Origin: an uncultured Alphaproteobacteria bacterium
Lineage (GTDB): Bacteria; Pseudomonadota; Alphaproteobacteria; HIMB59; GCA-002718135
Direction: 5' to 3'
Assembly: GCA_902571865.1 (NCBI GenBank)
Contig: CACGDO010000004.1
Location: forward strand, 1 to 64,000
DNA length: 64,000 bases
The notes beneath the pieces are model-generated. The model was not told where the DNA came from. It saw only the letters and a list, made by a program, of their open reading frames with translations, and made no database searches. Both the position numbers and the translations under genes were made by a program. The stretch's first letter is position 1. Each line of letters begins with the position of its first letter. Below, in pieces: positions 1 through 64,000 of this stretch.

Positions 1-302
1 ATGCAACCTTTAGTCAAGTAGGAGAACCTAGCCAAATAATAACTAGAGGTGGCTCTATCAAAGTTGAGGGAACCGAAGCTAACGTTCGAATCCCTGCTGG
101 TCATCCAGAAGGTTATCTTGAAGCATTTGCACAAATTTATTCAGATGCTGCTGATGTCATACAAAATAAGGAAAATAAGGAAGAATTATTAAAGATACTT
201 CCAAATATTGATGATGGTTTGCACATTATGAAATTCATCAATGCAAGTGTAGAGTCTAGTAATAATGATTCTGCTTGGACTGATTTATCAACAATAAAAT
301 AG
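1..302 (+). CDS. Gfo/Idh/MocA family oxidoreductase, C-terminal fragment
   Basis: This is the 3' end of a gene whose start lies outside the window. The frame is open from base 3 and stops with TAG at 300-302. The roughly 99 visible residues contain the C-terminal pattern RIPAGHPEGYLEAFAQIY and, near the end, DGLHIMKFINASVESS. Both are typical of the C-terminal half of sugar-type Gfo/Idh/MocA dehydrogenases, which oxidise sugars or inositols with NAD(P). The N-terminal Rossmann domain is not visible, so the substrate cannot be judged. A second member of the family lies at 22741-23796, which fits the carbohydrate theme of the window. Confidence 0.8.
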   Translation, partial: ATFSQVGEPSQIITRGGSIKVEGTEANVRIPAGHPEGYLEAFAQIYSDAADVIQNKENKEELLKILPNIDDGLHIMKFINASVESSNNDSAWTDLSTIK

Positions 303-304
303 CT

Positions 305-354
305 AATATTCCCTGCAAAAAAGGGAAATATTACTATATGCGTTTTTTGCATAT
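305..354 (+). terminator. Two consecutive hairpins after the Gfo/Idh gene
   Basis: AATATTCCC at 305-313 pairs with GGGAAATATT at 323-332 with one bulge. A second stem, ATATGC/GCATAT, spans 336-354 around a run of six T. The first hairpin starts three bases after the stop codon, so a transcription terminator or 3' mRNA-stabilising structure is likely. There is no clean T-run directly after the first stem. The rest of the gene-free stretch 303-621 holds the promoter region and leader RNA of the following ammonium transporter. Confidence 0.5.
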
Positions 355-410
355 TAATGTTAACGATTATAATCTTACTAAAAATTAATATTAAACTAAA
401 TCAGTATTTA

Positions 411-460
411 CGTTCATCACCTTTTTGGGGTGACGGAAGTAGACGAAAGTCGAAGGAACG
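411..460 (+). promoter_or_regulatory. Glutamine-I riboswitch (glnA motif), aptamer 1 of amt copy 1
   Basis: CGTTC at 411-415 pairs with GAACG at 456-460 to form P1. P2 is the CACC...GGTG arm. The conserved core CGGAAGTAG follows, then a short P3 (GAC GAAA GTC), then CGAAGGAACG. This arrangement is the glnA RNA motif, a class of L-glutamine-binding aptamers known from cyanobacteria and marine metagenomes. It lies upstream of an ammonium transporter, a logical target for nitrogen control. Confidence 0.9.
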
Positions 461-478
461 CATGCAAAGTTATTAAAT

Positions 479-528
479 CGTTCAATTTGCCTAAGGCAAA
501 TCGGAAGTAGGTTAAAACCGAAGGAACG
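479..528 (+). promoter_or_regulatory. Glutamine-I riboswitch (glnA motif), aptamer 2 of amt copy 1
   Basis: This second aptamer starts 18 bases after the first. P1 is CGTTC/GAACG (479-483 with 524-528). P2 is ATTTGCC TAA GGCAAAT. The core is CGGAAGTAGG with P3 GG TTAAAA CC, then CCGAAGGAACG. P2 and P3 differ from the copy at 2521-2569 by compensatory changes, which supports the fold. Tandem aptamers suggest a sharper response to glutamine. Confidence 0.9.
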
Positions 529-545
529 CGGATCTTATTATTTAA

Positions 546-617
546 TTTCCATAGCTAAGCATGAAAAGTAACGCATGACTCAATGTGAGCCATGTACTGT
601 GAAATTTATAATGGAGG
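546..617 (+). promoter_or_regulatory. Expression platform of amt copy 1: hairpin and candidate anti-Shine-Dalgarno
   Basis: TTTCCAT at 546-552 can pair with the ribosome-binding stretch ATGGAGG at 611-617, counting two G-U pairs. A hairpin at 574-594 (CATGACTCA...TGAGCCATG, one mismatch) lies between them. The same three elements recur before the second amt gene although much of the surrounding sequence differs. This fits translational control by hiding the ribosome-binding site. The direction of switching (off at high glutamine) is inferred from the function of the gene. Confidence 0.5.
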
Positions 618-621
618 ATTA

Positions 622-1908
622 ATGTTAAAAAAATCTATATATTTCATTAGCATTCTTGCCGTCTTTATGCTCTTTAGTTCATATGCAAGAGCCGAAGTTG
701 ATGGTGAAGTGCAATACATTTTAAATACATTCCTATTTCTTGTATCTGGGTTCTTAGTCATGTGGATGGCAGCAGGATTTGCAATGCTTGAATCAGGACT
801 TGTTACGTCCAAAAGTGTAGCAACAATTGCTGCAAAAAATATAGGCTTATATTCAATTGCTGGCTTAATGTTCTGGTTAGTTGGATACAATATGGCATAT
901 GGCATCCCAGCAGGTGGTTTTATCGGATCTCCACTTCCTTGGAGTGATGGTAGCGCTCTTGATACAGGTTACTCAGATGGTTCTGACTGGTTCTTTCAGA
1001 TGGTATTTTGTGCAACAACATGCTCAATTGTATCTGGAACACTAGCTGAAAGAATCAAAATTTGGCCATTCTTTATTTTTTGTGCTTTATTAACTGGTTT
1101 CATTTATCCAATCGAAATGGGTTGGCAGTGGGGTGGAGGATACTTAGCGGAAGCTGGTTTCTCAGATTTTGCTGGTTCAACTCTAGTACATAGTGCAGGA
1201 GCAGCAGCAGCACTCGCTGGTGCAATTTTATTAGGTCCAAGATTAGGAAGATTTACTGATAGTGGTGAAGCATCTCCAATGGAACCTTTTGCAAATTCTT
1301 CAATACCTCTTGCTACTCTTGGTGTATTTATCCTGTGGCTTGGATGGTTCGGATTTAATGGTGGATCACAACTTGCAATGGGTACATTTGATGATGTTAC
1401 AGCAGTAGCAACAATATATATTAATACTAACTTGGCAGCTGGTGCAGGTGTAATGGCTTGTGCAGTAATTTCAAGACTAGTAACTGGTAAAACAGATGTT
1501 GTTATGATGCTTAACGGTGCATTAGGTGGTTTAGTAGCAATTACTGCAGAACCTTTAGCTCCTTCCCCATTCTTAGCAGTGATCATTGGTGCTATTGGTG
1601 GATTAATTGTCTTCTATGGAACAAGACTTTTAATTTCCTTTAAAATTGATGATGTTGTTGGAGCAATTCCTGTACACGGTTTTGCCGGAATTTTTGGAAC
1701 ATTAGTAGTTCCAATTTCAAACAGCGCAGCAAGTTTTGGAGCTCAACTTTACGGAATAGTAGCAATTAATGTCTTCGTTTTTGTCGTATCATTTATCATT
1801 TGGTACATTATGAAAATGTTATTTGGTATTAGAATCAGTGAAGAAGCTGAAAAACTTGGTACTGATAAATCTGAAGTAGGTGTTATGGCTTACAGCATCA
1901 GAGACTAA
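622..1908 (+). CDS. amt: Ammonium transporter, Amt family (copy 1)
   Basis: A 428-residue Amt/AMT channel for uptake of ammonium at the inner membrane. The ATG at 622 is chosen because GGAGG lies at 613-617 and because translation from there opens with a signal-like segment ending in ARAEVDG. Longer in-frame extensions would start inside the leader hairpin. The pore histidines are visible in GSTLVHSAGAAAALAG and in IPVHGFAGIFGTL, so it should be transport-competent. The mature N-terminal region contains MWMAAGFAMLESGLV, typical of this family. The C-terminal tail ISEEAEKLGTDKSEVG is shared with the second copy. The gene is preceded by two tandem glutamine aptamers. Confidence 0.95.
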   Translation: MLKKSIYFISILAVFMLFSSYARAEVDGEVQYILNTFLFLVSGFLVMWMAAGFAMLESGLVTSKSVATIAAKNIGLYSIAGLMFWLVGYNMAYGIPAGGFIGSPLPWSDGSALDTGYSDGSDWFFQMVFCATTCSIVSGTLAERIKIWPFFIFCALLTGFIYPIEMGWQWGGGYLAEAGFSDFAGSTLVHSAGAAAALAGAILLGPRLGRFTDSGEASPMEPFANSSIPLATLGVFILWLGWFGFNGGSQLAMGTFDDVTAVATIYINTNLAAGAGVMACAVISRLVTGKTDVVMMLNGALGGLVAITAEPLAPSPFLAVIIGAIGGLIVFYGTRLLISFKIDDVVGAIPVHGFAGIFGTLVVPISNSAASFGAQLYGIVAINVFVFVVSFIIWYIMKMLFGIRISEEAEKLGTDKSEVGVMAYSIRD

Positions 1909-1958
1909 TGAATTTAGTGATTAGCACATCAACTCCTTATAGTTGGTCACTAAAAAAT

Positions 1959-1978
1959 GGGAGAGCATTTGCTCTCCC
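1959..1978 (+). terminator. Hairpin after amt copy 1
   Basis: GGGAGAGC (1959-1966) pairs perfectly with GCTCTCCC (1971-1978) around ATTT. A weaker arm (TTTAGTGA with TCACTAAA) lies just upstream. There is no T-run after the stem, so it may act as an mRNA 3' stabiliser rather than a strong terminator. Confidence 0.5.
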
Positions 1979-2009
1979 AAACTCTTAAACATTGGTGGGG
2001 GGGGGTCAA

Positions 2010-2384
2010 ATGACTGAAACAGAAATTATTAAAGAAAAAAAAAGAAACATATATTCAAGCTTTTTCTCAGAAGATTACGTTTCAAAATTTTTATTTAAAT
2101 CAATTTTGCATCACGTTATTTCTCTAGAGATCTATGAAAACAATAGATTAAATGGAATTTCATTTGAAACAATTTGCGCAAATATACCTAAGTCAATTGG
2201 TTCTAGATCTTCTATTCAATCAATTTTAAACGAAGCCTTGGAAAAAAATATATTCGTAAAAGAACAAAGTAAATCTGATAAACGAATTAAGAATTACTAC
2301 TTAAGTAATAATTTTCTTGATATGATTAATGGTTGGTTAAAAAAAGAAGGCACATTTTTTAATAAAATGAGCTTAGAAAATTAA
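2010..2384 (+). CDS. Small winged-helix (MarR-like) protein between the two amt genes
   Basis: A 124-residue protein. The ATG at 2010 follows a run of nine G that includes the only Shine-Dalgarno-like sequence; an upstream TTG at 1992 would only add a run of glycines. The middle, roughly residues 35-100, reads like a winged helix. A helix around KSILHHVISLEIYENN is followed by a recognition-like segment (SRSSIQSILNEALEKNIF) and a charged wing (EQSKSDKRIKNYYLS). This resembles MarR/transcription-factor folds, but I cannot assign a family with certainty. Its position between two riboswitch-controlled ammonium transporters suggests a nitrogen-related regulator, which is inference. Confidence 0.65.
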   Translation: MTETEIIKEKKRNIYSSFFSEDYVSKFLFKSILHHVISLEIYENNRLNGISFETICANIPKSIGSRSSIQSILNEALEKNIFVKEQSKSDKRIKNYYLSNNFLDMINGWLKKEGTFFNKMSLEN

Positions 2385-2452
2385 TTTGATTTAATAATTA
2401 ATTTTAATACTATTTATTGATACTTTCCGAATTATAGTTATAAGTCAAATCA

Positions 2453-2502
2453 CGTTCATCACCCTTTTTGGGTGACGGAAGTAGACGAAAGTCGAAGGAA
2501 CG
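2453..2502 (+). promoter_or_regulatory. Glutamine-I riboswitch (glnA motif), aptamer 1 of amt copy 2
   Basis: P1 is CGTTC (2453-2457) with GAACG ending at 2502. The P2 arm is CACCC TTTTT GGGTG. The core is CGGAAGTAG, P3 is GAC GAAA GTC, then CGAAGGAACG. It is nearly identical to the aptamer at 411-460, with the P2 arm changed in a base-paired manner. Confidence 0.9.
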
Positions 2503-2520
2503 CATGCAAAGTTATAAAAT

Positions 2521-2569
2521 CGTTCAATTTGCAGCTTGCAAATCGGAAGTAGGTATACCCGAAGGAACG
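2521..2569 (+). promoter_or_regulatory. Glutamine-I riboswitch (glnA motif), aptamer 2 of amt copy 2
   Basis: P1 is CGTTC (2521-2525) with GAACG ending at 2569. P2 is ATTTGCA GCT TGCAAAT, and P3 is GG TATA CC after CGGAAGTAGG. Compared with the first locus, P2 loses one pair and changes others while keeping complementarity. This is direct covariation evidence for the structure. Confidence 0.9.
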
Positions 2570-2586
2570 CGGATCTTAGTAATTAA

Positions 2587-2654
2587 TTTCCATAGCTAAG
2601 CATGATGCAATGCATAACTAAAGGTTAGTTATGTGTCTATAATTTTATATGGAG
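2587..2654 (+). promoter_or_regulatory. Expression platform of amt copy 2: hairpin and candidate anti-Shine-Dalgarno
   Basis: TTTCCAT (2587-2593) can pair with ATGGAG (2649-2654) just before the start codon. The hairpin at 2613-2633 is CATAACTA/TAGTTATG. It is perfectly paired yet different in sequence from the corresponding hairpin of the first amt leader, which indicates that the fold is conserved. Confidence 0.5.
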
Positions 2655-2660
2655 TTAATA

Positions 2661-3947
2661 ATGTATAAAAAATTTTTTAGTCTTTTTACAATTCTCTCTT
2701 TTATTTTGTTGCTAAGTTCTTCTGTGAGAGCAGAGGTTGATGCAGAAGTAGCATATATATTTAATACATTTTCTTTTTTAGTTTGTGGTTTCTTAGTCAT
2801 GTGGATGGCTGCAGGATTTCTATTTTTAGAATCAGGACTTGTTACCACCAGAAGTGTATCAACTATTGCTGCTAAAAATATTGGAAAATTCGCAATAGTT
2901 TCAATTGTTTTCTATTTAATTGGATACAATCTCGGATATTCTGTCCCTGAAGGAGGCTATATTGGTACACCATCCATATGGACTGATAATACTTCAATGG
3001 AAACAGGTTACTCAGATGCTTCGGACTGGTTTTTTCAAGCTTTATTTGTTTGTGCTACTGTGTCTATTGTATCAGGTGCTGTAGCAGAGCGAATAAAAAT
3101 TTGGCCTTTCTTCACATTTGCAGCTGTACTTGGAGGAGTAATTTATCCAATTCAAATGGGTTGGGAATGGGGTGGAGGATGGCTAGACGCCCTAGGATTT
3201 GCAGATTTTGCTGGCTCGACATTAGTTCACGCTTGTGGTGGTTCTGCAGCTTTAGCAGGAGTAATTCTTTTAGGTCCAAGACTTGGAAGATTTAGTGCAA
3301 GTGGAGAACCAGCTAATATGGCTCCATTTGCTCCATCATCCATTCCTTTAGTTACATTAGGAACATTTATTTTATGGATGGGTTGGTATGGCTTTAATGG
3401 CGGATCCCAACTTGCATTAGGTTCTTATGAAGATGCAACTGCAATGTCAAAAATTTTCATGAATACTCAACTTGCAGCTTGTGGTGGATGTATGGCTGGT
3501 GCCGCAATAACAAGATTGATTGGGGGCAAAACTGATATTGTTATGATGCTAAATGGAGCTCTTGCAGGTTTAGTTTCAATAACAGCTGAGCCATTGATGC
3601 CTAGTCCATTGCTTGCAATTGGAATTGGAGTAGTTGGTGGAGTAATAATGTATTATGGAACTAACTTCTTAAACTCATTAAAACTAGATGATGTTGTTGG
3701 TGCAATACCCGTACATATGTTTGCAGGTATTTGGGGAACATTAGTTGTTCCTCTAACTAATCCTGATGCATCATACTCAATTCAATTACTGGGCGTTGCT
3801 TCAGTGTGTATCTTTGTTTTTGTTTTCTCATATATTGTAATATATCTAATTAAAAATATTATGGGATTAAGAATTAGTGAAGAAGCCGAAAAACTTGGTA
3901 CTGATAAAGCCGAGGTTGGAGTAGTAGCTTATTCAATTAGAGACTAA
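2661..3947 (+). CDS. amt: Ammonium transporter, Amt family (copy 2)
   Basis: A 428-residue paralogue of the upstream transporter with the same length. The ATG at 2661 is seven bases after GGAG and opens with a signal-like hydrophobic segment ending SVRAEVDAEV, matching copy 1. The pore histidines are in GSTLVHACGGSAALAG and IPVHMFAGIWGTL. The C-terminal tail ISEEAEKLGTDKAEVG is almost identical to copy 1. The protein sequences differ at many places, so this is not a recent duplication, but both genes kept the same tandem riboswitch leader. The two copies may differ in affinity or in glutamine threshold, which is inference. Confidence 0.95.
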   Translation: MYKKFFSLFTILSFILLLSSSVRAEVDAEVAYIFNTFSFLVCGFLVMWMAAGFLFLESGLVTTRSVSTIAAKNIGKFAIVSIVFYLIGYNLGYSVPEGGYIGTPSIWTDNTSMETGYSDASDWFFQALFVCATVSIVSGAVAERIKIWPFFTFAAVLGGVIYPIQMGWEWGGGWLDALGFADFAGSTLVHACGGSAALAGVILLGPRLGRFSASGEPANMAPFAPSSIPLVTLGTFILWMGWYGFNGGSQLALGSYEDATAMSKIFMNTQLAACGGCMAGAAITRLIGGKTDIVMMLNGALAGLVSITAEPLMPSPLLAIGIGVVGGVIMYYGTNFLNSLKLDDVVGAIPVHMFAGIWGTLVVPLTNPDASYSIQLLGVASVCIFVFVFSYIVIYLIKNIMGLRISEEAEKLGTDKAEVGVVAYSIRD

Positions 3948-3963
3948 TACTTAAAAAAAAATT

Positions 3964-3987
3964 AAGAGAGGTAAGATTACCTCTCTT
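3964..3987. terminator. Strong hairpin between amt copy 2 and a small gene
   Basis: AAGAGAGGTA (3964-3973) pairs perfectly with TACCTCTCTT (3978-3987) around AGAT. On the minus strand the stem is followed by a run of T (complement of the A-run before 3961), so it would be a good terminator for transcripts coming from yqgE. On the plus strand it lies after amt copy 2 without a T-run. Confidence 0.6.
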
Positions 3988-4007
3988 AAAAATAAAGGAG
4001 ATAAAAT

Positions 4008-4199
4008 ATGAAGACAGCTTTTATGATTAATGGAAAGAAGCATATTTTAAAATATGAAAGAAAAATGCCTGAAAAAGAGGTAATAAAAATGAAATCATTT
4101 GTTACCAATAAAGGTGTTAAACTTGCAAAAACTACAAAGTTTAAAATAAAAAAAGTTTCAGAAAAAGATAAGGAAAGGATTTTTGATATTATTCTATAA
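4008..4199 (+). CDS. Small basic protein of unknown function (63 residues)
   Basis: The start has a good ribosome-binding site (AAAGGAG, eight bases upstream). The product is rich in Lys (GKKHILKYERKMPEKEVIKMKSF is too long to quote in full; the pattern is Lys/Glu-alternating), with no signal peptide or membrane segment. I recognise no family. It lies just downstream of the second ammonium transporter and ends one base before the convergent yqgE gene. The strong ribosome-binding site and tight packing argue for a real gene. Confidence 0.55.
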   Translation: MKTAFMINGKKHILKYERKMPEKEVIKMKSFVTNKGVKLAKTTKFKIKKVSEKDKERIFDIIL

Positions 4200-4751
4200 T
4201 TAACAACTACCTGAAAATATTGAAAGTTTACTTGCATCTATTCCTAACAAATTAAATGCATCATTCCATTTATTATTAACTTTTTCATCAAAAATAAAAT
4301 CACTATTTGTTTTTAGCGTCATCCAACTATTTGACGCTAATTCCTTTTCAATTTGTCCTGGACCCCATCCCGCATATCCAAGAGCTAGAATACTATTCTT
4401 TGGACCATTACCTTTAGAAAGGTCTTCAAAAAATTCTGAAGTACTAGTTAACGCCACCCCTTTATCTATTGTTAAGGTTTCTTTTTGAATAACTTCGTCA
4501 GAATGTAAAACAAACCCCCTGCCACTTTCAACAGGACCACCATAGCGAATGTATAGTTTCTTATCTTCTAAAGGTTTGTCTATACCTAGTTGTTCAAGTA
4601 AATCAGGGTAAAGATCATAATCAATTTTTTTGTTGATTATTATACCCATAGCCCCATCTTTTGAGTGAGCACACATATAAATAACCGTTTTTTCAAATCT
4701 ATCATCTTCTAACGAAGGCATTGAAATTAAGAACTGACCAGTTAAATTCAT
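4200..4751 (-). CDS. yqgE: YqgE/AlgH family protein (UPF0301)
   Basis: A 183-residue protein, the usual length for YqgE/AlgH. The N-terminus LTGQFLISMPSLEDDRFEKT, then IYMCAHSKDGAMGIIINK, and the later GYAGWGPGQIEKELASNSW are hallmark motifs. The family is widespread in proteobacteria and has no firmly established biochemical role. The gene is divergent from the dsbD-like gene, with 57 bases between them. Confidence 0.92.
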   Translation of the reverse strand: MNLTGQFLISMPSLEDDRFEKTVIYMCAHSKDGAMGIIINKKIDYDLYPDLLEQLGIDKPLEDKKLYIRYGGPVESGRGFVLHSDEVIQKETLTIDKGVALTSTSEFFEDLSKGNGPKNSILALGYAGWGPGQIEKELASNSWMTLKTNSDFIFDEKVNNKWNDAFNLLGIDASKLSIFSGSC

Positions 4752-4808
4752 ATAGTATATATATTCGCGTTAATTTATATTTTTCAATATTGTATTGATT
4801 TATTTTAT

Positions 4809-6866
4809 ATGGACAAGGTAATTAAAGTTATAAATCTGTTAAAAATTGCAATAATATTTGCTCTTGGACTATTTAGCACAGCTGGATACTCTTTATCTTC
4901 AGATTGGGCAATTAGTGAAAAATCAAAAGTTAGATTAATTTCACCAATGACTGCTTCAAATAATAATAATCAATTAATTTTAGCATTAGAATATGAACTA
5001 GAAGAAGAATGGAAAACATATTGGAAATCTCCTGGAGGAGGAGGTTTTCCTCAAAAAATTATATGGAACAATTCATCAAATGTGAAAGATATTAAAATAT
5101 TATGGCCAGAACCAATAGAATTTGAAATACTAGGTTTAAAATCAATTGGATATAAAGATAAAGTTATATTCCCTTTGATTGTAGATATTAAAGATAATCA
5201 AAAACAAACAAATTTAAATTTAAATATTAATTATTTAGTTTGTAGAGATATTTGTATTCCAGGTAATGCGGATATATTTTTAGACTTACCATCTGGAGAT
5301 GGTGAATACACAGATTATTTTTTTGAAATTGAAAAAGTTTTATCTACTACATTAAATAATAATATTGATTTTACACCTATTTCTAATTTCTCATTTAATG
5401 CAATTCAAAATAATAATGACGTTATTTTTGATATAGAAATATCAACTAGTTCTTTTTTTGATGATCCAAAAATTTTTATCCACACACCATTTGGATTGCC
5501 AGTTGTAGAACCAATAAATAATTATTCCCTTGATTTTCAAAAATTAAAAACCTCTTTTAATTTTAGATTAGATCAATTTAATGAAAAAAAGTTTCCAATT
5601 GAAATATTTTTTTACGATAATAACCACAGTTTTAAATTTGAAAAAAATGTAGAAATTGAAAATGTAGATAAAAATATTTCTACAAACAATAGTCTTTTAT
5701 ACTTACTCCTAATTTCACTATTAGGTGGGTTTATTTTAAATCTTATGCCATGTGTATTTCCAGTGTTATCTTTAAAATTATTATCAGTAATTAATACTGA
5801 AGATAAAAAGATAAAAAGTAGTTTTTTTATAACTGTATTAGGTATTATTACTTCTTTTCTAATACTTGGTTCATTTTTTGCTATTCTTAAACAAATCAAT
5901 ATTTCAATATCTTGGGGTATGCAATTTCAAGAACCTTACTTTTTAATGTTTATTTTAACTATTATATCAATGTTCTTCTTGAACACTCTTGGTCTTTTTC
6001 AAATAAATTTACCAAGTTTTTTATTTTCATCAAAAATTTTAAATTCAGGAAATAATTTTTATACAAAGAATTTTTTTAATGGTTTTTTTGCTACACTACT
6101 TGCTACACCATGTTCTGCACCTTATTTAGGAACAGCTGTAACTGCTGCTTTTACTCAATCAACAACGTATCTATTTTTAATATTCTTTTTTATGGGTATA
6201 GGAATGAGCTTACCTTATTTGATTATAGCTTTTTTTCCAGGTCTGATTTCCTTCTTACCTCGATCTGGAAAATGGATGATTTATTTTAAAAATTTTTTAT
6301 CTATTTTATTATTCATAACAATTGTTTGGCTTTTAAGTATATTAAATAATTATTTCAATTATTTTTTTATAGTTACATTTACTGTTTTATTGATCTTAAT
6401 ATCAGCAATTTTAAAATTTAGAATTTATCAAACTCCCTTAATTATTTCTTTAATAATTATTTTCTTTTTAACTCCGTATTTAAATTCTTTTCAAAAAATT
6501 AATGAAGAAAATTATAAAAGTAATAATTGGTTAGATTTTAATTCCAAAAGTATTCCTGAAATAATAGGTAATAATGAAATTGTTTTTTTAGATATAACTG
6601 CAGATTGGTGCATTACCTGTAAGTTTAATAAAATTAATGTTTTAAATTCAAAAACAGTTTCAGATTTTTTTGATTCACAAGAGGTGACATTGATAAAAGC
6701 TGATTGGACACAACCAAATGAAAAAATAAATAAATTTTTAAAAAAATACAATAAATTTGGAATACCTTTTAATGCATTTTATTCTTCAAAGTTTCCTGAA
6801 GGCATAGTAATGAATGAAATATTGACTCAGAAACAAATATTTGAAACATATAATAAAGTTAAATGA
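4809..6866 (+). CDS. dsbD: DsbD/ScsB-like thiol:disulfide interchange protein
   Basis: A 685-residue membrane protein moving electrons from cytoplasmic thioredoxin to periplasmic thiols. The domains in order are: a signal segment (residues 1-30); an N-terminal periplasmic DsbD-type domain with a CRDIC cysteine pair near residue 145; a central polytopic domain from about residue 297 with cysteines in LMPCVFPV (near 314) and LATPCSAPYLG (near 435); and a C-terminal thioredoxin-like domain with the active site WCITC near residue 601. All three cysteine pairs needed for a relay are present. The next gene, a peroxiredoxin, overlaps its stop codon, so electrons may serve peroxide defence. The exact subfamily (DsbD versus ScsB) is uncertain. 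Confidence 0.9.
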   Translation: MDKVIKVINLLKIAIIFALGLFSTAGYSLSSDWAISEKSKVRLISPMTASNNNNQLILALEYELEEEWKTYWKSPGGGGFPQKIIWNNSSNVKDIKILWPEPIEFEILGLKSIGYKDKVIFPLIVDIKDNQKQTNLNLNINYLVCRDICIPGNADIFLDLPSGDGEYTDYFFEIEKVLSTTLNNNIDFTPISNFSFNAIQNNNDVIFDIEISTSSFFDDPKIFIHTPFGLPVVEPINNYSLDFQKLKTSFNFRLDQFNEKKFPIEIFFYDNNHSFKFEKNVEIENVDKNISTNNSLLYLLLISLLGGFILNLMPCVFPVLSLKLLSVINTEDKKIKSSFFITVLGIITSFLILGSFFAILKQINISISWGMQFQEPYFLMFILTIISMFFLNTLGLFQINLPSFLFSSKILNSGNNFYTKNFFNGFFATLLATPCSAPYLGTAVTAAFTQSTTYLFLIFFFMGIGMSLPYLIIAFFPGLISFLPRSGKWMIYFKNFLSILLFITIVWLLSILNNYFNYFFIVTFTVLLILISAILKFRIYQTPLIISLIIIFFLTPYLNSFQKINEENYKSNNWLDFNSKSIPEIIGNNEIVFLDITADWCITCKFNKINVLNSKTVSDFFDSQEVTLIKADWTQPNEKINKFLKKYNKFGIPFNAFYSSKFPEGIVMNEILTQKQIFETYNKVK

Positions 6867-7339
6867 TAAACATGAATATTGATGATTTTAATGTGCCTAT
6901 TATTAAAAAAGGTGTTTCATCAGTATCTTCATTAAAAAATGAATTTATAAATAAAAAAATTATCTTATTTGGTGTGCCAGGAGCATTTACGCCAACTTGT
7001 TCTGAGAAACATCTTCCAGGTTATATAAAATTATATAATTCATTTATAAATAAAAAAATTGATGGCATTTACTGTCTATCTGTAAATGATGAGCATGTGA
7101 TGAAATCTTGGTTATTGAGTTATACAAACGGAGAAATAATCAATGGAATTGCGGATGGAAATGCTGAGATTACAAAATATTTTGACTTGCTATCTGATAA
7201 GACAAAAAATTATATGGGTTTTAGGTGTCGAAGGTTTGCCATGATCATTGAGAATAATATGATTATAAACAAGTTTATTGAAAATGATGGTGAATACCGT
7301 GTTAGTTCAGCTGAATATATTTTAGAACAAATCCAATGA
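6863..7339 (+). CDS. Peroxiredoxin, Prx5/redoxin type
   Basis: A 158-residue thiol peroxidase. The peroxidatic cysteine lies in PGAFTPTCSEKHLPGY (near residue 46), the typical Prx5 signature, and a conserved arginine sits near FRCRRFAMII. Prx5-type enzymes reduce hydrogen peroxide and organic peroxides using glutathione, glutaredoxin or thioredoxin. The ATG at 6863 overlaps the dsbD-like stop by four bases; an ATG at 6872 is an alternative start. Translational coupling with the upstream disulfide reductase suggests a redox operon. Confidence 0.9.
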   Translation: MINMNIDDFNVPIIKKGVSSVSSLKNEFINKKIILFGVPGAFTPTCSEKHLPGYIKLYNSFINKKIDGIYCLSVNDEHVMKSWLLSYTNGEIINGIADGNAEITKYFDLLSDKTKNYMGFRCRRFAMIIENNMIINKFIENDGEYRVSSAEYILEQIQ

Positions 7340-8073
7340 ATAAAATTAATTTAGAAAATAGAGTAGCAATTGTAACGGGTGGAGCGCAAGGCTTTGGGTT
7401 AGCAATTACAAAAAGATTTATAGAGTCAGGTGCAAGAGTACTAATATGGGATAAAGATACAGAATATTTAAATAAAGTTGATCTAAAAAATACTCAAAAA
7501 ATTGAAGTTGATGTTTCAAATTATAAAAGTGTAGAGAATGCATTTGCTGAAAGTCTTACACATGAAAACAAAATTGATATTTTAATAAATAATGCAGGAA
7601 TAGCTGGACCAAATTTTAAGACATGGGATTATCCACTTGAGGAATGGCAAAAAGTTATAGACATAGATCTAACTGGGGTATTTTATTGCTGTAAAACTAT
7701 TGTTCCTCATTTTATCAAAAATAATTATGGACGTATCGTTAATATTTCCTCGATAGCTGGTAAGGAGGGCAATCCTAATGCAATGCCTTATAGTGCAGCA
7801 AAAGCCGGAGTTATTGCACTTACTAAATCTTTAGGAAAAGAATTAGCTGAAAATAACATTTCAGTTAATTGTGTTACCCCTGCACCTGCTAAGACGCGTA
7901 TTTTTGATCAAATTACACAAGAACATATTGATTATATGTTATCAAAAATTCCAAGAAATAGATTTGTGTTAGTAGAAGAATTAGCTTCTTTAGTTGCATG
8001 GATGTCTTCTGAAGAAAATTCTTATACCACTGGATCAACTTTTGACTTGAGTGGAGGTAGAGCTACTTATTAA
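7336..8073 (+). CDS. Short-chain dehydrogenase/reductase, sugar or sugar-acid type
   Basis: A 245-residue classical SDR. The cofactor site is TGGAQGFGLA near residue 15, the NNAGIAG motif is near residue 85, and the catalytic YxxxK is in MPYSAAKAG near residue 150. The C-terminal DLSGGRATY ending is seen in SDRs near deoxysugar catabolic genes. Candidate roles are L-rhamnose or L-fucose 1-dehydrogenase, or the dehydrogenase acting on 2-keto-3-deoxy-L-fuconate or -rhamnonate. This assignment is inference from the neighbouring lactonase and dehydratases. The start overlaps the peroxiredoxin stop by four bases. Confidence 0.88.
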   Translation: MNKINLENRVAIVTGGAQGFGLAITKRFIESGARVLIWDKDTEYLNKVDLKNTQKIEVDVSNYKSVENAFAESLTHENKIDILINNAGIAGPNFKTWDYPLEEWQKVIDIDLTGVFYCCKTIVPHFIKNNYGRIVNISSIAGKEGNPNAMPYSAAKAGVIALTKSLGKELAENNISVNCVTPAPAKTRIFDQITQEHIDYMLSKIPRNRFVLVEELASLVAWMSSEENSYTTGSTFDLSGGRATY

Positions 8074-9047
8074 TTTTTTCTTCTTTGTATTAGAGCGTAG
8101 ACTGTTACGGCTACTGTAATCATGAGTCCGTTAATAAATTTTACATAAAAACCAGATAAGCCTAAAGCAACTATTCCTGATTCTAATGATCCAATAATTA
8201 ATACTCCAATAAAAGTTCCAAAAATAGTACCTTTACCACCAAATACTGAAGTACCACCAACAAAGACGGCTGCTAGTGTTGTTAACATCAAACCTTCACC
8301 TTGTGTAGGCCAGAAATATAACATTTCATACATTGTAAAAATTCCTGCTAATGCAGAGAAAAATCCTAGTTGAACAAAAGCAATAATTTTTACATTATCA
8401 ACGTTAATTCCCATCATTTGAGCGCTTGCTTTGTTATCACCTACAAAGTGGATATGATTTCCAAATTTATGGTATCGATAAACCCATTGCATCAATCCAG
8501 TTAATACAATGAACCAAATAAATTGCATTGGAATTTTTCCAAATAATTTTTCAACAAATATCATATGATGCCATGTTCCATCTGCTACATCGACGATTGC
8601 AATACCGCTACCTTGAGAAATTACATTAACTAATCCACGCCAAAAAAATAATGTACCTATAGTGGCAACTATTGAAGGTATACCAATTTTAGTAACGAGT
8701 AATCCATTTACTAATCCAGCAAACATTCCAAGTGAAGTTGCCAAAATAAATGCTATAAAAAAGTTACCATCAGTCGATGTCATTATAATTCCAAATATGA
8801 GAGATGTAATTCCAACTATAGATGGAAATGATAAATCAATTTCACCAAGTGTAACAACAAATGTTGCTGATATAGCAATAATTCCAAAAAAAGGCATTGA
8901 TTGCATAAAAGCTCTATAAATAGGAAATCTTGTAAATACATGAGGTGCGCCAAGAAAATAAATTAGGAATAGTACTACAGCAATTATAGTAATACTAATT
9001 TCAAGTTTGTGAGTTTTTACAAAATAACTATTTAATAAATTACTCAT
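8070..9047 (-). CDS. Sugar ABC transporter permease (RbsC/FrcC type)
   Basis: A 325-residue inner-membrane permease with about eight to ten hydrophobic segments. The motif TLGEIDLSFPSIVG near residue 66 is the GEIDLS loop of ribose/xylose-type permeases (BPD_transp_2 family), and the C-terminal GGTSVFGGKGTIFGTFIG is also characteristic. It is the last gene of a minus-strand binding protein, ATPase, permease cassette and overlaps the end of the convergent SDR gene by four bases. Confidence 0.93.
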   Translation of the reverse strand: MSNLLNSYFVKTHKLEISITIIAVVLFLIYFLGAPHVFTRFPIYRAFMQSMPFFGIIAISATFVVTLGEIDLSFPSIVGITSLIFGIIMTSTDGNFFIAFILATSLGMFAGLVNGLLVTKIGIPSIVATIGTLFFWRGLVNVISQGSGIAIVDVADGTWHHMIFVEKLFGKIPMQFIWFIVLTGLMQWVYRYHKFGNHIHFVGDNKASAQMMGINVDNVKIIAFVQLGFFSALAGIFTMYEMLYFWPTQGEGLMLTTLAAVFVGGTSVFGGKGTIFGTFIGVLIIGSLESGIVALGLSGFYVKFINGLMITVAVTVYALIQRRKN

Positions 9048-9815
9048 TTAATCTTCCACTTTTATTTTTCCTGATTCATGAAGTTGAATCATTTTTTGAA
9101 CAAGTTCTTCTCTTGAAATATCTTCTTTATTAAATTCCCCAACAACTTCACCTCTATCTAAAATGATAAATCTATCTGCAGCTCCATATACGTGTATTAT
9201 ATTATGATCGATAAATATTGCAGATTTGTTTTCATTTTTTAAACCTTTTACAAAATTAAGAACTTTTTCTGTTTCCTGTATCGATAATCCCATTGTTGGT
9301 TCATCTAATACGATTAAATCAGAATTAAAATACAATGATCTACCGAAAGCTACACCTTGTTTTTCTCCACCAGACAGACCCATTACTTGAGAATCAACTG
9401 TTATAGCTTTTGAAGTAAAACCTATATAGTCCCGTAAAATTTTTTCTGCTTCTTTTCTTTGTTTTTTTATATCCAAAAAACCAAATGAATTTGTAATTTC
9501 TCTTCCTGCAAAGATATTTCTGTATAATTCTTGCTGATCACATAATGCTCTTTCTTGATACACTGCTTCAATTCCCATTTTTCTTGATTGAGCAACTGAT
9601 TTAATTTGTACCTCTTTTTCTTTAAAAAAAACCTTACCCGAGTTTGGGCTATGAACTCCAGTTATAACTTTTATAAGTGTTGATTTACCAGCACCATTAT
9701 CACCAATTAAAGCTACTACTTCGCCTTTATTTATTTTGATATTTACATCTTTTAAAACTTTCACGTTTCCAAAGTTTTTATAAATATTTTGTAATTTTAA
9801 AAGTTCTTCAGCCAT
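9048..9815 (-). CDS. Sugar ABC transporter ATP-binding protein, single-domain (FrcA-like)
   Basis: A 255-residue ATPase. I place the start at the ATG at 9815 because the protein then opens with MAEELLKLQNIYKNFG, the usual N-terminus; a longer frame would run through the intergenic hairpin and into the binding-protein gene. Walker A is GDNGAGKST, the ABC signature is LSGGEKQG, and Walker B is LIVLDEPTMGLS. There is only one nucleotide-binding domain, unlike the fused two-domain RbsA/XylG. This matches the FrcA-type organisation of the fructose importer of rhizobia, in which two copies pair. Confidence 0.92.
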   Translation of the reverse strand: MAEELLKLQNIYKNFGNVKVLKDVNIKINKGEVVALIGDNGAGKSTLIKVITGVHSPNSGKVFFKEKEVQIKSVAQSRKMGIEAVYQERALCDQQELYRNIFAGREITNSFGFLDIKKQRKEAEKILRDYIGFTSKAITVDSQVMGLSGGEKQGVAFGRSLYFNSDLIVLDEPTMGLSIQETEKVLNFVKGLKNENKSAIFIDHNIIHVYGAADRFIILDRGEVVGEFNKEDISREELVQKMIQLHESGKIKVED

Positions 9816-9823
9816 AGAAAATA

Positions 9824-9849
9824 AACCTGCCTTAAAAGTAAGGCAGGTT
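9824..9849 (-). terminator. Intra-operon hairpin between binding protein and ATPase genes
   Basis: AACCTGCCTTA (9824-9834) pairs perfectly with TAAGGCAGGTT (9839-9849). It lies in the only sizeable gap of the cassette, just after the binding-protein stop. Such hairpins typically protect the upstream message or cause partial termination, so that the binding protein is made in excess over the membrane components. Confidence 0.6.
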
Positions 9850-9861
9850 ATAAAATTTAAT

Positions 9862-10842
9862 TTATCTGATTTGTACTGCTGCCAATGGAGCAACAGCATC
9901 TACGTTATCAGCTGTAACAAATGCAGCACCAGTATCCATAGCTAATCCAGCCATTCCATATTTTGTACTTAGGAATAACTGCACTATTGGCATATAACCT
10001 TGGATAAATGGTTGTTGATCAATTACTACATCAATGTAACCTGAATTAATTCCATCAACAATTGGAGCTGATAAATCAAATCCAGCGCCACATACTTCTT
10101 CAGTACCATGACCTGCAGCCTTCATATATGTTGGTAAACTTGCAGTTAATCCACCATGATCAGTAATTGCTAATTTGATATCAGGATTCGCACTGTAAGT
10201 AGCAACGTACATAGGAGTTCCCTGTGATGCATCTGAGTTTACGTTATCAGGAATTTCTTGATAAACAACTTCAACACCTGCTGCTTCAACACCTGCTATT
10301 GCACCTTTAGTTCTTTCTCCTCTATTTGGCATACTTGCAAGACCCCAGATAAACGCTTTGTCTCCAGCTTGTAGACCACAAACTTCAACAGCTTTTTTAC
10401 CTAGATTAAATCCAGCATCAAATAAATCTGCGCCTGCATAACCAAATCCTTCAGTTTTATATTCTGACTCAAGGTCAGGAAGAGGTGTGTTCATAGTAGT
10501 AATAACTATTCCCATTTCTCTAGCTTCTTGAATGATGGGTCTCATTGCAGCATCACCTGGGAAACCATAGATTGCAATTCCATCAGGCTGTAAAGCAACA
10601 GCTTCTTTGAATTGTTTAATCATGATTTCTGAATTCCATTGTGACCAGTAATAGTCTACGTCACAACCAGTATGTTCAGCAGCAGCAACTGCACCATTAT
10701 AAACGATAGTTCCAAATGGACCACCTTCAGGTCCGCCTGGGAAAAATATAAATTTCTTATCACAGCTATAATCATTTTTTGCTACTGCTGAAGTAGATGC
10801 AAAAGCAAAAAATAGAGCAATGATTGCAAAGATTTTTTTCAT
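9862..10842 (-). CDS. Sugar ABC transporter substrate-binding protein
   Basis: A 326-residue periplasmic binding protein. The ATG at 10842 has GGAGGAATT directly upstream and starts a clear signal peptide (MKKIFAIIALFFAFASTSAVA, cleaved after AVA). The fold is the Peripla_BP_4/RbsB type, with GGPFGTIVYNGAVAAAEHTG near the start and the hinge stretch DGIAIYGFPGD. The C-terminal NSGYIDVVIDQQPFIQGYM is typical for ribose/xylose/fructose-type binding proteins. The sugar cannot be read from sequence; the adjacent genes point to a pentose or a 6-deoxyhexose. Confidence 0.93.
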   Translation of the reverse strand: MKKIFAIIALFFAFASTSAVAKNDYSCDKKFIFFPGGPEGGPFGTIVYNGAVAAAEHTGCDVDYYWSQWNSEIMIKQFKEAVALQPDGIAIYGFPGDAAMRPIIQEAREMGIVITTMNTPLPDLESEYKTEGFGYAGADLFDAGFNLGKKAVEVCGLQAGDKAFIWGLASMPNRGERTKGAIAGVEAAGVEVVYQEIPDNVNSDASQGTPMYVATYSANPDIKLAITDHGGLTASLPTYMKAAGHGTEEVCGAGFDLSAPIVDGINSGYIDVVIDQQPFIQGYMPIVQLFLSTKYGMAGLAMDTGAAFVTADNVDAVAPLAAVQIR

Positions 10843-11032
10843 AATTCCTCCAAATAATTTATGACTCAATTTATAAGTAAATAAATAAATATTACAATTA
10901 AATTAAAGTATTAAAGGATTTATTACAAATTAAATTCGAGTTACATTAGCTAGATAAAATAGTCGCACTTAAATACTAATTTACAGCAATTTTTATATTT
11001 ATAAGGTTATTAAAAAGTGTTATTTTTCAATT

Positions 11033-12019
11033 ATGGAAGTAGATCTAGGTAAATGGTATCGAGCAAATATAGATAAAAAAGAATTTAAGAAGTTATGCAA
11101 GAAATCTGATTGGCAGGGTTTTAAGCATATGATTATTTATTTTTCATCTCTATTTCTTTTTGGGTATCTTGCATATGTAACATGGGGCACTTGGTGGTCT
11201 TTATTATTTTTTCTAATATACGGAAATATTTGGGGATGTAGTGATGCTATTTGGCATGAAACTGGTCACAGAACAGCTTTTAAATCTAAATTCTGGAATG
11301 ATTTCTTTTATTACATTGCAAGTTTCATGGATAATTTCGAGCCTATAAGATGGAGATATTCTCACTATCATCATCATACCTATACGCAGTTTAATGATCC
11401 TGTAGATTTTGAAATACATGTAAAAAAACCAACTGATTTAATTGTGTTTTTCTCTCACTACATTCCATTCTCCGGTTTTGTTTTTTTTAAAAATTCTCTT
11501 CAATGGGAAACTATAAAACATGCATTTGGTGTGACAACAGATGTAATGAAAGTTTGTATTCCTGAAAACGAAAGATGGAAATGTAGATTATCTGCTTGGA
11601 GTCATCTCTCTATTTGGATCATAAGTATCGCTTCTTCAGTATACCTTCAAAGCTGGCTTCCAGTTCTATATGTTTTATTACCTAATTTTTATGGAAAGAC
11701 ACTTGTTATGCTAATGGGTCTTACTCAGCATGCGGGACTTAGAGAAGATAAAAGAGATCACAGGTATACAACCAGAACAGTATATTTAAATCCAGTTTTA
11801 AGTTTTTTATATTGGCATATGGAATATCATGTTGAGCACCATATGTTCCCTCAAGTTCCCTCACATAATTTACCTAAACTACATGCTATGATTAAAGATC
11901 AATTACCACCTGCTAGAAAAGGTCTTATAGGAGCCTATAAAGAAATTGTTCCAGCACTCATAAAACAAGCAAAAAATCCAGACTATCAAATTCCATTATC
12001 TATTCCAAGTAACGCCTAA
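11033..12019 (+). CDS. Membrane di-iron oxygenase, fatty-acid-desaturase superfamily, MocD-like (copy 1)
   Basis: A 328-residue integral membrane protein with the three histidine boxes of the superfamily: HETGH at residues 75-79, HYHHH at 111-115 and HVEHH near 266-270. An extra TQHAGL motif precedes the third box. Immediately downstream are a ferredoxin reductase and a Rieske ferredoxin, the same trio as MocD/MocF/MocE of rhizopine breakdown, where MocDEF is thought to remove an O-methyl group. Ordinary lipid desaturation is possible but less consistent with the sugar-gene neighbourhood. The 190 bases upstream (10843-11032) hold the divergent promoters; I see no clear motif there. Confidence 0.85.
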   Translation: MEVDLGKWYRANIDKKEFKKLCKKSDWQGFKHMIIYFSSLFLFGYLAYVTWGTWWSLLFFLIYGNIWGCSDAIWHETGHRTAFKSKFWNDFFYYIASFMDNFEPIRWRYSHYHHHTYTQFNDPVDFEIHVKKPTDLIVFFSHYIPFSGFVFFKNSLQWETIKHAFGVTTDVMKVCIPENERWKCRLSAWSHLSIWIISIASSVYLQSWLPVLYVLLPNFYGKTLVMLMGLTQHAGLREDKRDHRYTTRTVYLNPVLSFLYWHMEYHVEHHMFPQVPSHNLPKLHAMIKDQLPPARKGLIGAYKEIVPALIKQAKNPDYQIPLSIPSNA

Positions 12020-12024
12020 ACTAA

Positions 12025-13254
12025 GTGAAAAATAACATTATAATCTTAGGCGGTGGTCAAGCTGGAATCTATGCTGCAAGAGAAATTAGACAAAATGATA
12101 CAGAATCAAATATTAAAATTTTAGGTGAAGAAAATTTATTACCATACGAAAGACCTCCTTTATCTAAAGATTTTTTGTTAAATAAAAAAAATGAAGACGA
12201 TCTTTATTTTCATTCTAGCGACGTACTAAAAAATGAAAATATAGATTTTGAAAATATATCAATAAGTAAAGTTGACTTTGAAAATAAAAAACTTTTTTCA
12301 AAAAATGAAGATATTTACACTTATGATAGTTTACTTATTTCAACAGGCTCCGACAATAAAAGACTTAGTCTAGATAATAATTTAAACGATGATGTTTATT
12401 ATCTAAGAAATTTAGAAGAAGCCAAAACGATTAAGGAAAAAGTTTCAGATAAAAATAAAATAACTATTATCGGTGGAGGTTTCATTGGCTTAGAAATTGC
12501 CTCATCTTTAAGTCAGCTTGAAAAGAAAGTAACTGTTATAGAAATCGGTAATCAACTTATGGGAAGAATTATACCAAAACAAATTGCTGATCTAGTTCAA
12601 AAAACTCATTTAGAAAATGGAAATAAAATAATATTAAATAAACAGATAGATAAAATAACCAAAAAAAATGGCATTTATGAAATCTTACTTAGTGATAATT
12701 CATTAATACAAACAGATTTTATAATTGCAGGCATAGGATCAGCTCCGTCAGTAAAGTTATTTGAAAATACTAATTTAAAACTTGATAATGGTATCATAAC
12801 AAATCAATTTTGTGAAACCTCTATTAAAGATGTTTATGCAGCAGGTGATGTATGTAATTTTTATCATCCATTTTATGAAAGAAATATGCGACTTGAGTCT
12901 TATCAACATGCACAAAATCATGGAATATGTGCTGGAAAAAATATTGCTGGAGTAAAAACAGAATACAATTCAATTCCCTGGATGTGGTCTGATCAATTTA
13001 ATTTGAATCTCCAACTGACTGGTATTTGTGATGATTATGATGAAATTATTGAAAGAGGTAATGATATTAATAATGGTGTAATTTATTTTTTTCTAAAAAA
13101 TAAAAAGATAAGAGGAGCATGTGGTGTAGGAATTATGGGAAAAGTTGGCCGTGACATTCGAATCACTTCTAAATTAACTGAGAAAAATACCATTGTAGAT
13201 AAACAAATTCTTTCAGACCAAAATCAAAAATTAAATAAACTTATACAAAAATAA
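12025..13254 (+). CDS. FAD-dependent ferredoxin reductase (MocF/ThcD-like)
   Basis: A 409-residue flavoprotein starting with GTG at 12025. An FAD-binding motif GGGQAGIYAA is at the N-terminus, a second nucleotide-binding motif GGGFIGLEIASSL near residue 155 binds NAD(P)H, and YAAGDVCNF near residue 273 contacts FAD. Length and layout match reductases that feed electrons to ferredoxins of P450, Rieske or membrane di-iron oxygenases. It lies between a di-iron oxygenase gene and a Rieske ferredoxin gene, so it should deliver electrons to that pair. Confidence 0.92.
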   Translation: MKNNIIILGGGQAGIYAAREIRQNDTESNIKILGEENLLPYERPPLSKDFLLNKKNEDDLYFHSSDVLKNENIDFENISISKVDFENKKLFSKNEDIYTYDSLLISTGSDNKRLSLDNNLNDDVYYLRNLEEAKTIKEKVSDKNKITIIGGGFIGLEIASSLSQLEKKVTVIEIGNQLMGRIIPKQIADLVQKTHLENGNKIILNKQIDKITKKNGIYEILLSDNSLIQTDFIIAGIGSAPSVKLFENTNLKLDNGIITNQFCETSIKDVYAAGDVCNFYHPFYERNMRLESYQHAQNHGICAGKNIAGVKTEYNSIPWMWSDQFNLNLQLTGICDDYDEIIERGNDINNGVIYFFLKNKKIRGACGVGIMGKVGRDIRITSKLTEKNTIVDKQILSDQNQKLNKLIQK

Positions 13255-13306
13255 TAATTTAATTATTTTGTATTTATTTTCACAAAATAGATATTATATA
13301 CATCAT

Positions 13307-13624
13307 ATGTCTGAAGAAAATTGGATTGAAGTAGGGTCTACAAATAGTATTGAAGAAGAGGATCTCATCAGATTTGACCATCAAGATAAAACTTTTTGTG
13401 TTTATAGGTTAACAGATGGTTTTTATGCTACTGATGGAATTTGTACACATGAGGCTGTACATCTTGAAGATGGTTTGGTTATGGATGATGAAATTGAATG
13501 TCCAATGCACCAGGGAATTTTTAATATTAAATCTGGAGAAGCCCTAAGCCCTCCAGCGTGTGAGGATTTAAAAACATACCCAGTTAAAGTTGATAATGAC
13601 AAAATTTTCATTAAGATAGATTAA
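13307..13624 (+). CDS. Rieske-type [2Fe-2S] ferredoxin (MocE-like)
   Basis: A 105-residue soluble ferredoxin. The ATG at 13307 gives the usual MSEENWIEVG opening; an upstream in-frame start adds an atypical extension. Cluster ligands are CTH (Cys and His) and CPMH (Cys and His), separated by about 16 residues, the Rieske spacing. It would carry electrons from the reductase just upstream to the di-iron oxygenases on either side. Confidence 0.93.
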   Translation: MSEENWIEVGSTNSIEEEDLIRFDHQDKTFCVYRLTDGFYATDGICTHEAVHLEDGLVMDDEIECPMHQGIFNIKSGEALSPPACEDLKTYPVKVDNDKIFIKID

Positions 13625-13643
13625 ATATTTTTTTGGAGATTTT

Positions 13644-14471
13644 ATGAGCAGAAAAAAACTTACAGTTTACGATTATTTGCAATGCAAAGGTAAAAGACAA
13701 CTAAGTGTTATGTTTGTACATAATGCTGATGAAGCTGCAGCAGCTGAAGAGGCTGGCATTGACATGATTTGTACTTCTCATGATGCTCCACAATTTGGTA
13801 TTTACAATTCTTTTGATGAGCTTAAGCGAATTCGCGAGGCTGCACCAACTTGCTTTATGCAATCTGGAGGGGCAGTAAGAGTAGCTTCTGAATACGAAGC
13901 AATGAAACTATCACACAAGTATTTAGACATTGGCGCAGACGTTATCTATGGTGGTAATTGGAGTTACAAATGGATTAGAGCATTAAGAGATGAGTATGTT
14001 CCAATTAATAGTCATGTTGGATTAGTTCCAGGAAATGCTACTTGGATTGGAGGATTTGTTGCACAAGGTAAAACTGCTGATAAAGCCGTTAGAATTTTAG
14101 AACATACTCTTGAGTTACAAGAAGCGGGGGCTATCGGAGTTGAACTCGAAGTAGTTCCTCCAAAAGTTGCAGAAGTTATTACAAAAAAAGTTGATATCAT
14201 GACTCTCTCAATGGGAAGTGGTTCTGGATGTGATGGACAATATTTATTTGCTAATGATGTGCTCGGATATACCCAAGGAAAAATTCCGAGACATGCGCGA
14301 ATTTATAGAGATTTTAAAAAAGAATTTGCAAAATTACAAGCTGAAAGAGTAAGTGCATTCAAAGAGTTTCACAATGATACGGTAAACAAAAAATTTAATG
14401 ATCCTAAAATCACAGTTAATATTGATGAAAGTGAATTTGAAAAATTTTTAAAGCTTTCAGAAAAATTTTGA
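13644..14471 (+). CDS. Divergent PanB-like (ketopantoate hydroxymethyltransferase family) protein
   Basis: A 275-residue TIM-barrel protein of the PanB family. Similarity is clear in INSHVGLVPGNATWIGGFVA, in the catalytic-glutamate region VELEVVP (Glu169), and in GSGSGCDGQYLFANDVLGYTQG. However, of the three usual metal ligands only the first acidic position (Asp47 in SHDAPQ) is evident. The regions aligning with the second and third (around residues 70-75 and 100-105) read CFMQSGG and IYGGNW and lack Asp/Glu. No panC neighbour is present. I infer that it has a different substrate from canonical PanB. It sits between two MocD-like genes, so a one-carbon or methylated-sugar role is possible but untested. 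Confidence 0.8.
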   Translation: MSRKKLTVYDYLQCKGKRQLSVMFVHNADEAAAAEEAGIDMICTSHDAPQFGIYNSFDELKRIREAAPTCFMQSGGAVRVASEYEAMKLSHKYLDIGADVIYGGNWSYKWIRALRDEYVPINSHVGLVPGNATWIGGFVAQGKTADKAVRILEHTLELQEAGAIGVELEVVPPKVAEVITKKVDIMTLSMGSGSGCDGQYLFANDVLGYTQGKIPRHARIYRDFKKEFAKLQAERVSAFKEFHNDTVNKKFNDPKITVNIDESEFEKFLKLSEKF

Positions 14472-14474
14472 TTA

Positions 14475-15491
14475 ATGTTTGCGGGCGAAGTTGATTTAAA
14501 AACTTGGTATAAACCAAAAATTGATAAGAAAACTTTAAAGGAACTTTCTAAGAGATCTGATACAAAAGGTTTATTAGATATATGCATATTTATTGTTGCT
14601 CTAATATTAAGTGGATATCTGTGTATTCTAAGTTGGGGTACTTTATGGTCAATACCTGCTCTTTTGCTTTATGGAAATATTTTCTATTGTAAAATCATAA
14701 GCATTCAACATGAAACAAATCACGAAACATATTTTAAAACAAGAGCGTTAAATAAACTTTTTTATCATATAACTTCTTTACTCGGTGGTTTTGAAGCAGT
14801 TAGATGGAAGTGGAGTCATTTTCATCATCATTCTTACACTATATTTACACATGAAGAGGTGTACGATTACGAAAATAATAGTCCGAAACCAACAGAGCCT
14901 ATTAGATTTCTTTTAAATTTTTTACCTCTTGGTCCAATAATTAATATTCAAAAAATTAGACATTTTACACATTTTGAAATTATTAAACATTCATTTGGGA
15001 TAATTACTCCTGTTGTAAAAGTTACAGTACCTGAAAAGGAGATAAAAAAAATTATTAATAGTTCAAGATTATATTTAAGTTTTTGGTTGCTCGTAATTTT
15101 ATGTTCAGTTTTGTTACAATCATGGCTACTAATCATAATGATAATTTTACCTCCATTTTATGGTAATACTATATTAATGATATGCGGCATGACTCAACAT
15201 GCTGGACTAGCTGATAATATTAAAGATCATAGAAAAAGTACAAGAACCGTTATCATGAATCCTTTTTTTAGTTTTTTGTATTCAAACATGGAGTATCATA
15301 TTGAGCACCACATTTTCCCAAAAATCCCATGCCATAATTTAAAAAAATTTCACAAAATAGTTAAAAATCAAATGCCAGAACCTCATAACGGAATAATTTC
15401 TGCTTATAGATCAATAATCCCAGCAATATTTAAGCAATCTAAAGATAAAAATTATTTTATTGATGTGAAGGTTCCAGATACGACAATTTAG
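14475..15491 (+). CDS. Membrane di-iron oxygenase, fatty-acid-desaturase superfamily, MocD-like (copy 2)
   Basis: A 338-residue paralogue of the protein at 11033-12019. It shares the N-terminal pattern (DLKTWYKPKIDKKTLKELSK) and all three histidine boxes: HETNH, HFHHH and HIEHH. It starts three bases after the PanB-like gene ends, so it is surely co-transcribed. Keeping every box argues that it is active. The pair may act on two substrates or two positions of one molecule, or form a hetero-oligomer. Confidence 0.85.
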   Translation: MFAGEVDLKTWYKPKIDKKTLKELSKRSDTKGLLDICIFIVALILSGYLCILSWGTLWSIPALLLYGNIFYCKIISIQHETNHETYFKTRALNKLFYHITSLLGGFEAVRWKWSHFHHHSYTIFTHEEVYDYENNSPKPTEPIRFLLNFLPLGPIINIQKIRHFTHFEIIKHSFGIITPVVKVTVPEKEIKKIINSSRLYLSFWLLVILCSVLLQSWLLIIMIILPPFYGNTILMICGMTQHAGLADNIKDHRKSTRTVIMNPFFSFLYSNMEYHIEHHIFPKIPCHNLKKFHKIVKNQMPEPHNGIISAYRSIIPAIFKQSKDKNYFIDVKVPDTTI

Positions 15492-15529
15492 TCTCTTTTT
15501 TTTTACTAAAAATATACTATAAACGGATC

Positions 15530-16534
15530 ATGGGAAATCAACTAAATGATAGTGACTTTGGTACAAGAGATAAAAGGGGTCACTGGAAACCATTTGGTAC
15601 AATAAGTATTAACCCACCTAAAGATATATTTTTTAACCCTATAAAATTTTTAAAGTATTTTTTTAAATTTCCGGGAATTTTTTTCCCATGGACTTTTGTC
15701 TTTGCAGCAATAACAGTAGCTACATATCTTTTTTTGACTCCTTCTTTAGAGACAATGAAGACTTTTGAAATAGGATGGATATCATATATATTTTTCAGGA
15801 ACGCAGTTATTATTTTGCTTTGGACAGGCTTCTTTCATTTAAGACTGAAGACTCAAGGAACTTCATTTAAATATAACCCACGACCTCTAGAAAAAAATAA
15901 CTCAACTTTTTTATTTAATGATCAGACTAAAGATAACCTATTCTATACTTTTTGTAGTGCTATTCCATTATGGACAGCCTATGAAGTAATTACATTTTGG
16001 GCATTTGCAAATCAAATAATCCCATATGTAAGCTGGGAGGCGTATCCAATATATTGTTGTTTTATGTTCTTTCTTGTTCCATTTATAAGAGACGCACATT
16101 TTTACTTAACTCATAGACTATTGCACTGGGCACCACTTTATAAAATTGCACATAAAGTACACCACCGTAATACTAATACAGGTGCTTGGTCAGGTATGTC
16201 TATGCATCCAATAGAGCATATATTATATTTTTCAGGTATCTTAGTTCATTGGATAATCCCTTCACATCCTCTTGTTGCGATGTATCATGTATTTCATGCT
16301 GGTTTAGCACCTACACCTGGACATACAGGATATGAAAAAATGACTTTCAAAAACGGTGTATCAATTCCAACAGGTGATTATATGCATTATATTCATCATA
16401 AATATTTTGAATGCAATTACTCAGGTGGAAATACTAGTTTCTTAGATAAATTAATGGGCACGTTCCATGATGGATCTGAAGAAGCTACTAAGGAAGTAAT
16501 GGCTCGTATCAAAGATAAAGCCCATTACCTCTAA
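15530..16534 (+). CDS. Sterol desaturase/fatty acid hydroxylase family membrane oxygenase
   Basis: A 334-residue membrane protein of the fatty acid hydroxylase superfamily. Histidine boxes are HFYLTH with RLLH near residue 190, HKVHH near 210, and HYIHH near 285. Several hydrophobic segments surround them. The substrate is unknown; known members hydroxylate or desaturate sterols, sphingolipids or carotenoids. It is the third non-haem di-iron membrane oxygenase in this run of genes and could share the same ferredoxin. Confidence 0.87.
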   Translation: MGNQLNDSDFGTRDKRGHWKPFGTISINPPKDIFFNPIKFLKYFFKFPGIFFPWTFVFAAITVATYLFLTPSLETMKTFEIGWISYIFFRNAVIILLWTGFFHLRLKTQGTSFKYNPRPLEKNNSTFLFNDQTKDNLFYTFCSAIPLWTAYEVITFWAFANQIIPYVSWEAYPIYCCFMFFLVPFIRDAHFYLTHRLLHWAPLYKIAHKVHHRNTNTGAWSGMSMHPIEHILYFSGILVHWIIPSHPLVAMYHVFHAGLAPTPGHTGYEKMTFKNGVSIPTGDYMHYIHHKYFECNYSGGNTSFLDKLMGTFHDGSEEATKEVMARIKDKAHYL

Positions 16535-16578
16535 ACTTATCTTCATAAATATTAATTTTTATTATATTGATCTAAAAT

Positions 16579-17454
16579 ATGAGTAAGGTCGAATTATATA
16601 AAGATGTAAAAAATAGTTTAGGAGAAGGCATCACTTGGTCTTCCATTGATCAAAGTTTACTTTGGGTAGATATTAAACCAAAATCAGTTTTATTCAGAAT
16701 TAATTTAGATAACGAAAAATTAGAAACTTTTGACTTACCTGATTTTGTAACAGCGACGTCAATAATCTCAAAGAATGAAATTGCTTTAGTCTCAAATAAT
16801 GGAGTAAATAAATTTAACTTTCAATCTAAAAAATATGAAAGAATAATTAATGTTGAAGATGATATTCTAACAAATAGATCTAATGATGGTGCATCAGATG
16901 CTAAAGGTAGGCTTTGGTTTGGGACGATGCAAAATAATTTTAATCAAGATGGAAGTGCAAAATCTTTAAATGCTAAATCTGGTAGTTTATATTGTCTATC
17001 TAATAATAAGGTTAATATTGTTGAAACAAATCTTGGTATACCTAATACATTTGTTTGGAGTCCAGATAACACAAAATTTTATTTTGCCGATACAACTGAG
17101 GGATCATTACTAGAATACAAGTTTAACCTAGATGAAGGTAGTTTGTCAGACAAAAAAAACTTCTTCAATTTTGATAGAGGTTCTCCAGATGGATCAACTA
17201 TTGATAGTGACGGATTTATTTGGAATTGTCGTTGGGGTGGATCATGTGTTGTGAAAATTGATCCAAAAGGCAGGGTGGATCAAATTTACGAGCTACCTGT
17301 TGAAAATGTAACAAATTGTGTATTTGGCGGCAATGATCTTAAAACTCTATTTATTACTACTGCTAATAACTCAGGTAAAAATAAATATGATGGCAGCCTA
17401 TTTGCATTAAATGTTACTACTCCTGGTATTGAAGATAATAAATTTAAAATTTGA
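16579..17454 (+). CDS. SMP-30/gluconolactonase family sugar lactonase
   Basis: A 291-residue six-bladed propeller enzyme that hydrolyses sugar 1,4- or 1,5-lactones to aldonates. Motifs include LGEGITWSSIDQSLLWVDI at the N-terminus, NDGASDAKGRLWFGTM near residue 105, and SPDGSTIDSDGFIWNCRWGG near 205; the divalent-metal ligands Glu, Asn and Asp fall in these. The next gene is an aldonate dehydratase, so the two likely act in succession on a sugar oxidised by a dehydrogenase. Confidence 0.92.
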   Translation: MSKVELYKDVKNSLGEGITWSSIDQSLLWVDIKPKSVLFRINLDNEKLETFDLPDFVTATSIISKNEIALVSNNGVNKFNFQSKKYERIINVEDDILTNRSNDGASDAKGRLWFGTMQNNFNQDGSAKSLNAKSGSLYCLSNNKVNIVETNLGIPNTFVWSPDNTKFYFADTTEGSLLEYKFNLDEGSLSDKKNFFNFDRGSPDGSTIDSDGFIWNCRWGGSCVVKIDPKGRVDQIYELPVENVTNCVFGGNDLKTLFITTANNSGKNKYDGSLFALNVTTPGIEDNKFKI

Positions 17455-17485
17455 TTTTTTACTTTAATTGGATAAAACTTTTTTT

Positions 17486-19219
17486 ATGAATAAAAAAAAT
17501 AAATATAGATCTTCTAATTGGTATAATTCTAAATCACATCGAAGAGATACATTTATTCATAGAGGCTGGATGAGAAATCAAGGTCATCCAAACCATTTAT
17601 TTGACGGGCGTCCTGTAATTGGTATTTGTAATACTTGGTCAGAATTAACACCATGTAATGGACATTTCAGAGAAATTGCTGAGTCTGTTAAAAAAGGTGT
17701 TTATGAGGCAGGAGGCTTTCCTCTAGAATTTCCAGTTTTTTCAGCAAGTGAATCCAATTTACGACCAACAGCTATGTTGTTTAGAAATTTAGCAAGTATG
17801 GACGTTGAAGAAGCAATAAGGGGCAATCCTATAGATGGAGTAGTACTGCTAATGGGTTGTGATAAAACAACTCCTTCATTGATGATGGGAGCCGCAAGTG
17901 TTGATCTTCCTACAATTGGTGTCTCTGGTGGCCCAATGCTTAATGGACATCATCAAGGGGAAACAATAGGTTCTGGAACAGGAGTTTGGAAACTGGATGC
18001 AGATTTAAATGCGGGCATAATAACTGAAGAAGATTTTATTAATGCTGAAATCTCAATGAGCCGTTCAAAAGGAAACTGTATGACAATGGGAACTGCATCA
18101 ACAATGGGTTCAATGGTAGAAGCATTAGGAATGTCACTTCCTGGAAATGCTGCAATACCTGCAGTAGATTCAAGAAGATATGCTTTAGCGCACATGTCTG
18201 GAAAAAGAATTGTTGAAATGGTCAAGGAAGATATAACAATGTCAAAAATTGTTACAAAAAAATCATTTGAAAATGCAATTAAAGTAAATGGAGCAATAGG
18301 TGGATCTACAAATGCAGTTATCCATTTAGCTGCAATTGCTGGTCGAATGGAAATTGATTTAGATTTAGATGATTGGAATAAATGTGGGGAAGGTATTCCA
18401 ACATTAGTAAATCTACAGCCTTCAGGGAAATACTTAATGGAAGATTTTTATTATGCAGGTGGCGTTCCTGTAGTTATAAAAAGATTAATGGAAAAAAAAT
18501 TACTAGATGAAAATTCAATGACTGTTAATGGAAAAACAATAGCTGAGAATAATATAAATTCTAAATGTTGGAACAATGATGTTATAAAAGAATTCGAAAA
18601 TCCATTAACAAAAAATGGAGGTATTAAAATTCTTAGGGGTAATATCGCTCCAAATGGTGCAATTATTAAACCATCAGCTGCATCACCAGAATTAATGAAA
18701 CATACGGGAAAAGCGGTAGTTTTTGAAAGCGTAGAAGAATTTCATGAAAAGATTGATGATCCTAATTTAGAAGTTGATGAAAATTCAATATTAGTTTTAA
18801 AAAATTGTGGACCAAAGGGCTATCCTGGTATGGCTGAAGTTGGAAATATGAGACTTCCACAAAAAGTACTTAAGAAAGGTGTGAGAGATATGATTCGAAT
18901 ATCTGATGCTAGAATGAGTGGAACAGCTTATGGTACAGTAATACTTCATACAGCTCCAGAAGCTGCTGTTAAAGGGCCTTTAGCAGCCGTTCAAAATGGT
19001 GATGAAATAGAAGTTGATGTTGATCAAGGTACAATGAATTTAAAAGTTGATGATGAAACAATACAAAATCGTCTGGAAAATTATTCACCTGTTGTTCCAG
19101 AAATAACAGGGGGTTATCAAAAAATGTATGTAGAACATGTAATGCAAGCCGACAAAGGAGCAGATTTAGATTTTCTAATCGGAAAAAGAGGTGCTGAAGT
19201 CAAAAGACATAGCCACTAA
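17486..19219 (+). CDS. IlvD/Edd family sugar-acid dehydratase (L-arabinonate dehydratase-like)
   Basis: A 577-residue iron-sulfur dehydratase. I favour the ATG at 17486 over a TTG at 17468. Cysteines that bind the cluster are seen in ICNTWSELTPCNGHFR, GCDKTTPSLMMGAAS and SKGNCMTMG. The N-terminal FIHRGWMRNQG and SELTPCNGHFR are typical of the sugar-acid branch (arabinonate, xylonate, fuconate) rather than of branched-chain amino acid synthesis. It would convert an aldonate to a 2-keto-3-deoxy acid. Confidence 0.9.
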   Translation: MNKKNKYRSSNWYNSKSHRRDTFIHRGWMRNQGHPNHLFDGRPVIGICNTWSELTPCNGHFREIAESVKKGVYEAGGFPLEFPVFSASESNLRPTAMLFRNLASMDVEEAIRGNPIDGVVLLMGCDKTTPSLMMGAASVDLPTIGVSGGPMLNGHHQGETIGSGTGVWKLDADLNAGIITEEDFINAEISMSRSKGNCMTMGTASTMGSMVEALGMSLPGNAAIPAVDSRRYALAHMSGKRIVEMVKEDITMSKIVTKKSFENAIKVNGAIGGSTNAVIHLAAIAGRMEIDLDLDDWNKCGEGIPTLVNLQPSGKYLMEDFYYAGGVPVVIKRLMEKKLLDENSMTVNGKTIAENNINSKCWNNDVIKEFENPLTKNGGIKILRGNIAPNGAIIKPSAASPELMKHTGKAVVFESVEEFHEKIDDPNLEVDENSILVLKNCGPKGYPGMAEVGNMRLPQKVLKKGVRDMIRISDARMSGTAYGTVILHTAPEAAVKGPLAAVQNGDEIEVDVDQGTMNLKVDDETIQNRLENYSPVVPEITGGYQKMYVEHVMQADKGADLDFLIGKRGAEVKRHSH

Positions 19220-19222
19220 ATA

Positions 19223-20407
19223 TTATTGATGAATGTCAAAGTTTTCTAAATATTTTTCGGATAAATCTATTCCTAATCCATGCTTATTTTCATCTAATTC
19301 AATAAAACCATTTTTTGCTTGAGGCTCTCCATCAAAAATATACCAAAATAATTCATTACCAATTTCTACTGGCCAGAATGGAAAATATTCGACAATAGGA
19401 GCGTTGACTGAACTCATGGAAATATGAAAATTATGAACTTGTCCAGCATGAGGGATAACGGGTATTTGAAATGCTTCGGCTAAAGCAGAAATTTTATGCG
19501 CCTGTGTTATTCCACCAACTCTATTCGTATCAAATTGCACAACATCAATTGCTTTTTTTTCTAGTAATTGTCTAAAACCAAAAAGTGTATATTCATGTTC
19601 ACCACCAGATATAGGAGTTCTACATGAAGCTTTTAGATCTGCATAACCATCAATATCATCAGCAATAACTGGTTCTTCTAACCAACGAAGATTTTCATTA
19701 TCAATTAATCTCATCATTCTTTTTGCATATTCAAATGTCCATCCCATATATACATCAGCCATAAGATCAACATTATCACCAACAACTGATCGTACTGTTT
19801 TGATTAACTCAATATTCTTATGCATACCTTCAGCACCATCAGTCGGACCCCAACCAAGTCTTAATTTCATTGCTTTAAAACCTTGATCTACATAATCTTT
19901 AGCTTCTTTTGCAAGACTATCAAGAGGTTGACTGTAAAGCTTACTTGCATAACAAGGGAGTTTTGATTTAGTTTTTCCACCTATTAATTTGAATACAGGT
20001 TGTTTAGCAGATTTTCCAAGTGCATCCCATATTGCAATATCAACAGCACTAATAGCTGTCATACCTACACCTTTTCTTCCCCAAGCTAGTGTTTGTCGAT
20101 ACATCTTTTGCCATATATGCTCATAATCCCATATACTTTCACCAATAATGGCTGGCGCTAAATATGTATCTACAACTGATTTACATGGTTCTGGGGATAA
20201 TGCAGCATTACCTAAACCTATAAAACCATCACTTGTTTCTACTTCTACAACTAACCAACTATGAAATTTATATGTTGTCCATCTATCATTTGAAATATTT
20301 TCTTGATTCACAATATCTGCAGCATTTGTGCAAAAATTTTCGTGAATTTTTTGAACGGGCCCTGTCCATTTATAGACCTTTGCTTTAACACTTACAATTT
20401 TACTCAC
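19223..20407 (-). CDS. Enolase-superfamily sugar-acid dehydratase (L-rhamnonate dehydratase-like)
   Basis: A 394-residue mandelate racemase/muconate lactonising family protein. Visible features are the barrel motif KAMKLRLGWGPTDG, metal-ligand strands MADVYMGWT and RWLEEPVIADDIDGYADL, and the GGEHEYTLFGFRQLLE stretch that is characteristic of L-rhamnonate dehydratases. It should dehydrate a 6-carbon or 6-deoxy aldonate to a 2-keto-3-deoxy acid. Specificity between rhamnonate, fuconate and related acids is not certain. It is the last gene of the minus-strand set that starts at 22342. Confidence 0.88.
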   Translation of the reverse strand: MSKIVSVKAKVYKWTGPVQKIHENFCTNAADIVNQENISNDRWTTYKFHSWLVVEVETSDGFIGLGNAALSPEPCKSVVDTYLAPAIIGESIWDYEHIWQKMYRQTLAWGRKGVGMTAISAVDIAIWDALGKSAKQPVFKLIGGKTKSKLPCYASKLYSQPLDSLAKEAKDYVDQGFKAMKLRLGWGPTDGAEGMHKNIELIKTVRSVVGDNVDLMADVYMGWTFEYAKRMMRLIDNENLRWLEEPVIADDIDGYADLKASCRTPISGGEHEYTLFGFRQLLEKKAIDVVQFDTNRVGGITQAHKISALAEAFQIPVIPHAGQVHNFHISMSSVNAPIVEYFPFWPVEIGNELFWYIFDGEPQAKNGFIELDENKHGLGIDLSEKYLENFDIHQ

Positions 20408-20456
20408 AAAATAATTATTATACTAATTTAATTCAATTTAAGAGAATTTTTTAATA

Positions 20457-21434
20457 TTAAGATAAGAGTTTAAGTAATAACTTTAAAGATTCTAGCATCG
20501 GACTTACATTAGCTTTATTTTTACCCACAATATCAAAAGCTGTTCCATGAGCAGGTGTAGTTATAGGTATTGGTAGACCTCCTTGAACAGTAACACCTTT
20601 TTCAAATCCAAACGATTTAAGACCTGATTGTATGGCGTCATGATACATACCGACAAGACAATTATACTCTTTATTTTTATAAGCTCTAATAAATGATGTA
20701 TCACATGGTAACGGGCCAAAAGCTTTGATTTTCATTTTTCTTGCTTTGTTTATTGCAGGAATTATTATTTTTTTCTCTTCATTTCCAAACTCAGCGTGAG
20801 GATTTAAAGCTTGAACACCTACTTTCGGATTTTTTAATCCATTTTTTTTTAAATACTTGTTAACTAATTTAATTGGTTCAATAATATTTTTAATAGTGAT
20901 ATTTTTTGCGACATCTTTAAGGGGAATATGTGAAGTTACTCGTGCAGTCCAAAAATTATCTAATACGTTAAGTTCGCAAACATAGCTTTTTATTTTAAAT
21001 TTATTTTTAAAGTAATGGAGTTCATCCTTAAATTTCATACCAGCAAGATCTAAACTTGTTTTATTAAACGGAGCAAAATTAATTCCATCTATTTTTTTCT
21101 TATTATATAAATCAACCGCTATATCGATAGAATTTAGAACAGAAATTCCTGATTTTGTATTTGCTTTTCCAATTGGATATCTTACTTTTCTTTTAGTAAT
21201 ATCAAAGAAAATCTTATTAGTATTTTTAAATTCTATCTGATCAAAATTATTAATAAATTTAATATTTTTTCTATTTTTTTTTTTCGTTAAATGTTGATCA
21301 AATATAGATTTTTCTCCAATAATTATAATATTTATTTTTTTTAAAATATTATGAGATAGAATTTTTGAAATTAATTCTGGGCCTATTCCAGATGGATCAC
21401 CTAAAAGAACAGCTATACTTTTTTTATTTCTCAT
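20457..21434 (-). CDS. PdxA/PdxA2-like dehydrogenase
   Basis: A 325-residue protein of the 4-hydroxythreonine-4-phosphate dehydrogenase family. It opens with LLGDPSGIGPE. Three metal-binding histidines are in SHIPLKDV, NPHAEFGNEE and MYHDAIQSGLKSFGF. Its location in a sugar-acid catabolic set, its one-base overlap with the upstream amidohydrolase and the absence of other vitamin B6 genes favour a catabolic PdxA2-type role (for example on a phosphorylated threonate or similar acid). True PdxA cannot be excluded. Confidence 0.85.
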   Translation of the reverse strand: MRNKKSIAVLLGDPSGIGPELISKILSHNILKKINIIIIGEKSIFDQHLTKKKNRKNIKFINNFDQIEFKNTNKIFFDITKRKVRYPIGKANTKSGISVLNSIDIAVDLYNKKKIDGINFAPFNKTSLDLAGMKFKDELHYFKNKFKIKSYVCELNVLDNFWTARVTSHIPLKDVAKNITIKNIIEPIKLVNKYLKKNGLKNPKVGVQALNPHAEFGNEEKKIIIPAINKARKMKIKAFGPLPCDTSFIRAYKNKEYNCLVGMYHDAIQSGLKSFGFEKGVTVQGGLPIPITTPAHGTAFDIVGKNKANVSPMLESLKLLLKLLS

Positions 21435-22342
21435 TAAATTCTATAAAACTTCTCTGCATTTTTAAAAAAAATTTTATTATGTTCATCTTTTGAAAAATTT
21501 TTTACTATTTCAAAATATGAATTCCAATAGTTATCAAAAGTGTTAAAAATTTTATCTACTGGAAAATTTGATCCAAACATACACCTATCAATACCAAAAA
21601 TCTCAATTGTCTTAAGAATAAAATATTCAGTTGAAATAATTGTCCAACTAGGATTAAACATTCCTAATCCTGATATTTTACAAACAAAATTTTTATGTTC
21701 GGCTAAAGATTGCATTTTTCTCATCCAATAATTTTTGTATTCTTTTGTTTGGAGACAAGGCTCGCCAGTATGATTTAAGATAAACAGAACATTTTGATAT
21801 CGTTTAGCTAATTTACAAGCATCATCAAACTGATGAGGATATATTTGGATATCAAAAGATAAGTCTCTATCGGCTATATGTCTAAAGTTATTTAGCCATA
21901 CCTCGTCTTTTAGAAAATCTTTTTTAGCATGCGAATATTGAGGTTTATCTTTATCAAATGACAAGATTTGTCTAATTCCTCTTACATTTTTATATACAAG
22001 GTGTTGATCAAGATCTTCACTGACTCTTTCTTTAGAAAAATCTGCAAATGCAACAATACCATTTGGAATTTTTAAATTGTTATTATCTGAAATATTTTGT
22101 AACCATTTTGTTTCTTCTATCGGGTTCATTGCATCATGTTCAGCCTGAACATGTATTGATTTTACAAGATTTTGATTTTTTGCATCATTTAAATAATCAT
22201 CTAATAAATAACTTTTTTTAATACTTTTAAAACTTCCATAAAAAGCTTCTTCTTCATTACTGCTTAACCAAGGATAATGTGTTTCTTTAGAATCAAGATC
22301 CCATAGATGATGATGTGAGTCAATAATAGCTATTCTTTCCAT
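21434..22342 (-). CDS. Amidohydrolase-family sugar lactonase (L-fuconolactonase-like)
   Basis: A 302-residue amidohydrolase-2 protein. DSHHHLWD at the N-terminus supplies metal ligands. FILNHTGEPC near residue 190 and MFGSNFPVDK near 258 are further active-site strands. Members next to fucose and rhamnose genes hydrolyse L-fucono- or L-rhamnonolactones. It overlaps the pdxA-like gene by one base and is divergent from the mutarotase gene. Confidence 0.88.
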   Translation of the reverse strand: MERIAIIDSHHHLWDLDSKETHYPWLSSNEEEAFYGSFKSIKKSYLLDDYLNDAKNQNLVKSIHVQAEHDAMNPIEETKWLQNISDNNNLKIPNGIVAFADFSKERVSEDLDQHLVYKNVRGIRQILSFDKDKPQYSHAKKDFLKDEVWLNNFRHIADRDLSFDIQIYPHQFDDACKLAKRYQNVLFILNHTGEPCLQTKEYKNYWMRKMQSLAEHKNFVCKISGLGMFNPSWTIISTEYFILKTIEIFGIDRCMFGSNFPVDKIFNTFDNYWNSYFEIVKNFSKDEHNKIFFKNAEKFYRI

Positions 22343-22419
22343 TTATATTTTTTATAAAATTGAATTTTTCCTATAAGTTTATAAAATTAATACATATATT
22401 TTATTTGAAAAGAGGTTTT

Positions 22420-22731
22420 ATGAATTACGCATGGATTCTTGAAATCCGACCAGGATATGAGGAAGAATATAAAAAAAGACATGATGAAATTTGGCCAGAA
22501 ATGGTTCAAATGCTTAAAGAAGCTGGATTACGAAATTATAATATTTTTAGATATGGAATAAAACTTTTTGGATATTTTGAAACTGATGATCTTAATAAAT
22601 CAATTAATTTTATCTCTAATAGCGAAATAAATAAAAAATGGTCTGAATATATGGAACCTATTATGAAAGTAGATATTGATCCAAAAACAAATTTTCCCTA
22701 CTTATTACCATTACAAATGCATTTAGATTAA
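22420..22731 (+). CDS. rhaM: L-rhamnose mutarotase-like protein
   Basis: A 103-residue protein, the same size as known RhaM. The ATG at 22420 follows AGAGG and yields the usual MNYAWILEIRPGYEEEYKKR start; an upstream in-frame ATG gives a spurious extension. The HDEIWPEM motif carries the catalytic histidine. RhaM interconverts alpha and beta anomers of L-rhamnose and is the most sugar-specific clue here, although related proteins act on L-fucose. Confidence 0.88.
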   Translation: MNYAWILEIRPGYEEEYKKRHDEIWPEMVQMLKEAGLRNYNIFRYGIKLFGYFETDDLNKSINFISNSEINKKWSEYMEPIMKVDIDPKTNFPYLLPLQMHLD

Positions 22732-22740
22732 ATTTTAAAA

Positions 22741-23796
22741 ATGAATAAATTAAAAATTGGGGTAATAGGAGCTGGATGGTGGGCAACTGAAAACCACATT
22801 CCACATTTATTAGAAAGAAGTGAAGTAGAATTAACAAGTGTATGTAAACTCGAAGAAGATCAATTAAAATTTGTTAAGGAAAAGTTTGGATTTAAATTTG
22901 CATCAACAAATTACAATGAGATGCTTCAATTATCTGATTTGGATGGGGTAATTATTTCTTCTCCTCATCACGCTCATTTTGAAAATGCCAAAGCTGCTCT
23001 TGAAAAAAAATGTCATGTAATGATCGAAAAACCCATGACGACGAATGTTAAAGATGCAGAAATATTAATTGAACTTGCTAAAAAATATAATAAGGAAATT
23101 TTAATTCCAAATGGTTTTAATTTTAAATCTTTTATGTCAAAGGCAGAGGAAATAATTTCAAATGGTTTAATTGGAGAAATTAAGCATTTAGACGCAGCTT
23201 TTTCTTCTTCTTTAACAGATTTATTTCAGGGCATACCTTTAAGTGAATCAAATAATCATACTTTTCAACCTCATGCATCAACTTGGTCAGATCCTGAAAA
23301 AGCTGGTGGTTATGGTTGGGGACAATTATCGCATATGTTTGCAGGTATATTAAAAATTACTAATCTTGACCCAGAATGTATATTTTGTCTTTCAGTTCCA
23401 TCGCCAACAAAAGTTGATTACACTAATGCGATATCTATGAAATTTGCTAATGGGGCAACTGGATCATTTTCTGGCAGTGCTTTTGTGCCTAAAAATTTTG
23501 GAGGAACTTTTTATATTACAATTCATGGAACCATTGGTACATTATACTTAGATATGGAAATAAAAAGAGAAAGGCTTTTTGTAAGATTAAATGATGGAAA
23601 TATTATTGAACATAAAATTAAAGAGGGTGATGGTGCGTACTCTTATGGCACTAAAGAAGCATTGAATACATTTATTGATATATGTTTAAATAAAAACGTA
23701 ACCAATCATTCAAATGGTGAACTTGCTCTTAAAACTGTGAAAATACTTGAAGCGATGTATAAATCTCTGAAAAGTAAAAAATTAGAAAGAATATAG
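22741..23796 (+). CDS. Gfo/Idh/MocA family oxidoreductase
   Basis: A 351-residue NAD(P)-dependent dehydrogenase. The Rossmann motif GVIGAGWWATENHIPHL is at the N-terminus, and the EKPMTTN motif near residue 98 carries the lysine typical of the family. It starts nine bases after the mutarotase gene, so it probably oxidises the same sugar or a downstream intermediate. The exact substrate is unknown. Confidence 0.92.
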   Translation: MNKLKIGVIGAGWWATENHIPHLLERSEVELTSVCKLEEDQLKFVKEKFGFKFASTNYNEMLQLSDLDGVIISSPHHAHFENAKAALEKKCHVMIEKPMTTNVKDAEILIELAKKYNKEILIPNGFNFKSFMSKAEEIISNGLIGEIKHLDAAFSSSLTDLFQGIPLSESNNHTFQPHASTWSDPEKAGGYGWGQLSHMFAGILKITNLDPECIFCLSVPSPTKVDYTNAISMKFANGATGSFSGSAFVPKNFGGTFYITIHGTIGTLYLDMEIKRERLFVRLNDGNIIEHKIKEGDGAYSYGTKEALNTFIDICLNKNVTNHSNGELALKTVKILEAMYKSLKSKKLERI

Positions 23797-23802
23797 TTTA
23801 CT

Positions 23803-24585
23803 TCACCATTTATTAACTGATCCTAAAAGTAATTTTTGTAAATTACTTCCACTTTTTTTTATCTTTGAAATAATTGGCCCATCAAATGTTTCTCGTGATT
23901 TCATCCATGAATTTTGATAGCATATTAAACACACTCTTCTATTAGACTTTGATTTATTACCTAAACCCCTATGATATATCCATCCATTAAATATTATGGC
24001 TTGCCCAGGTTTTGCATATATTATTTTTTGATCTGGAAATTCAAAATCTTTTTTTGGCGGTTTAAATAAAGCTTTTTGACTTCCCGGAACAATTGCTATC
24101 GGACCATTTTTTTCAGTTAGAGGATCTAGATAATAACCACAATTAATTTGACCAGGAATACTTCCAATTGGGGTTCCATTTGGATCAACGGGCCAATGCC
24201 CATCTCTATGCCAATTTTGATTTTTTGATCCAGGACTTGATAGTCTTGCTGAAGCGCTATGAAGTTGAATACAATTACCTAGAATTGCAGAAATTCTTTT
24301 TATTACAGGTTTATTATCAAGCAAAAATAAGAAGTTTTTATTATATTCAAATAAATTGTAATCTATATGTTCTTTTCCTTTAAGTTTTTTAAAAGTTTTA
24401 TTAAAAGTTTTTCTTAACAGTACAATTTGATTATCTGTTAGAGCTTTATCAATAATAAGATAGCCCCATTTAAGAAAAAAATTGACCTCTTTTTCTAATT
24501 TTTTATCTAAATCTGGATTTAATTTTTTTGGGATAATTTCGTTGTTATAATTTATTTCAAACTCATTATTTAATTTATACATCAA
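23803..24585 (-). CDS. Phytanoyl-CoA dioxygenase (PhyH) family protein
   Basis: A 260-residue Fe(II)/2-oxoglutarate-dependent oxygenase. The iron ligands are the His and Asp of NWHRDGHWP near residue 126 and a distal His in IYHRGLGNKS near 204, followed by an arginine (NRRVC) for 2-oxoglutarate. Marine members act on many small molecules; the substrate here is unknown. It overlaps the end of the upstream FAD oxidase by about 11 bases, so the two are co-expressed. Confidence 0.88.
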   Translation of the reverse strand: MMYKLNNEFEINYNNEIIPKKLNPDLDKKLEKEVNFFLKWGYLIIDKALTDNQIVLLRKTFNKTFKKLKGKEHIDYNLFEYNKNFLFLLDNKPVIKRISAILGNCIQLHSASARLSSPGSKNQNWHRDGHWPVDPNGTPIGSIPGQINCGYYLDPLTEKNGPIAIVPGSQKALFKPPKKDFEFPDQKIIYAKPGQAIIFNGWIYHRGLGNKSKSNRRVCLICYQNSWMKSRETFDGPIISKIKKSGSNLQKLLLGSVNKW

Positions 24586-25945
24586 AAACTTTACCAGGAT
24601 TTAAAATATTGTTTGGATCGAAACTTTTTTTTATCAATTTCATTAGTGGAATATTATCTGAATGTTGTTTTAATAAATACTCTTTCTTTTGAAGACCTAT
24701 ACCGTGCTCCCCTGTTATAGTTCCATCCATTTCTAGTGCTTTATCAATTAATTTATTACTAAATGCTCTAATATATTTATATTCATTTTCTTTGCTAGGA
24801 TCGTAAACAACAGATACATGAAAGTTTCCATCCCCTACATGACCAACCATTGGTGCCCTTAATCCAGTGTCCCTAAGTTCTGTTTCTGCAAATTTAATAC
24901 ATTCCACAATGTTTGAAATAGGTACACAAACATCAGTGACATACACTCTAATGTTATCTCCTTCTGCTTTTACTGAATAATATACATTATGCCTTGCTTT
25001 CCAGATTTTATTTCTTTCTTCTGTGTTTTCTGCCCACTTAAATTCACTGCCATTATTATTTTTTGAAATTTCTTCCACTACATCAATCGATTCTTTATTT
25101 GAAATTTCACTCCCATGGAATTCATAGAAAAGTGTAGGCAAGCTCTCTAAATTTTCTAACTTTGAATATTTAATACTTATATCCATTTGATCTTTATTTA
25201 ATAACTCTACTCTTGCAATTGGGACACCATACTGAATTATTTCTTGTGCTGTTAAAACTGCAGAGTCTAGATCTGGGAATTGACAAACAGCACTCATAAT
25301 ACTTTCAGGTATAGGTGATAATCTTAGATGAACTTCAGTAATAATCCCAAGTGTTCCTTCTGAACCAACAAAAAGGTTTGTTAAATTGTATCCTGCGGAA
25401 GTTTTTTTTGCCCTACTTCCTGTTTTAATTATATCGCCATTTGCCATTACGACAGTTAAACCAAGCACACTAGTTCGCATCGTTCCATATCTTACTGCCA
25501 TTGTTCCTGAAGCAGAACAAGCCGTCATACCTCCAAGAGAAGCATTTGCACCTGGATCTATTGGGAAAAAAACTCCTTTATCTTTTAAAGTTTCATTTAG
25601 TTGTTCACGTGATACATTTGCTTGTACACGACAATCAAAGTCTGCCTCATTAATAGAAATAACTTTGTTGAAATTTTCCATTGAAATTGTAAAACCTTCA
25701 TCATTTCCAACAACATGACCTTCTAAAGATGTTCCAGTACCATAGGCAGTTACTGGTACTTTAAATTCATTACAAATTTTTAAAATTTTTGAGAGTTCTT
25801 CGTTGCTTTTTGGAAACAAAACTGCCCTAGGCAGAACAGGATCATAGGCATCTTCACCTTTTGCATGATTATTTCTTACACTTTCTGAAAATGATATTCT
25901 TTCTTGTAAAATATCTTTTAAATTGTCTAATAATCCTCTATCCAT
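24575..25945 (-). CDS. FAD-linked oxidase, D-lactate dehydrogenase/GlcD type
   Basis: A 456-residue flavoprotein. The N-terminal FAD-binding domain shows TAYGTGTSLEGHVVG near residue 65 and DPGANASLGGMTACSASG near 128. The C-terminal domain has MVGHVGDGNFHV and the ending TGEHGIGLQKKEYL plus DPNNILNPGK, as in D-lactate and 2-hydroxyacid dehydrogenases. It would oxidise lactate or a sugar-derived hydroxyacid to the ketoacid, a sensible last step for a pathway that yields lactate. Confidence 0.92.
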   Translation of the reverse strand: MDRGLLDNLKDILQERISFSESVRNNHAKGEDAYDPVLPRAVLFPKSNEELSKILKICNEFKVPVTAYGTGTSLEGHVVGNDEGFTISMENFNKVISINEADFDCRVQANVSREQLNETLKDKGVFFPIDPGANASLGGMTACSASGTMAVRYGTMRTSVLGLTVVMANGDIIKTGSRAKKTSAGYNLTNLFVGSEGTLGIITEVHLRLSPIPESIMSAVCQFPDLDSAVLTAQEIIQYGVPIARVELLNKDQMDISIKYSKLENLESLPTLFYEFHGSEISNKESIDVVEEISKNNNGSEFKWAENTEERNKIWKARHNVYYSVKAEGDNIRVYVTDVCVPISNIVECIKFAETELRDTGLRAPMVGHVGDGNFHVSVVYDPSKENEYKYIRAFSNKLIDKALEMDGTITGEHGIGLQKKEYLLKQHSDNIPLMKLIKKSFDPNNILNPGKVFDV

Positions 25946-25978
25946 GAATTAATAATATTAATTATTCAATAAAAGTAA

Positions 25979-26978
25979 ATGAATACCACGCCATTAGAAT
26001 TAGAAAATATATATGATTTAGCATATAAAGTACTTTCAGCCCATGGGTGTGATCATTTCAATGCTGATTCTGTAGCTACTACAGTTTCACATGCTGAAAG
26101 AGATGGAAGTGTTTCTCATGGATTATTTCGAATTCCTGGTTATGTAGCTTCTCTAAAAAGTAAAAAAGTAAATGGAGTTTCCCGACCTTCTAATACTTAT
26201 CTTACACAAAATGCAATTCGCGTTGAAGGTGATTATGGGTTTGCTCCAGTAGGAATAAAAGTTGGTTTGCCTGAATTGATAAAAACGACAAATAAACATG
26301 GAGTTGGAGTTTTAACTATAACTAATACTCATCACTTTGCGGCATTATGGCATGAAACCGAAGCATTAGCTGAAAATAATTTAATTGGAATTGCATGTAC
26401 TGCTTATAAGCCAAGTGTAGCACCAGCCGGTGCAAAAAAAACCATTATTTGGAACTAATCCAATATCATTTGCTTGGCCAAGAAAAAATAAAACTCCTGT
26501 AGTTTACGATATGGCAACTTCAACAATGGCGATGGGAGAAGTTCAGGTTGCAGCACGTGATGGTCACAAAGTTCCATTTGGAACAGGCTTAAATAAAGAT
26601 GGAGAAAAAACTGATAATCCATCTGAAATTGCAAATGGAGGAGTCCTTCTAACATTTGGCGACTACAAAGGTTCTGCAATAGCAATGATGATTGAGTTAT
26701 TAGCTGCTGGTTTAGTTGGAGATTTATTTAGTTTTGAAGCTAAAGAAGAAGATAATAATGATGGAGGCCCTGCAAGAGGAGGTGAATTTATAATGGCTTT
26801 ATCCCCTGAACTTATAGCAGGAAAAAATTGGAACGAACATGCTGAGAAATTTTTTGAACAAATGACATCTTTAGATGGTGTGCGTTTACCTGGACAAAGA
26901 AGACATACAAATAGGCAAGATAAAGGTCCAAGACAAATCAATTCAGAACTAATAGAAAAAATAAAGAGTCTTATCTAA
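25979..26978 (+). pseudogene. LDH2-family malate/lactate/ureidoglycolate dehydrogenase, interrupted by a +1 frameshift
   Basis: Two overlapping frames together make one LDH2-family NAD(P)-dependent 2-hydroxyacid dehydrogenase of about 333 residues. The first frame (25979-26458) covers the N-terminal half with SHAERDGSVSHGLFRIPGY and TNTHHFAALWHETEAL. The second (from about 26430 to 26978) resumes with KKPLFGTNPISFAWPR and DMATSTMAMGEV. The switch falls in a run of eight A at 26434-26441; seven A would restore one frame. The whole span is 1000 bases, one more than a multiple of three. It could be a real mutation, slippage-tolerated or a sequence error. Confidence 0.85.
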
Positions 26979-26985
26979 TCCAGTT

Positions 26986-28176
26986 ATGGATAATATTAAA
27001 TTAGATTTTCAAAAACACATTGATGCTGGCAGATGTAACGGAGCTGAATGGATAATAAATCATAAAAATAATATTTATCATGAAGTAATTGGTTACAAAG
27101 ATTTGGAGTTAAAAAATAAGCTTAATAAAAATTCATATTATAGAATTTGGTCAATGACTAAGCCAATTATTGGTTTTGCAGCAATGCAATTAATTGATAA
27201 AAATTTCTTATCTCTTGATGATACTATAGATAAACATTTATCTGATTTTAAAAATTTAAAAAAACTTAGCAGTATTGAGAGTAACTTAAAAAATACAACT
27301 TTTCTAGAAAACAAACCTACTGTTAGACAACTTTTACAACATACAGCAGGCTTTACATATAACAGTTGTGATAATTTTTTAGCTAAAGAATATGAGGATA
27401 GAAGTTTATTTCATTCTGCATCTTCAAGTTTGGAGGAAGAGATTAGTAAAATTTCTGAATTACCTCTTTTATATGAACCTGGTTCAAAGTGGCATTATTC
27501 TATATCTATAGATGTTTTAGCGAGAATTATAGAAGTTGTAACAAAAGATAAAATCTTTGATGTTTTAAAAGAAAATATTTTTTTACCTTTAGAAATGAAT
27601 AATACAAATTTTAGTATTGATGAAAATAGTAATAGTCAGTTAGTTGAAACATTTGAATATAATAGTGATAAATTAAAACTAACAAATTTAAATTACGATA
27701 AAAGAAAGTTAATATTATACGGGTACCCAACAAATAATAAAAATTATTCCAGAGGAGGCCATGGTTTGTTTTCTACGGCTAAAGATTATGAAAAATTTGC
27801 TACAATGCTTATAGATGGTAAAAATAAAAAAGGAAAAGAGCTTATTAATTCTCAAAGTTTAGAATTAATGCGAAATAATTCTTTAAATAAAGAATTATTT
27901 CCAATTGAAATCACATCAATAAATACAAATAAAGATGCAGATTATGAAAATGATCTAGATGGATATGGTTGGGGTTTAGGATTTAGAGTATTAATGAATA
28001 ATACCTCTCAAAATAAGTTTGGTCCAGTTGGAGAATTTGGATGGTCAGGCTATGCCGCTACTTATTTTTTGGCAGATCCAGAAAATAATTTGTCAGCTGT
28101 TTTAATGATGCAAATTTTAGATGCAGATAAGAATATTAAAAAAGATTTTTACAATAATATCTTTAAAAATCTTTAA
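26986..28176 (+). CDS. Serine hydrolase, beta-lactamase class C/CubicO family
   Basis: A 396-residue hydrolase. The catalytic SxxK is in WSMTKPIIGF near residue 57, a YxN-like motif is in WHYSISIDVLARI near 168, and a C-terminal FGWSGYAATYF occupies the place of the KTG box. There is no signal peptide. Members act as esterases or peptidases; the substrate cannot be told. It sits eight bases after the LDH2 gene. Confidence 0.87.
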   Translation: MDNIKLDFQKHIDAGRCNGAEWIINHKNNIYHEVIGYKDLELKNKLNKNSYYRIWSMTKPIIGFAAMQLIDKNFLSLDDTIDKHLSDFKNLKKLSSIESNLKNTTFLENKPTVRQLLQHTAGFTYNSCDNFLAKEYEDRSLFHSASSSLEEEISKISELPLLYEPGSKWHYSISIDVLARIIEVVTKDKIFDVLKENIFLPLEMNNTNFSIDENSNSQLVETFEYNSDKLKLTNLNYDKRKLILYGYPTNNKNYSRGGHGLFSTAKDYEKFATMLIDGKNKKGKELINSQSLELMRNNSLNKELFPIEITSINTNKDADYENDLDGYGWGLGFRVLMNNTSQNKFGPVGEFGWSGYAATYFLADPENNLSAVLMMQILDADKNIKKDFYNNIFKNL

Positions 28177-29036
28177 TGAACATGCAATCAAATCCCTATA
28201 CCTATGGAATAATTTTAACTCTTTTAACTTATTTATCTTTTGGTATTTTAGATACAATTCAAAAAACAGCAGTTCAATATCACTCTGTTTTTGTATTATT
28301 ATTTGTAAAATTTACTTTCTGTTTTATTTTTTCTTTTTTTATTGCAAAAAAAAATAAAGTTAAAAAATTTTATCTTTCAAATAATTACAAGATACAAATA
28401 ACCAGATGTATTTTATCTGTATGTGAATCTTGTTTTTTTGTATTGTCTTTTAGGCACTTAGCTCTGGCAGATGCTCACACAATAGGATCTTTAGCCCCTG
28501 TTCTAGTTTTAGTTTTTTCTTATTTTATTTTAAAAGAAAAAATAAATGTGGCCACTTGGTTAGCAATTTGTGTAAGTTTTTGTGGAGTTATTCTAATCAT
28601 GCGACCTGGATTAACTATTTTTAATCCATATCTAATAATTCCATTATGTGCTGCTTTTTTCTATTCACTATTTCAAATAGCAACAAGATTAAATGCTAAG
28701 TATGATGATAATGAAACCATGTTATTCTACAATGGTCTTATAGGTGCTATCATTACATTTGTACTATCACTTTTTTTCTGGCAACCCCTACATTCATTTT
28801 CTTTTATCTTTTTTATTTTTTTGGGTATCTTTTTTTGTACTGGGCTATTTTTACAAATTAAGGCACTGAGTATTACACCAGCAAGTATTTTAGCACCTTA
28901 TAATTATACTATAATTGTTTGGGGAATAATTTTTGGTTTATTAGTATATGGAGAAGTCCCAGATATATTTACGATTATAGGAGCAATTATTATTGTTTCA
29001 TCTGGAATATTTATATTTAGATATTCTTACAAGTAG
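28176..29036 (+). CDS. DMT superfamily transporter (EamA family)
   Basis: A 286-residue membrane protein with about ten hydrophobic segments arranged as two EamA repeats. It opens with YGIILTLLTYLSFGILDTIQ, and the first repeat contains ADAHTIGSLAPVLVLVFSYF. EamA proteins export or import small metabolites. The start overlaps the preceding stop by one base. Substrate unknown. Confidence 0.88.
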   Translation: MNMQSNPYTYGIILTLLTYLSFGILDTIQKTAVQYHSVFVLLFVKFTFCFIFSFFIAKKNKVKKFYLSNNYKIQITRCILSVCESCFFVLSFRHLALADAHTIGSLAPVLVLVFSYFILKEKINVATWLAICVSFCGVILIMRPGLTIFNPYLIIPLCAAFFYSLFQIATRLNAKYDDNETMLFYNGLIGAIITFVLSLFFWQPLHSFSFIFFIFLGIFFCTGLFLQIKALSITPASILAPYNYTIIVWGIIFGLLVYGEVPDIFTIIGAIIIVSSGIFIFRYSYK

Positions 29037-29085
29037 TTTTAATTTCTTTGTATCAATTAAAAAATTAATGTTATAAATTTAGGCT

Positions 29086-30570
29086 ATGTTTATTGGAATT
29101 GATCTTGGAACTTCATCAATCAAAATGATTTTAATTGATCACAATCAAAGCATCCTTGCATCCGCTAATTCAAGTCTTACTGTACAATCCCCTAAAGATG
29201 GTTTTAGTGAACAAAATCCACAAGAATGGATTGACTCAACAATGGAATGCTTGGAGGCTTTAAAGTCAAAAAAACCAAAAGAATTTTCACAAACTATTTC
29301 AATAGGAATATCTGGTCATATGCATGGAGCTACGTTAATAGATAAGGATGGAAATGTTATTAGGCCATGTATTCTTTGGAACGATACAAGATCATATCAA
29401 GAGTGTGAAGAATTTGAAAAACAAAATTTTGATGTACGATCAATCGCAGGAAATATTACTATGCCTGGTTTTACTGCACCAAAAATAAATTGGATAAAAA
29501 ATAATGAAATAGATAATTTCAAAAAAATTTTTAAAGTTTTACTCCCTAAAGATTATTTACGATTTGTTCTTACTGGTGAATTTTTTTCTGAAATGTCAGA
29601 TGCATCTGGAACATTATGGCTAGATATCCAAAAAAGAAAATGGTCCAATCAGCTTTTATCTTGCTCATTTTTAGAAGAAAAACACATGCCAGATCTAGTG
29701 GAAGGCAATGAGCAGACAGGATTTTTAAAAAAAGATTTAAAAGAGAAATTTAATTTTAATAATAATGTTAAAGTTGTGGGTGGAGCAGGGGATAATGCTG
29801 CCGCAGCAACTGGTATGGGTATAACAAATAAAAATCAATCATTTATATCTCTTGGTACTTCAGGCGTTTTTTTTACCCCCACTGAAAATTTTTTAAGTAA
29901 TACTGTTGATGCAGTACATTCTTTTTGTCATTGTTTACCAAACAAATGGCACCTTATGTCTGTTATGTTAAGTGCGAGTAATTGTTTAGATTGGATTTGC
30001 GCTATTACCAATACTTCAATTGCTGATACACTTAATAATGTAGAGCAATTTTATAATGATAAAAATTCTATAAAAAATTCATCATATTTTTTACCTTATT
30101 TGTCTGGAGAAAGGACTCCACATAATGATCCGCATATTAGAGGTTCACTCCATTCTATAAAAACAACTACAAATGCAACAGATTTACAGTATGCAGTAAT
30201 TGAAGGTGTCAGTTTTGGAATATTAGATGGAGTAAATTCTATTTTGAAAGTTAATAATAACTTTGATAAAATCTTCATGGTTGGAGGTGGTTCAAAAAGT
30301 TCATTTTGGATTGAATTGCTTGCAGCACTTTTAAATAGAAAGTTAAGTGTTTGTGATCAAAGTGAATTTGGTGCCGCACTTGGCGTTGCAAGATTAGCTA
30401 TGTATCAGGATGTTACTATTGATAATAAAGAAAATATTATTAGTGAAATAAAAATAAGTAAAACTTATGAACCTAATGAAGATAACATTGATCTTTTATT
30501 ACAAAGGTATTCAATTTGGAAAGATTTATATAACAGTAATAATAAAATTGCTAAAAATTTAAATTTTTAG
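29086..30570 (+). CDS. xylB: Xylulokinase (FGGY family)
   Basis: A 494-residue carbohydrate kinase. The phosphate loop GIDLGTSSIKMILID is at the N-terminus, ISGHMHGATLIDKDG near residue 75 fits xylulokinases, GGAGDNAAAATGMG near 233 holds the catalytic aspartate, and GGGSKSSFWIELLAALL near 400 is the C-terminal adenosine site. It would phosphorylate D-xylulose to feed the pentose phosphate pathway. The sugar ABC importer at 8070-10842 could supply its substrate. Confidence 0.9.
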   Translation: MFIGIDLGTSSIKMILIDHNQSILASANSSLTVQSPKDGFSEQNPQEWIDSTMECLEALKSKKPKEFSQTISIGISGHMHGATLIDKDGNVIRPCILWNDTRSYQECEEFEKQNFDVRSIAGNITMPGFTAPKINWIKNNEIDNFKKIFKVLLPKDYLRFVLTGEFFSEMSDASGTLWLDIQKRKWSNQLLSCSFLEEKHMPDLVEGNEQTGFLKKDLKEKFNFNNNVKVVGGAGDNAAAATGMGITNKNQSFISLGTSGVFFTPTENFLSNTVDAVHSFCHCLPNKWHLMSVMLSASNCLDWICAITNTSIADTLNNVEQFYNDKNSIKNSSYFLPYLSGERTPHNDPHIRGSLHSIKTTTNATDLQYAVIEGVSFGILDGVNSILKVNNNFDKIFMVGGGSKSSFWIELLAALLNRKLSVCDQSEFGAALGVARLAMYQDVTIDNKENIISEIKISKTYEPNEDNIDLLLQRYSIWKDLYNSNNKIAKNLNF

Positions 30571-30597
30571 TAAATCTATCTTAAAAAAAATTATTCT

Positions 30598-31155
30598 TTA
30601 AAAAGAAAAAATATTTGCCTTTATCTTTATTTTATCTTTGAGGATTGTTGTATTTTTCCAATTACCAGTGCCTATTTTAAAGTCATTTCTAGAAAAAGAT
30701 ATTTCACTTTTTACCTGAACCAACTCACTCGCCAATTTTATTACTTCAATATTAATAGGAATATTTTGACTTTTTCCTTTTATTGATAACTCACCTATTA
30801 AATTAATTTTATTGTCTTCATAATTAAATTTAAAATTATTTGTATCAATAAGACCTAATGGATATTTTTTAGCATCAAAAAAAACTTCACTAAGAACTAA
30901 ATCTTTATATCGTTTGTAATTTATATCTAAACTATCAATTCTAACATTTATAAGAGCTTTATTATTATTTTGATTTGATAAATCTAAGGAAACAAAACCA
31001 TCAAATTCATTAAATTTACCGATAACATTTTTCGTTAACAAAACTGGAACTTCAAATTCTATACTAGAAATATTTTTATCAATAGTCCATAAATCATTAG
31101 CTGCACTCTGCTTACAATACAGAAATATAAAAAATAAACTAAATATAACCTTCAA
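30598..31155 (-). CDS. YceI family periplasmic lipid-binding-like protein
   Basis: A 185-residue protein with a signal peptide (MKVIFSLFFIFLYCKQSAAN). The mature part starts LWTIDKNISSIEFEVPVL and later shows FFDAKKYPL and GELSIKGKSQNIPI, the usual YceI/lipocalin-like barrel features that bind isoprenoid-type lipids. The gene overlaps the 3' end of rnhA by 17 bases, so it is last in the ispH-thrB-rnhA operon. Periplasmic function unknown. Confidence 0.9.
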   Translation of the reverse strand: MKVIFSLFFIFLYCKQSAANDLWTIDKNISSIEFEVPVLLTKNVIGKFNEFDGFVSLDLSNQNNNKALINVRIDSLDINYKRYKDLVLSEVFFDAKKYPLGLIDTNNFKFNYEDNKINLIGELSIKGKSQNIPINIEVIKLASELVQVKSEISFSRNDFKIGTGNWKNTTILKDKIKIKANIFSF

Positions 31156-31567
31156 TATATTTCCTTGCTAGTTCATCAGCTTTCTCATTAAATTCGAAAC
31201 CAGCGTGTCCTTTAACCCATTTCCATGTTACATTATGTTTATTAATTAGATTATCTAATTGCATCCATAATTCTTTATTTTTCACTATTTTTTTTGTTGA
31301 AGTTTTCCATCCATTCTTTTTCCAATTTGTAATCCATGATTCAATACCATCCTTTACATATTTGCTATCGGTATAAATGATTAATTCTTTTTTTATCTCA
31401 AAATATTCCAGTGCTTTTATTGCTGCTGTAAGTTCCATTTTATTATTAGTTGTGTGTTGATCACCACCATTTAATAAAATTTCTTTATTATTATCTAATA
31501 TCACGACACCCCATCCACCTATACCAGGATTCCCAGAACATGCGCCATCTGTATAAATATTAATCAT
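31139..31567 (-). CDS. rnhA: Ribonuclease HI
   Basis: A 142-residue RNase HI that cuts RNA in RNA-DNA hybrids. The acidic active-site residues are in IYTDGACSGNPG, KMELTAAIKAL, IYTDSKYV and ADELARKYI. The WKWVKGHAG motif supplies the conserved histidine. It overlaps thrB by one base; ispH-thrB-rnhA is a typical alphaproteobacterial order. Confidence 0.97.
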   Translation of the reverse strand: MINIYTDGACSGNPGIGGWGVVILDNNKEILLNGGDQHTTNNKMELTAAIKALEYFEIKKELIIYTDSKYVKDGIESWITNWKKNGWKTSTKKIVKNKELWMQLDNLINKHNVTWKWVKGHAGFEFNEKADELARKYIEGYI

Positions 31568-32517
31568 TATTCAAAAATATCATTTTGTTGATGCCATCTC
31601 AAAATATTCAAATATTCAAATGGATCTTTTTTAACAACTACTGCATCAGGTGGATGAAAAATATAATCGTGCACTCTCGTACATAATATTCTAACAGCAG
31701 CAGCTCTTAATAAAATATTTAATGATTTCTTTTCAATATCACTTAATTCTCTCAACTTTTGATATTCCCCAAGAATTATCAAGCAGTTTTCTTTGTTAAA
31801 GTATTGTCCATTTTCACTAAAACACCAATCATTAATAACTATAGCTAAATCGTAAATATAAAAATAATAACATGCAAAATAGAAATCTATTACTCCAGAA
31901 ATTTTTTCATCTTTAAAAAAAATATTATCTCTAAACAAATCAGCATGTATGACACCGCAAGGAATATTTGTTGGCCAATAATTTTCTAAATAGTCTAATT
32001 CATTTTTTAACAAATACATTGTTTCATTAAACTTTTCGGATTTATTATTAAGGCACTTTTTGTAAATTTCTTTCCAATCCTGTAGATCTAAACTGTTTGG
32101 TCTTTTTTCATCAAAATTTATGGTAAGATTGTGTAAATCAGCAACCATTTTTCCAACTTCTCTACACATTTCAGAGTTAGGTTTTTCAATACTTTTACCT
32201 TCTAGAAAAGATATTATTACAGCTGTTTTATTTTTTATTCTTTTTAAAATTTTTCCATTTTTATCTGAGATAGCTTTTGGACATTTAAAATTATTTTTAT
32301 TTAAAAAGTTTTTTAAATTTATAAAAAAAGGTAATTCTTGCTCAGTTACTCTTTTTTCAAATATTGTTAAAATATATGGTTGATTATTACAAAAAATTTT
32401 AAAATTTGAGTTCTCTATCCCATCTACAATTTCTTCAAAGCTGTCTAAATTTCCAATAGAGTATTCAGAAATAAAGTTTTCAATATCTTCTTTAAGTAAT
32501 TTAGTAAAGACTGCCAT
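31567..32517 (-). CDS. thrB: Homoserine kinase, ThrB type II
   Basis: A 316-residue kinase of the aminoglycoside phosphotransferase fold used for threonine synthesis in alphaproteobacteria. VIHADLFRDNIFF near residue 190 is the catalytic loop and GVIDFYFACYYFYIYDLA the metal-binding segment. It starts four bases after ispH ends on the minus strand, so the two are co-transcribed. Confidence 0.95.
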   Translation of the reverse strand: MAVFTKLLKEDIENFISEYSIGNLDSFEEIVDGIENSNFKIFCNNQPYILTIFEKRVTEQELPFFINLKNFLNKNNFKCPKAISDKNGKILKRIKNKTAVIISFLEGKSIEKPNSEMCREVGKMVADLHNLTINFDEKRPNSLDLQDWKEIYKKCLNNKSEKFNETMYLLKNELDYLENYWPTNIPCGVIHADLFRDNIFFKDEKISGVIDFYFACYYFYIYDLAIVINDWCFSENGQYFNKENCLIILGEYQKLRELSDIEKKSLNILLRAAAVRILCTRVHDYIFHPPDAVVVKKDPFEYLNILRWHQQNDIFE

Positions 32518-32520
32518 CTT

Positions 32521-33462
32521 CTATACGTTTAGTTTTTGTGGCACTTTAAAAAATACATCTTCTTTTTGGTAAGATCCTTCATTTATATGTATTTCAAAAT
32601 TTCTTTTCAAATTATCAAGAAGTTTTTTAACAAGTACTTCTGGCGATGATGCACTTGCTGTTATTCCTATATTTTCAGATTCTTGAAATATATTTAAATT
32701 TAAGGAATCTACATCTTCTACTAAAATAGCTTTTTTTGATCCATAATTTTTTGCTACTTCAACTAATCTTAGGGAATTTGATGAGTTACTTGCACCAATT
32801 ACTAAAAAATAATCACATTGATTCGCTATCTTTTTAACCGCTTCTTGTCTATTTGTCGTAGCATAACAAATATCATTTTTTTTTGGTTCTATAACATTAT
32901 TAAAATGTAATTTTATCTCTTTTATTATATCTTTTGTATCATCTACTGATAGCGTTGTCTGAGTAACATATGCAATCTCATCATTTTGGTTTAAAGGCAA
33001 TTTTTTTACATCTTCAACTTTTTCTACTAAATGAATTTTTTTATCTGTTTGACCCATAGTTCCAATAACTTCAGGATGATTTCTATGACCAATTAAAATT
33101 ACTGGCAAATTTTTTTTATCAAAATTTTCAACTTCTTTATGGATTTTGCTAACAAGCGGACATGTTGCATCATAATATACTAAATTTAAACTTAATGCTT
33201 CCTCTGGTACTGCTTTTGGAACACCATGTGCAGAAAAGATAACTGGCCTACTTCTATCTTCAATCTCATTTAATTCTTCTACAAAAATAGCTCCCTGTGA
33301 TTTGAGATTTTCAACAACAAATTTATTATGCACTATTTCATGACGAACGTATACGGGCGCTCCATATTTTTTTAGAGCACCCTTTACCATTTCTATAGCC
33401 CTATCTACACCTGCACAAAATCCCCGAGGTCCTGCCAGAAATATATTAAGTTTTTTTGTCAT
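32521..33462 (-). CDS. ispH: 4-hydroxy-3-methylbut-2-enyl diphosphate reductase
   Basis: A 313-residue 4Fe-4S enzyme that makes isopentenyl and dimethylallyl diphosphate at the end of the MEP pathway. Cluster cysteines are in GPRGFCAGVDRAIEM, DATCPLVSK and CYATTNRQEAV. The SSNSLRLVEVA loop and ITASASSPEVLV near the end complete the active site. It is the first gene of a minus-strand operon with thrB, rnhA and yceI. Confidence 0.97.
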   Translation of the reverse strand: MTKKLNIFLAGPRGFCAGVDRAIEMVKGALKKYGAPVYVRHEIVHNKFVVENLKSQGAIFVEELNEIEDRSRPVIFSAHGVPKAVPEEALSLNLVYYDATCPLVSKIHKEVENFDKKNLPVILIGHRNHPEVIGTMGQTDKKIHLVEKVEDVKKLPLNQNDEIAYVTQTTLSVDDTKDIIKEIKLHFNNVIEPKKNDICYATTNRQEAVKKIANQCDYFLVIGASNSSNSLRLVEVAKNYGSKKAILVEDVDSLNLNIFQESENIGITASASSPEVLVKKLLDNLKRNFEIHINEGSYQKEDVFFKVPQKLNV

Positions 33463-33546
33463 CCAAATTTGTTACCATTAATTTTGGTTACTTAATAATA
33501 CTATAGATTTTGCAAATCTTTTAATATTAAATTATTAATATTGTAA

Positions 33547-33572
33547 GTAGATTTTGGAATAACTAAATCTAC
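33547..33572 (-). terminator. Hairpin downstream of the ATP synthase genes
   Basis: GTAGATTT (33547-33554) pairs with AAATCTAC (33565-33572), two bases after the end of atpF. A T-rich but imperfect tract follows on the minus strand. It probably ends the smc-atp transcript before ispH. Confidence 0.45.
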
Positions 33573-33574
33573 TA

Positions 33575-34060
33575 CTAGTTCTTTAGAACAGAGTTAAATT
33601 CGGTAATTGACTCTTCAATTAAAGCAGATTTTTTATCCTTACTTAGATTTTGAAGTAGAATATTTCTAGTAGCCTCTATTGCAACGCTTGAAATATAACT
33701 TTTGATAGAATTATTAGTATCTCGAACTAATTGTTCAATTTTATTTTCTGCCAATATTTTTCTTTTTTCAATTTGATCGGTTAATTTAGTGGTGGATATA
33801 TCTTTCAATTCTGCAATTCTTTTTTCAGATTCTAACTTTAGATTTTGTATTTCTTTCTCTACTTTAGATTCTCTCTCCCTAAGTTCATCCAAAGCTTTTT
33901 GAGCCTCGCTTTTTAAATTCTCAACTTCATCTATTTTATTTTTTATATCTTTTATTTGTGCATCTAAACTAGATGTAAGAATTTTTCGTACTGGATTAAA
34001 AATAGCTGCAATAAATAATATAAAAGATACCGCTACCCAAAATTGAGGATCAGAAAACAT
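33575..34060 (-). CDS. atpF: ATP synthase F0 subunit b
   Basis: A 161-residue stator subunit. There is one N-terminal membrane segment (FWVAVSFILFIAAIF), then a long charged coiled coil (for example ALDELRERESKVEKEIQNL). It overlaps the b' gene by one base. Paired b and b' genes are standard in alphaproteobacteria and form a heterodimeric stalk. Confidence 0.93.
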   Translation of the reverse strand: MFSDPQFWVAVSFILFIAAIFNPVRKILTSSLDAQIKDIKNKIDEVENLKSEAQKALDELRERESKVEKEIQNLKLESEKRIAELKDISTTKLTDQIEKRKILAENKIEQLVRDTNNSIKSYISSVAIEATRNILLQNLSKDKKSALIEESITEFNSVLKN

Positions 34061-34551
34061 TAGTTAAAATTACCTTTATGTGTTTCAATAACTTTATTAA
34101 GTTCATTGTCTGATAATTCTATATCTGTAATTTTTCCAACAGTCAGTTTTGTAATATTAACTATTTCATTGTTAATATTTTTCATTTGATCATCTTTACT
34201 TTTTAAAATTTCTTTTTCTGCATCAGAAACTTTTTTTTCTAAATCTTTATCAAGTGAAGAAAGTTGAGAAGAAACATTTTCTTGTAAAGCATTGATTGTT
34301 TCTTTAATTTTCTCATCTGTTTCTAGTTTAGCCTTATTAATCTGATCATTAATTTTTTTTTCAATTTCCACTGCCTGTTCTTGAAGCTCTTTTGCTGAAG
34401 ATAAATTTTCATCTATTTTATTTTGTCTTTTCTCTAATACTGTAGCTATTCTTGGAAGTGATACCCTCCATAAAAATACAAATAGAAAAGTAAAAAATAC
34501 AGCTAACCAAAAGAGCTGTGAAACAAAAAACTCTGGATTTAATTGAGGCAT
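34060..34551 (-). CDS. atpG: ATP synthase F0 subunit b'
   Basis: A 163-residue stator subunit. The membrane segment LFWLAVFFTFLFVFLWRVSL near the N-terminus with LPRIATVLEKRQNKI following is typical of b'. The rest is coiled coil. It comes directly after atpE, the expected position for b'. The symbol for b' varies between annotations (atpF', atpG, atpX). Confidence 0.92.
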   Translation of the reverse strand: MPQLNPEFFVSQLFWLAVFFTFLFVFLWRVSLPRIATVLEKRQNKIDENLSSAKELQEQAVEIEKKINDQINKAKLETDEKIKETINALQENVSSQLSSLDKDLEKKVSDAEKEILKSKDDQMKNINNEIVNITKLTVGKITDIELSDNELNKVIETHKGNFN

Positions 34552-34568
34552 TAATTAATTATTGAGCT

Positions 34569-34793
34569 CTATCCAAACAAAATAACTAACGCAATAACTA
34601 GTGCGAAAAGTGCAATCGCTTCAACTAATGCGAAACCTAACATTGTCATTGTAAAAACCTCACCTCTTGCTGCCGGATTTCTTCCAACTGCTTGAATAAA
34701 AGATGAGAAAATATTCCCAATTCCAATCCCTGATCCAATAACACCGATAACGGCTAAACCCGCTCCGATTACTTTTGCTGCTTCAATTTCCAT
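34569..34793 (-). CDS. atpE: ATP synthase F0 subunit c
   Basis: A 74-residue double-helix rotor subunit. The glycine-rich first helix contains GSGIGIGN, the polar loop is GRNPAARG, and the proton-binding Glu58 is in FALVEAIALF. The sequence lacks the extra polar ligands of sodium-driven rings, so proton coupling is expected. Confidence 0.97.
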   Translation of the reverse strand: MEIEAAKVIGAGLAVIGVIGSGIGIGNIFSSFIQAVGRNPAARGEVFTMTMLGFALVEAIALFALVIALVILFG

Positions 34794-34811
34794 AAGTCCT
34801 CCTATTTTAAA

Positions 34812-35546
34812 TTAATGTAAATGATAAGCATCGTTAATATATAAACACGTCAGTATTGCAAACACATATGCTTGCAAAAAAGCAATTAAAATTTCTAATC
34901 CTGTTAAAGCTACTATGAAAGCTAAAGGAAAAACTCCTGTAAAAAATGGCATGGAAACAACAAAGCCTGCAAACACTTTTAGTAGTGTGTGACCAGCCAG
35001 CATGTTTGCAAATAATCTAACTGATAAACTTATAGGTCTTGATAAATAAGAAATTACCTCAATGGGAATAAGCAGTGGATGCATGTAAAACGGTACACCT
35101 GGTATATAGAAAAAAGTAAAAAATTTAATACCATGGTTAATAAATCCAAGAATAGTTACGCCAATAAATACAACTGCTGCTAATGCAAATGTAACAATGA
35201 TGTGACTCGTGAAAGTAAATTGATATGGTATCATTCCAACCATATTTCCAATTAGTACAAACATGAATAAAGAGAAAACAAATGGGAAATATCTTTTTCC
35301 ATTATCTCCAACTGTATCGGAGAGTAACTGAGCAATAAAATTATACATAAGCTCTGAGATAAGCTGCATCCTAGAAGGGATAATTGATCTTGTGTTCACT
35401 GTTAAAGTTAAAAATAGAGTAATCATTAAAACAGTAATTAGCATTGCAAAAGATGAGTTTGTGAAAGAAATGTTATAACCTCCAAGTTCAATATTAGATA
35501 TTGGATCTATTTCGAACTGTTTTAGAGGACTATCTTTTGCGGCCAT
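34812..35546 (-). CDS. atpB: ATP synthase F0 subunit a
   Basis: A 244-residue membrane subunit forming the proton half-channels. The essential arginine is in SLSVRLFANMLAGHTLLK near residue 175, and the last helix contains FLQAYVFAILTCLYINDA. It lies between atpI and atpE, as is standard. Confidence 0.97.
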   Translation of the reverse strand: MAAKDSPLKQFEIDPISNIELGGYNISFTNSSFAMLITVLMITLFLTLTVNTRSIIPSRMQLISELMYNFIAQLLSDTVGDNGKRYFPFVFSLFMFVLIGNMVGMIPYQFTFTSHIIVTFALAAVVFIGVTILGFINHGIKFFTFFYIPGVPFYMHPLLIPIEVISYLSRPISLSVRLFANMLAGHTLLKVFAGFVVSMPFFTGVFPLAFIVALTGLEILIAFLQAYVFAILTCLYINDAYHLH

Positions 35547-35567
35547 AATTGATATTGAATATTAAAA

Positions 35568-35855
35568 TTACCTTTGCTTTTCAATGCGACGCATTACACG
35601 ATAAACATTCAAAAATCCAGCTAATGCGCCAAATATGAAGAAAATAATTAAGCCTATTGGTTTAGTATTAAAGTAATTATCCACAATAAGCCCAATTCCA
35701 ACTCCAACAACTAGTGCAGCTATAATTTCTGTACTAATTTTAAAACCAAATCCTGCACCACTCTCTTTTTTTTTAATATTAGGTTCTTTATTTTGATTAT
35801 CTAAATCATCAATTTTTTTACCTAATTCTTCTAAATTTTTATTTTTATATTTCAT
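35568..35855 (-). CDS. atpI: ATP synthase assembly protein AtpI (AtpZ/AtpI family)
   Basis: A 95-residue protein with a charged N-terminus and two membrane helices (IIAALVVGVGIGLIVDNYF and LIIFFIFGALAGFLNVYRV). The family helps assemble the c-ring or takes up magnesium. It heads the F0 genes and overlaps the 3' end of smc by 11 bases. Confidence 0.9.
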   Translation of the reverse strand: MKYKNKNLEELGKKIDDLDNQNKEPNIKKKESGAGFGFKISTEIIAALVVGVGIGLIVDNYFNTKPIGLIIFFIFGALAGFLNVYRVMRRIEKQR

Positions 35856-38493
35856 TTGTAGCGTCTTGCTCTTTTATCTCAATTGCTTTTTCAAGATCAA
35901 CGGAAACTAATTGTGATACACCTTTCTCAGGCATAGTAACACCAAATAATCTATTTACTCTTGCCATTGTCATTCTATGGTGAGTTATTACTAAGAATTT
36001 TGTTGAAGAAGTTTTGGCTATTTCCTCCACTAATGAACAAAATCTATCAACATTAGTATCATCTAATGGAGCGTCAACCTCATCAAGTACACAAATTGGA
36101 GCTGGGTTTGATAAAAATACAGCAAATAATAATGATAATGCCGTAAGAGCTTGCTCACCACCAGAAAGTAAATTTAGATTTTGTAATTTTTTTCCAGGAG
36201 GACTAGCAAATATTTCTAAACCAGCTTGAAGAGGATCTGATTCATCTGTAAACTTTAGATAAGCCTTGCCGCCACCAAATAACCTAGTAAATAATTTTTG
36301 AAAATTTTCATTCACTATTCCATATGCAGCAAGTAAACGTTGTCTACCTTCTGTATTAAGTGAATCAATTGCTTCTCTTAGTTTTGCAATTGCACTTAAA
36401 AGGTCACTTTGATCTTTCTTTATCGTATTTACTTTTTCTTCTAAATCTTTGGATTCTTGCTCTGCAAGAAGATTAACACCACCTAAACGTTCTTGCTCAG
36501 CAATTAGTCTTTCTAATTTTTTTTCTAAATCATTAGTCTCTCCTAAAACTTTATTTGGATCGATTTCTCCAATATTGTAAAGTTCTTCTAATTCTACACT
36601 CAATCTTTCTTTTACTTGAGTAGCTAATAATTTAATTGCTTCATTAATTGTATTAATTTGGCCTTCAGTCCTAATTCTTTCTTCCCTTAGTTCATTTAAT
36701 TTAATTTCTTCTAGTTTTAACTTCTTATTGATCTCATTAGAATTTTGTTCAGTTTGACGAAGCTGCTCAGCTATTTGCTCATAAGAACTCTTATTCTCAT
36801 CAATCAACTTTTGTATTTTTAATTTTTCACTTGATACATCATCAGGAACGGATTGGAGATTAGATAATTCATTAATTAATGTATTTTGCCTTGAATTCAG
36901 TTCTTCTATTCTTTGATTTGCTTTTGCAGAAATATCATTCCATTGTTTTTCCTCTGCACTTAATTGCTTTATTCTTCTATTTTTTAATTGCTCCAATATT
37001 GCTTTAGTTGAATTATTTTGTTTACCTTTAGATACATACCCATCCCATCTCCAAATTTCTCCTAGTTTGCTTACTAATATCTGACCTGGCTTTAAAGTTT
37101 TTTGAATTTCTAAAACATTCTCTTTATTTTCAATTAATCCAACAAACTCTAATTTCTTTTTCAAATTATCTGGTGCTTTGATCAGAGAGGAAAATTTAGT
37201 AATTTCTGAATTAAAGGAAGAATCTTCTACATCTAATTTTCTCCAAAAAATACTTTGTTCTTCATCGATAGATGCAATTAACTCATCTGAAAAAACTGCA
37301 GCAATTGCTTGTTCAAGACCATCTTCAAAGTCTAGATAATCAATTATTGGATTATTATTTTTTTTATTTGAAACATTTTCGTTATTTAGATCGTCATCAG
37401 TTTGAATAAAAAGATCACCTTGCTGTTTTAATAGAATTGATTTTTCTTCCTGTACTCTTTCAAGATTTTGTTTTGCATCTTCAAATAAAAATTTTTCTCT
37501 TTCAATGTCATTTTTAATCTGCTCTATACGAACTTTTGTTTCATCTACTGCAATATTTGCTCTTTCAATTTCTTTTTCTTGGTTTTCTAAACTAATTGAA
37601 TATTTCTGAAGCTCAGCTGCAACCTTACTTTCTTGAAGTCTAAGGTTTGGGAGGCTTTCTTGAACTTTTTCAAATTCGATATTTATTTGCGCAACTACCT
37701 GAGTTTGATCATTTACTACATTTGTTTCAGATTGAATTTTTTCATTAGCATTTTTTAATTTATCTTTTTCATCAATCCATTTCTTATAAAATAATCTTGC
37801 TCTTGCTTTAGTAATATCTTTTTGGATGTACTTATATCTTTCAGCTTGTTTTGATTGTTTCTTTAATATTGTGAGTTGTTCGTCTTGTGCTTTTAATACG
37901 TCCTTAACACGCTCTAAGTTATTTTCAGTTGCATTTAATCTTAATTCAGCTTCGTGTCGTCTTGAATGCAGACCTGTAATTCCCGCAGCTTCTTCAAGCA
38001 AGGTTCTTCTTTGCTCTGGCTTAGCAGCGATAATAGCTCCAACTCTACCTTGACTAACCATCGATGTTGAGCGAGCACCTGTTGCTGCATCAGCAAATAG
38101 TAATTGAACATCCTTTAATCGGACCTCTTTTCCGTTTACTCTATATTCTGATCCTTCACCTCGCCAAATTCTTCTAGTTACTTCAATAGTATCATTTTCA
38201 TTGAAAATACTTGGTGCTTTTCTTGCTTTATTATCTAAGTCTATAGTAACTTCGGCAATATCCCATGCTGGTCTATCATCTGTACCATTAAAAATAACGT
38301 CATCTAATTCGTTTCCTCTCATTTGTTTTGGCGATAACTCACCCATAACGAATCTAAAAGCTTCAACGAGATTGGATTTACCACATCCATTTGGCCCCAC
38401 AATACCTGTCAAACCATTTTCAATCAAAATTTCAGTTGGTTCAACAAAAGACTTAAAGCCTTTGACTTTAAGAGTCCTAAAATTAATCATCAA
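35845..38493 (-). CDS. smc: Chromosome segregation protein SMC, shortened
   Basis: An 882-residue SMC ATPase that organises the chromosome. The N-terminal head has Walker A GPNGCGKSN; the C-terminal head has the signature LLSGGEQALTALSLLFAVF near residue 776 and Walker B ICVLDEVDAPLDD near 804. A hinge-like globular part spans roughly residues 380-490 (includes LVSKLGEIWRWDGYVSKG). The coiled-coil arms are much shorter than in typical bacterial SMC proteins of about 1150-1200 residues. The reading frame is intact, so this is shortening rather than damage. It lies upstream of atpI and downstream of a dsbA-like gene. Confidence 0.95.
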   Translation of the reverse strand: MMINFRTLKVKGFKSFVEPTEILIENGLTGIVGPNGCGKSNLVEAFRFVMGELSPKQMRGNELDDVIFNGTDDRPAWDIAEVTIDLDNKARKAPSIFNENDTIEVTRRIWRGEGSEYRVNGKEVRLKDVQLLFADAATGARSTSMVSQGRVGAIIAAKPEQRRTLLEEAAGITGLHSRRHEAELRLNATENNLERVKDVLKAQDEQLTILKKQSKQAERYKYIQKDITKARARLFYKKWIDEKDKLKNANEKIQSETNVVNDQTQVVAQINIEFEKVQESLPNLRLQESKVAAELQKYSISLENQEKEIERANIAVDETKVRIEQIKNDIEREKFLFEDAKQNLERVQEEKSILLKQQGDLFIQTDDDLNNENVSNKKNNNPIIDYLDFEDGLEQAIAAVFSDELIASIDEEQSIFWRKLDVEDSSFNSEITKFSSLIKAPDNLKKKLEFVGLIENKENVLEIQKTLKPGQILVSKLGEIWRWDGYVSKGKQNNSTKAILEQLKNRRIKQLSAEEKQWNDISAKANQRIEELNSRQNTLINELSNLQSVPDDVSSEKLKIQKLIDENKSSYEQIAEQLRQTEQNSNEINKKLKLEEIKLNELREERIRTEGQINTINEAIKLLATQVKERLSVELEELYNIGEIDPNKVLGETNDLEKKLERLIAEQERLGGVNLLAEQESKDLEEKVNTIKKDQSDLLSAIAKLREAIDSLNTEGRQRLLAAYGIVNENFQKLFTRLFGGGKAYLKFTDESDPLQAGLEIFASPPGKKLQNLNLLSGGEQALTALSLLFAVFLSNPAPICVLDEVDAPLDDTNVDRFCSLVEEIAKTSSTKFLVITHHRMTMARVNRLFGVTMPEKGVSQLVSVDLEKAIEIKEQDATNEI

Positions 38494-39106
38494 CTATTGT
38501 GATAATATTTTATCGATGATTTGTCTAAACTCTTTTATGTTTTTATTCCCGGAATATAGTACCCCGTTAATAATGAATGAAGGGGTAGAACCTATTTTAT
38601 ATTCTCTCTGAGCTTCCATTACACCCTCAAGTAATTGATTCTCTAATTCAACATTACTTAAACATGCATCAAAGTCCTCTTGTTGCATACCACCACTTTG
38701 CATTATTTTGTATAACTCGGACTTTGTTTTTGAATGATCTCTATTAACCCAATTATTTTGGAGTTTATAAAGGCCATTCATGTAATCATATCTCACATCT
38801 TCTGGGACGCATCTTAAAATCATGCTTCCAGCAAGAGCTGGATAATTAAATGGGAAATCACGAAAAATAAACTTAACTTTACCAGTATCAATAAACTCTT
38901 TTTTTAATTCTTCTAGAGTATCATTGTGAAAATCTGCACAGTGACTACAAGACATTGAAGCATATTCTATAATTGTGATTGGAGCATTGTCTTTCCCAAT
39001 ATAAAAAATCATTATCTTTAATATCTAGTATTGAGTTTTCAGCTGCGTTAGCATTAATAAAAAATAGTGATAGTATAATAGAAATAAATAAAATTTTAAT
39101 TTTCAT
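38494..39106 (-). pseudogene. DsbA-like thioredoxin-fold protein, interrupted by a +1 frameshift near the N-terminus
   Basis: The main frame (38494-39012) encodes a DsbA/DSBA-like oxidoreductase with active site SMSCSHCADFH and a C-terminal cis-proline region GSTPSFIINGVLY. Its apparent start lacks a signal peptide. In another frame just upstream, an ATG at 39106 begins a perfect signal peptide (MKIKILFISIILSLFFINAN, then AA), overlapping the preceding stop as TAATG. The frames would join if the run of six A at 39003-39008 (plus strand) were five. The total span is one base more than a multiple of three. The intended product is a periplasmic DsbA-like protein of about 203 residues. Confidence 0.8.
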
Positions 39107-39621
39107 TATTTGTCCTCAGTTGTAATTTTATTACCTAAATTTAATAACGATTTTTTTAAATCAGAATTTTGAAATTCTTTAACGTTTTGCTTAACAAATT
39201 CTATGTCATCTTTATCTATTTGTTTTTTCTTACTTTGTTTCATAGGAGTATATTTAGGTATGTAATTTTGATGAATTCTCAAGTCCATTATAGCTTTATA
39301 GCCAAAATAAGTATTAATTTTTTCAATTATAGTGTCCTTAAAGTGTTGAAATTCAATGGCTGCGGCTGGGGCAACACTCACATTTAGATAATTTTTATAT
39401 ACTGTCTCACCTACATCGTTTTCAAAATCACGCACCCTTGAAACATTTAATGGCTCTGAATATTCTTTAAAATAACTACCAGCAATTTCAGGCCATTTGG
39501 AGTTAATTATAAATTCTGTACGATTATATTTAGAGGAAAATTTTCTATTAACCTTCCTCAGAGTTTCGCCAATAGATTGTGGAACAAATGTTCTTTTTTG
39601 CTTTATATTTTTTTTGTCCAT
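39106..39621 (-). CDS. DUF721 (DciA-like) protein
   Basis: A protein of about 171 residues starting at the ATG at 39621 (or 39627). It has the DUF721 pattern SIGETLRKVNRKFSSKYNRT, then INSKWPEIAGSYFKEYSEPL, and a hydrophobic patch VSVAPAAAIEFQHFKDTII. DUF721 proteins include DciA, the ancestral helicase loader. Longer in-frame extension would run into the divergent mutY gene, so I reject it. The order mutY, DUF721, dsbA-like, smc is common in alphaproteobacteria. Confidence 0.85.
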   Translation of the reverse strand: MDKKNIKQKRTFVPQSIGETLRKVNRKFSSKYNRTEFIINSKWPEIAGSYFKEYSEPLNVSRVRDFENDVGETVYKNYLNVSVAPAAAIEFQHFKDTIIEKINTYFGYKAIMDLRIHQNYIPKYTPMKQSKKKQIDKDDIEFVKQNVKEFQNSDLKKSLLNLGNKITTEDK

Positions 39622-39660
39622 ATACATAAATAATTTATAGTACCTAAATATGAAAGCAAT

Positions 39661-40710
39661 ATGTTTAAACACGAAACACAAGTAATAAATTTTTTGCTTC
39701 AATGGTATTCCGTGAATGCCAGAAATTTACCGTGGCGGAAGAAAAATACTCTAAATTTACCTGATCCATACTTTGTGTTTGTAAGTGAATATATGCTCCA
39801 ACAAACAACAGTAAATACTGTAAAAAATAAATTTAATGATTTTATTTTAAAATGGCCTTCACTAAATAAATTAGCGCAAACTTCAGAATCAAATATTTTA
39901 AAGTTCTGGTCAGGCCTTGGTTATTATTCCAGAGCAAGAAATTTATTAAAGTCTGCAAAAATAATTCATAAAAATTTTAAAAATAATATACCAAAAACTT
40001 ATGACGAACTCATCCAACTTCCTGGTATTGGAGATTACACAGCAAAAGCAATTCTTGGAATAGGATTTAATCAATCAGTTATGCCACTTGATGCTAATAT
40101 TGAGAGAATTTTGGTTAGGTTATATGCTATCGATAAACCAATTAATAAAGTCAAAAATAAACTTAAAGATTTAGGAAAAAAATTCATCTCAGATAAATAC
40201 TCTTCAAATTTAATTCAGTCTTTTATGGATTACGGATCAGAGATCTGTCTTCCGAGAAACCCTAAATGTAATATTTGTGGAATTAATAAATTTTGCCAAT
40301 CATATAAAAAAAATTTACAGCAAAAAATTCCTTTTAAACTAAAAAAGAAAACTACTAAGCCTATAAAGTATACAAGAGCTTATGTAATTGTGAATGAAAA
40401 GAATGAAATCCTTGTGCGAAGTAGACCAAATAAAGGTATGTTGGCCTCCATGCTTGAAGTACCAAATGATGTCTGGGTTAAAAATAAGAAATTATTAACC
40501 ACTGATCAAGATATACAAAAAATAAAAACAAAATTACAATCTAAAGGCTCATTTGAATATTCATTTAGTCATTTTGATTTAGAAACAGAAATTTTTTATG
40601 GCAATGTTAAAAAAGCAAAATTATCAAAAAGTAATTGGATAAAGAAATCTTCTTATTCTAGCTCTAGAATGCCAACTGTGATGAAAAAAATAGTAGATAT
40701 AGCAGTATAA
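39661..40710 (+). CDS. mutY: A/G-specific adenine DNA glycosylase
   Basis: A 349-residue repair enzyme removing adenine opposite 8-oxoguanine. The helix-hairpin-helix is LPGIGDYTAKAI near residue 120, followed by the catalytic Asp in MPLDANIERILVRL. The 4Fe-4S ligands follow Cys-x6-Cys-x2-Cys-x5-Cys in CLPRNPKCNICGINKFC. A C-terminal NUDIX-like domain follows (YVIVNEKNEILVRSRP). It converges on purQ, with one base between the two stop codons. Confidence 0.96.
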   Translation: MFKHETQVINFLLQWYSVNARNLPWRKKNTLNLPDPYFVFVSEYMLQQTTVNTVKNKFNDFILKWPSLNKLAQTSESNILKFWSGLGYYSRARNLLKSAKIIHKNFKNNIPKTYDELIQLPGIGDYTAKAILGIGFNQSVMPLDANIERILVRLYAIDKPINKVKNKLKDLGKKFISDKYSSNLIQSFMDYGSEICLPRNPKCNICGINKFCQSYKKNLQQKIPFKLKKKTTKPIKYTRAYVIVNEKNEILVRSRPNKGMLASMLEVPNDVWVKNKKLLTTDQDIQKIKTKLQSKGSFEYSFSHFDLETEIFYGNVKKAKLSKSNWIKKSSYSSSRMPTVMKKIVDIAV

Positions 40711-40711
40711 T

Positions 40712-41476
40712 TTATGCAAAGAATTTTTTTGCGTTCATAAAAATTTTATATCCATCCCCAAATTTTTTTAAGGTTTTACTTTGCCAATTGGGAATATGAT
40801 AATGATAAAATGCTCTTTCAGGATGAGGCATCATTGCAAGAACATTACCATTTTGATTTGTTAGCGCTGCGATATCATCTTTAGATCCATTCGGATTAAA
40901 AGGAAATTGACCTTTTGCTAATTTTTTATGATGATTAATGTATTGCAAACCAATAAGGTTATTAGCTTTGATACTTTTTAGTAGATTAATAGGTATGATA
41001 AATTGCCCTTCTTGATGGGCAACAGGCAAGTTCAGCGTACTAATATTTTCTAGCCATGGTGATTTATTATTACTTACTTTTACATCAACCCATCGACACT
41101 CATAGCTACCAGATTTATTTTCAATCAATGCTACTTCTGGATCTTTTTTATTTAGGTTTGGTACTAATCCAAGATTAATTAATATTTGGCATCCATTACA
41201 AATACCTATGATTAATTTATCTTTTAATGAAAAATCTATTAGTTGATCATATAAATTGGTCATAATTTTTTTCGCCATTGCATTTCCTGAACCTGTATCA
41301 TCGCCATACGAAAAACCACCAGGTATAGCGAATACTTGATAGTTATTAAGTTGTTTAGGATTTTGAATCAGATCATTAATATGAATAATTTTTCCTTTAA
41401 ATCCTACTACTTCAAATGCATGTAGTGTTTCATTTTCACAATTAATACCATAACCTGACAGGACTAATACGTTCAT
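40712..41476 (-). CDS. purQ: Phosphoribosylformylglycinamidine synthase, glutamine amidotransferase subunit
   Basis: A 254-residue class I amidotransferase that supplies ammonia to PurL. The catalytic Cys is in IGICNGCQILINLG near residue 95, and the His/Glu pair is in MMPHPERAFY. The ATG overlaps the purL stop by four bases (ATGA), so translation is coupled. It stands where the C-terminal domain lies in long fused PurL enzymes. Confidence 0.93.
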   Translation of the reverse strand: MNVLVLSGYGINCENETLHAFEVVGFKGKIIHINDLIQNPKQLNNYQVFAIPGGFSYGDDTGSGNAMAKKIMTNLYDQLIDFSLKDKLIIGICNGCQILINLGLVPNLNKKDPEVALIENKSGSYECRWVDVKVSNNKSPWLENISTLNLPVAHQEGQFIIPINLLKSIKANNLIGLQYINHHKKLAKGQFPFNPNGSKDDIAALTNQNGNVLAMMPHPERAFYHYHIPNWQSKTLKKFGDGYKIFMNAKKFFA

Positions 41477-44401
41477 AACCCTTTAATATTTTGTTTGTAT
41501 GACTTAGCAAAATCTGAAATTTTACCTCTCATAATTTTTTTGTTATCTTTAAACTCAATTACATCTGAGCCCGTACATTTACCAATAATTGTATAATCAG
41601 AAGCTTTAAATATTTTTTTAAAATTGGCTAACTTATTTTTTTTAAGAGAAACAAGAATTCTACTTTGTGTTTCAGAAAATAAAAATTGGTCTACTGAGAT
41701 TTTATTTTTTAGTTTTAAATCAAAAGTTAAACCTTTTTTTGAAGCAATTGCCATCTTTGTAACTGCAATTCCTATTCCACCCAAATCTATTCCAATTGCA
41801 GAATTTATAATTCCAAGTTTATTAGCTTTTTCAAAATTTCTATATGTGCGAAGTGCATCCTTGCTATTTACAACTGGATTTTTTGATTTTTCACAACCTA
41901 TAATTTTGGAATAAACACTATCCTGTAATTCATTATGGGTATTTCCTAAAACTAAAAGTATATCATCATCATCTGGTGTTATTTTTGTTAAGTGTGAAAT
42001 TTTATCTACCACTCCAATAGAAGAAATAAGCAAAGTTGGAGGTATTGAAATTTTTACTGATTTTCCAGTTTTATCAAAACCTTTAAAATCATTAAACATA
42101 CTATCTTTTCCTGAAATAAATGGTGTTTGGTAAGCAACTGCATAATCATAACAAGCTTTTGCCGCTTCTTTCAATTGATATAAGCGATCAGGTTCATCGG
42201 AGCTACACCAACAAAAGTTATCAAGAATTGCAATTTTTTTTTGAGTTGGCACCACTTACAATTAAATTTTTATATGCTGTATCAATAGAGCACCCAGCCA
42301 TATCATAAGGATTTGTTTCGGCGTACTGAGGATAAGCAGCTTGAGAAAGAGCTATTGATTTTTCATCATCAAATATGGGTTTAATAGCAGTAGCATTTCC
42401 AAAAACTCTGCCTTCGCCTTGTAATGGTTTTATAATAGAGGTACCTTGTACTTCGTGATCATATTGTGTGGCTATAAATTCTTTTGATACAATATTTGAA
42501 CTAGAGAGAAGTTTATGTAATTTATCTATCAAGATACTTTTCTTAATTATTTTTTTCTTCTCTTTTTTAATTTTTGGAAAAGATGTTTTTAAATTTAATT
42601 TAGGATAACCTTCATGAAGAAATTCCATATCTAAATTGAGAATTTCAGTTTTATTATATTTTACTATAGCTTTTTCTTTTTTAATAAACTTACCAATTAT
42701 TGTTGCTTCTACACCTCTTGCATTAAATCTCTTTATAACTTTTTCTGCGTTCGCTGGAGGTACTGCTAGTGTCATTCTTTCTTGCGATTCAGAAACCCAA
42801 ATCTCCCAAGGATATAATCCATTATATTTAAGAGGAACTTTTTCAAGATTAACTATAAAACCGCCACTCTCTTTTGCCATTTCTCCAATTGATGATGATA
42901 ATCCCCCAGCTCCATTATCTGTTATGCTCGAGTAAAGATTTTCATCACGCAATTCTCTAATGATGACATCAGACATTTTCTTTTGTGTTATTGGATCACC
43001 AATTTGTACTGCAGAAACTGGACTATTAGGATCTAATTCCTCTGAAGAAAATGTTGCACCGTGAATACCATCTTTGCCTACTCTACCTCCAGCCATTAGT
43101 ATGATATCTCCTGGATTAGCTTTCTTCTTATGCGATAATTTTCCTTTAATTTTTTTCGGAATAATCCCAACTGTTCCACAAAATACTAGTGGCTTTCCTG
43201 CAAACCGGTCATCAAAATATACATTACCTTGAGGAGTAGGAATACCCGAACAATTCCCCCCAACTCTAACACCACTTATAATGCCCTTCGCAATAAAATT
43301 TGCTGGAAGCATTGGATCCTTATTTTTTTGACGATACAATTGATATTTCTTATTCGGGTCTGCTAAATAATATGCATACGTATTCGCTATAGGTTTTGCT
43401 CCTTTCCCAAATCCAAGACAATCCCTATTAACACCAACAATTCCAGTGATTGCACCGCCAAATGGATCTAAGGCTGAAGGTGTATTATGTGTTTCAACTT
43501 TATGACAAATAATCCAATCTTTATTAAATTCTATTCCACCGGCATTATCCGTAAAAAGAGAAACACAAAAATTATCTTTTCTTAATTGAATAATTTTTTC
43601 AGTCGCGCCTTTAATATATTTTTTAAATATACCTTCGTGAATATCATCAATTTTAGCTGAAAATATTTTGTGTTTACAGTGCTCGGACCACGTTTGTGCT
43701 AATGTTTCAATTTCTACATCCGTTGGTTTACGTTTTATAGTAGAAAAATAATTTCTTATGGCTTTTAAAGATTCTAGATCTAAGCCAAGTGTTCCCCTTC
43801 TAGATTTATCATTTTCTTCAATACCAAGTTTACCAATAAGACTGAGTTGATGATCAGAAATATTTAAATTAATTTCTTTTTTACTATATTTTTTTTTCGG
43901 TAATTTTACCTTTTCTATTTTAAATTGATTTTTTTTAAAATTATTTAAATATTTTTTAAATGGATAAATCTTAATTGTTTGAATTAAGGGATTTGCTTCA
44001 TTTTTAGATATATTGGTAATATCTTCTTTTCTTCCTTTTATTAAAATAATTTTTGTTGAACCAAGTTCAAAGCTTTTAAAACTACTTTTAAGATTATCTT
44101 TGATTATTTCTTTTACAGTTGTAGCAATATTATCAGTTACACCTGGTAAAAATTTTATTTCTACAACCCAGTTAAAATTACTATAACTAGATAAAACCTT
44201 ATTCACATTTTTTTTTGTTAATATTGTTTGAGAAACGTCATTAGAAATAAGTTTACTTATTTTAGTAAACTTTTGATCATCAAGATTTGTCGAAAAGAAA
44301 TATCCATCTATAATTTTGATGGATTTATTATTGTATTCTTTTTGTAGTGAACTTTCTTTCCCTGTCTTCTCAATGGAGAGAATTTGAATTGTATTTGTCA
44401 T
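41473..44401 (-). pseudogene. purL: Phosphoribosylformylglycinamidine synthase PurL, interrupted by a +1 frameshift
   Basis: Two frames together give a PurL of about 975 residues. The first (42221-44401) has a long N-terminal PurS-like part, then QTWSEHCKHKIFSAKI, GANPI-like GGAITGIVGVNRDCLG and the ISESQ-like WVSESQERMTLAVPP. The second (41473 to about 42255) continues KKIAILDNFCWCSSDEPDRL and SGKDSMFNDF. The join lies in nine T at 42234-42242 (nine A in the message); eight would restore the frame. The total is one base over a multiple of three. An essential purine enzyme is unlikely to be dead here, so a sequence error or transcript slippage is more likely. The enzyme is large-type but without a fused amidotransferase domain. 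Confidence 0.85.
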
Positions 44402-44443
44402 TATGAGTACGAATCAACTTAATTTACTATATTAATAGTTTAC

Positions 44444-44453
44444 TCGTTAACGA
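44444..44453. promoter_or_regulatory. Palindrome in the divergent purL/purM promoter region
   Basis: TCGTTAACGA is a perfect 10-base palindrome in the 73-base gap between divergent purL and purM. A second inverted pair, ACGAATC (44410-44416) and GATTCGT (44452-44458), surrounds it. This is a plausible operator for a purine regulator, but no regulator is identified. Confidence 0.35.
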
Positions 44454-44474
44454 TTCGTTTAAAACTAATTAAAT

Positions 44475-45509
44475 ATGACAACATATAAAGAAGCAGGTGT
44501 TGATATAGAAAATACAGATGCCCTTGTTGAAGATATTTCTGAGCTAAGCAAATCAACAAACCGAAACGGAAATTTTGATAAAATTGGCGGATTTGGTGGT
44601 ATTTTTGATCTTAAAAATTGTGGATATGAAGATCCTTTATTGGTCTCTGGTACAGATGGCATAGGGACAAAAATATTACTAGGGATTGAAACTGACATTT
44701 TAGATGGTTTGGGTCATGATCTTGTTGGTATGTGCCTTAATGATATTCTTTGCCATGGGGCAGAGCCATTATTTTTTTTAGATTACTATGCTTCTTCGAA
44801 GATTGATAAAAATTCTTTTTTAAAAATTATGAAAAGTATCACTGAAGCTTGCAAGATAAATAATTGCTCTCTTATTGGTGGTGAAACAGCAGAGATGCCT
44901 GGGCTTTATAAAAAAGATGATTTCGATTTTGCTGGATTTTGTGTTGGTGCAGTAGAGAGAAAAAAAATTCTACCTAAAAGAGATGTTATGAAAGAAGATG
45001 ATCTTCTTTATGGGATTAGATCTTCGGGCTTTCATTCAAATGGATATTCTCTCATTCGAAAAGTTTTAAAAGACAAAAATATAGATCTCTATAAAGAAAC
45101 AGAATTTAAATCATCTTATGAAACAAATGCAGCAGCCTTAATGGCTCCAACAAAATTATATTTCCCTTTTTTAAAAAAAATTTTAACAACAAATCTTATC
45201 AACGGTATTTCGCATATAACAGGTGGAGGCATTATTGGTAATGCACCAAGAATGCTCTCTGAAAATTTATCAGCAAGGATTGATAAAAAATTTATTTGCA
45301 ATGAAGAAATTTTCCAATGGTTTCAAAGTTTAGCTAACATTTCAGATGAAGACATGTTGAAGACCTTTAATTGTGGATTAGGTTTGATAATGACTATTTC
45401 AAAAAATAATTACAAAGAATTTGAGCAATTAATAAAAGATGAAAATTTAGATATTTTTGAAATTGGGAAAATAGAAGTTAACAAATCATCAAGGTGCACA
45501 ATTAGTTGA
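44475..45509 (+). CDS. purM: Phosphoribosylformylglycinamidine cyclo-ligase (AIR synthase)
   Basis: A 344-residue enzyme closing the imidazole ring in purine synthesis. Motifs include FGGIFDLKNCGYEDPLLVSG, DGIGTKILLG, GGETAEMPGLY, SSGFHSNGYSLIRK and HITGGGIIGNAPRML. It is the first gene of the plus-strand purM-N-F-D-C operon. Confidence 0.97.
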   Translation: MTTYKEAGVDIENTDALVEDISELSKSTNRNGNFDKIGGFGGIFDLKNCGYEDPLLVSGTDGIGTKILLGIETDILDGLGHDLVGMCLNDILCHGAEPLFFLDYYASSKIDKNSFLKIMKSITEACKINNCSLIGGETAEMPGLYKKDDFDFAGFCVGAVERKKILPKRDVMKEDDLLYGIRSSGFHSNGYSLIRKVLKDKNIDLYKETEFKSSYETNAAALMAPTKLYFPFLKKILTTNLINGISHITGGGIIGNAPRMLSENLSARIDKKFICNEEIFQWFQSLANISDEDMLKTFNCGLGLIMTISKNNYKEFEQLIKDENLDIFEIGKIEVNKSSRCTIS

Positions 45510-46075
45510 AAAAATTACAAGTTGCTATTTTCATATCGGGAAGAGGTTCCAATTTAGAATCACTAATACAATCATCATTTACAAAACAAAGTTTAGTAGA
45601 GGTTCAATTAGTCATTTCTAATAATTCCAAAGCAAAAGGTTTAACTATTGCCAAAAAAAATAAAATTCCATTTATACATTTTATACCAAGAAAAAATTTC
45701 GAAAACAAAGTCATGAAGTATCTAAAAAATATAGATATCATTTGTTTGGCTGGTTTTATGCAAGTTTTAGATTCAAAATTTGTCAGGCAGTGGCAATCAC
45801 GATTAATCAATATTCATCCATCTTATCTTCCAGCTTTCAAAGGCTTAAATGCTCAGGATCAGGCCATAAAGGCTAAAGCGAGCTATTCTGGTTGTAGTGT
45901 TCATTACGTAAGCTCTAAAATTGACTCTGGAAAGATTATATTGCAAAAAAAAGTAAAGATTTTGAAGAAAGATAATACCGAATCACTCTCAAAAAAAATA
46001 TTGATAGAAGAGCATAAGGTTTATCCAAAAGCATTACAGATGGTTGCGAAAACACTTTTAACAAGACAACAGTAA
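45506..46075 (+). CDS. purN: Phosphoribosylglycinamide formyltransferase
   Basis: A 189-residue transferase using 10-formyl-tetrahydrofolate. FISGRGSNLESLIQ binds the phosphate; the catalytic part is INIHPSYLPAFKGLNAQDQA with the Asn-His-Asp set completed by HYVSSKIDSGKIILQK. It starts with TTG overlapping the purM stop by four bases. A run of eight A at 45653-45660 lies within this gene in an intact frame. Confidence 0.95.
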   Translation: MKKLQVAIFISGRGSNLESLIQSSFTKQSLVEVQLVISNNSKAKGLTIAKKNKIPFIHFIPRKNFENKVMKYLKNIDIICLAGFMQVLDSKFVRQWQSRLINIHPSYLPAFKGLNAQDQAIKAKASYSGCSVHYVSSKIDSGKIILQKKVKILKKDNTESLSKKILIEEHKVYPKALQMVAKTLLTRQQ

Positions 46076-46076
46076 G

Positions 46077-47564
46077 ATGAAAAATCGACAAAATTTCCTA
46101 AAAAAATTCGAGGTAAGGCAATTTCATGTTCCGAGATTTAATGAGGAGTGTGGTGTATTTGGAATAAGTGGAACCAAGGATGCTGCCGCCTTAACAGCTC
46201 TTGGTTTGCATGCGTTGCAACATCGTGGTCAAGAAGGTTGTGGAATTGTAAGTTATGATGGCAACTCCTATCACTCAGAAAGAAAATTTGGATTGGTTGG
46301 CGATAATTTTACAAAGAAACACTCATTAGACAAGTTAAAGGGAAAAATTGCGATAGGACACAATCGCTATTCAACAACGGGCGGTGAAACAATAAGGAAT
46401 ATACAACCTTTTTATGCTGACCTTCATGGTGGAGCTATTAGTATTGCTCATAATGGTAATTTAACTAATGCACTACTTTTAAGAGAGCAAATGGTACGTG
46501 AAGGTGCAATATTTCAAACAACATCAGATACCGAAACAATTGTTCAGCTTGTAGCTCGTTCAAAAAAGAAAGATATTTTAAATAAAATTATTGATGCTTT
46601 AATGCAAATTCAAGGTGGTTATGCTTTATCAATTATAGCTAATGGTACGTTGATTGGTGCAAGAGATCCATTAGGTATTCGACCACTTGTTTTAGGTAAA
46701 TTTAAAAATGCATTTATCCTTGCCTCTGAAACTTGCGCACTAGACATTATAGGTGCAAAATTTATCCGTGAAATTGAAAATGGAGAAGTTGTAGTTATAA
46801 AAGATAATAAAGTTGAAAGTCGAAGACCTTTTCCAAAAAAACAAATCAAACCATGTGTATTTGAATATATTTATTTTTCGCGGCCAGATAGTATTTTAAA
46901 AAATAAAACCGCCTATGAATATAGAAAAAATTTAGGTACATACTTAGCAAAAGAAACCGATATAAAACCTGATGTAGTCGTACCAGTTCCAGACTCTGGT
47001 GTTCCTGCTGCGCTTGGTTTTAGTCAAGAGTCTGGTATTCCTTTTGAGTTAGGATTAATACGAAATCATTATGTGGGGAGGACATTTATTGAGCCAACTC
47101 AGCAAATTAGAAGTTTAGGTGTAAAGTTAAAACTAAATCCTAACCAAAGTTCTATTAAAAAAAAGAAAGTTGTTTTAATTGACGACTCATTGGTTCGAGG
47201 AACAACATCCACTAAGATAATAAAAATGCTTTATGATTTTGGTGCAAAAGAAGTCCATATGCGCATTGCTTCACCTGCAATTAAATATCCTGATTTTTAT
47301 GGAGTTGATACTCCGACCCAAGAAGAATTATTAGCTGCAAACAAAAATTTAGAGGAAATGTGTAAATATATTGGAGCTAAATCATTAAAATTTTTATCAT
47401 TAGATGGTCTGTATCAAGCTCTTGGTTATGATGAGAGAGATAATGATAATCCTCAATTTACTGATCATTATTTTACAGGAGAGTATCCAGTTAGACCTTT
47501 AGATTACTTGAATGACGAAAGCTTAAAAAAACTTTCATTCTTAAGTCTTGCTTCAAATAATTAA
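46077..47564 (+). CDS. purF: Amidophosphoribosyltransferase
   Basis: A 495-residue enzyme for the first committed step of purine synthesis. After a 24-residue propeptide the N-terminal nucleophile is Cys25 in NEECGVFGI. HALQHRGQEGCGIVS and GHNRYSTTG are glutaminase motifs. The PRPP-binding loop is VVLIDDSLVRGTTST near residue 365. A propeptide suggests the Bacillus-type processed enzyme. Confidence 0.97.
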   Translation: MKNRQNFLKKFEVRQFHVPRFNEECGVFGISGTKDAAALTALGLHALQHRGQEGCGIVSYDGNSYHSERKFGLVGDNFTKKHSLDKLKGKIAIGHNRYSTTGGETIRNIQPFYADLHGGAISIAHNGNLTNALLLREQMVREGAIFQTTSDTETIVQLVARSKKKDILNKIIDALMQIQGGYALSIIANGTLIGARDPLGIRPLVLGKFKNAFILASETCALDIIGAKFIREIENGEVVVIKDNKVESRRPFPKKQIKPCVFEYIYFSRPDSILKNKTAYEYRKNLGTYLAKETDIKPDVVVPVPDSGVPAALGFSQESGIPFELGLIRNHYVGRTFIEPTQQIRSLGVKLKLNPNQSSIKKKKVVLIDDSLVRGTTSTKIIKMLYDFGAKEVHMRIASPAIKYPDFYGVDTPTQEELLAANKNLEEMCKYIGAKSLKFLSLDGLYQALGYDERDNDNPQFTDHYFTGEYPVRPLDYLNDESLKKLSFLSLASNN

Positions 47565-47584
47565 TTAATGAATTATTTTTTTTC

Positions 47585-48862
47585 ATGAACGTTCTTGTCA
47601 TTGGTAATGGTGGAAGAGAGCACGCATTATGTTATGGCATAAAACAATCTCCTAATTGTTCTAATTTATATTGTATTCCTGGCAGTGATAGTATCAGTGA
47701 GATTGCTTTTTCGATTATCATAGATGTTGATGATCATGATGCTATTCTTCAATTTTGTCTAGAAAATAAAATTGATCTAGTGGTAATAGGTCCAGAACTA
47801 CCTTTGACTAAAGGATTATCCAACCTTTTAATGAACAATTCTATATTAGTCTTTGGCCCTGATCAGATGGGAGCTGAACTAGAAAAATCAAAAAAGTTTA
47901 CAAAAGATATTTGTAAAAAATTACATATAGCAACAGCTGCTTATGACGTATTTGACAACTATGATGATGCCTTCATTTTTTGTCAAAAACAATCCTATCC
48001 TCTTGTTATTAAAGCTGATGGTTTAGCAGCAGGAAAAGGAGTTATTATTTGTCAAACAATGGAAGATGCAAAAGATGCACTAATTAAATGCTTTAAAGAT
48101 AATTCTTTTGGTGATGCTGGTTCAGTTGTTGTTATTGAAGAATTTTTAGTTGGTGAAGAGGTAAGTTTATTTTCACTTGTTGATAAAAATGGATTTGTGT
48201 TGCCACTTACAACAGCACAAGATCATAAAAAAATCTTGGAAGGAGAAAAAGGGTTAAACACTGGTGGTATGGGAGCCTACACACCTGTTCCTTCTATTTC
48301 ATCAAATAAAATGAATGAATTATCCAACACATTTGTTGAGCCTATCGTTCAACATCTTGCTGAACAAGGCATCAAGTATCAAGGAATGTTTTATGCAGGA
48401 TTAATTCTAACAGATAAGGGTCCAAATTTACTTGAAATTAATGTTCGTTTCGGTGATCCGGAAACACAAGCAATTATTCCACTATTAGAAACAGATTTAT
48501 TAGAACTCCTTCATGCATCAGCGATAGGCACCTTAAATGAAATAAAAAAAATTAAGTGGAAAAATGATTATGCCATGACAGTAGTAATGGCTACTCATGG
48601 TTATCCTGAGGATTATAAAAAATTGACACCAATTAATAATTTGGAAAATCTTACTTTAACAACGGATGACTATTTATTTCATGCAGGCACAATGCTTAAA
48701 GAAAACAAATGGCTCTCTAATGGTGGGCGTGTTTTAAATATCTCAAACACGGGTAAGGATTTAAAAACTATTAGAGAAACTATTCACAATATAATCAATC
48801 AAATTAATTGGGATGAGGGATATTATCGAAAAGATATTGGTTGGAGATATATTGATGAATAA
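47585..48862 (+). CDS. purD: Phosphoribosylamine-glycine ligase
   Basis: A 425-residue ATP-grasp ligase. The N-terminus VLVIGNGGREHALC, the middle KADGLAAGKGVIIC and YQGMFYAGLILTDKG with LEINVRFGDPETQ are diagnostic. It overlaps the start of purC by eight bases. Confidence 0.97.
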   Translation: MNVLVIGNGGREHALCYGIKQSPNCSNLYCIPGSDSISEIAFSIIIDVDDHDAILQFCLENKIDLVVIGPELPLTKGLSNLLMNNSILVFGPDQMGAELEKSKKFTKDICKKLHIATAAYDVFDNYDDAFIFCQKQSYPLVIKADGLAAGKGVIICQTMEDAKDALIKCFKDNSFGDAGSVVVIEEFLVGEEVSLFSLVDKNGFVLPLTTAQDHKKILEGEKGLNTGGMGAYTPVPSISSNKMNELSNTFVEPIVQHLAEQGIKYQGMFYAGLILTDKGPNLLEINVRFGDPETQAIIPLLETDLLELLHASAIGTLNEIKKIKWKNDYAMTVVMATHGYPEDYKKLTPINNLENLTLTTDDYLFHAGTMLKENKWLSNGGRVLNISNTGKDLKTIRETIHNIINQINWDEGYYRKDIGWRYIDE

Positions 48863-49751
48863 TTCTTTTTTAGTTGAAGGAAAAACAAAAATTATTGAGA
48901 AAACAAATGATCAAAATATCATTCGAATTGTAACAAAAGATTTTTTAACAGGTGGGGATGCAGCGAAGAAAGAGGAAATTAAAGATATTGGATTACAAAA
49001 GACAAAACAAACAAGTAATGTGTTTAGTATGCTAAGCAAGGCAGGTATTGCAACATCATTTATTGAACAAGATTCTCCAAATAGTCTTTTAAGTTACAAC
49101 TGCAATATGCTTCCTTTAGAATTTGTAGTTAGACGCTATGCATGGGGAAGTTATTTAAGCAGAAACACTCAATTTGAAAAAGATAAAAGCAATCCTCATC
49201 AATTTGAAAACTTAGTTTGGGAAATATTTCATAAACAAGCGGTTGTTATCCCTCCTCATGTTACAGAACCTGTTCAAATGGACGAGAGTGAAGCGAGAAG
49301 ACAATTTTTAAAAGATGGAAAATGGGAAGAGGGTGTATTTACTGATCCTTTAGTAAAAACTGGAGAAGAATGGGAATTATTTTCTGCCAAACAACCTATA
49401 ACAAGCAAAAGCTTGATGAAGACTAAAAAATTATTGTCTGATCAGGAATTAGAAATAGCTATTAGTAAAATTATTCTTCCAAGTTTTAAGCTTATTGAAG
49501 ACAAATGGAAAACTATTAAGACAATTGATGGTCCTATACATTTGGTTGACATTAAGTTTGAGCTTGGTTTTAAAGTATCGGATAATTCGTTAGTTTTATC
49601 TGATGTCGTTGATAATGATAGTTGGCGAATATGGCCTGGGGGAGATCCAACTAAACAATTAGATAAACAATCTTTTCGTGAAGGAGAAGATTTAGTAAAT
49701 GTCGCCAATAAATATCAACTGGTAACAAAGTTAACTGATCAATTTAATTAA
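48855..49751 (+). CDS. purC: Phosphoribosylaminoimidazole-succinocarboxamide synthase
   Basis: A 298-residue SAICAR synthetase. The ATG at 48855 gives the normal MNNSFLVEGKTKIIEK start. The central VVRRYAWGSYLSRN and the C-terminal LVDIKFELGF and VLSDVVDNDSWRIWPGGDP identify the enzyme. It is a longer form than the roughly 240-residue E. coli protein. It converges on purK. Confidence 0.95.
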   Translation: MNNSFLVEGKTKIIEKTNDQNIIRIVTKDFLTGGDAAKKEEIKDIGLQKTKQTSNVFSMLSKAGIATSFIEQDSPNSLLSYNCNMLPLEFVVRRYAWGSYLSRNTQFEKDKSNPHQFENLVWEIFHKQAVVIPPHVTEPVQMDESEARRQFLKDGKWEEGVFTDPLVKTGEEWELFSAKQPITSKSLMKTKKLLSDQELEIAISKIILPSFKLIEDKWKTIKTIDGPIHLVDIKFELGFKVSDNSLVLSDVVDNDSWRIWPGGDPTKQLDKQSFREGEDLVNVANKYQLVTKLTDQFN

Positions 49752-49761
49752 AGTTAATGAT

Positions 49762-50805
49762 TTATTTTTCTATAATCGTTAAATGACCCATTTTTCTTTT
49801 TTGCTTAATTTCTGTTTTTAAATAATCGTAAAAAAATTCGTTATCCATAAATGGTTTATTTCGGTACGGTGTTATCTCATCACCAATTAAATTAATCATT
49901 TTGGCATTATATAATTTTTTTGTCTCAATCTTTTCTAAACCACATACTGCTCGTACATGATTTTCAAATTGACTAATATTATGAGAGTTCATTGTCAGAT
50001 GTCCAGAATTATGAACACGAGGGGCAATTTCATTAGCATATAAATTATCATCAGTATCAATAAAAAATTCTACACATAACGTTCCTATGTAATCTAGTTT
50101 TTCTACAACGTGTTTTGCCCACTCAATTGATTTTATTCGTATGTTATCAGAAATATCACTTGGTATTGTTGAATATTTTAAAATTTGTTCTTCATGAACA
50201 TTCTCAATAGGGTCATAGATCTCATAACTATTTTGATCATAACGAGTAATGACGACTGAGATTTCTTTTTTAAGATGAATGAGTTTTTCTAAAATGTATT
50301 CTTTTGTAAAATCAATTTCGTTCGTAATATCATCTTCAGTATGTAATTTATACTGACCTTTGCCATCGTATCCTAATGTTGTTGTTTTTAACAAACCAGG
50401 AAGCAAGTCTACATTTTCACTCAAATCCTTTTCATTTTTGATAGTTACATATTTTGTTGTTGTTATATTATTATCATTGAGAAATTTTTTTTCTGTTTCC
50501 CGGTGTTGAATGAGTCGATTAATTTCTGGTTTTGGTAAAACTTGTTTCTTTTCATTAATCTTTTTGAGTATTGCGAAGGGAATATTTTCAAATTCATATG
50601 TAACAAGATCAACTTCATTAATAAAACTATTTATTATTGTATCATCATCATACTGACCAAAAATAAATTTAGTCGCAAAGTGTTTCCCGGGCGCATCAGG
50701 ATCATCACTTAATATAACGGTTTGTATATCTATTTTTTTTGCTGCATCTGCTAGAAGACTTCCTAATTGTCCACCACCGATAATGCCAAGTGTGGGTGTA
50801 TTCAT
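49762..50805 (-). CDS. purK: 5-(carboxyamino)imidazole ribonucleotide synthase
   Basis: A 347-residue ATP-grasp enzyme. The N-terminus LGIIGGGQLGSLLADAAKK binds the substrate; TTTLGYDGKGQYKL and EISVVITRYDQ belong to the ATP-grasp fold; EIAPRVHNSGHLTMN is the C-terminal metal site. It follows purE after three bases on the minus strand. Confidence 0.96.
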   Translation of the reverse strand: MNTPTLGIIGGGQLGSLLADAAKKIDIQTVILSDDPDAPGKHFATKFIFGQYDDDTIINSFINEVDLVTYEFENIPFAILKKINEKKQVLPKPEINRLIQHRETEKKFLNDNNITTTKYVTIKNEKDLSENVDLLPGLLKTTTLGYDGKGQYKLHTEDDITNEIDFTKEYILEKLIHLKKEISVVITRYDQNSYEIYDPIENVHEEQILKYSTIPSDISDNIRIKSIEWAKHVVEKLDYIGTLCVEFFIDTDDNLYANEIAPRVHNSGHLTMNSHNISQFENHVRAVCGLEKIETKKLYNAKMINLIGDEITPYRNKPFMDNEFFYDYLKTEIKQKRKMGHLTIIEK

Positions 50806-50808
50806 GAC

Positions 50809-51300
50809 TTATGGTTTTTGTTTAACAGCTTTTGATTGTTTAGTTCGGTAATTTTTTAAATTTTTCTTAATTTCTTTATTCGTAAGAGCAATAATGGAAG
50901 CTGCATATAAACCAGCATTCATTGCTCCATCTTCACCAATTGCAACACTACCAACAGGGATACCTTTTGGCATTTGTACTATAGATAACAAACTATCCAG
51001 TCCCTTTAATTTACGACTTTCCACTGGTACACCGATAACAGGTATAGTTGTTAATGATGCAATCATTCCTGGTAAATGTGCAGAACCTCCTGCACCAGCA
51101 ATAATGACAGAAATATTATTATCTTCAGCTGCTTTGGCAAATTTAAACATTCTCTCTGGTGTACGGTGTGCAGAAACAATTTTGGTTTCAAATTTAACTT
51201 TCAGTAATCTTAAAATTTTTTCACAATTTTTCATGGTAGCATAATCAGACTTACTTCCCATCACAATTGCGACCTTATGTTTTGTTGATGCTGAGGTCAT
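50809..51300 (-). CDS. purE: N5-carboxyaminoimidazole ribonucleotide mutase
   Basis: A 163-residue mutase. [24 protein letters not shown] and [18 protein letters not shown] are the class I PurE motifs. The C-terminal tail is Lys-rich. It lies between guaB and purK on the minus strand. Confidence 0.96.
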
Positions 51301-51342
51301 TTTTGTTTTATTGTATCAATTCAATGATGATTCGATACATTA

Positions 51343-52449
51343 TTACATAATGACATCGTGGACATTACTTTCGCGGGCTCCTGCTTTAGAAATAAACACA
51401 AATTTACAATTGCCCTGCATTTTCTTAATCGTTTTATGACCAGTGTAACCCATGGAAGATCTTAAGCCACCAACAAGTTGATACGCTACATCTTCTATTT
51501 TACCTTTATATGGAACCATCCCTTCAACACCTTCTGCCACTAATTTTTTGGCATTCTTTGTTTCTTCTTGGGAGTATCGATCAAAAGAACCCTTTTGCAT
51601 TGCTCCTACTGAACCCATACCTCTATAGGATTTAAATTTTTTACCTTTAATCGTTAATAATTTTCCTGGTGATTCTTCAGTGCCAGCAAATAAAGACCCT
51701 ATCATGCAAGCACTTGCACCGCCTGCTATAGCTTTTGCAATATCACCTGATGTTTTTATTCCTCCATCTGCAATCACAGGAATTTTAAATTTATTGGCAA
51801 CTTGATATGTATCCATCACAGCAGAGAGTTGAGGAATACCAACACCAGTCACAACCCTTGTTGTACAAATTGATCCTGGTCCAATACCTACTTTAATAGC
51901 ATCTACACCAGCACTAATTAAATCCGATGCAGCTTTTTTTGTAGCAATATTTCCAACTATGAGAGGTGTTTTCTTTAAAACTTTTTTTGCTTTTTCAATA
52001 AATTGTAAAGTCGTTTTCGTATGTGCATGAGCAACATCAATAAAAACTATATCAACACCAAATTTTAATAATTCTAATAGTCGTAAGTACGCATTATTTT
52101 CAACACCAATTGCAGCGCCCACCGCAATCTTTCCATTAGAATTAATTACAGCATTTTGAAATTTTTTAGCGTTAACTTTAAAGCTATGAACTTTTTTTAC
52201 TTCGCTTGCTTGTTTATCAATTGGCATATTACGGTGAATAACACCTAGACCACCATGTAGTGCGAGATTGATCGCCATTTTATTCTCTGTTACGGTATCC
52301 ATAGCAGCGGAGAGTATGGGAATATGTAATTTGACTTTTCCAATGGTAATCGATGTATCTACATCTTTTGGTTTGATCTCCGAATACGCTGGTGAGAGCA
52401 GAACATCATCAAAGGTAACGGAATAATTGGTATTTATTTGGTAGGCCAT
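51343..52449 (-). CDS. guaB: IMP dehydrogenase lacking the CBS domain pair
   Basis: A 368-residue enzyme that makes XMP from IMP. The start is taken as the ATG at 52449 ([20 protein letters not shown]). The catalytic Cys195 is in [15 protein letters not shown], and the flap holds the Arg-Tyr pair in [10 protein letters not shown] with [19 protein letters not shown]. The usual two CBS domains (about 120 residues) are replaced by a short linker around residues 88-106. The flap and GVIHRNM favour IMP dehydrogenase over GMP reductase. Confidence 0.93.
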
Positions 52450-52490
52450 TTCCAACAATATTTATTTTGTTTCGATTTGTAAAATAAATA

Positions 52491-52512
52491 GTTCAAATAA
52501 TACTTTTTGAAC
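52491..52512 (-). terminator. Terminator-like hairpin between the GNAT-like gene and guaB
   Basis: GTTCAAA (52491-52497) pairs with TTTGAAC (52506-52512), 11 bases downstream of the GNAT-like stop. On the minus strand it is followed by a T-rich tract, giving a plausible Rho-independent terminator. Confidence 0.5.
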
Positions 52513-52522
52513 CCCCTACGTC

Positions 52523-53002
52523 TTAAATTTTATATTCGAAGTTCTGGGTTGTAGGGTTAATCTTTATTAATCTGGCACCATTTCGTATGTGATAATGTGT
52601 TGCCACAGGCGTTAAAGGGGAAAGGGTAATAATACTTTCAAATTGATCTTTTGATTTAATATAGTTTTGTAATTCCTTCATTATTTTCTTTCCAGCACCT
52701 TTTTTAAAAGACCAAACTGTATACGCAATAGGGATGGAAGCTTCATCTTCCTTTACACTCATTAAATCCATTTCTTTAATTGTTGCAGGAATTTCATTTG
52801 TAAAAGCAAAACAGGCAATACCTTCAATATCATCTTTATATTTGAGGCCAAAAATTTTTCTTCCTTTTGATGTACGAAAATCATTATCCAGTTCTGGGCG
52901 CACTGGATCATCAGATGGATTAACACCATCTAGTTCAACTAGCTCCGTTTTTTTGATCCAACTAAAGAAATCAAACTCGTATTTGTATCTGCCAATTTTC
53001 AT
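52523..53002 (-). CDS. Small acyltransferase-like (GNAT-like) protein
   Basis: A 159-residue soluble protein. The alternating beta strands, the segment GAGKKIMKELQNYIKSKDQF after a central strand, and LTPVATHYHIRNGARLIKIN near the end fit a GNAT fold (the first could be the acetyl-CoA loop). I cannot name a substrate. It appears to be transcribed alone. Confidence 0.6.
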   Translation of the reverse strand: MKIGRYKYEFDFFSWIKKTELVELDGVNPSDDPVRPELDNDFRTSKGRKIFGLKYKDDIEGIACFAFTNEIPATIKEMDLMSVKEDEASIPIAYTVWSFKKGAGKKIMKELQNYIKSKDQFESIITLSPLTPVATHYHIRNGARLIKINPTTQNFEYKI

Positions 53003-53121
53003 TTAAAGTATGTAATGCTTTATAAGATTTGATAAATAAAGATAGTGAATATTTTGATAAGAAAGTAGCTGTAATTACTTATTATCAAATTTTACTACTA
53101 TAAATTCTTGCTACACTAAAA

Positions 53122-54435
53122 ATGTCTTCAAAATCATCTATTCAAAATATTTTTAAATTATCTATCCCTATTTTCTTTGCAAATTTAGTCATTCCTTTTG
53201 TGGCTATTGTTGATACGGGTTTAATGGGTAATCTTGATAATGCTAGTTACTTAGTTGCTACCAGTATTGCGGCAAGTGTCTTTTCCATTCTTTTTGGGAG
53301 TTTTGGTTTTTTACGATCAGGTACGGTTGGAATGATCGCTCAAGCAGATGGATCTAAAGATTATGAAGAAATAATAAATATTTTTTTACGTAATATTTTT
53401 TTTGTTATTATTATTTCCCTCTTATTAATTATTCTTCAAACATACATATATAAATTTTCCTTATCTATTTTTGAATTATCACAAGAAACAAGACTTTATT
53501 TTAACGATTATTTTACCTTTCGTATTTACTCCTCTTTTGGTGAGCTAACGATTTTTGTGATCACAGGACTATTTATTGGTTTACAAAAAACAAAAACATC
53601 CAGTCTTATTGTTGGGTTTTATTCTGTTGCAAATATAATTTTAAGCTTAGTCTTTGTTTTATATTTTAATTTAAATGTTTTAGGTGTTGCCTTAGGCACA
53701 CTCGTCGCTTCAACACTGACAACAATAATCTTTTTATTTTATACATTTTATGATCTAAACATGATGACCAAATTAGAATTTAATTCAAAAAAAATTTTTA
53801 ATCTTAGTAAAGTAAAAAATATTTTTAATATTAATCTTAATATATTTATCCGATCTCTTCTTCTTGCTTTTGCCTTTTTATATTTTACCTATCTTGGTAA
53901 TTCTATCAGTGAAGAAACAGTAGCAGCAAATACCATTTTGCTAAATTTTATAATGTTATCAGCCTATGTTCTTGATGCTTATGCCTTTTCTACCGAAGGT
54001 ATCGTTGGATATTCTATTGGTTCAAAAAATTTAAATTTATTAAAGGATGTTGTTAAAAATTCTTTCATCTTAAGTACGGCAACAGGTTTAATAATATGCA
54101 TCATTTTTTTCTTTAGTAAAAATTATTATATTATGATGATGACAGATTTACCTGACATCCGAGAGATTAGTTTTTCTTTTTCTTATTGGGTAATCATCAT
54201 TCCTTTTGCAGCGTCTTTTTGTTTTCAATTTGATGGTATTTTTGTTGGCGCATCCCAAACCACAGAACTGCGAAATGCCATGATTGCATCTGTTGCAATA
54301 TATATCGTCCTTTCTTTCTTTTTGATCTCAAGTTTTGGAAATACAGGCTTATGGTTATCTCTCTGCATTTTCTTTATAGCAAGAGCACTCACTTTGTTTG
54401 TTTATATGCCTAGAATTTATCGTCGTATTTCGTAA
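53122..54435 (+). CDS. MATE family efflux transporter (DinF-like)
   Basis: A 437-residue protein with about twelve membrane segments. The N-terminal IPIFFANLVIPFVAIVDTGL and the mid-protein ALGTLVASTLTTIIFLF are typical MATE features. It exports cationic compounds using a sodium or proton gradient. Its start has no strong ribosome-binding site. Confidence 0.92.
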   Translation: MSSKSSIQNIFKLSIPIFFANLVIPFVAIVDTGLMGNLDNASYLVATSIAASVFSILFGSFGFLRSGTVGMIAQADGSKDYEEIINIFLRNIFFVIIISLLLIILQTYIYKFSLSIFELSQETRLYFNDYFTFRIYSSFGELTIFVITGLFIGLQKTKTSSLIVGFYSVANIILSLVFVLYFNLNVLGVALGTLVASTLTTIIFLFYTFYDLNMMTKLEFNSKKIFNLSKVKNIFNINLNIFIRSLLLAFAFLYFTYLGNSISEETVAANTILLNFIMLSAYVLDAYAFSTEGIVGYSIGSKNLNLLKDVVKNSFILSTATGLIICIIFFFSKNYYIMMMTDLPDIREISFSFSYWVIIIPFAASFCFQFDGIFVGASQTTELRNAMIASVAIYIVLSFFLISSFGNTGLWLSLCIFFIARALTLFVYMPRIYRRIS

Positions 54436-54499
54436 CATCATTAAATTTTTTTGAAATTTTTATTTCTATTTGTAAAAATAAAATCACTGTAAATGAAAA

Positions 54500-54534
54500 A
54501 TAGTAATGACCCATTTTGGGGCATTTGCTACTAT
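54500..54534 (+). terminator. Hairpin downstream of the MATE gene
   Basis: Nested pairings ATAGTA/TACTAT (outer), ATG/CAT and CCC/GGG (inner) form a long hairpin, followed after about ten bases by a run of seven T. A further 6-8 bp hairpin at 54571-54594 (ACAAGG...CCTTGT) lies in the leader of the next gene. The gap 54436-54621 shows nothing else I can name. Confidence 0.5.
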
Positions 54535-54621
54535 AAAATTCCTTTTTTTCTGATATTTCCCTGTATTTAAACAAGGTTCGGTCCCAACCCTTGTAAAAAA
54601 AGACCTCGTAAATATTATACT

Positions 54622-57600
54622 ATGAGAGTCTTTGTTATTATATTTTGTTGTTTTTTTTATTCATGTCTTTTGTGGGCTGAACTACCAAGTGGTAAAACAA
54701 CGATTACAGGCGATATTTCAATTAGCTCTGATACTCAAACGATGACCATCCACCAACAATCAAACCAGGCTATTATAGAATGGAATAGTTTTAATATCGG
54801 GGAAAATAATACTGTTACCTTTCAACAACCATCAACTAGTGCCAGTGCCCTTAATAGAGTTGTCTCTGGTAATCCTACAACACTAGCCGGTGCTTTAAAT
54901 GCCAATGGTAAAGTATTTGTGGTGAATGAAAACGGTGTCTACTTTACACCAAATGCAACAATCAATGCGCATTCGTTTGCTGCCTCCACGCTGGCTTTAT
55001 CCAATGATAACTTTCTTAATAATATTTTTTCTTTTAATTCTTCAAATCAATCATCCCTTCAATCAATTATTAATAAGGGATCGATCACGACATTAGATGG
55101 AGGCTTTACTGCTCTACTAGGCGGTGCGATCAATAATGAAGGGACCATTAATGCCAACCTTGGAAAACTTGGTCTTGGTGCTGGAAAAGAAATCACCTTA
55201 GATTTAAGTGGAGACAAATTTTTACAAGTAGCGGTGCCAATAGAATTGGCCACGACAATTCTTGATGACGAAAATAACGATGTTAAAGCTCTCATTCAAC
55301 ATGCTGGATCTTCTAATGCTCACACTATAGATATTGATATTGGATCAGCTAAAACAGCATTAAACAACGCCGTGTTCATTCCTGGTAATCTTGTTGCCAC
55401 AACAGCTTCACAAGAAAATGGTGTTATTACTCTTGGAGGAAGTACGGCGCCTATTAATGTTTTAGGAAACATGACTGCAAAGGAAGGTCTCGTTAATATT
55501 GATGCGGGTTTAATCTCTTTTACTGGAAAGGTAGATGTATCAGGTGAAGATTCAGGTAATGCTAACTTTGCATCGATAGGTAATATCTATCTTGATGGAC
55601 CCATTGATGCATCATCAACAGTGGCACAAGGAGGTAATATTACTCTTTCGTCATCAAATAAAATTATACAAACATCGAATAGCACTTTAGATGCCTCTGG
55701 AACAGAAGGAGGAGACATAAATATTAGTGCAAAAAATTTTGAAACATCAGGAAATCTTATAGCTGCAGGTTTGAATGGTGTGGGAGGACGACTTGATATT
55801 GAAGCAAGCAGTAAAGCAACCATTTATACATCAAACCTTGATGCGAGTGGTACTAGTAGAGGTGGTTTAGTAAGAATTGGTGGTGCGTTTCAAGGAAGTA
55901 ATTATCTAACACGGACAACAGCACAAGAAGAAACATTTATTAATCGTTGGGGAATTCTTCCAAGTATGAAAAATGCACAATTTGTTTTTATAAACAAAGG
56001 CGCTATCATTGACGTTGCTTCTAGTAATGGTGATGCAGGCACAGCAATCATTTGGAGTGATCAAGAAACAACGATGCTGGGAAAAATTCTTGCAACAGGA
56101 ACAATAGGCGGGTCAGTTGAAATATCATCAAAGGATACACTTCGTCATATTGGACTAAATGATATTTCAATTAGTGCTGGTGGTCATTTACTTTTAGATC
56201 CTAAAAATATTACTATCGGGGATGTTGGCACCTCAAAAAATTGGACATATCAATCAATAATAGATAGTTCTGCTAATAGTGCAGTCGACTTGACTAGTTT
56301 TAATATAAAATCTGGATGGGCAAATGGTGATCAATTTGGAACGTCCGGTGTAAGATTAAGCGGAGATGGAACAAAACTTGGTGTACTTTCACGGTATGAC
56401 GATGGCTATAATGATAGTAGCAATAATTATCCAGCTCTTTATTTATTTCAGTTTAGTGACACAAACTTTTCCAATCCAACTCTTAGAGGTATTATAGGTA
56501 AAGGTTATGATGCTTTATCAGGTACTCATCCTGGCAGTTTAGATTTTGAATTTCCATCAAATGATCCTTATCCGGTTCAGTTTGATTTAGATTATGATGG
56601 TGATCGTCTGGTATTAGGAGCACCAATACATAACGCCCCCGGTAAAGCGGGTTCTGTCTATACTATTAAATTTGACGATACTAATTTTACTAATCCAACC
56701 ATTGTTGGGCATATCTCCGAGACTCCTAATGCAGCCTACAGTCAAAATTTACAACTATTAGATTTATTTAACCAGGGATTTGGAGGTGGGATCGCTCTTA
56801 ATTCTGATGGATCAAGAATGGCAGTAGCAGTGCTTGAAGGTATTCATTTAATTTCATTTAGTGATACAAATTTTACATCTCCCACAATAACAAGGGTACT
56901 CTGGGCTGAGAGTTCAAGTACACCATATTCATATAATTCTACTTTCCCCATAACGAGTATTAATTACCATACATTAGGTAATAATATACCATATAATTTG
57001 AATTTAACCGATGATGCCACAGCTCTTTCGTTTACAGGTTCTGAAAATAATATAGTTACTTTCTCAGATAATAATTTTTCTAATCCTTCACTTGCTCTTC
57101 AATTTAAACATGATTGCTCATCGTGTACTGGTAATAATAATATTAGCTTCGATGCCCCTGCTGGCGCAAATCGTGGCGTTCGTGCTCATGCGTTAAGTGG
57201 AGACGGACGCACTCTTTTAATATCATCTAACACAATAGATAATTATATAATTAAAGCGTACGGTTTTAGTGATACAAGTTTTTCAAACCCAACATTAATT
57301 TCCTCATTTTATGCTTTGAATGGTGCAGATGTACAAAAAATGGCTTTAAGTTCTGATGGTTCCAACCTTGCTTTAGGATATGGAAGTGGAGGTAGTGTAG
57401 AATTATTGACGTCATCTAATTATCTTGATGGTACAGCCTATACTGAAGATCCCAGTAGTGATATTACAATTAGTGTGGATGCGCTTGAAGCTCTTCTTGA
57501 TACCAATGTGAATGTGACACTTCAAGCGAACACCGATATTATAATTAACGCGCCCATTACAACAACTGGCACAGGAACATTAAGTCTGCATGCTGGACGT

Positions 57601-58362
57601 GATGTTGATATTAATAAGTCAATTAGTACTTCTGGCAATTTAGCAATTATTGCCAGTGATACTAGTGCTAATAATGTCGTGAGTGCGCAGCGTGATAGCG
57701 GAACCGGTGATATTTTAGCGGCCTATGAAAGTGATGGAACAACATCTATAAGTTTATCGGCAAGTGATTTAGATATAACACTTAATAACGGCAGTGGTGT
57801 GAGTAATGCCAGTATGGGGAACATTGAACTTGCTACTATTACGGCTACAACAGGAACACTGCAATCAGCAAACTTTAGTGGTTCGGGAGCAGCTGTCAGT
57901 GATAAAGCGCACGATGGCACAACGTCAGCAACAGTTGCTACAACGGGATCTGTTTCAGGATTAACGTTAGTTGGTAGTGACTTAGCACTTGTAAATACAG
58001 CCGCATTCACATCAGCAACTATTGGTGCAGCAAAAGATGCAACAGTGGATTATGATCTCAGTGGCTATTTAAGTAGCACGATGGATGTGACAGATACAAG
58101 TAGTACTGCTATTACCGAGAGTGTCACAGCAGCTATAACTGGGACAAGTTCGAGCAGTTCTTCAATCGAAAATAACAATGTAGAAGTGACCATTAATGAT
58201 CAAACAGAAATTGTGGAAAACATGATTGGAGACATTAACAAAATTGTTCCTTTCGTATCTGTAGACGCTATAGTTGGATCAAATATGTCCCTTCAATTAG
58301 CAAGAGAAGCCAACATACAATCTGCTCCAAATACTGAAGGTTTAGGTTTTCAAAGTCTATAA
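54622..58362 (+). CDS. Two-partner secretion exoprotein TpsA 1 (filamentous haemagglutinin family)
   Basis: A 1246-residue secreted protein with a signal peptide ending near LLWA. Domains in order: a TPS secretion domain (about residues 20-240; motifs NPTTLAGALNANGKVFVVNE, NENGVYFTPNATINAHSFAA); a beta-helix with RGGLVRIGGAFQG and NGDAGTAIIWSDQETTM up to about 535; about six FG-GAP-like units (roughly 56290-57420, for example GDQFGTSGVRLSGDG and LALGYGSGGSVELL); a further beta-helix (LQANTDIIINAPI, HAGRDVDINKSI); and a YDG-like domain (KAHDGTTSATVATTGSVSG). It likely forms a surface or released adhesin exported by the TpsB started at 63685. Confidence 0.9.
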   Translation: MRVFVIIFCCFFYSCLLWAELPSGKTTITGDISISSDTQTMTIHQQSNQAIIEWNSFNIGENNTVTFQQPSTSASALNRVVSGNPTTLAGALNANGKVFVVNENGVYFTPNATINAHSFAASTLALSNDNFLNNIFSFNSSNQSSLQSIINKGSITTLDGGFTALLGGAINNEGTINANLGKLGLGAGKEITLDLSGDKFLQVAVPIELATTILDDENNDVKALIQHAGSSNAHTIDIDIGSAKTALNNAVFIPGNLVATTASQENGVITLGGSTAPINVLGNMTAKEGLVNIDAGLISFTGKVDVSGEDSGNANFASIGNIYLDGPIDASSTVAQGGNITLSSSNKIIQTSNSTLDASGTEGGDINISAKNFETSGNLIAAGLNGVGGRLDIEASSKATIYTSNLDASGTSRGGLVRIGGAFQGSNYLTRTTAQEETFINRWGILPSMKNAQFVFINKGAIIDVASSNGDAGTAIIWSDQETTMLGKILATGTIGGSVEISSKDTLRHIGLNDISISAGGHLLLDPKNITIGDVGTSKNWTYQSIIDSSANSAVDLTSFNIKSGWANGDQFGTSGVRLSGDGTKLGVLSRYDDGYNDSSNNYPALYLFQFSDTNFSNPTLRGIIGKGYDALSGTHPGSLDFEFPSNDPYPVQFDLDYDGDRLVLGAPIHNAPGKAGSVYTIKFDDTNFTNPTIVGHISETPNAAYSQNLQLLDLFNQGFGGGIALNSDGSRMAVAVLEGIHLISFSDTNFTSPTITRVLWAESSSTPYSYNSTFPITSINYHTLGNNIPYNLNLTDDATALSFTGSENNIVTFSDNNFSNPSLALQFKHDCSSCTGNNNISFDAPAGANRGVRAHALSGDGRTLLISSNTIDNYIIKAYGFSDTSFSNPTLISSFYALNGADVQKMALSSDGSNLALGYGSGGSVELLTSSNYLDGTAYTEDPSSDITISVDALEALLDTNVNVTLQANTDIIINAPITTTGTGTLSLHAGRDVDINKSISTSGNLAIIASDTSANNVVSAQRDSGTGDILAAYESDGTTSISLSASDLDITLNNGSGVSNASMGNIELATITATTGTLQSANFSGSGAAVSDKAHDGTTSATVATTGSVSGLTLVGSDLALVNTAAFTSATIGAAKDATVDYDLSGYLSSTMDVTDTSSTAITESVTAAITGTSSSSSSIENNNVEVTINDQTEIVENMIGDINKIVPFVSVDAIVGSNMSLQLAREANIQSAPNTEGLGFQSL

Positions 58363-58368
58363 GCATTT

Positions 58369-61300
58369 ATGAAAAATGCTTTTATTTTTCTTCTTTCTTT
58401 TCTCTTTCTAGAAACACAATTCGTCTACGCTACCTCTCTTCCAAGCGGGGAAAATATTATATCCGGGGATATTTCTATCAGTTCATCACAAAATTCCATG
58501 ACAATTATACAGTCTTCCGAACAATCGATTATTGAATGGACGAGTTTTGATATTGGGGCACAAAATAGTTTAACCTTTAATCAACCTTCTGTTAATGCAA
58601 GTGCTTTAAACAGAGTTGTCTCAGGAAATCCAACAACGCTTGCTGGTGCATTAAATGCCAATGGTAAAGTTTTTGTTGTGAATGAAAACGGTGTTTACTT
58701 TACACCCACGTCGACAATCAATGCGCATTCCTTTGCTGCATCGACACTGGCTCTTTCAAATGATGATTTTCTCAATAATAGATTTTTATTTAAAGCAGAT
58801 AATGTAAATAATATTTTTTCTTCTATTATTCATAAAGGTTCCATTACTACTTTGGATGGAGGTTTTACTGCTCTCTTCGGTGGCGCTATTAATAATGAAG
58901 GTACGATTAATGCGAACCTTGGTAAAATTGGAATAGGAGCTGGAAAAGAAATTACGTTAGACTTGAGTGGTGATAAATTTTTACAAGTAAGCGTTCCATT
59001 TAGTGAAGCGATAACGTTACTTGATCAAAATGCAGAAGAATTAAATACCATTATTAATCATGCAGGAACATCAACGGCAAATAGAATAGATATTGATGTT
59101 GGCGCTGCTAAAAATGTTGTTCAGCGCGCTGTCAATATTCCAGGTAATCTTGTTGCAACAACTGCCTCACAAAAAAATGGCGTCATTACCCTTGGGGGTG
59201 CAGGTGATATTGTCGTTGCAGGAAATTTAACAGCCAAAGAAAATGGTAAAATTAACGCAGAAGGTAATTTTTTATCTTTTGGTGGTAAAGTTGATGTGTC
59301 AGGTGCAAATGCAGGAACAATAAGTTTTAATAGTACAGGTGAAATATCTTTAGGAGGAACTCTAAATGCTTCTTCCTCTACTAATGCTGGTGGTAAAATT
59401 GATATTCAATCTGATTATAAAATTATTCAAAGTCATGGCAGTGAAATTAATACATCAGGACATACTAAGGGTGGTAATATTCTAGTATCAGCACCAAACA
59501 TTATGTCTTCAGGTTCTATGTCTTCAAATGGCAGTCAACAAGGTGGTTTCATTGATATAGAGTCTGAAGGTTACATTCGTTTATTATCTACTGATATTAA
59601 TGTAGTAGGTAATACCCATGGAGGGTTAGTTCGTATTGGGGGAGAATTTCAGGGTAATAATAATTTAACAAGAACTACCCAGCAACAAGATGTTTTTATT
59701 GATAGGTGGGGTGAAAGACGATCACTTGTTAACGCAAAAACTATTTTAATATCAGATGGATCGAATATTAATATTTCCTCTTCTAATGGCGATGCAGGTA
59801 CAGCAATCATTTGGAGTGATCAAGAAACGACTATGCTTGGTAATATTGATGCAAAAGGCTTGACTGGTGGTGCTGTTGAAATTTCCTCCAAAGACACATT
59901 ACGACATGTTGGATTATCAAATGTCAATATATCAGAAGGTGGCCAATTATTACTTGATCCAAAAAATATTACTGTTGGAACGGGTGTAACGTCTCAAAAC
60001 TGGGTTCATAAAGGCTTAATCGGAAAGGATTATGCCGTTGTATCATCAACCAATGTCGGGGAGCCTAAACTAACTAGAGGTGGAAATTTTGGATCTGATA
60101 TAGCAATCAGTGATGATTCAACTTTAATGGCTGTGGGTGCTAGAGAAGGTGGAGCGCAAAATAATACAAAAACAGGAGTGGTATATTTGTACCAATTTGA
60201 TGACGGCAATTTTACTAACGCAACACTGATAGGGCGTATAGGAAAAGGATACACTGGAGGAAAAAATGTAGATAACTCATATCTTCAAAAGAATGACAAG
60301 TTTGGTCGCTCCTTATCTTTTAATAGTACCGGTACTAGATTAGCGGTTGGAGCAACTGGTGATGATGCAGCACAAAATGGTTCAGAGTCAACTGGTGCGG
60401 TTTATTTAATAACTTTTGATGATACTTCTTACTCAGGTGGAGAAATTGTTGGAAGAATAGGAGGTGGTTACACCGGCTCCAAGAATGTCAATTTGTTTAG
60501 ACAGGGAGTTACTAAAAAAGGGGTAACTGTAAAATCTTATGATTTATTTGGTTCGAGTGTAGCATTAGATGGTGATGCAAATGTTCTGGCTGTTGGTCTG
60601 AGAGGTGATGATGGATTTAAGCAATATAGTAATAGTTATGACATATCTAAGGCTGGTGGAGTATTTATAATTGCTTTTGATGATACAGATTTTTCTAATG
60701 GTGAAGTTGTATCACGAATTGGTAATGGTTATCAAAATTTAAGCTCTAACAGTAATTGTGCGAAAACTAATAAGTGTGCTGCAATTGCAAATGATTTTGA
60801 CACAAATAGTCATACTGATTTAACTCCAAAAAAAGATGATGAATTAGGTTCAGCGGTTTCTTTTAATCATGATGGCTCTCTTCTTGCTATTGGATCTACA
60901 GGAGATAATGGTAAAAATAATAATAAAAATAATTCGGGTTCTGTAAGATTATTTAAGTTCATGAATAGTGGAAGCATTGTTTCTGCTGCTACAGGTACGC
61001 CAACCTATATTGGTTCTATCGGACAAGATTATGATTATCTTGATACAAGTGACTCAAGTGTTCATGCAGTAACCTTGGCTAATGGAGATCGATTTGGAAA
61101 CTCTGTTGCATTTGATAAAGATGCTGATCGATTAGCTGTTAGTTACTGGGATCAATCTGTATCTGGTGAAAGCAAAGTTAGAACAGGAGCTGTAAATTTA
61201 TATACACTAACTGATAACCTTGCATCCGCAACCTACATTGGAACAATTGGTAATGGTTATACTGGATCAAAAGATTTGGATCTTGGAAGTTCATTAGATA

Positions 61301-63684
61301 GTGGTGATAAGTTTGGTGAAGGTATAGATTTGAATGAAACAGGTAATCGCCTTGTAATGTCAGGAATGATGGCAGATGGAAATAATAATTCAAAATCTAA
61401 TAGTGGTGAAGTTATGCTCATTAAATTTAATGATAATGACTTTACTGGTGGAAGTTTGTACGGAAAAGTTGGTTATGGTTATGGAAGTACAGGTGGTAGT
61501 TCACTGGATATTGATCTTGATGATGATGATAGGTTTGGTCAAGGAACAGCCTTAGATAGTGATGGTAATAGAATGGCCATAGTTGCTGCTAGAGTTGATG
61601 GTGCAGGTAATAATTCATCAGATTCTGGTGCTGTCTTTTTATTTACCTTTGATGATGACTCAGCATTTCAAAATCCAACACATGTAGGAACAATTGGAAA
61701 AGGTTACACAGGAACTTATAGTTTAGACTTAGATGATTTAACTTCTGGTGATTATATTTGGAGAACTGCCTTAGATGGTGATGGGGATAGATTAGTTTTA
61801 TCACAACTTGATGCAACATCAGGCGGGGTTGATAGTGGCTCAGTGTTCACAATAAAATTTGATGATACAAATTTTACTAATCCAACACACGTAGGAACAA
61901 TTGGACATAGTTATAATTCATCTAGTTATGATTTATCAATTGGTACTCTTGGTTCAGGTGATAGTTTTACTGCATTATCTTTGACTGATGATGGATCACG
62001 TCTTGCAGTTGGAGCAATGAAAGATGATGGAGCAAATGGAGGTCATAGTAATGCTGGAGCAGTTTACTTAATCACATTTGATCAAACAACAAATAGTGAT
62101 GGAAACCCATCAACTGATTTTAACAACCCAACTCATGTTGGAACAATAGGAATAGATTATGCCCCTACAAATACTTTAACAAAGAGTTTGGACTTAGGTG
62201 ATAACGGAATTGATATATTAAGCAATAATGATCAATTTGGAAACTCTCTTGGTTTAACAGCAGATGGTAAGATCTTAGCGGTAAGCTCAACTAAAGATGA
62301 TGGATATAACACAACAAATGATACCAATGATGATTATGGAGCAGTACACTTGTTTACTTTTAGTGACTCAAATTTCACTGGTGCCACATATGCAGCTTCC
62401 ATAGGGAATAATTACACTGGAGGTAAAAATTATGATACTTCACGAATATCTGGTTGGGGGGCGGCTCAAGTTGCTGTTGATGGTGATGGTAATAGAATAG
62501 CAATAGGGGATTTTGCTGAAGATGATATTTATTTATTTGGTTTTGAAGATACTTCTCTAACTGGTGCAAGTTTACAATTTACTATTGGTTTTGGTAAAAC
62601 AGGTACGAATGAACTTGATACTTCAACAGCAACTTTAGCAGATGATGACACATTTCCAAATTATATTGCTCTAGATGATACTGGTACCTTAATGGTTGCA
62701 GGAAGTGCTAAAGGTGATGGTGCAAGCGATGCGGGTGATAATACTGGCGATATATCTTTATGGTCAGATACAATTATCCGAGGTAATACGTCTTATACAG
62801 ATTATGCAAGTGATGATATCGTAATTAATAAAACAGAATTAGAAGAATTTCTGAATAACGGTGTTCATGTTACTCTTCAAGCTAATACTGACATCACTAT
62901 TAGCTCTGCCATTACTGTCACTGGTACAGGTACTCTTAACCTTCATGCAGGAAGAGATGTAAACATTAATAGCAATATTAACACTGCATCTAATTTAGAA
63001 ATTATTGCAAGTGATTCAAATGATAATAGTGTTTCTGATAGCGATAGAGATGCGGGAGCAGGTGATGTAGTAGCTAGTTCAGCAAGTTTGACGGCTGAAG
63101 ATCTCAATATACAACTTTTAGATGGAGGCACATTAACAAATGCTAGCATGGGAAGTATTGATCTTTCAACTGTTACGGCTACAACTGGATCTTTAATGTC
63201 AGCTAACTTTACAGTGTCAGGTGCTTCGGCAAATGATAAAACATATGATGGAACTACAACGGCCACTACAAGTGGTGGCACTATATCGGGTTTAAACTTA
63301 ACAGGTTCAGATCTTTCTATTAGTTCTTCTGGCAGTTTTGCAGATGCAGATGTTGGTAATGATAAAGATGTTACAATAAATTATGAATTATCTGGTTTTA
63401 CATCAAGTCCAATTACAATAAATGAAAATTCTGGAGCATTAGAAGCAATACCAACAGCAAATATTTTAGCTGGGGCTTCGACCCCACCTCTTCCAGGTGT
63501 AGCACCAGATGAAGAAAAAGAAAAAATTGTAGTAAGGGAAAAAATCAATAAAGATGTTTTCGATGATGTATCTCGAATAATTTCTTTTATCTCGGTTGAT
63601 GGTGCGTCTAACGCTGCTTTAATTCAAAATGAATTCATTACGTCTTTTCCTCAGGTAGACGCAATTAGTATCCAAAGGTTATAA
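58369..63684 (+). CDS. Two-partner secretion exoprotein TpsA 2 (filamentous haemagglutinin family)
   Basis: A 1771-residue paralogue starting six bases after TpsA 1. It has the same order: a signal peptide (ending about FVYA), a TPS domain with NENGVYFTPTSTINAHSFAA, and a beta-helix (NGDAGTAIIWSDQETTM). About twelve FG-GAP-like units follow (about 60050-62770, for example DKFGRSLSFNSTGTRLAVGA, DRFGNSVAFDKDADRLAV, GAVYLITFDDTSY). The end is HAGRDVNINSNIN and a YDG-like domain (KTYDGTTTATTSGG). The extra length compared with TpsA 1 comes mainly from the repeats. Confidence 0.9.
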   Translation: MKNAFIFLLSFLFLETQFVYATSLPSGENIISGDISISSSQNSMTIIQSSEQSIIEWTSFDIGAQNSLTFNQPSVNASALNRVVSGNPTTLAGALNANGKVFVVNENGVYFTPTSTINAHSFAASTLALSNDDFLNNRFLFKADNVNNIFSSIIHKGSITTLDGGFTALFGGAINNEGTINANLGKIGIGAGKEITLDLSGDKFLQVSVPFSEAITLLDQNAEELNTIINHAGTSTANRIDIDVGAAKNVVQRAVNIPGNLVATTASQKNGVITLGGAGDIVVAGNLTAKENGKINAEGNFLSFGGKVDVSGANAGTISFNSTGEISLGGTLNASSSTNAGGKIDIQSDYKIIQSHGSEINTSGHTKGGNILVSAPNIMSSGSMSSNGSQQGGFIDIESEGYIRLLSTDINVVGNTHGGLVRIGGEFQGNNNLTRTTQQQDVFIDRWGERRSLVNAKTILISDGSNINISSSNGDAGTAIIWSDQETTMLGNIDAKGLTGGAVEISSKDTLRHVGLSNVNISEGGQLLLDPKNITVGTGVTSQNWVHKGLIGKDYAVVSSTNVGEPKLTRGGNFGSDIAISDDSTLMAVGAREGGAQNNTKTGVVYLYQFDDGNFTNATLIGRIGKGYTGGKNVDNSYLQKNDKFGRSLSFNSTGTRLAVGATGDDAAQNGSESTGAVYLITFDDTSYSGGEIVGRIGGGYTGSKNVNLFRQGVTKKGVTVKSYDLFGSSVALDGDANVLAVGLRGDDGFKQYSNSYDISKAGGVFIIAFDDTDFSNGEVVSRIGNGYQNLSSNSNCAKTNKCAAIANDFDTNSHTDLTPKKDDELGSAVSFNHDGSLLAIGSTGDNGKNNNKNNSGSVRLFKFMNSGSIVSAATGTPTYIGSIGQDYDYLDTSDSSVHAVTLANGDRFGNSVAFDKDADRLAVSYWDQSVSGESKVRTGAVNLYTLTDNLASATYIGTIGNGYTGSKDLDLGSSLDSGDKFGEGIDLNETGNRLVMSGMMADGNNNSKSNSGEVMLIKFNDNDFTGGSLYGKVGYGYGSTGGSSLDIDLDDDDRFGQGTALDSDGNRMAIVAARVDGAGNNSSDSGAVFLFTFDDDSAFQNPTHVGTIGKGYTGTYSLDLDDLTSGDYIWRTALDGDGDRLVLSQLDATSGGVDSGSVFTIKFDDTNFTNPTHVGTIGHSYNSSSYDLSIGTLGSGDSFTALSLTDDGSRLAVGAMKDDGANGGHSNAGAVYLITFDQTTNSDGNPSTDFNNPTHVGTIGIDYAPTNTLTKSLDLGDNGIDILSNNDQFGNSLGLTADGKILAVSSTKDDGYNTTNDTNDDYGAVHLFTFSDSNFTGATYAASIGNNYTGGKNYDTSRISGWGAAQVAVDGDGNRIAIGDFAEDDIYLFGFEDTSLTGASLQFTIGFGKTGTNELDTSTATLADDDTFPNYIALDDTGTLMVAGSAKGDGASDAGDNTGDISLWSDTIIRGNTSYTDYASDDIVINKTELEEFLNNGVHVTLQANTDITISSAITVTGTGTLNLHAGRDVNINSNINTASNLEIIASDSNDNSVSDSDRDAGAGDVVASSASLTAEDLNIQLLDGGTLTNASMGSIDLSTVTATTGSLMSANFTVSGASANDKTYDGTTTATTSGGTISGLNLTGSDLSISSSGSFADADVGNDKDVTINYELSGFTSSPITINENSGALEAIPTANILAGASTPPLPGVAPDEEKEKIVVREKINKDVFDDVSRIISFISVDGASNAALIQNEFITSFPQVDAISIQRL
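60050..62770 (+). repeat. Imperfect tandem FG-GAP-like repeats within TpsA 2
   Basis: About twelve units of roughly 70-80 codons each carry a core like DxFGxSxALDxDGxRLAVGA, then DDG.N, then GAVYLFTFDDTNFTNPTHVG and TIGKGYTG. Neighbouring units share identical DNA stretches (for example around 61671-61710 and 61861-61910). This resembles the FG-GAP repeats that form beta-propeller blades in integrin-alpha-type proteins. Confidence 0.8.
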
Positions 63685-64000
63685 ATGAGATATTTTTTAT
63701 CTTTTATCTTTTTTATCTCTACTTCATTTATGACATATCCTGTTTTTACTAATACTGGTAATTATATTGTTTATGAAACAGGTTTAGTTATTCCACCTGG
63801 TGCAGAAAATATTTCATTTAATTTTGTTGGTATTGAAATTGAAAATGAAATTGAAGAAATGATTGAGCTTCGTAAAAATTTATTTAAATCAAAAATTTTT
63901 AAAACAATAACATTAAAAGATTTTTATAATTTATTGATTGCTTTAGAACAACTGTATGTTTTAAATGGATATTTTTTAACGCGTTTTATTGTTCCACCTC
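63685..64000 (+). CDS. TpsB outer-membrane transporter (ShlB/FhaC/HecB family), 5' part
   Basis: The ATG at 63685 follows the TpsA 2 stop directly. The window ends inside the gene after about 105 residues. A signal-like N-terminus (MRYFLSFIFFISTSFMTYPV) is followed by a POTRA-like region with the pattern DFYNLLIALEQLYVLNGYFL and TRFIVPP, as in TpsB POTRA domains that capture the TPS domain of TpsA. The outer-membrane barrel is outside the window. Confidence 0.8.
   Translation, partial: MRYFLSFIFFISTSFMTYPVFTNTGNYIVYETGLVIPPGAENISFNFVGIEIENEIEEMIELRKNLFKSKIFKTITLKDFYNLLIALEQLYVLNGYFLTRFIVPP

Follow-up and report, generated by a model that had tools for sequence, protein, structure and literature searches.

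Tandem glutamine-I aptamers that probably share one translational platform upstream of ammonium transporter genes in GlnD-less Alphaproteobacteria of the order HIMB59

In Proteobacteria, nitrogen control by GlnD and PII links the glutamine level to amt and glnA. Glutamine is also the ligand of the glutamine-I riboswitch (glnA motif, RF01739), for which the class, the ligand, tandem copies, and Amt, glutamine synthetase (GS), and PII targets have already been published (PMC2864571, PMC9481103); neither the class nor its doubling upstream of amt is therefore new. In the described structure, ligand contacts are made by the C1:G59 pair, by G22, and by C58, and upon binding G23 is inserted and pairs with C60 (PMC6698751, PMC11477058). 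A 2018 review considered glutamine riboswitches to be restricted to cyanobacteria, with GS, PII, and Amt links confined to environmental sequence from uncultured strains (PMC6316151). A literature search that covered mainly titles and abstracts, with most subscription papers outside it, returned no report joining HIMB59 or AEGEAN-169 with a riboswitch. As far as the literature searched shows, what is new here is the host group, a four-operon regulon, the exclusion of GlnD within the order, and a conserved linker with a shared platform.

We analyzed a 64-kb stretch of DNA (the window) from an alphaproteobacterium of the order HIMB59, scanning its whole length with cmscan against Rfam 15. Exactly four matches exceeded the gathering score, all to RF01739 (54.0 to 64.4 bits against 35 bits; E, 4e-9 to 6e-12) and all on the plus strand. 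They form two doublets, one upstream of each of two proteins matching Pfam Ammonium_transp (Table 1). The initial annotation, made from the letters of the sequence, had proposed two complete glutamine-I aptamers in series ahead of a first ammonium transporter gene, the same arrangement ahead of a second copy, and an alphaproteobacterial host, all of which the covariance-model search, the protein matches, and the host lineage bear out. The leader that it had marked, 411-622, begins at the opening base of aptamer 1 (CGUUC) and ends with the A of the AUG codon of amt1 (622-624). Assignment to glutamine-II (RF01704) was considered and rejected, the score at 476-538 being 21.2 bits, under the 33-bit cutoff. 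The candidate amt1 promoter is weak, because the consensus scan found 3 such matches against 1.7 expected in shuffles. Between amt1 and amt2 lies a 124-amino-acid open reading frame (ORF; 2010-2384) that has no Pfam match and by eye resembles a small winged-helix regulator.

Table 1. Features of the amt1 and amt2 leaders and genes in window coordinates
Feature	Position	Strand	Basis
Possible amt1 leader promoter, TTTGCA-16-TATAAT	346..373	+	Consensus scan, 10 of 12
Glutamine-I aptamer 1 of amt1	409..464	+	RF01739, 64.4 bits
Inter-aptamer linker of amt1, CAUGC-AAA-GUUAU-UAAAU	461..478	+	Conserved; C461 is the C60 equivalent of aptamer 1
Glutamine-I aptamer 2 of amt1	477..532	+	RF01739, 64.3 bits
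S element of amt1, AUUUCCAUAGC-UAA-GCAUG	545..563	+	Complementary to linker, partly to ribosome-binding site
Hairpin H of amt1, between S and start codon	567..598	+	Consistent folding
amt1 ribosome-binding site AUGGAGG and start codon	611..624	+	Sequence
amt1, ammonium transporter	622..1908	+	Pfam PF00909, 326.9 bits
Glutamine-I aptamer 1 of amt2	2451..2506	+	RF01739, 63.4 bits
Inter-aptamer linker of amt2	2503..2520	+	CAUGC 2503-2507, GUUAU 2511-2515
Glutamine-I aptamer 2 of amt2	2519..2573	+	RF01739, 54.0 bits; weakest of four, P3 shortened
S element of amt2	2586..2604	+	Motif same as 545-563
Hairpin H of amt2	2613..2633	+	Folding
amt2, ammonium transporter	2661..3947	+	Pfam PF00909, 325 bits

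With contact-base numbering taken from the sequence in PMC5393176, we found equivalents of the ligand-contacting bases in both amt1 aptamers (C411:G460, G435, G436, C459, and C461 in aptamer 1; C479:G528, G503, G504, C527, and C529 in aptamer 2); the amt2 pair likewise retains the contact bases in both of its aptamers. Both amt1 aptamers look competent for glutamine binding by these residues, and the leader is predicted to bind glutamine; because the binding residues are intact, its control would be expected to depend on glutamine. The steepness that the initial annotation suggested for the response is conjectural. Across 78 unique leaders, the aptamer core and P1 are invariant, and P2 and P3 covary, with several standard pair types per position and few or no breaks. 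Given these invariant cores, the multitype covariation, and a total of 84 two-aptamer leaders in this genome and its congeners, the doubled arrangement is not due to chance.

The genome itself carries eight aptamers in four doublets, located upstream of amt1, upstream of amt2, between glnB and glnA, and upstream of an operon encoding CP_ATPgrasp_2, Alpha-E, and transglutaminase proteins. The 84 doublet leaders precede glnA (29), amt1 (21), the ATP-grasp operon (19), and amt2 (15), lying on the same strand as leaders of the nitrogen genes amt1, amt2, and glnA. The riboswitch targets comprise all of the ammonium-to-glutamine steps found plus one further operon; the initial annotation had no view of the two targets other than amt1 and amt2 or of the reciprocal absence of GlnD. 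True single aptamers in the genus number four, in addition to one apparent single aptamer cut by a contig end; these four, in four genomes, precede a divergent Amt, ∼30% identical to amt2, with a hairpin immediately ahead of the Shine-Dalgarno sequence. The ATP-grasp operon opens with a leader ORF of 16 to 25 amino acids in 19/19 genomes read (e.g., L038:3139-3201). The stop of this ORF overlaps the ATP-grasp start, often as TAATG, or lies within 8 bases of it. This arrangement suggests that translation of the two is coupled and that the riboswitch acts on the leader ORF.

Based on shared sequence, the host probably belongs to the genus AG-337-I02, a member of the AEGEAN-169 marine group within the order HIMB59 (PMC8692485). 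We found the linker pattern in at least 119 stretches of contigs from species-level genomes, and nearly all matches listed are from uncultured Alphaproteobacteria, one of them AG-337-I02. One contig, titled Chloroflexi bacterium RS659 and possibly misbinned, also carries the doublet linker; viral contigs yielded no tandem linker. The riboswitch was present in 36 of 37 genomes of the genus, in 0 of 24 genomes of the sister family in the same order, and in 6 of 385 genomes across the class; in a phylum sample of 399 genomes, it was found only in the genome studied here. Four of the six class matches belong to one other family, where the aptamer is single, and at both loci read in that family it precedes the same ATP-grasp gene. 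At one of these loci (L246:1500-1592), the aptamer is followed by CUCUUUC, which complements GAAAGAG immediately ahead of the AUG and so makes a simple anti-Shine-Dalgarno hairpin.

GlnD was encoded in all 24 sister-family genomes, in 277 of the 385 genomes of the class, and in none of the 37 genomes of the genus. Many of the genus genomes are incomplete (55 to 92%), which does not explain the absence of GlnD from all 37. Within the order HIMB59, riboswitch and GlnD are mutually exclusive, which amounts to one phylogenetic contrast rather than many independent ones. Outside the order, this exclusivity is not strict, since GlnD is missing from many riboswitch-free members of the class and at least three genomes of the single-aptamer family have both. 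No NtrC above its cutoff was found in the genomes of either the genus or the sister family. PII genes mostly number two in the sister family and at most one in the genus. One sister-family genome has glnK at a distance of 9 bases from amt and glnB at 44 bases from glnA, and no aptamer at either place. In the GlnD-bearing sister family, PII has the canonical T-loop; in the genus, the GlnB T-loop is altered (RGSTGGID..YDDEF; L039:2582-2923), although a tyrosine remains at about position 51. We consider the chances about even that an RNA glutamine sensor replaced GlnD in this lineage, with a shared-platform, dual-aptamer glutamine-I device gaining control over ammonium uptake and glutamine synthesis during the loss of GlnD and the second PII.

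The two Rfam matches within a doublet are separated by only 10 to 12 bases, and we found neither a terminator nor a second ribosome-binding site (RBS) between them. No intrinsic terminator was found on the plus strand in 300-700. We therefore rejected transcription attenuation; the sole terminator-like match there corresponds to hairpin H on the minus strand, and on the plus strand no T run follows this hairpin. Hairpin H has only 30% sequence identity between leaders yet folds consistently. From the spacing and the lack of a plus-strand terminator, it follows that both aptamers should act through one RBS. Each doublet thus combines a pair of like aptamers with one expression platform, and a dual aptamer with a shared platform fits better than two independent, terminator-separated switches; a separate platform of another kind for the first aptamer would have to fit within 12 bases. 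For this reason, we regard as quite improbable the view of the two aptamers as independent, pseudo-cooperative switches in series, even though this is how tandem glutamine riboswitches are generally described (157 doublets and 4 triplets are classed under pseudo-cooperative systems [PMC9481103]), since the short spacing is accompanied by conservation of the linker across nonorthologous leaders.

Linker identity between nonorthologous leaders is 78%, whereas P2 and P3, the hairpins of the aptamers, reach 29 to 45%. The linker CAUGC-AAA-GUUAU is complementary, in register, to a downstream AUAGC-UAA-GCAUG within the element that we term S, and in most glnA leaders the partner reads AUAAC, a one-sided U-G to U-A change. 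The linker:S duplex beat shuffled sequences in 11/11 leaders tested (P = 0.0015 to 0.006; about 0.003 for amt1 and 0.002 for amt2). RNAalifold places the CAUGC:GCAUG pairing around aptamer 2, a helix for which covariation gives no test because its bases never vary. S is also complementary to the start region of its own gene, through UUCCAU with AUGGAG in amt1, UUCCAUA with UAUGGAG in amt2, AUUUCAUA with UAUGAAAU in glnA, and CCAUAG with CUAUGG at the ATP-grasp leader ORF. Compared with shuffles, S:RBS complementarity was significant in 5/11 leaders (P = 0.015 to 0.036), including amt2 and the glnA of the same genome (P = 0.017 for each); it was not significant for amt1 (P = 0.09) or the ATP-grasp leaders and was absent from several of the latter. 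When S and RBS were swapped between leader classes, the own RBS was the best partner for glnA and amt2 and not clearly so for amt1 or the ATP-grasp leaders.

Overall, we think it probable that the two complete glutamine-I aptamers of the amt1 leader feed one translational platform, as part of a four-operon regulon in hosts without GlnD, and that the leader works as a glutamine-OFF device. Its likely function is repression of translation by glutamine. At high glutamine, both aptamers would bind ligand, and the bound leader would rearrange such that the RBS is blocked and ammonium uptake drops, with S serving as the putative anti-RBS strand. One possible step involves C461, which glutamine-bound aptamer 1 would take for its G23-C60 pair and which is also the outermost linker:S base. 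Reserving C461 in the folding model decreased linker:S pairing from 10.5 to 7.7 bp, with S:RBS pairing rising only to 0.25 bp, so further coupling would be required. Ensemble folding of the amt1 and amt2 leaders gave no shift in S:RBS pairing, with almost none in any state, and we rejected these ensembles as proof of a switch.

The linker:S helix persisted in all modeled states of the amt leaders, so ensemble folding predicts no switch and does not separate a switching helix from a permanent scaffold that holds aptamer 2 near the start codon. In that case, switching would proceed via another contact, such as S or the RBS with early codons; in the model, early coding sequence of amt1 does pair with the RBS region. 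We nevertheless lean against the scaffold, if not strongly, because S matches the RBS or start region of amt2 and glnA more closely than it does most other starts in the window, with 4/51 and 1/51 of these controls, respectively, being as good. An ON switch built on the same dual-aptamer device, in which glutamine stabilizes linker:S, S is kept off the RBS, and expression rises, seems to us unlikely. The glutamine riboswitch members so far tested, the gifB and DP types, are ON switches that activate expression (PMC6316151), which counts against the OFF reading. Likewise, glnA leaders with both aptamers imposed had a mean of 8.4 bp of linker:S pairing, up from 1.8 bp, and an RBS openness of 0.49, up from 0.42. 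However, neither the amt1 nor the amt2 leader showed this effect, and the known ON targets inactivate glutamine synthetase, whereas the targets here are ammonium uptake and glutamine synthesis, whose expression is expected to drop at high glutamine.

Among described systems, glutamine-I itself is the closest, sharing the aptamer sequence, structure, ligand-contact bases, tandem copies, and Amt-, GS-, and PII-linked targets (PMC2864571). It differs in that the host here is a HIMB59-order alphaproteobacterium rather than a cyanobacterium, in the conserved pairing linker, and in the ATP-grasp operon as a target, which we did not find in the literature searched. A host group, reported to be common in the surface ocean, can now be named for the GS, PII, and Amt links. 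Glutamine-II (Downstream-peptide) has a related core, and its short downstream ORF has a counterpart in the ATP-grasp leader; however, the second amt1 aptamer scores below the cutoff for that class, and the form here is a three-way junction, not a pseudoknot. Tandem glycine riboswitches likewise place two like aptamers, joined by a short linker, before one expression platform (as defined in PMC9481103), with a different ligand and fold. The short, conserved, self-complementary linker system of the HIMB59 leaders suggests a dual aptamer on one platform, in preference to two serial switches, and makes cooperativity testable.

Like GlnD/PII control, the regulon described here ties the glutamine level to amt and glnA. 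In contrast to that system, these genomes have no GlnD, no NtrC over the cutoff, and one PII with a changed T-loop, and sensing would be carried out by RNA in cis. An RNA sensor in one sister family where the other has GlnD would offer a testable case of RNA replacing a protein regulator in streamlined genomes.
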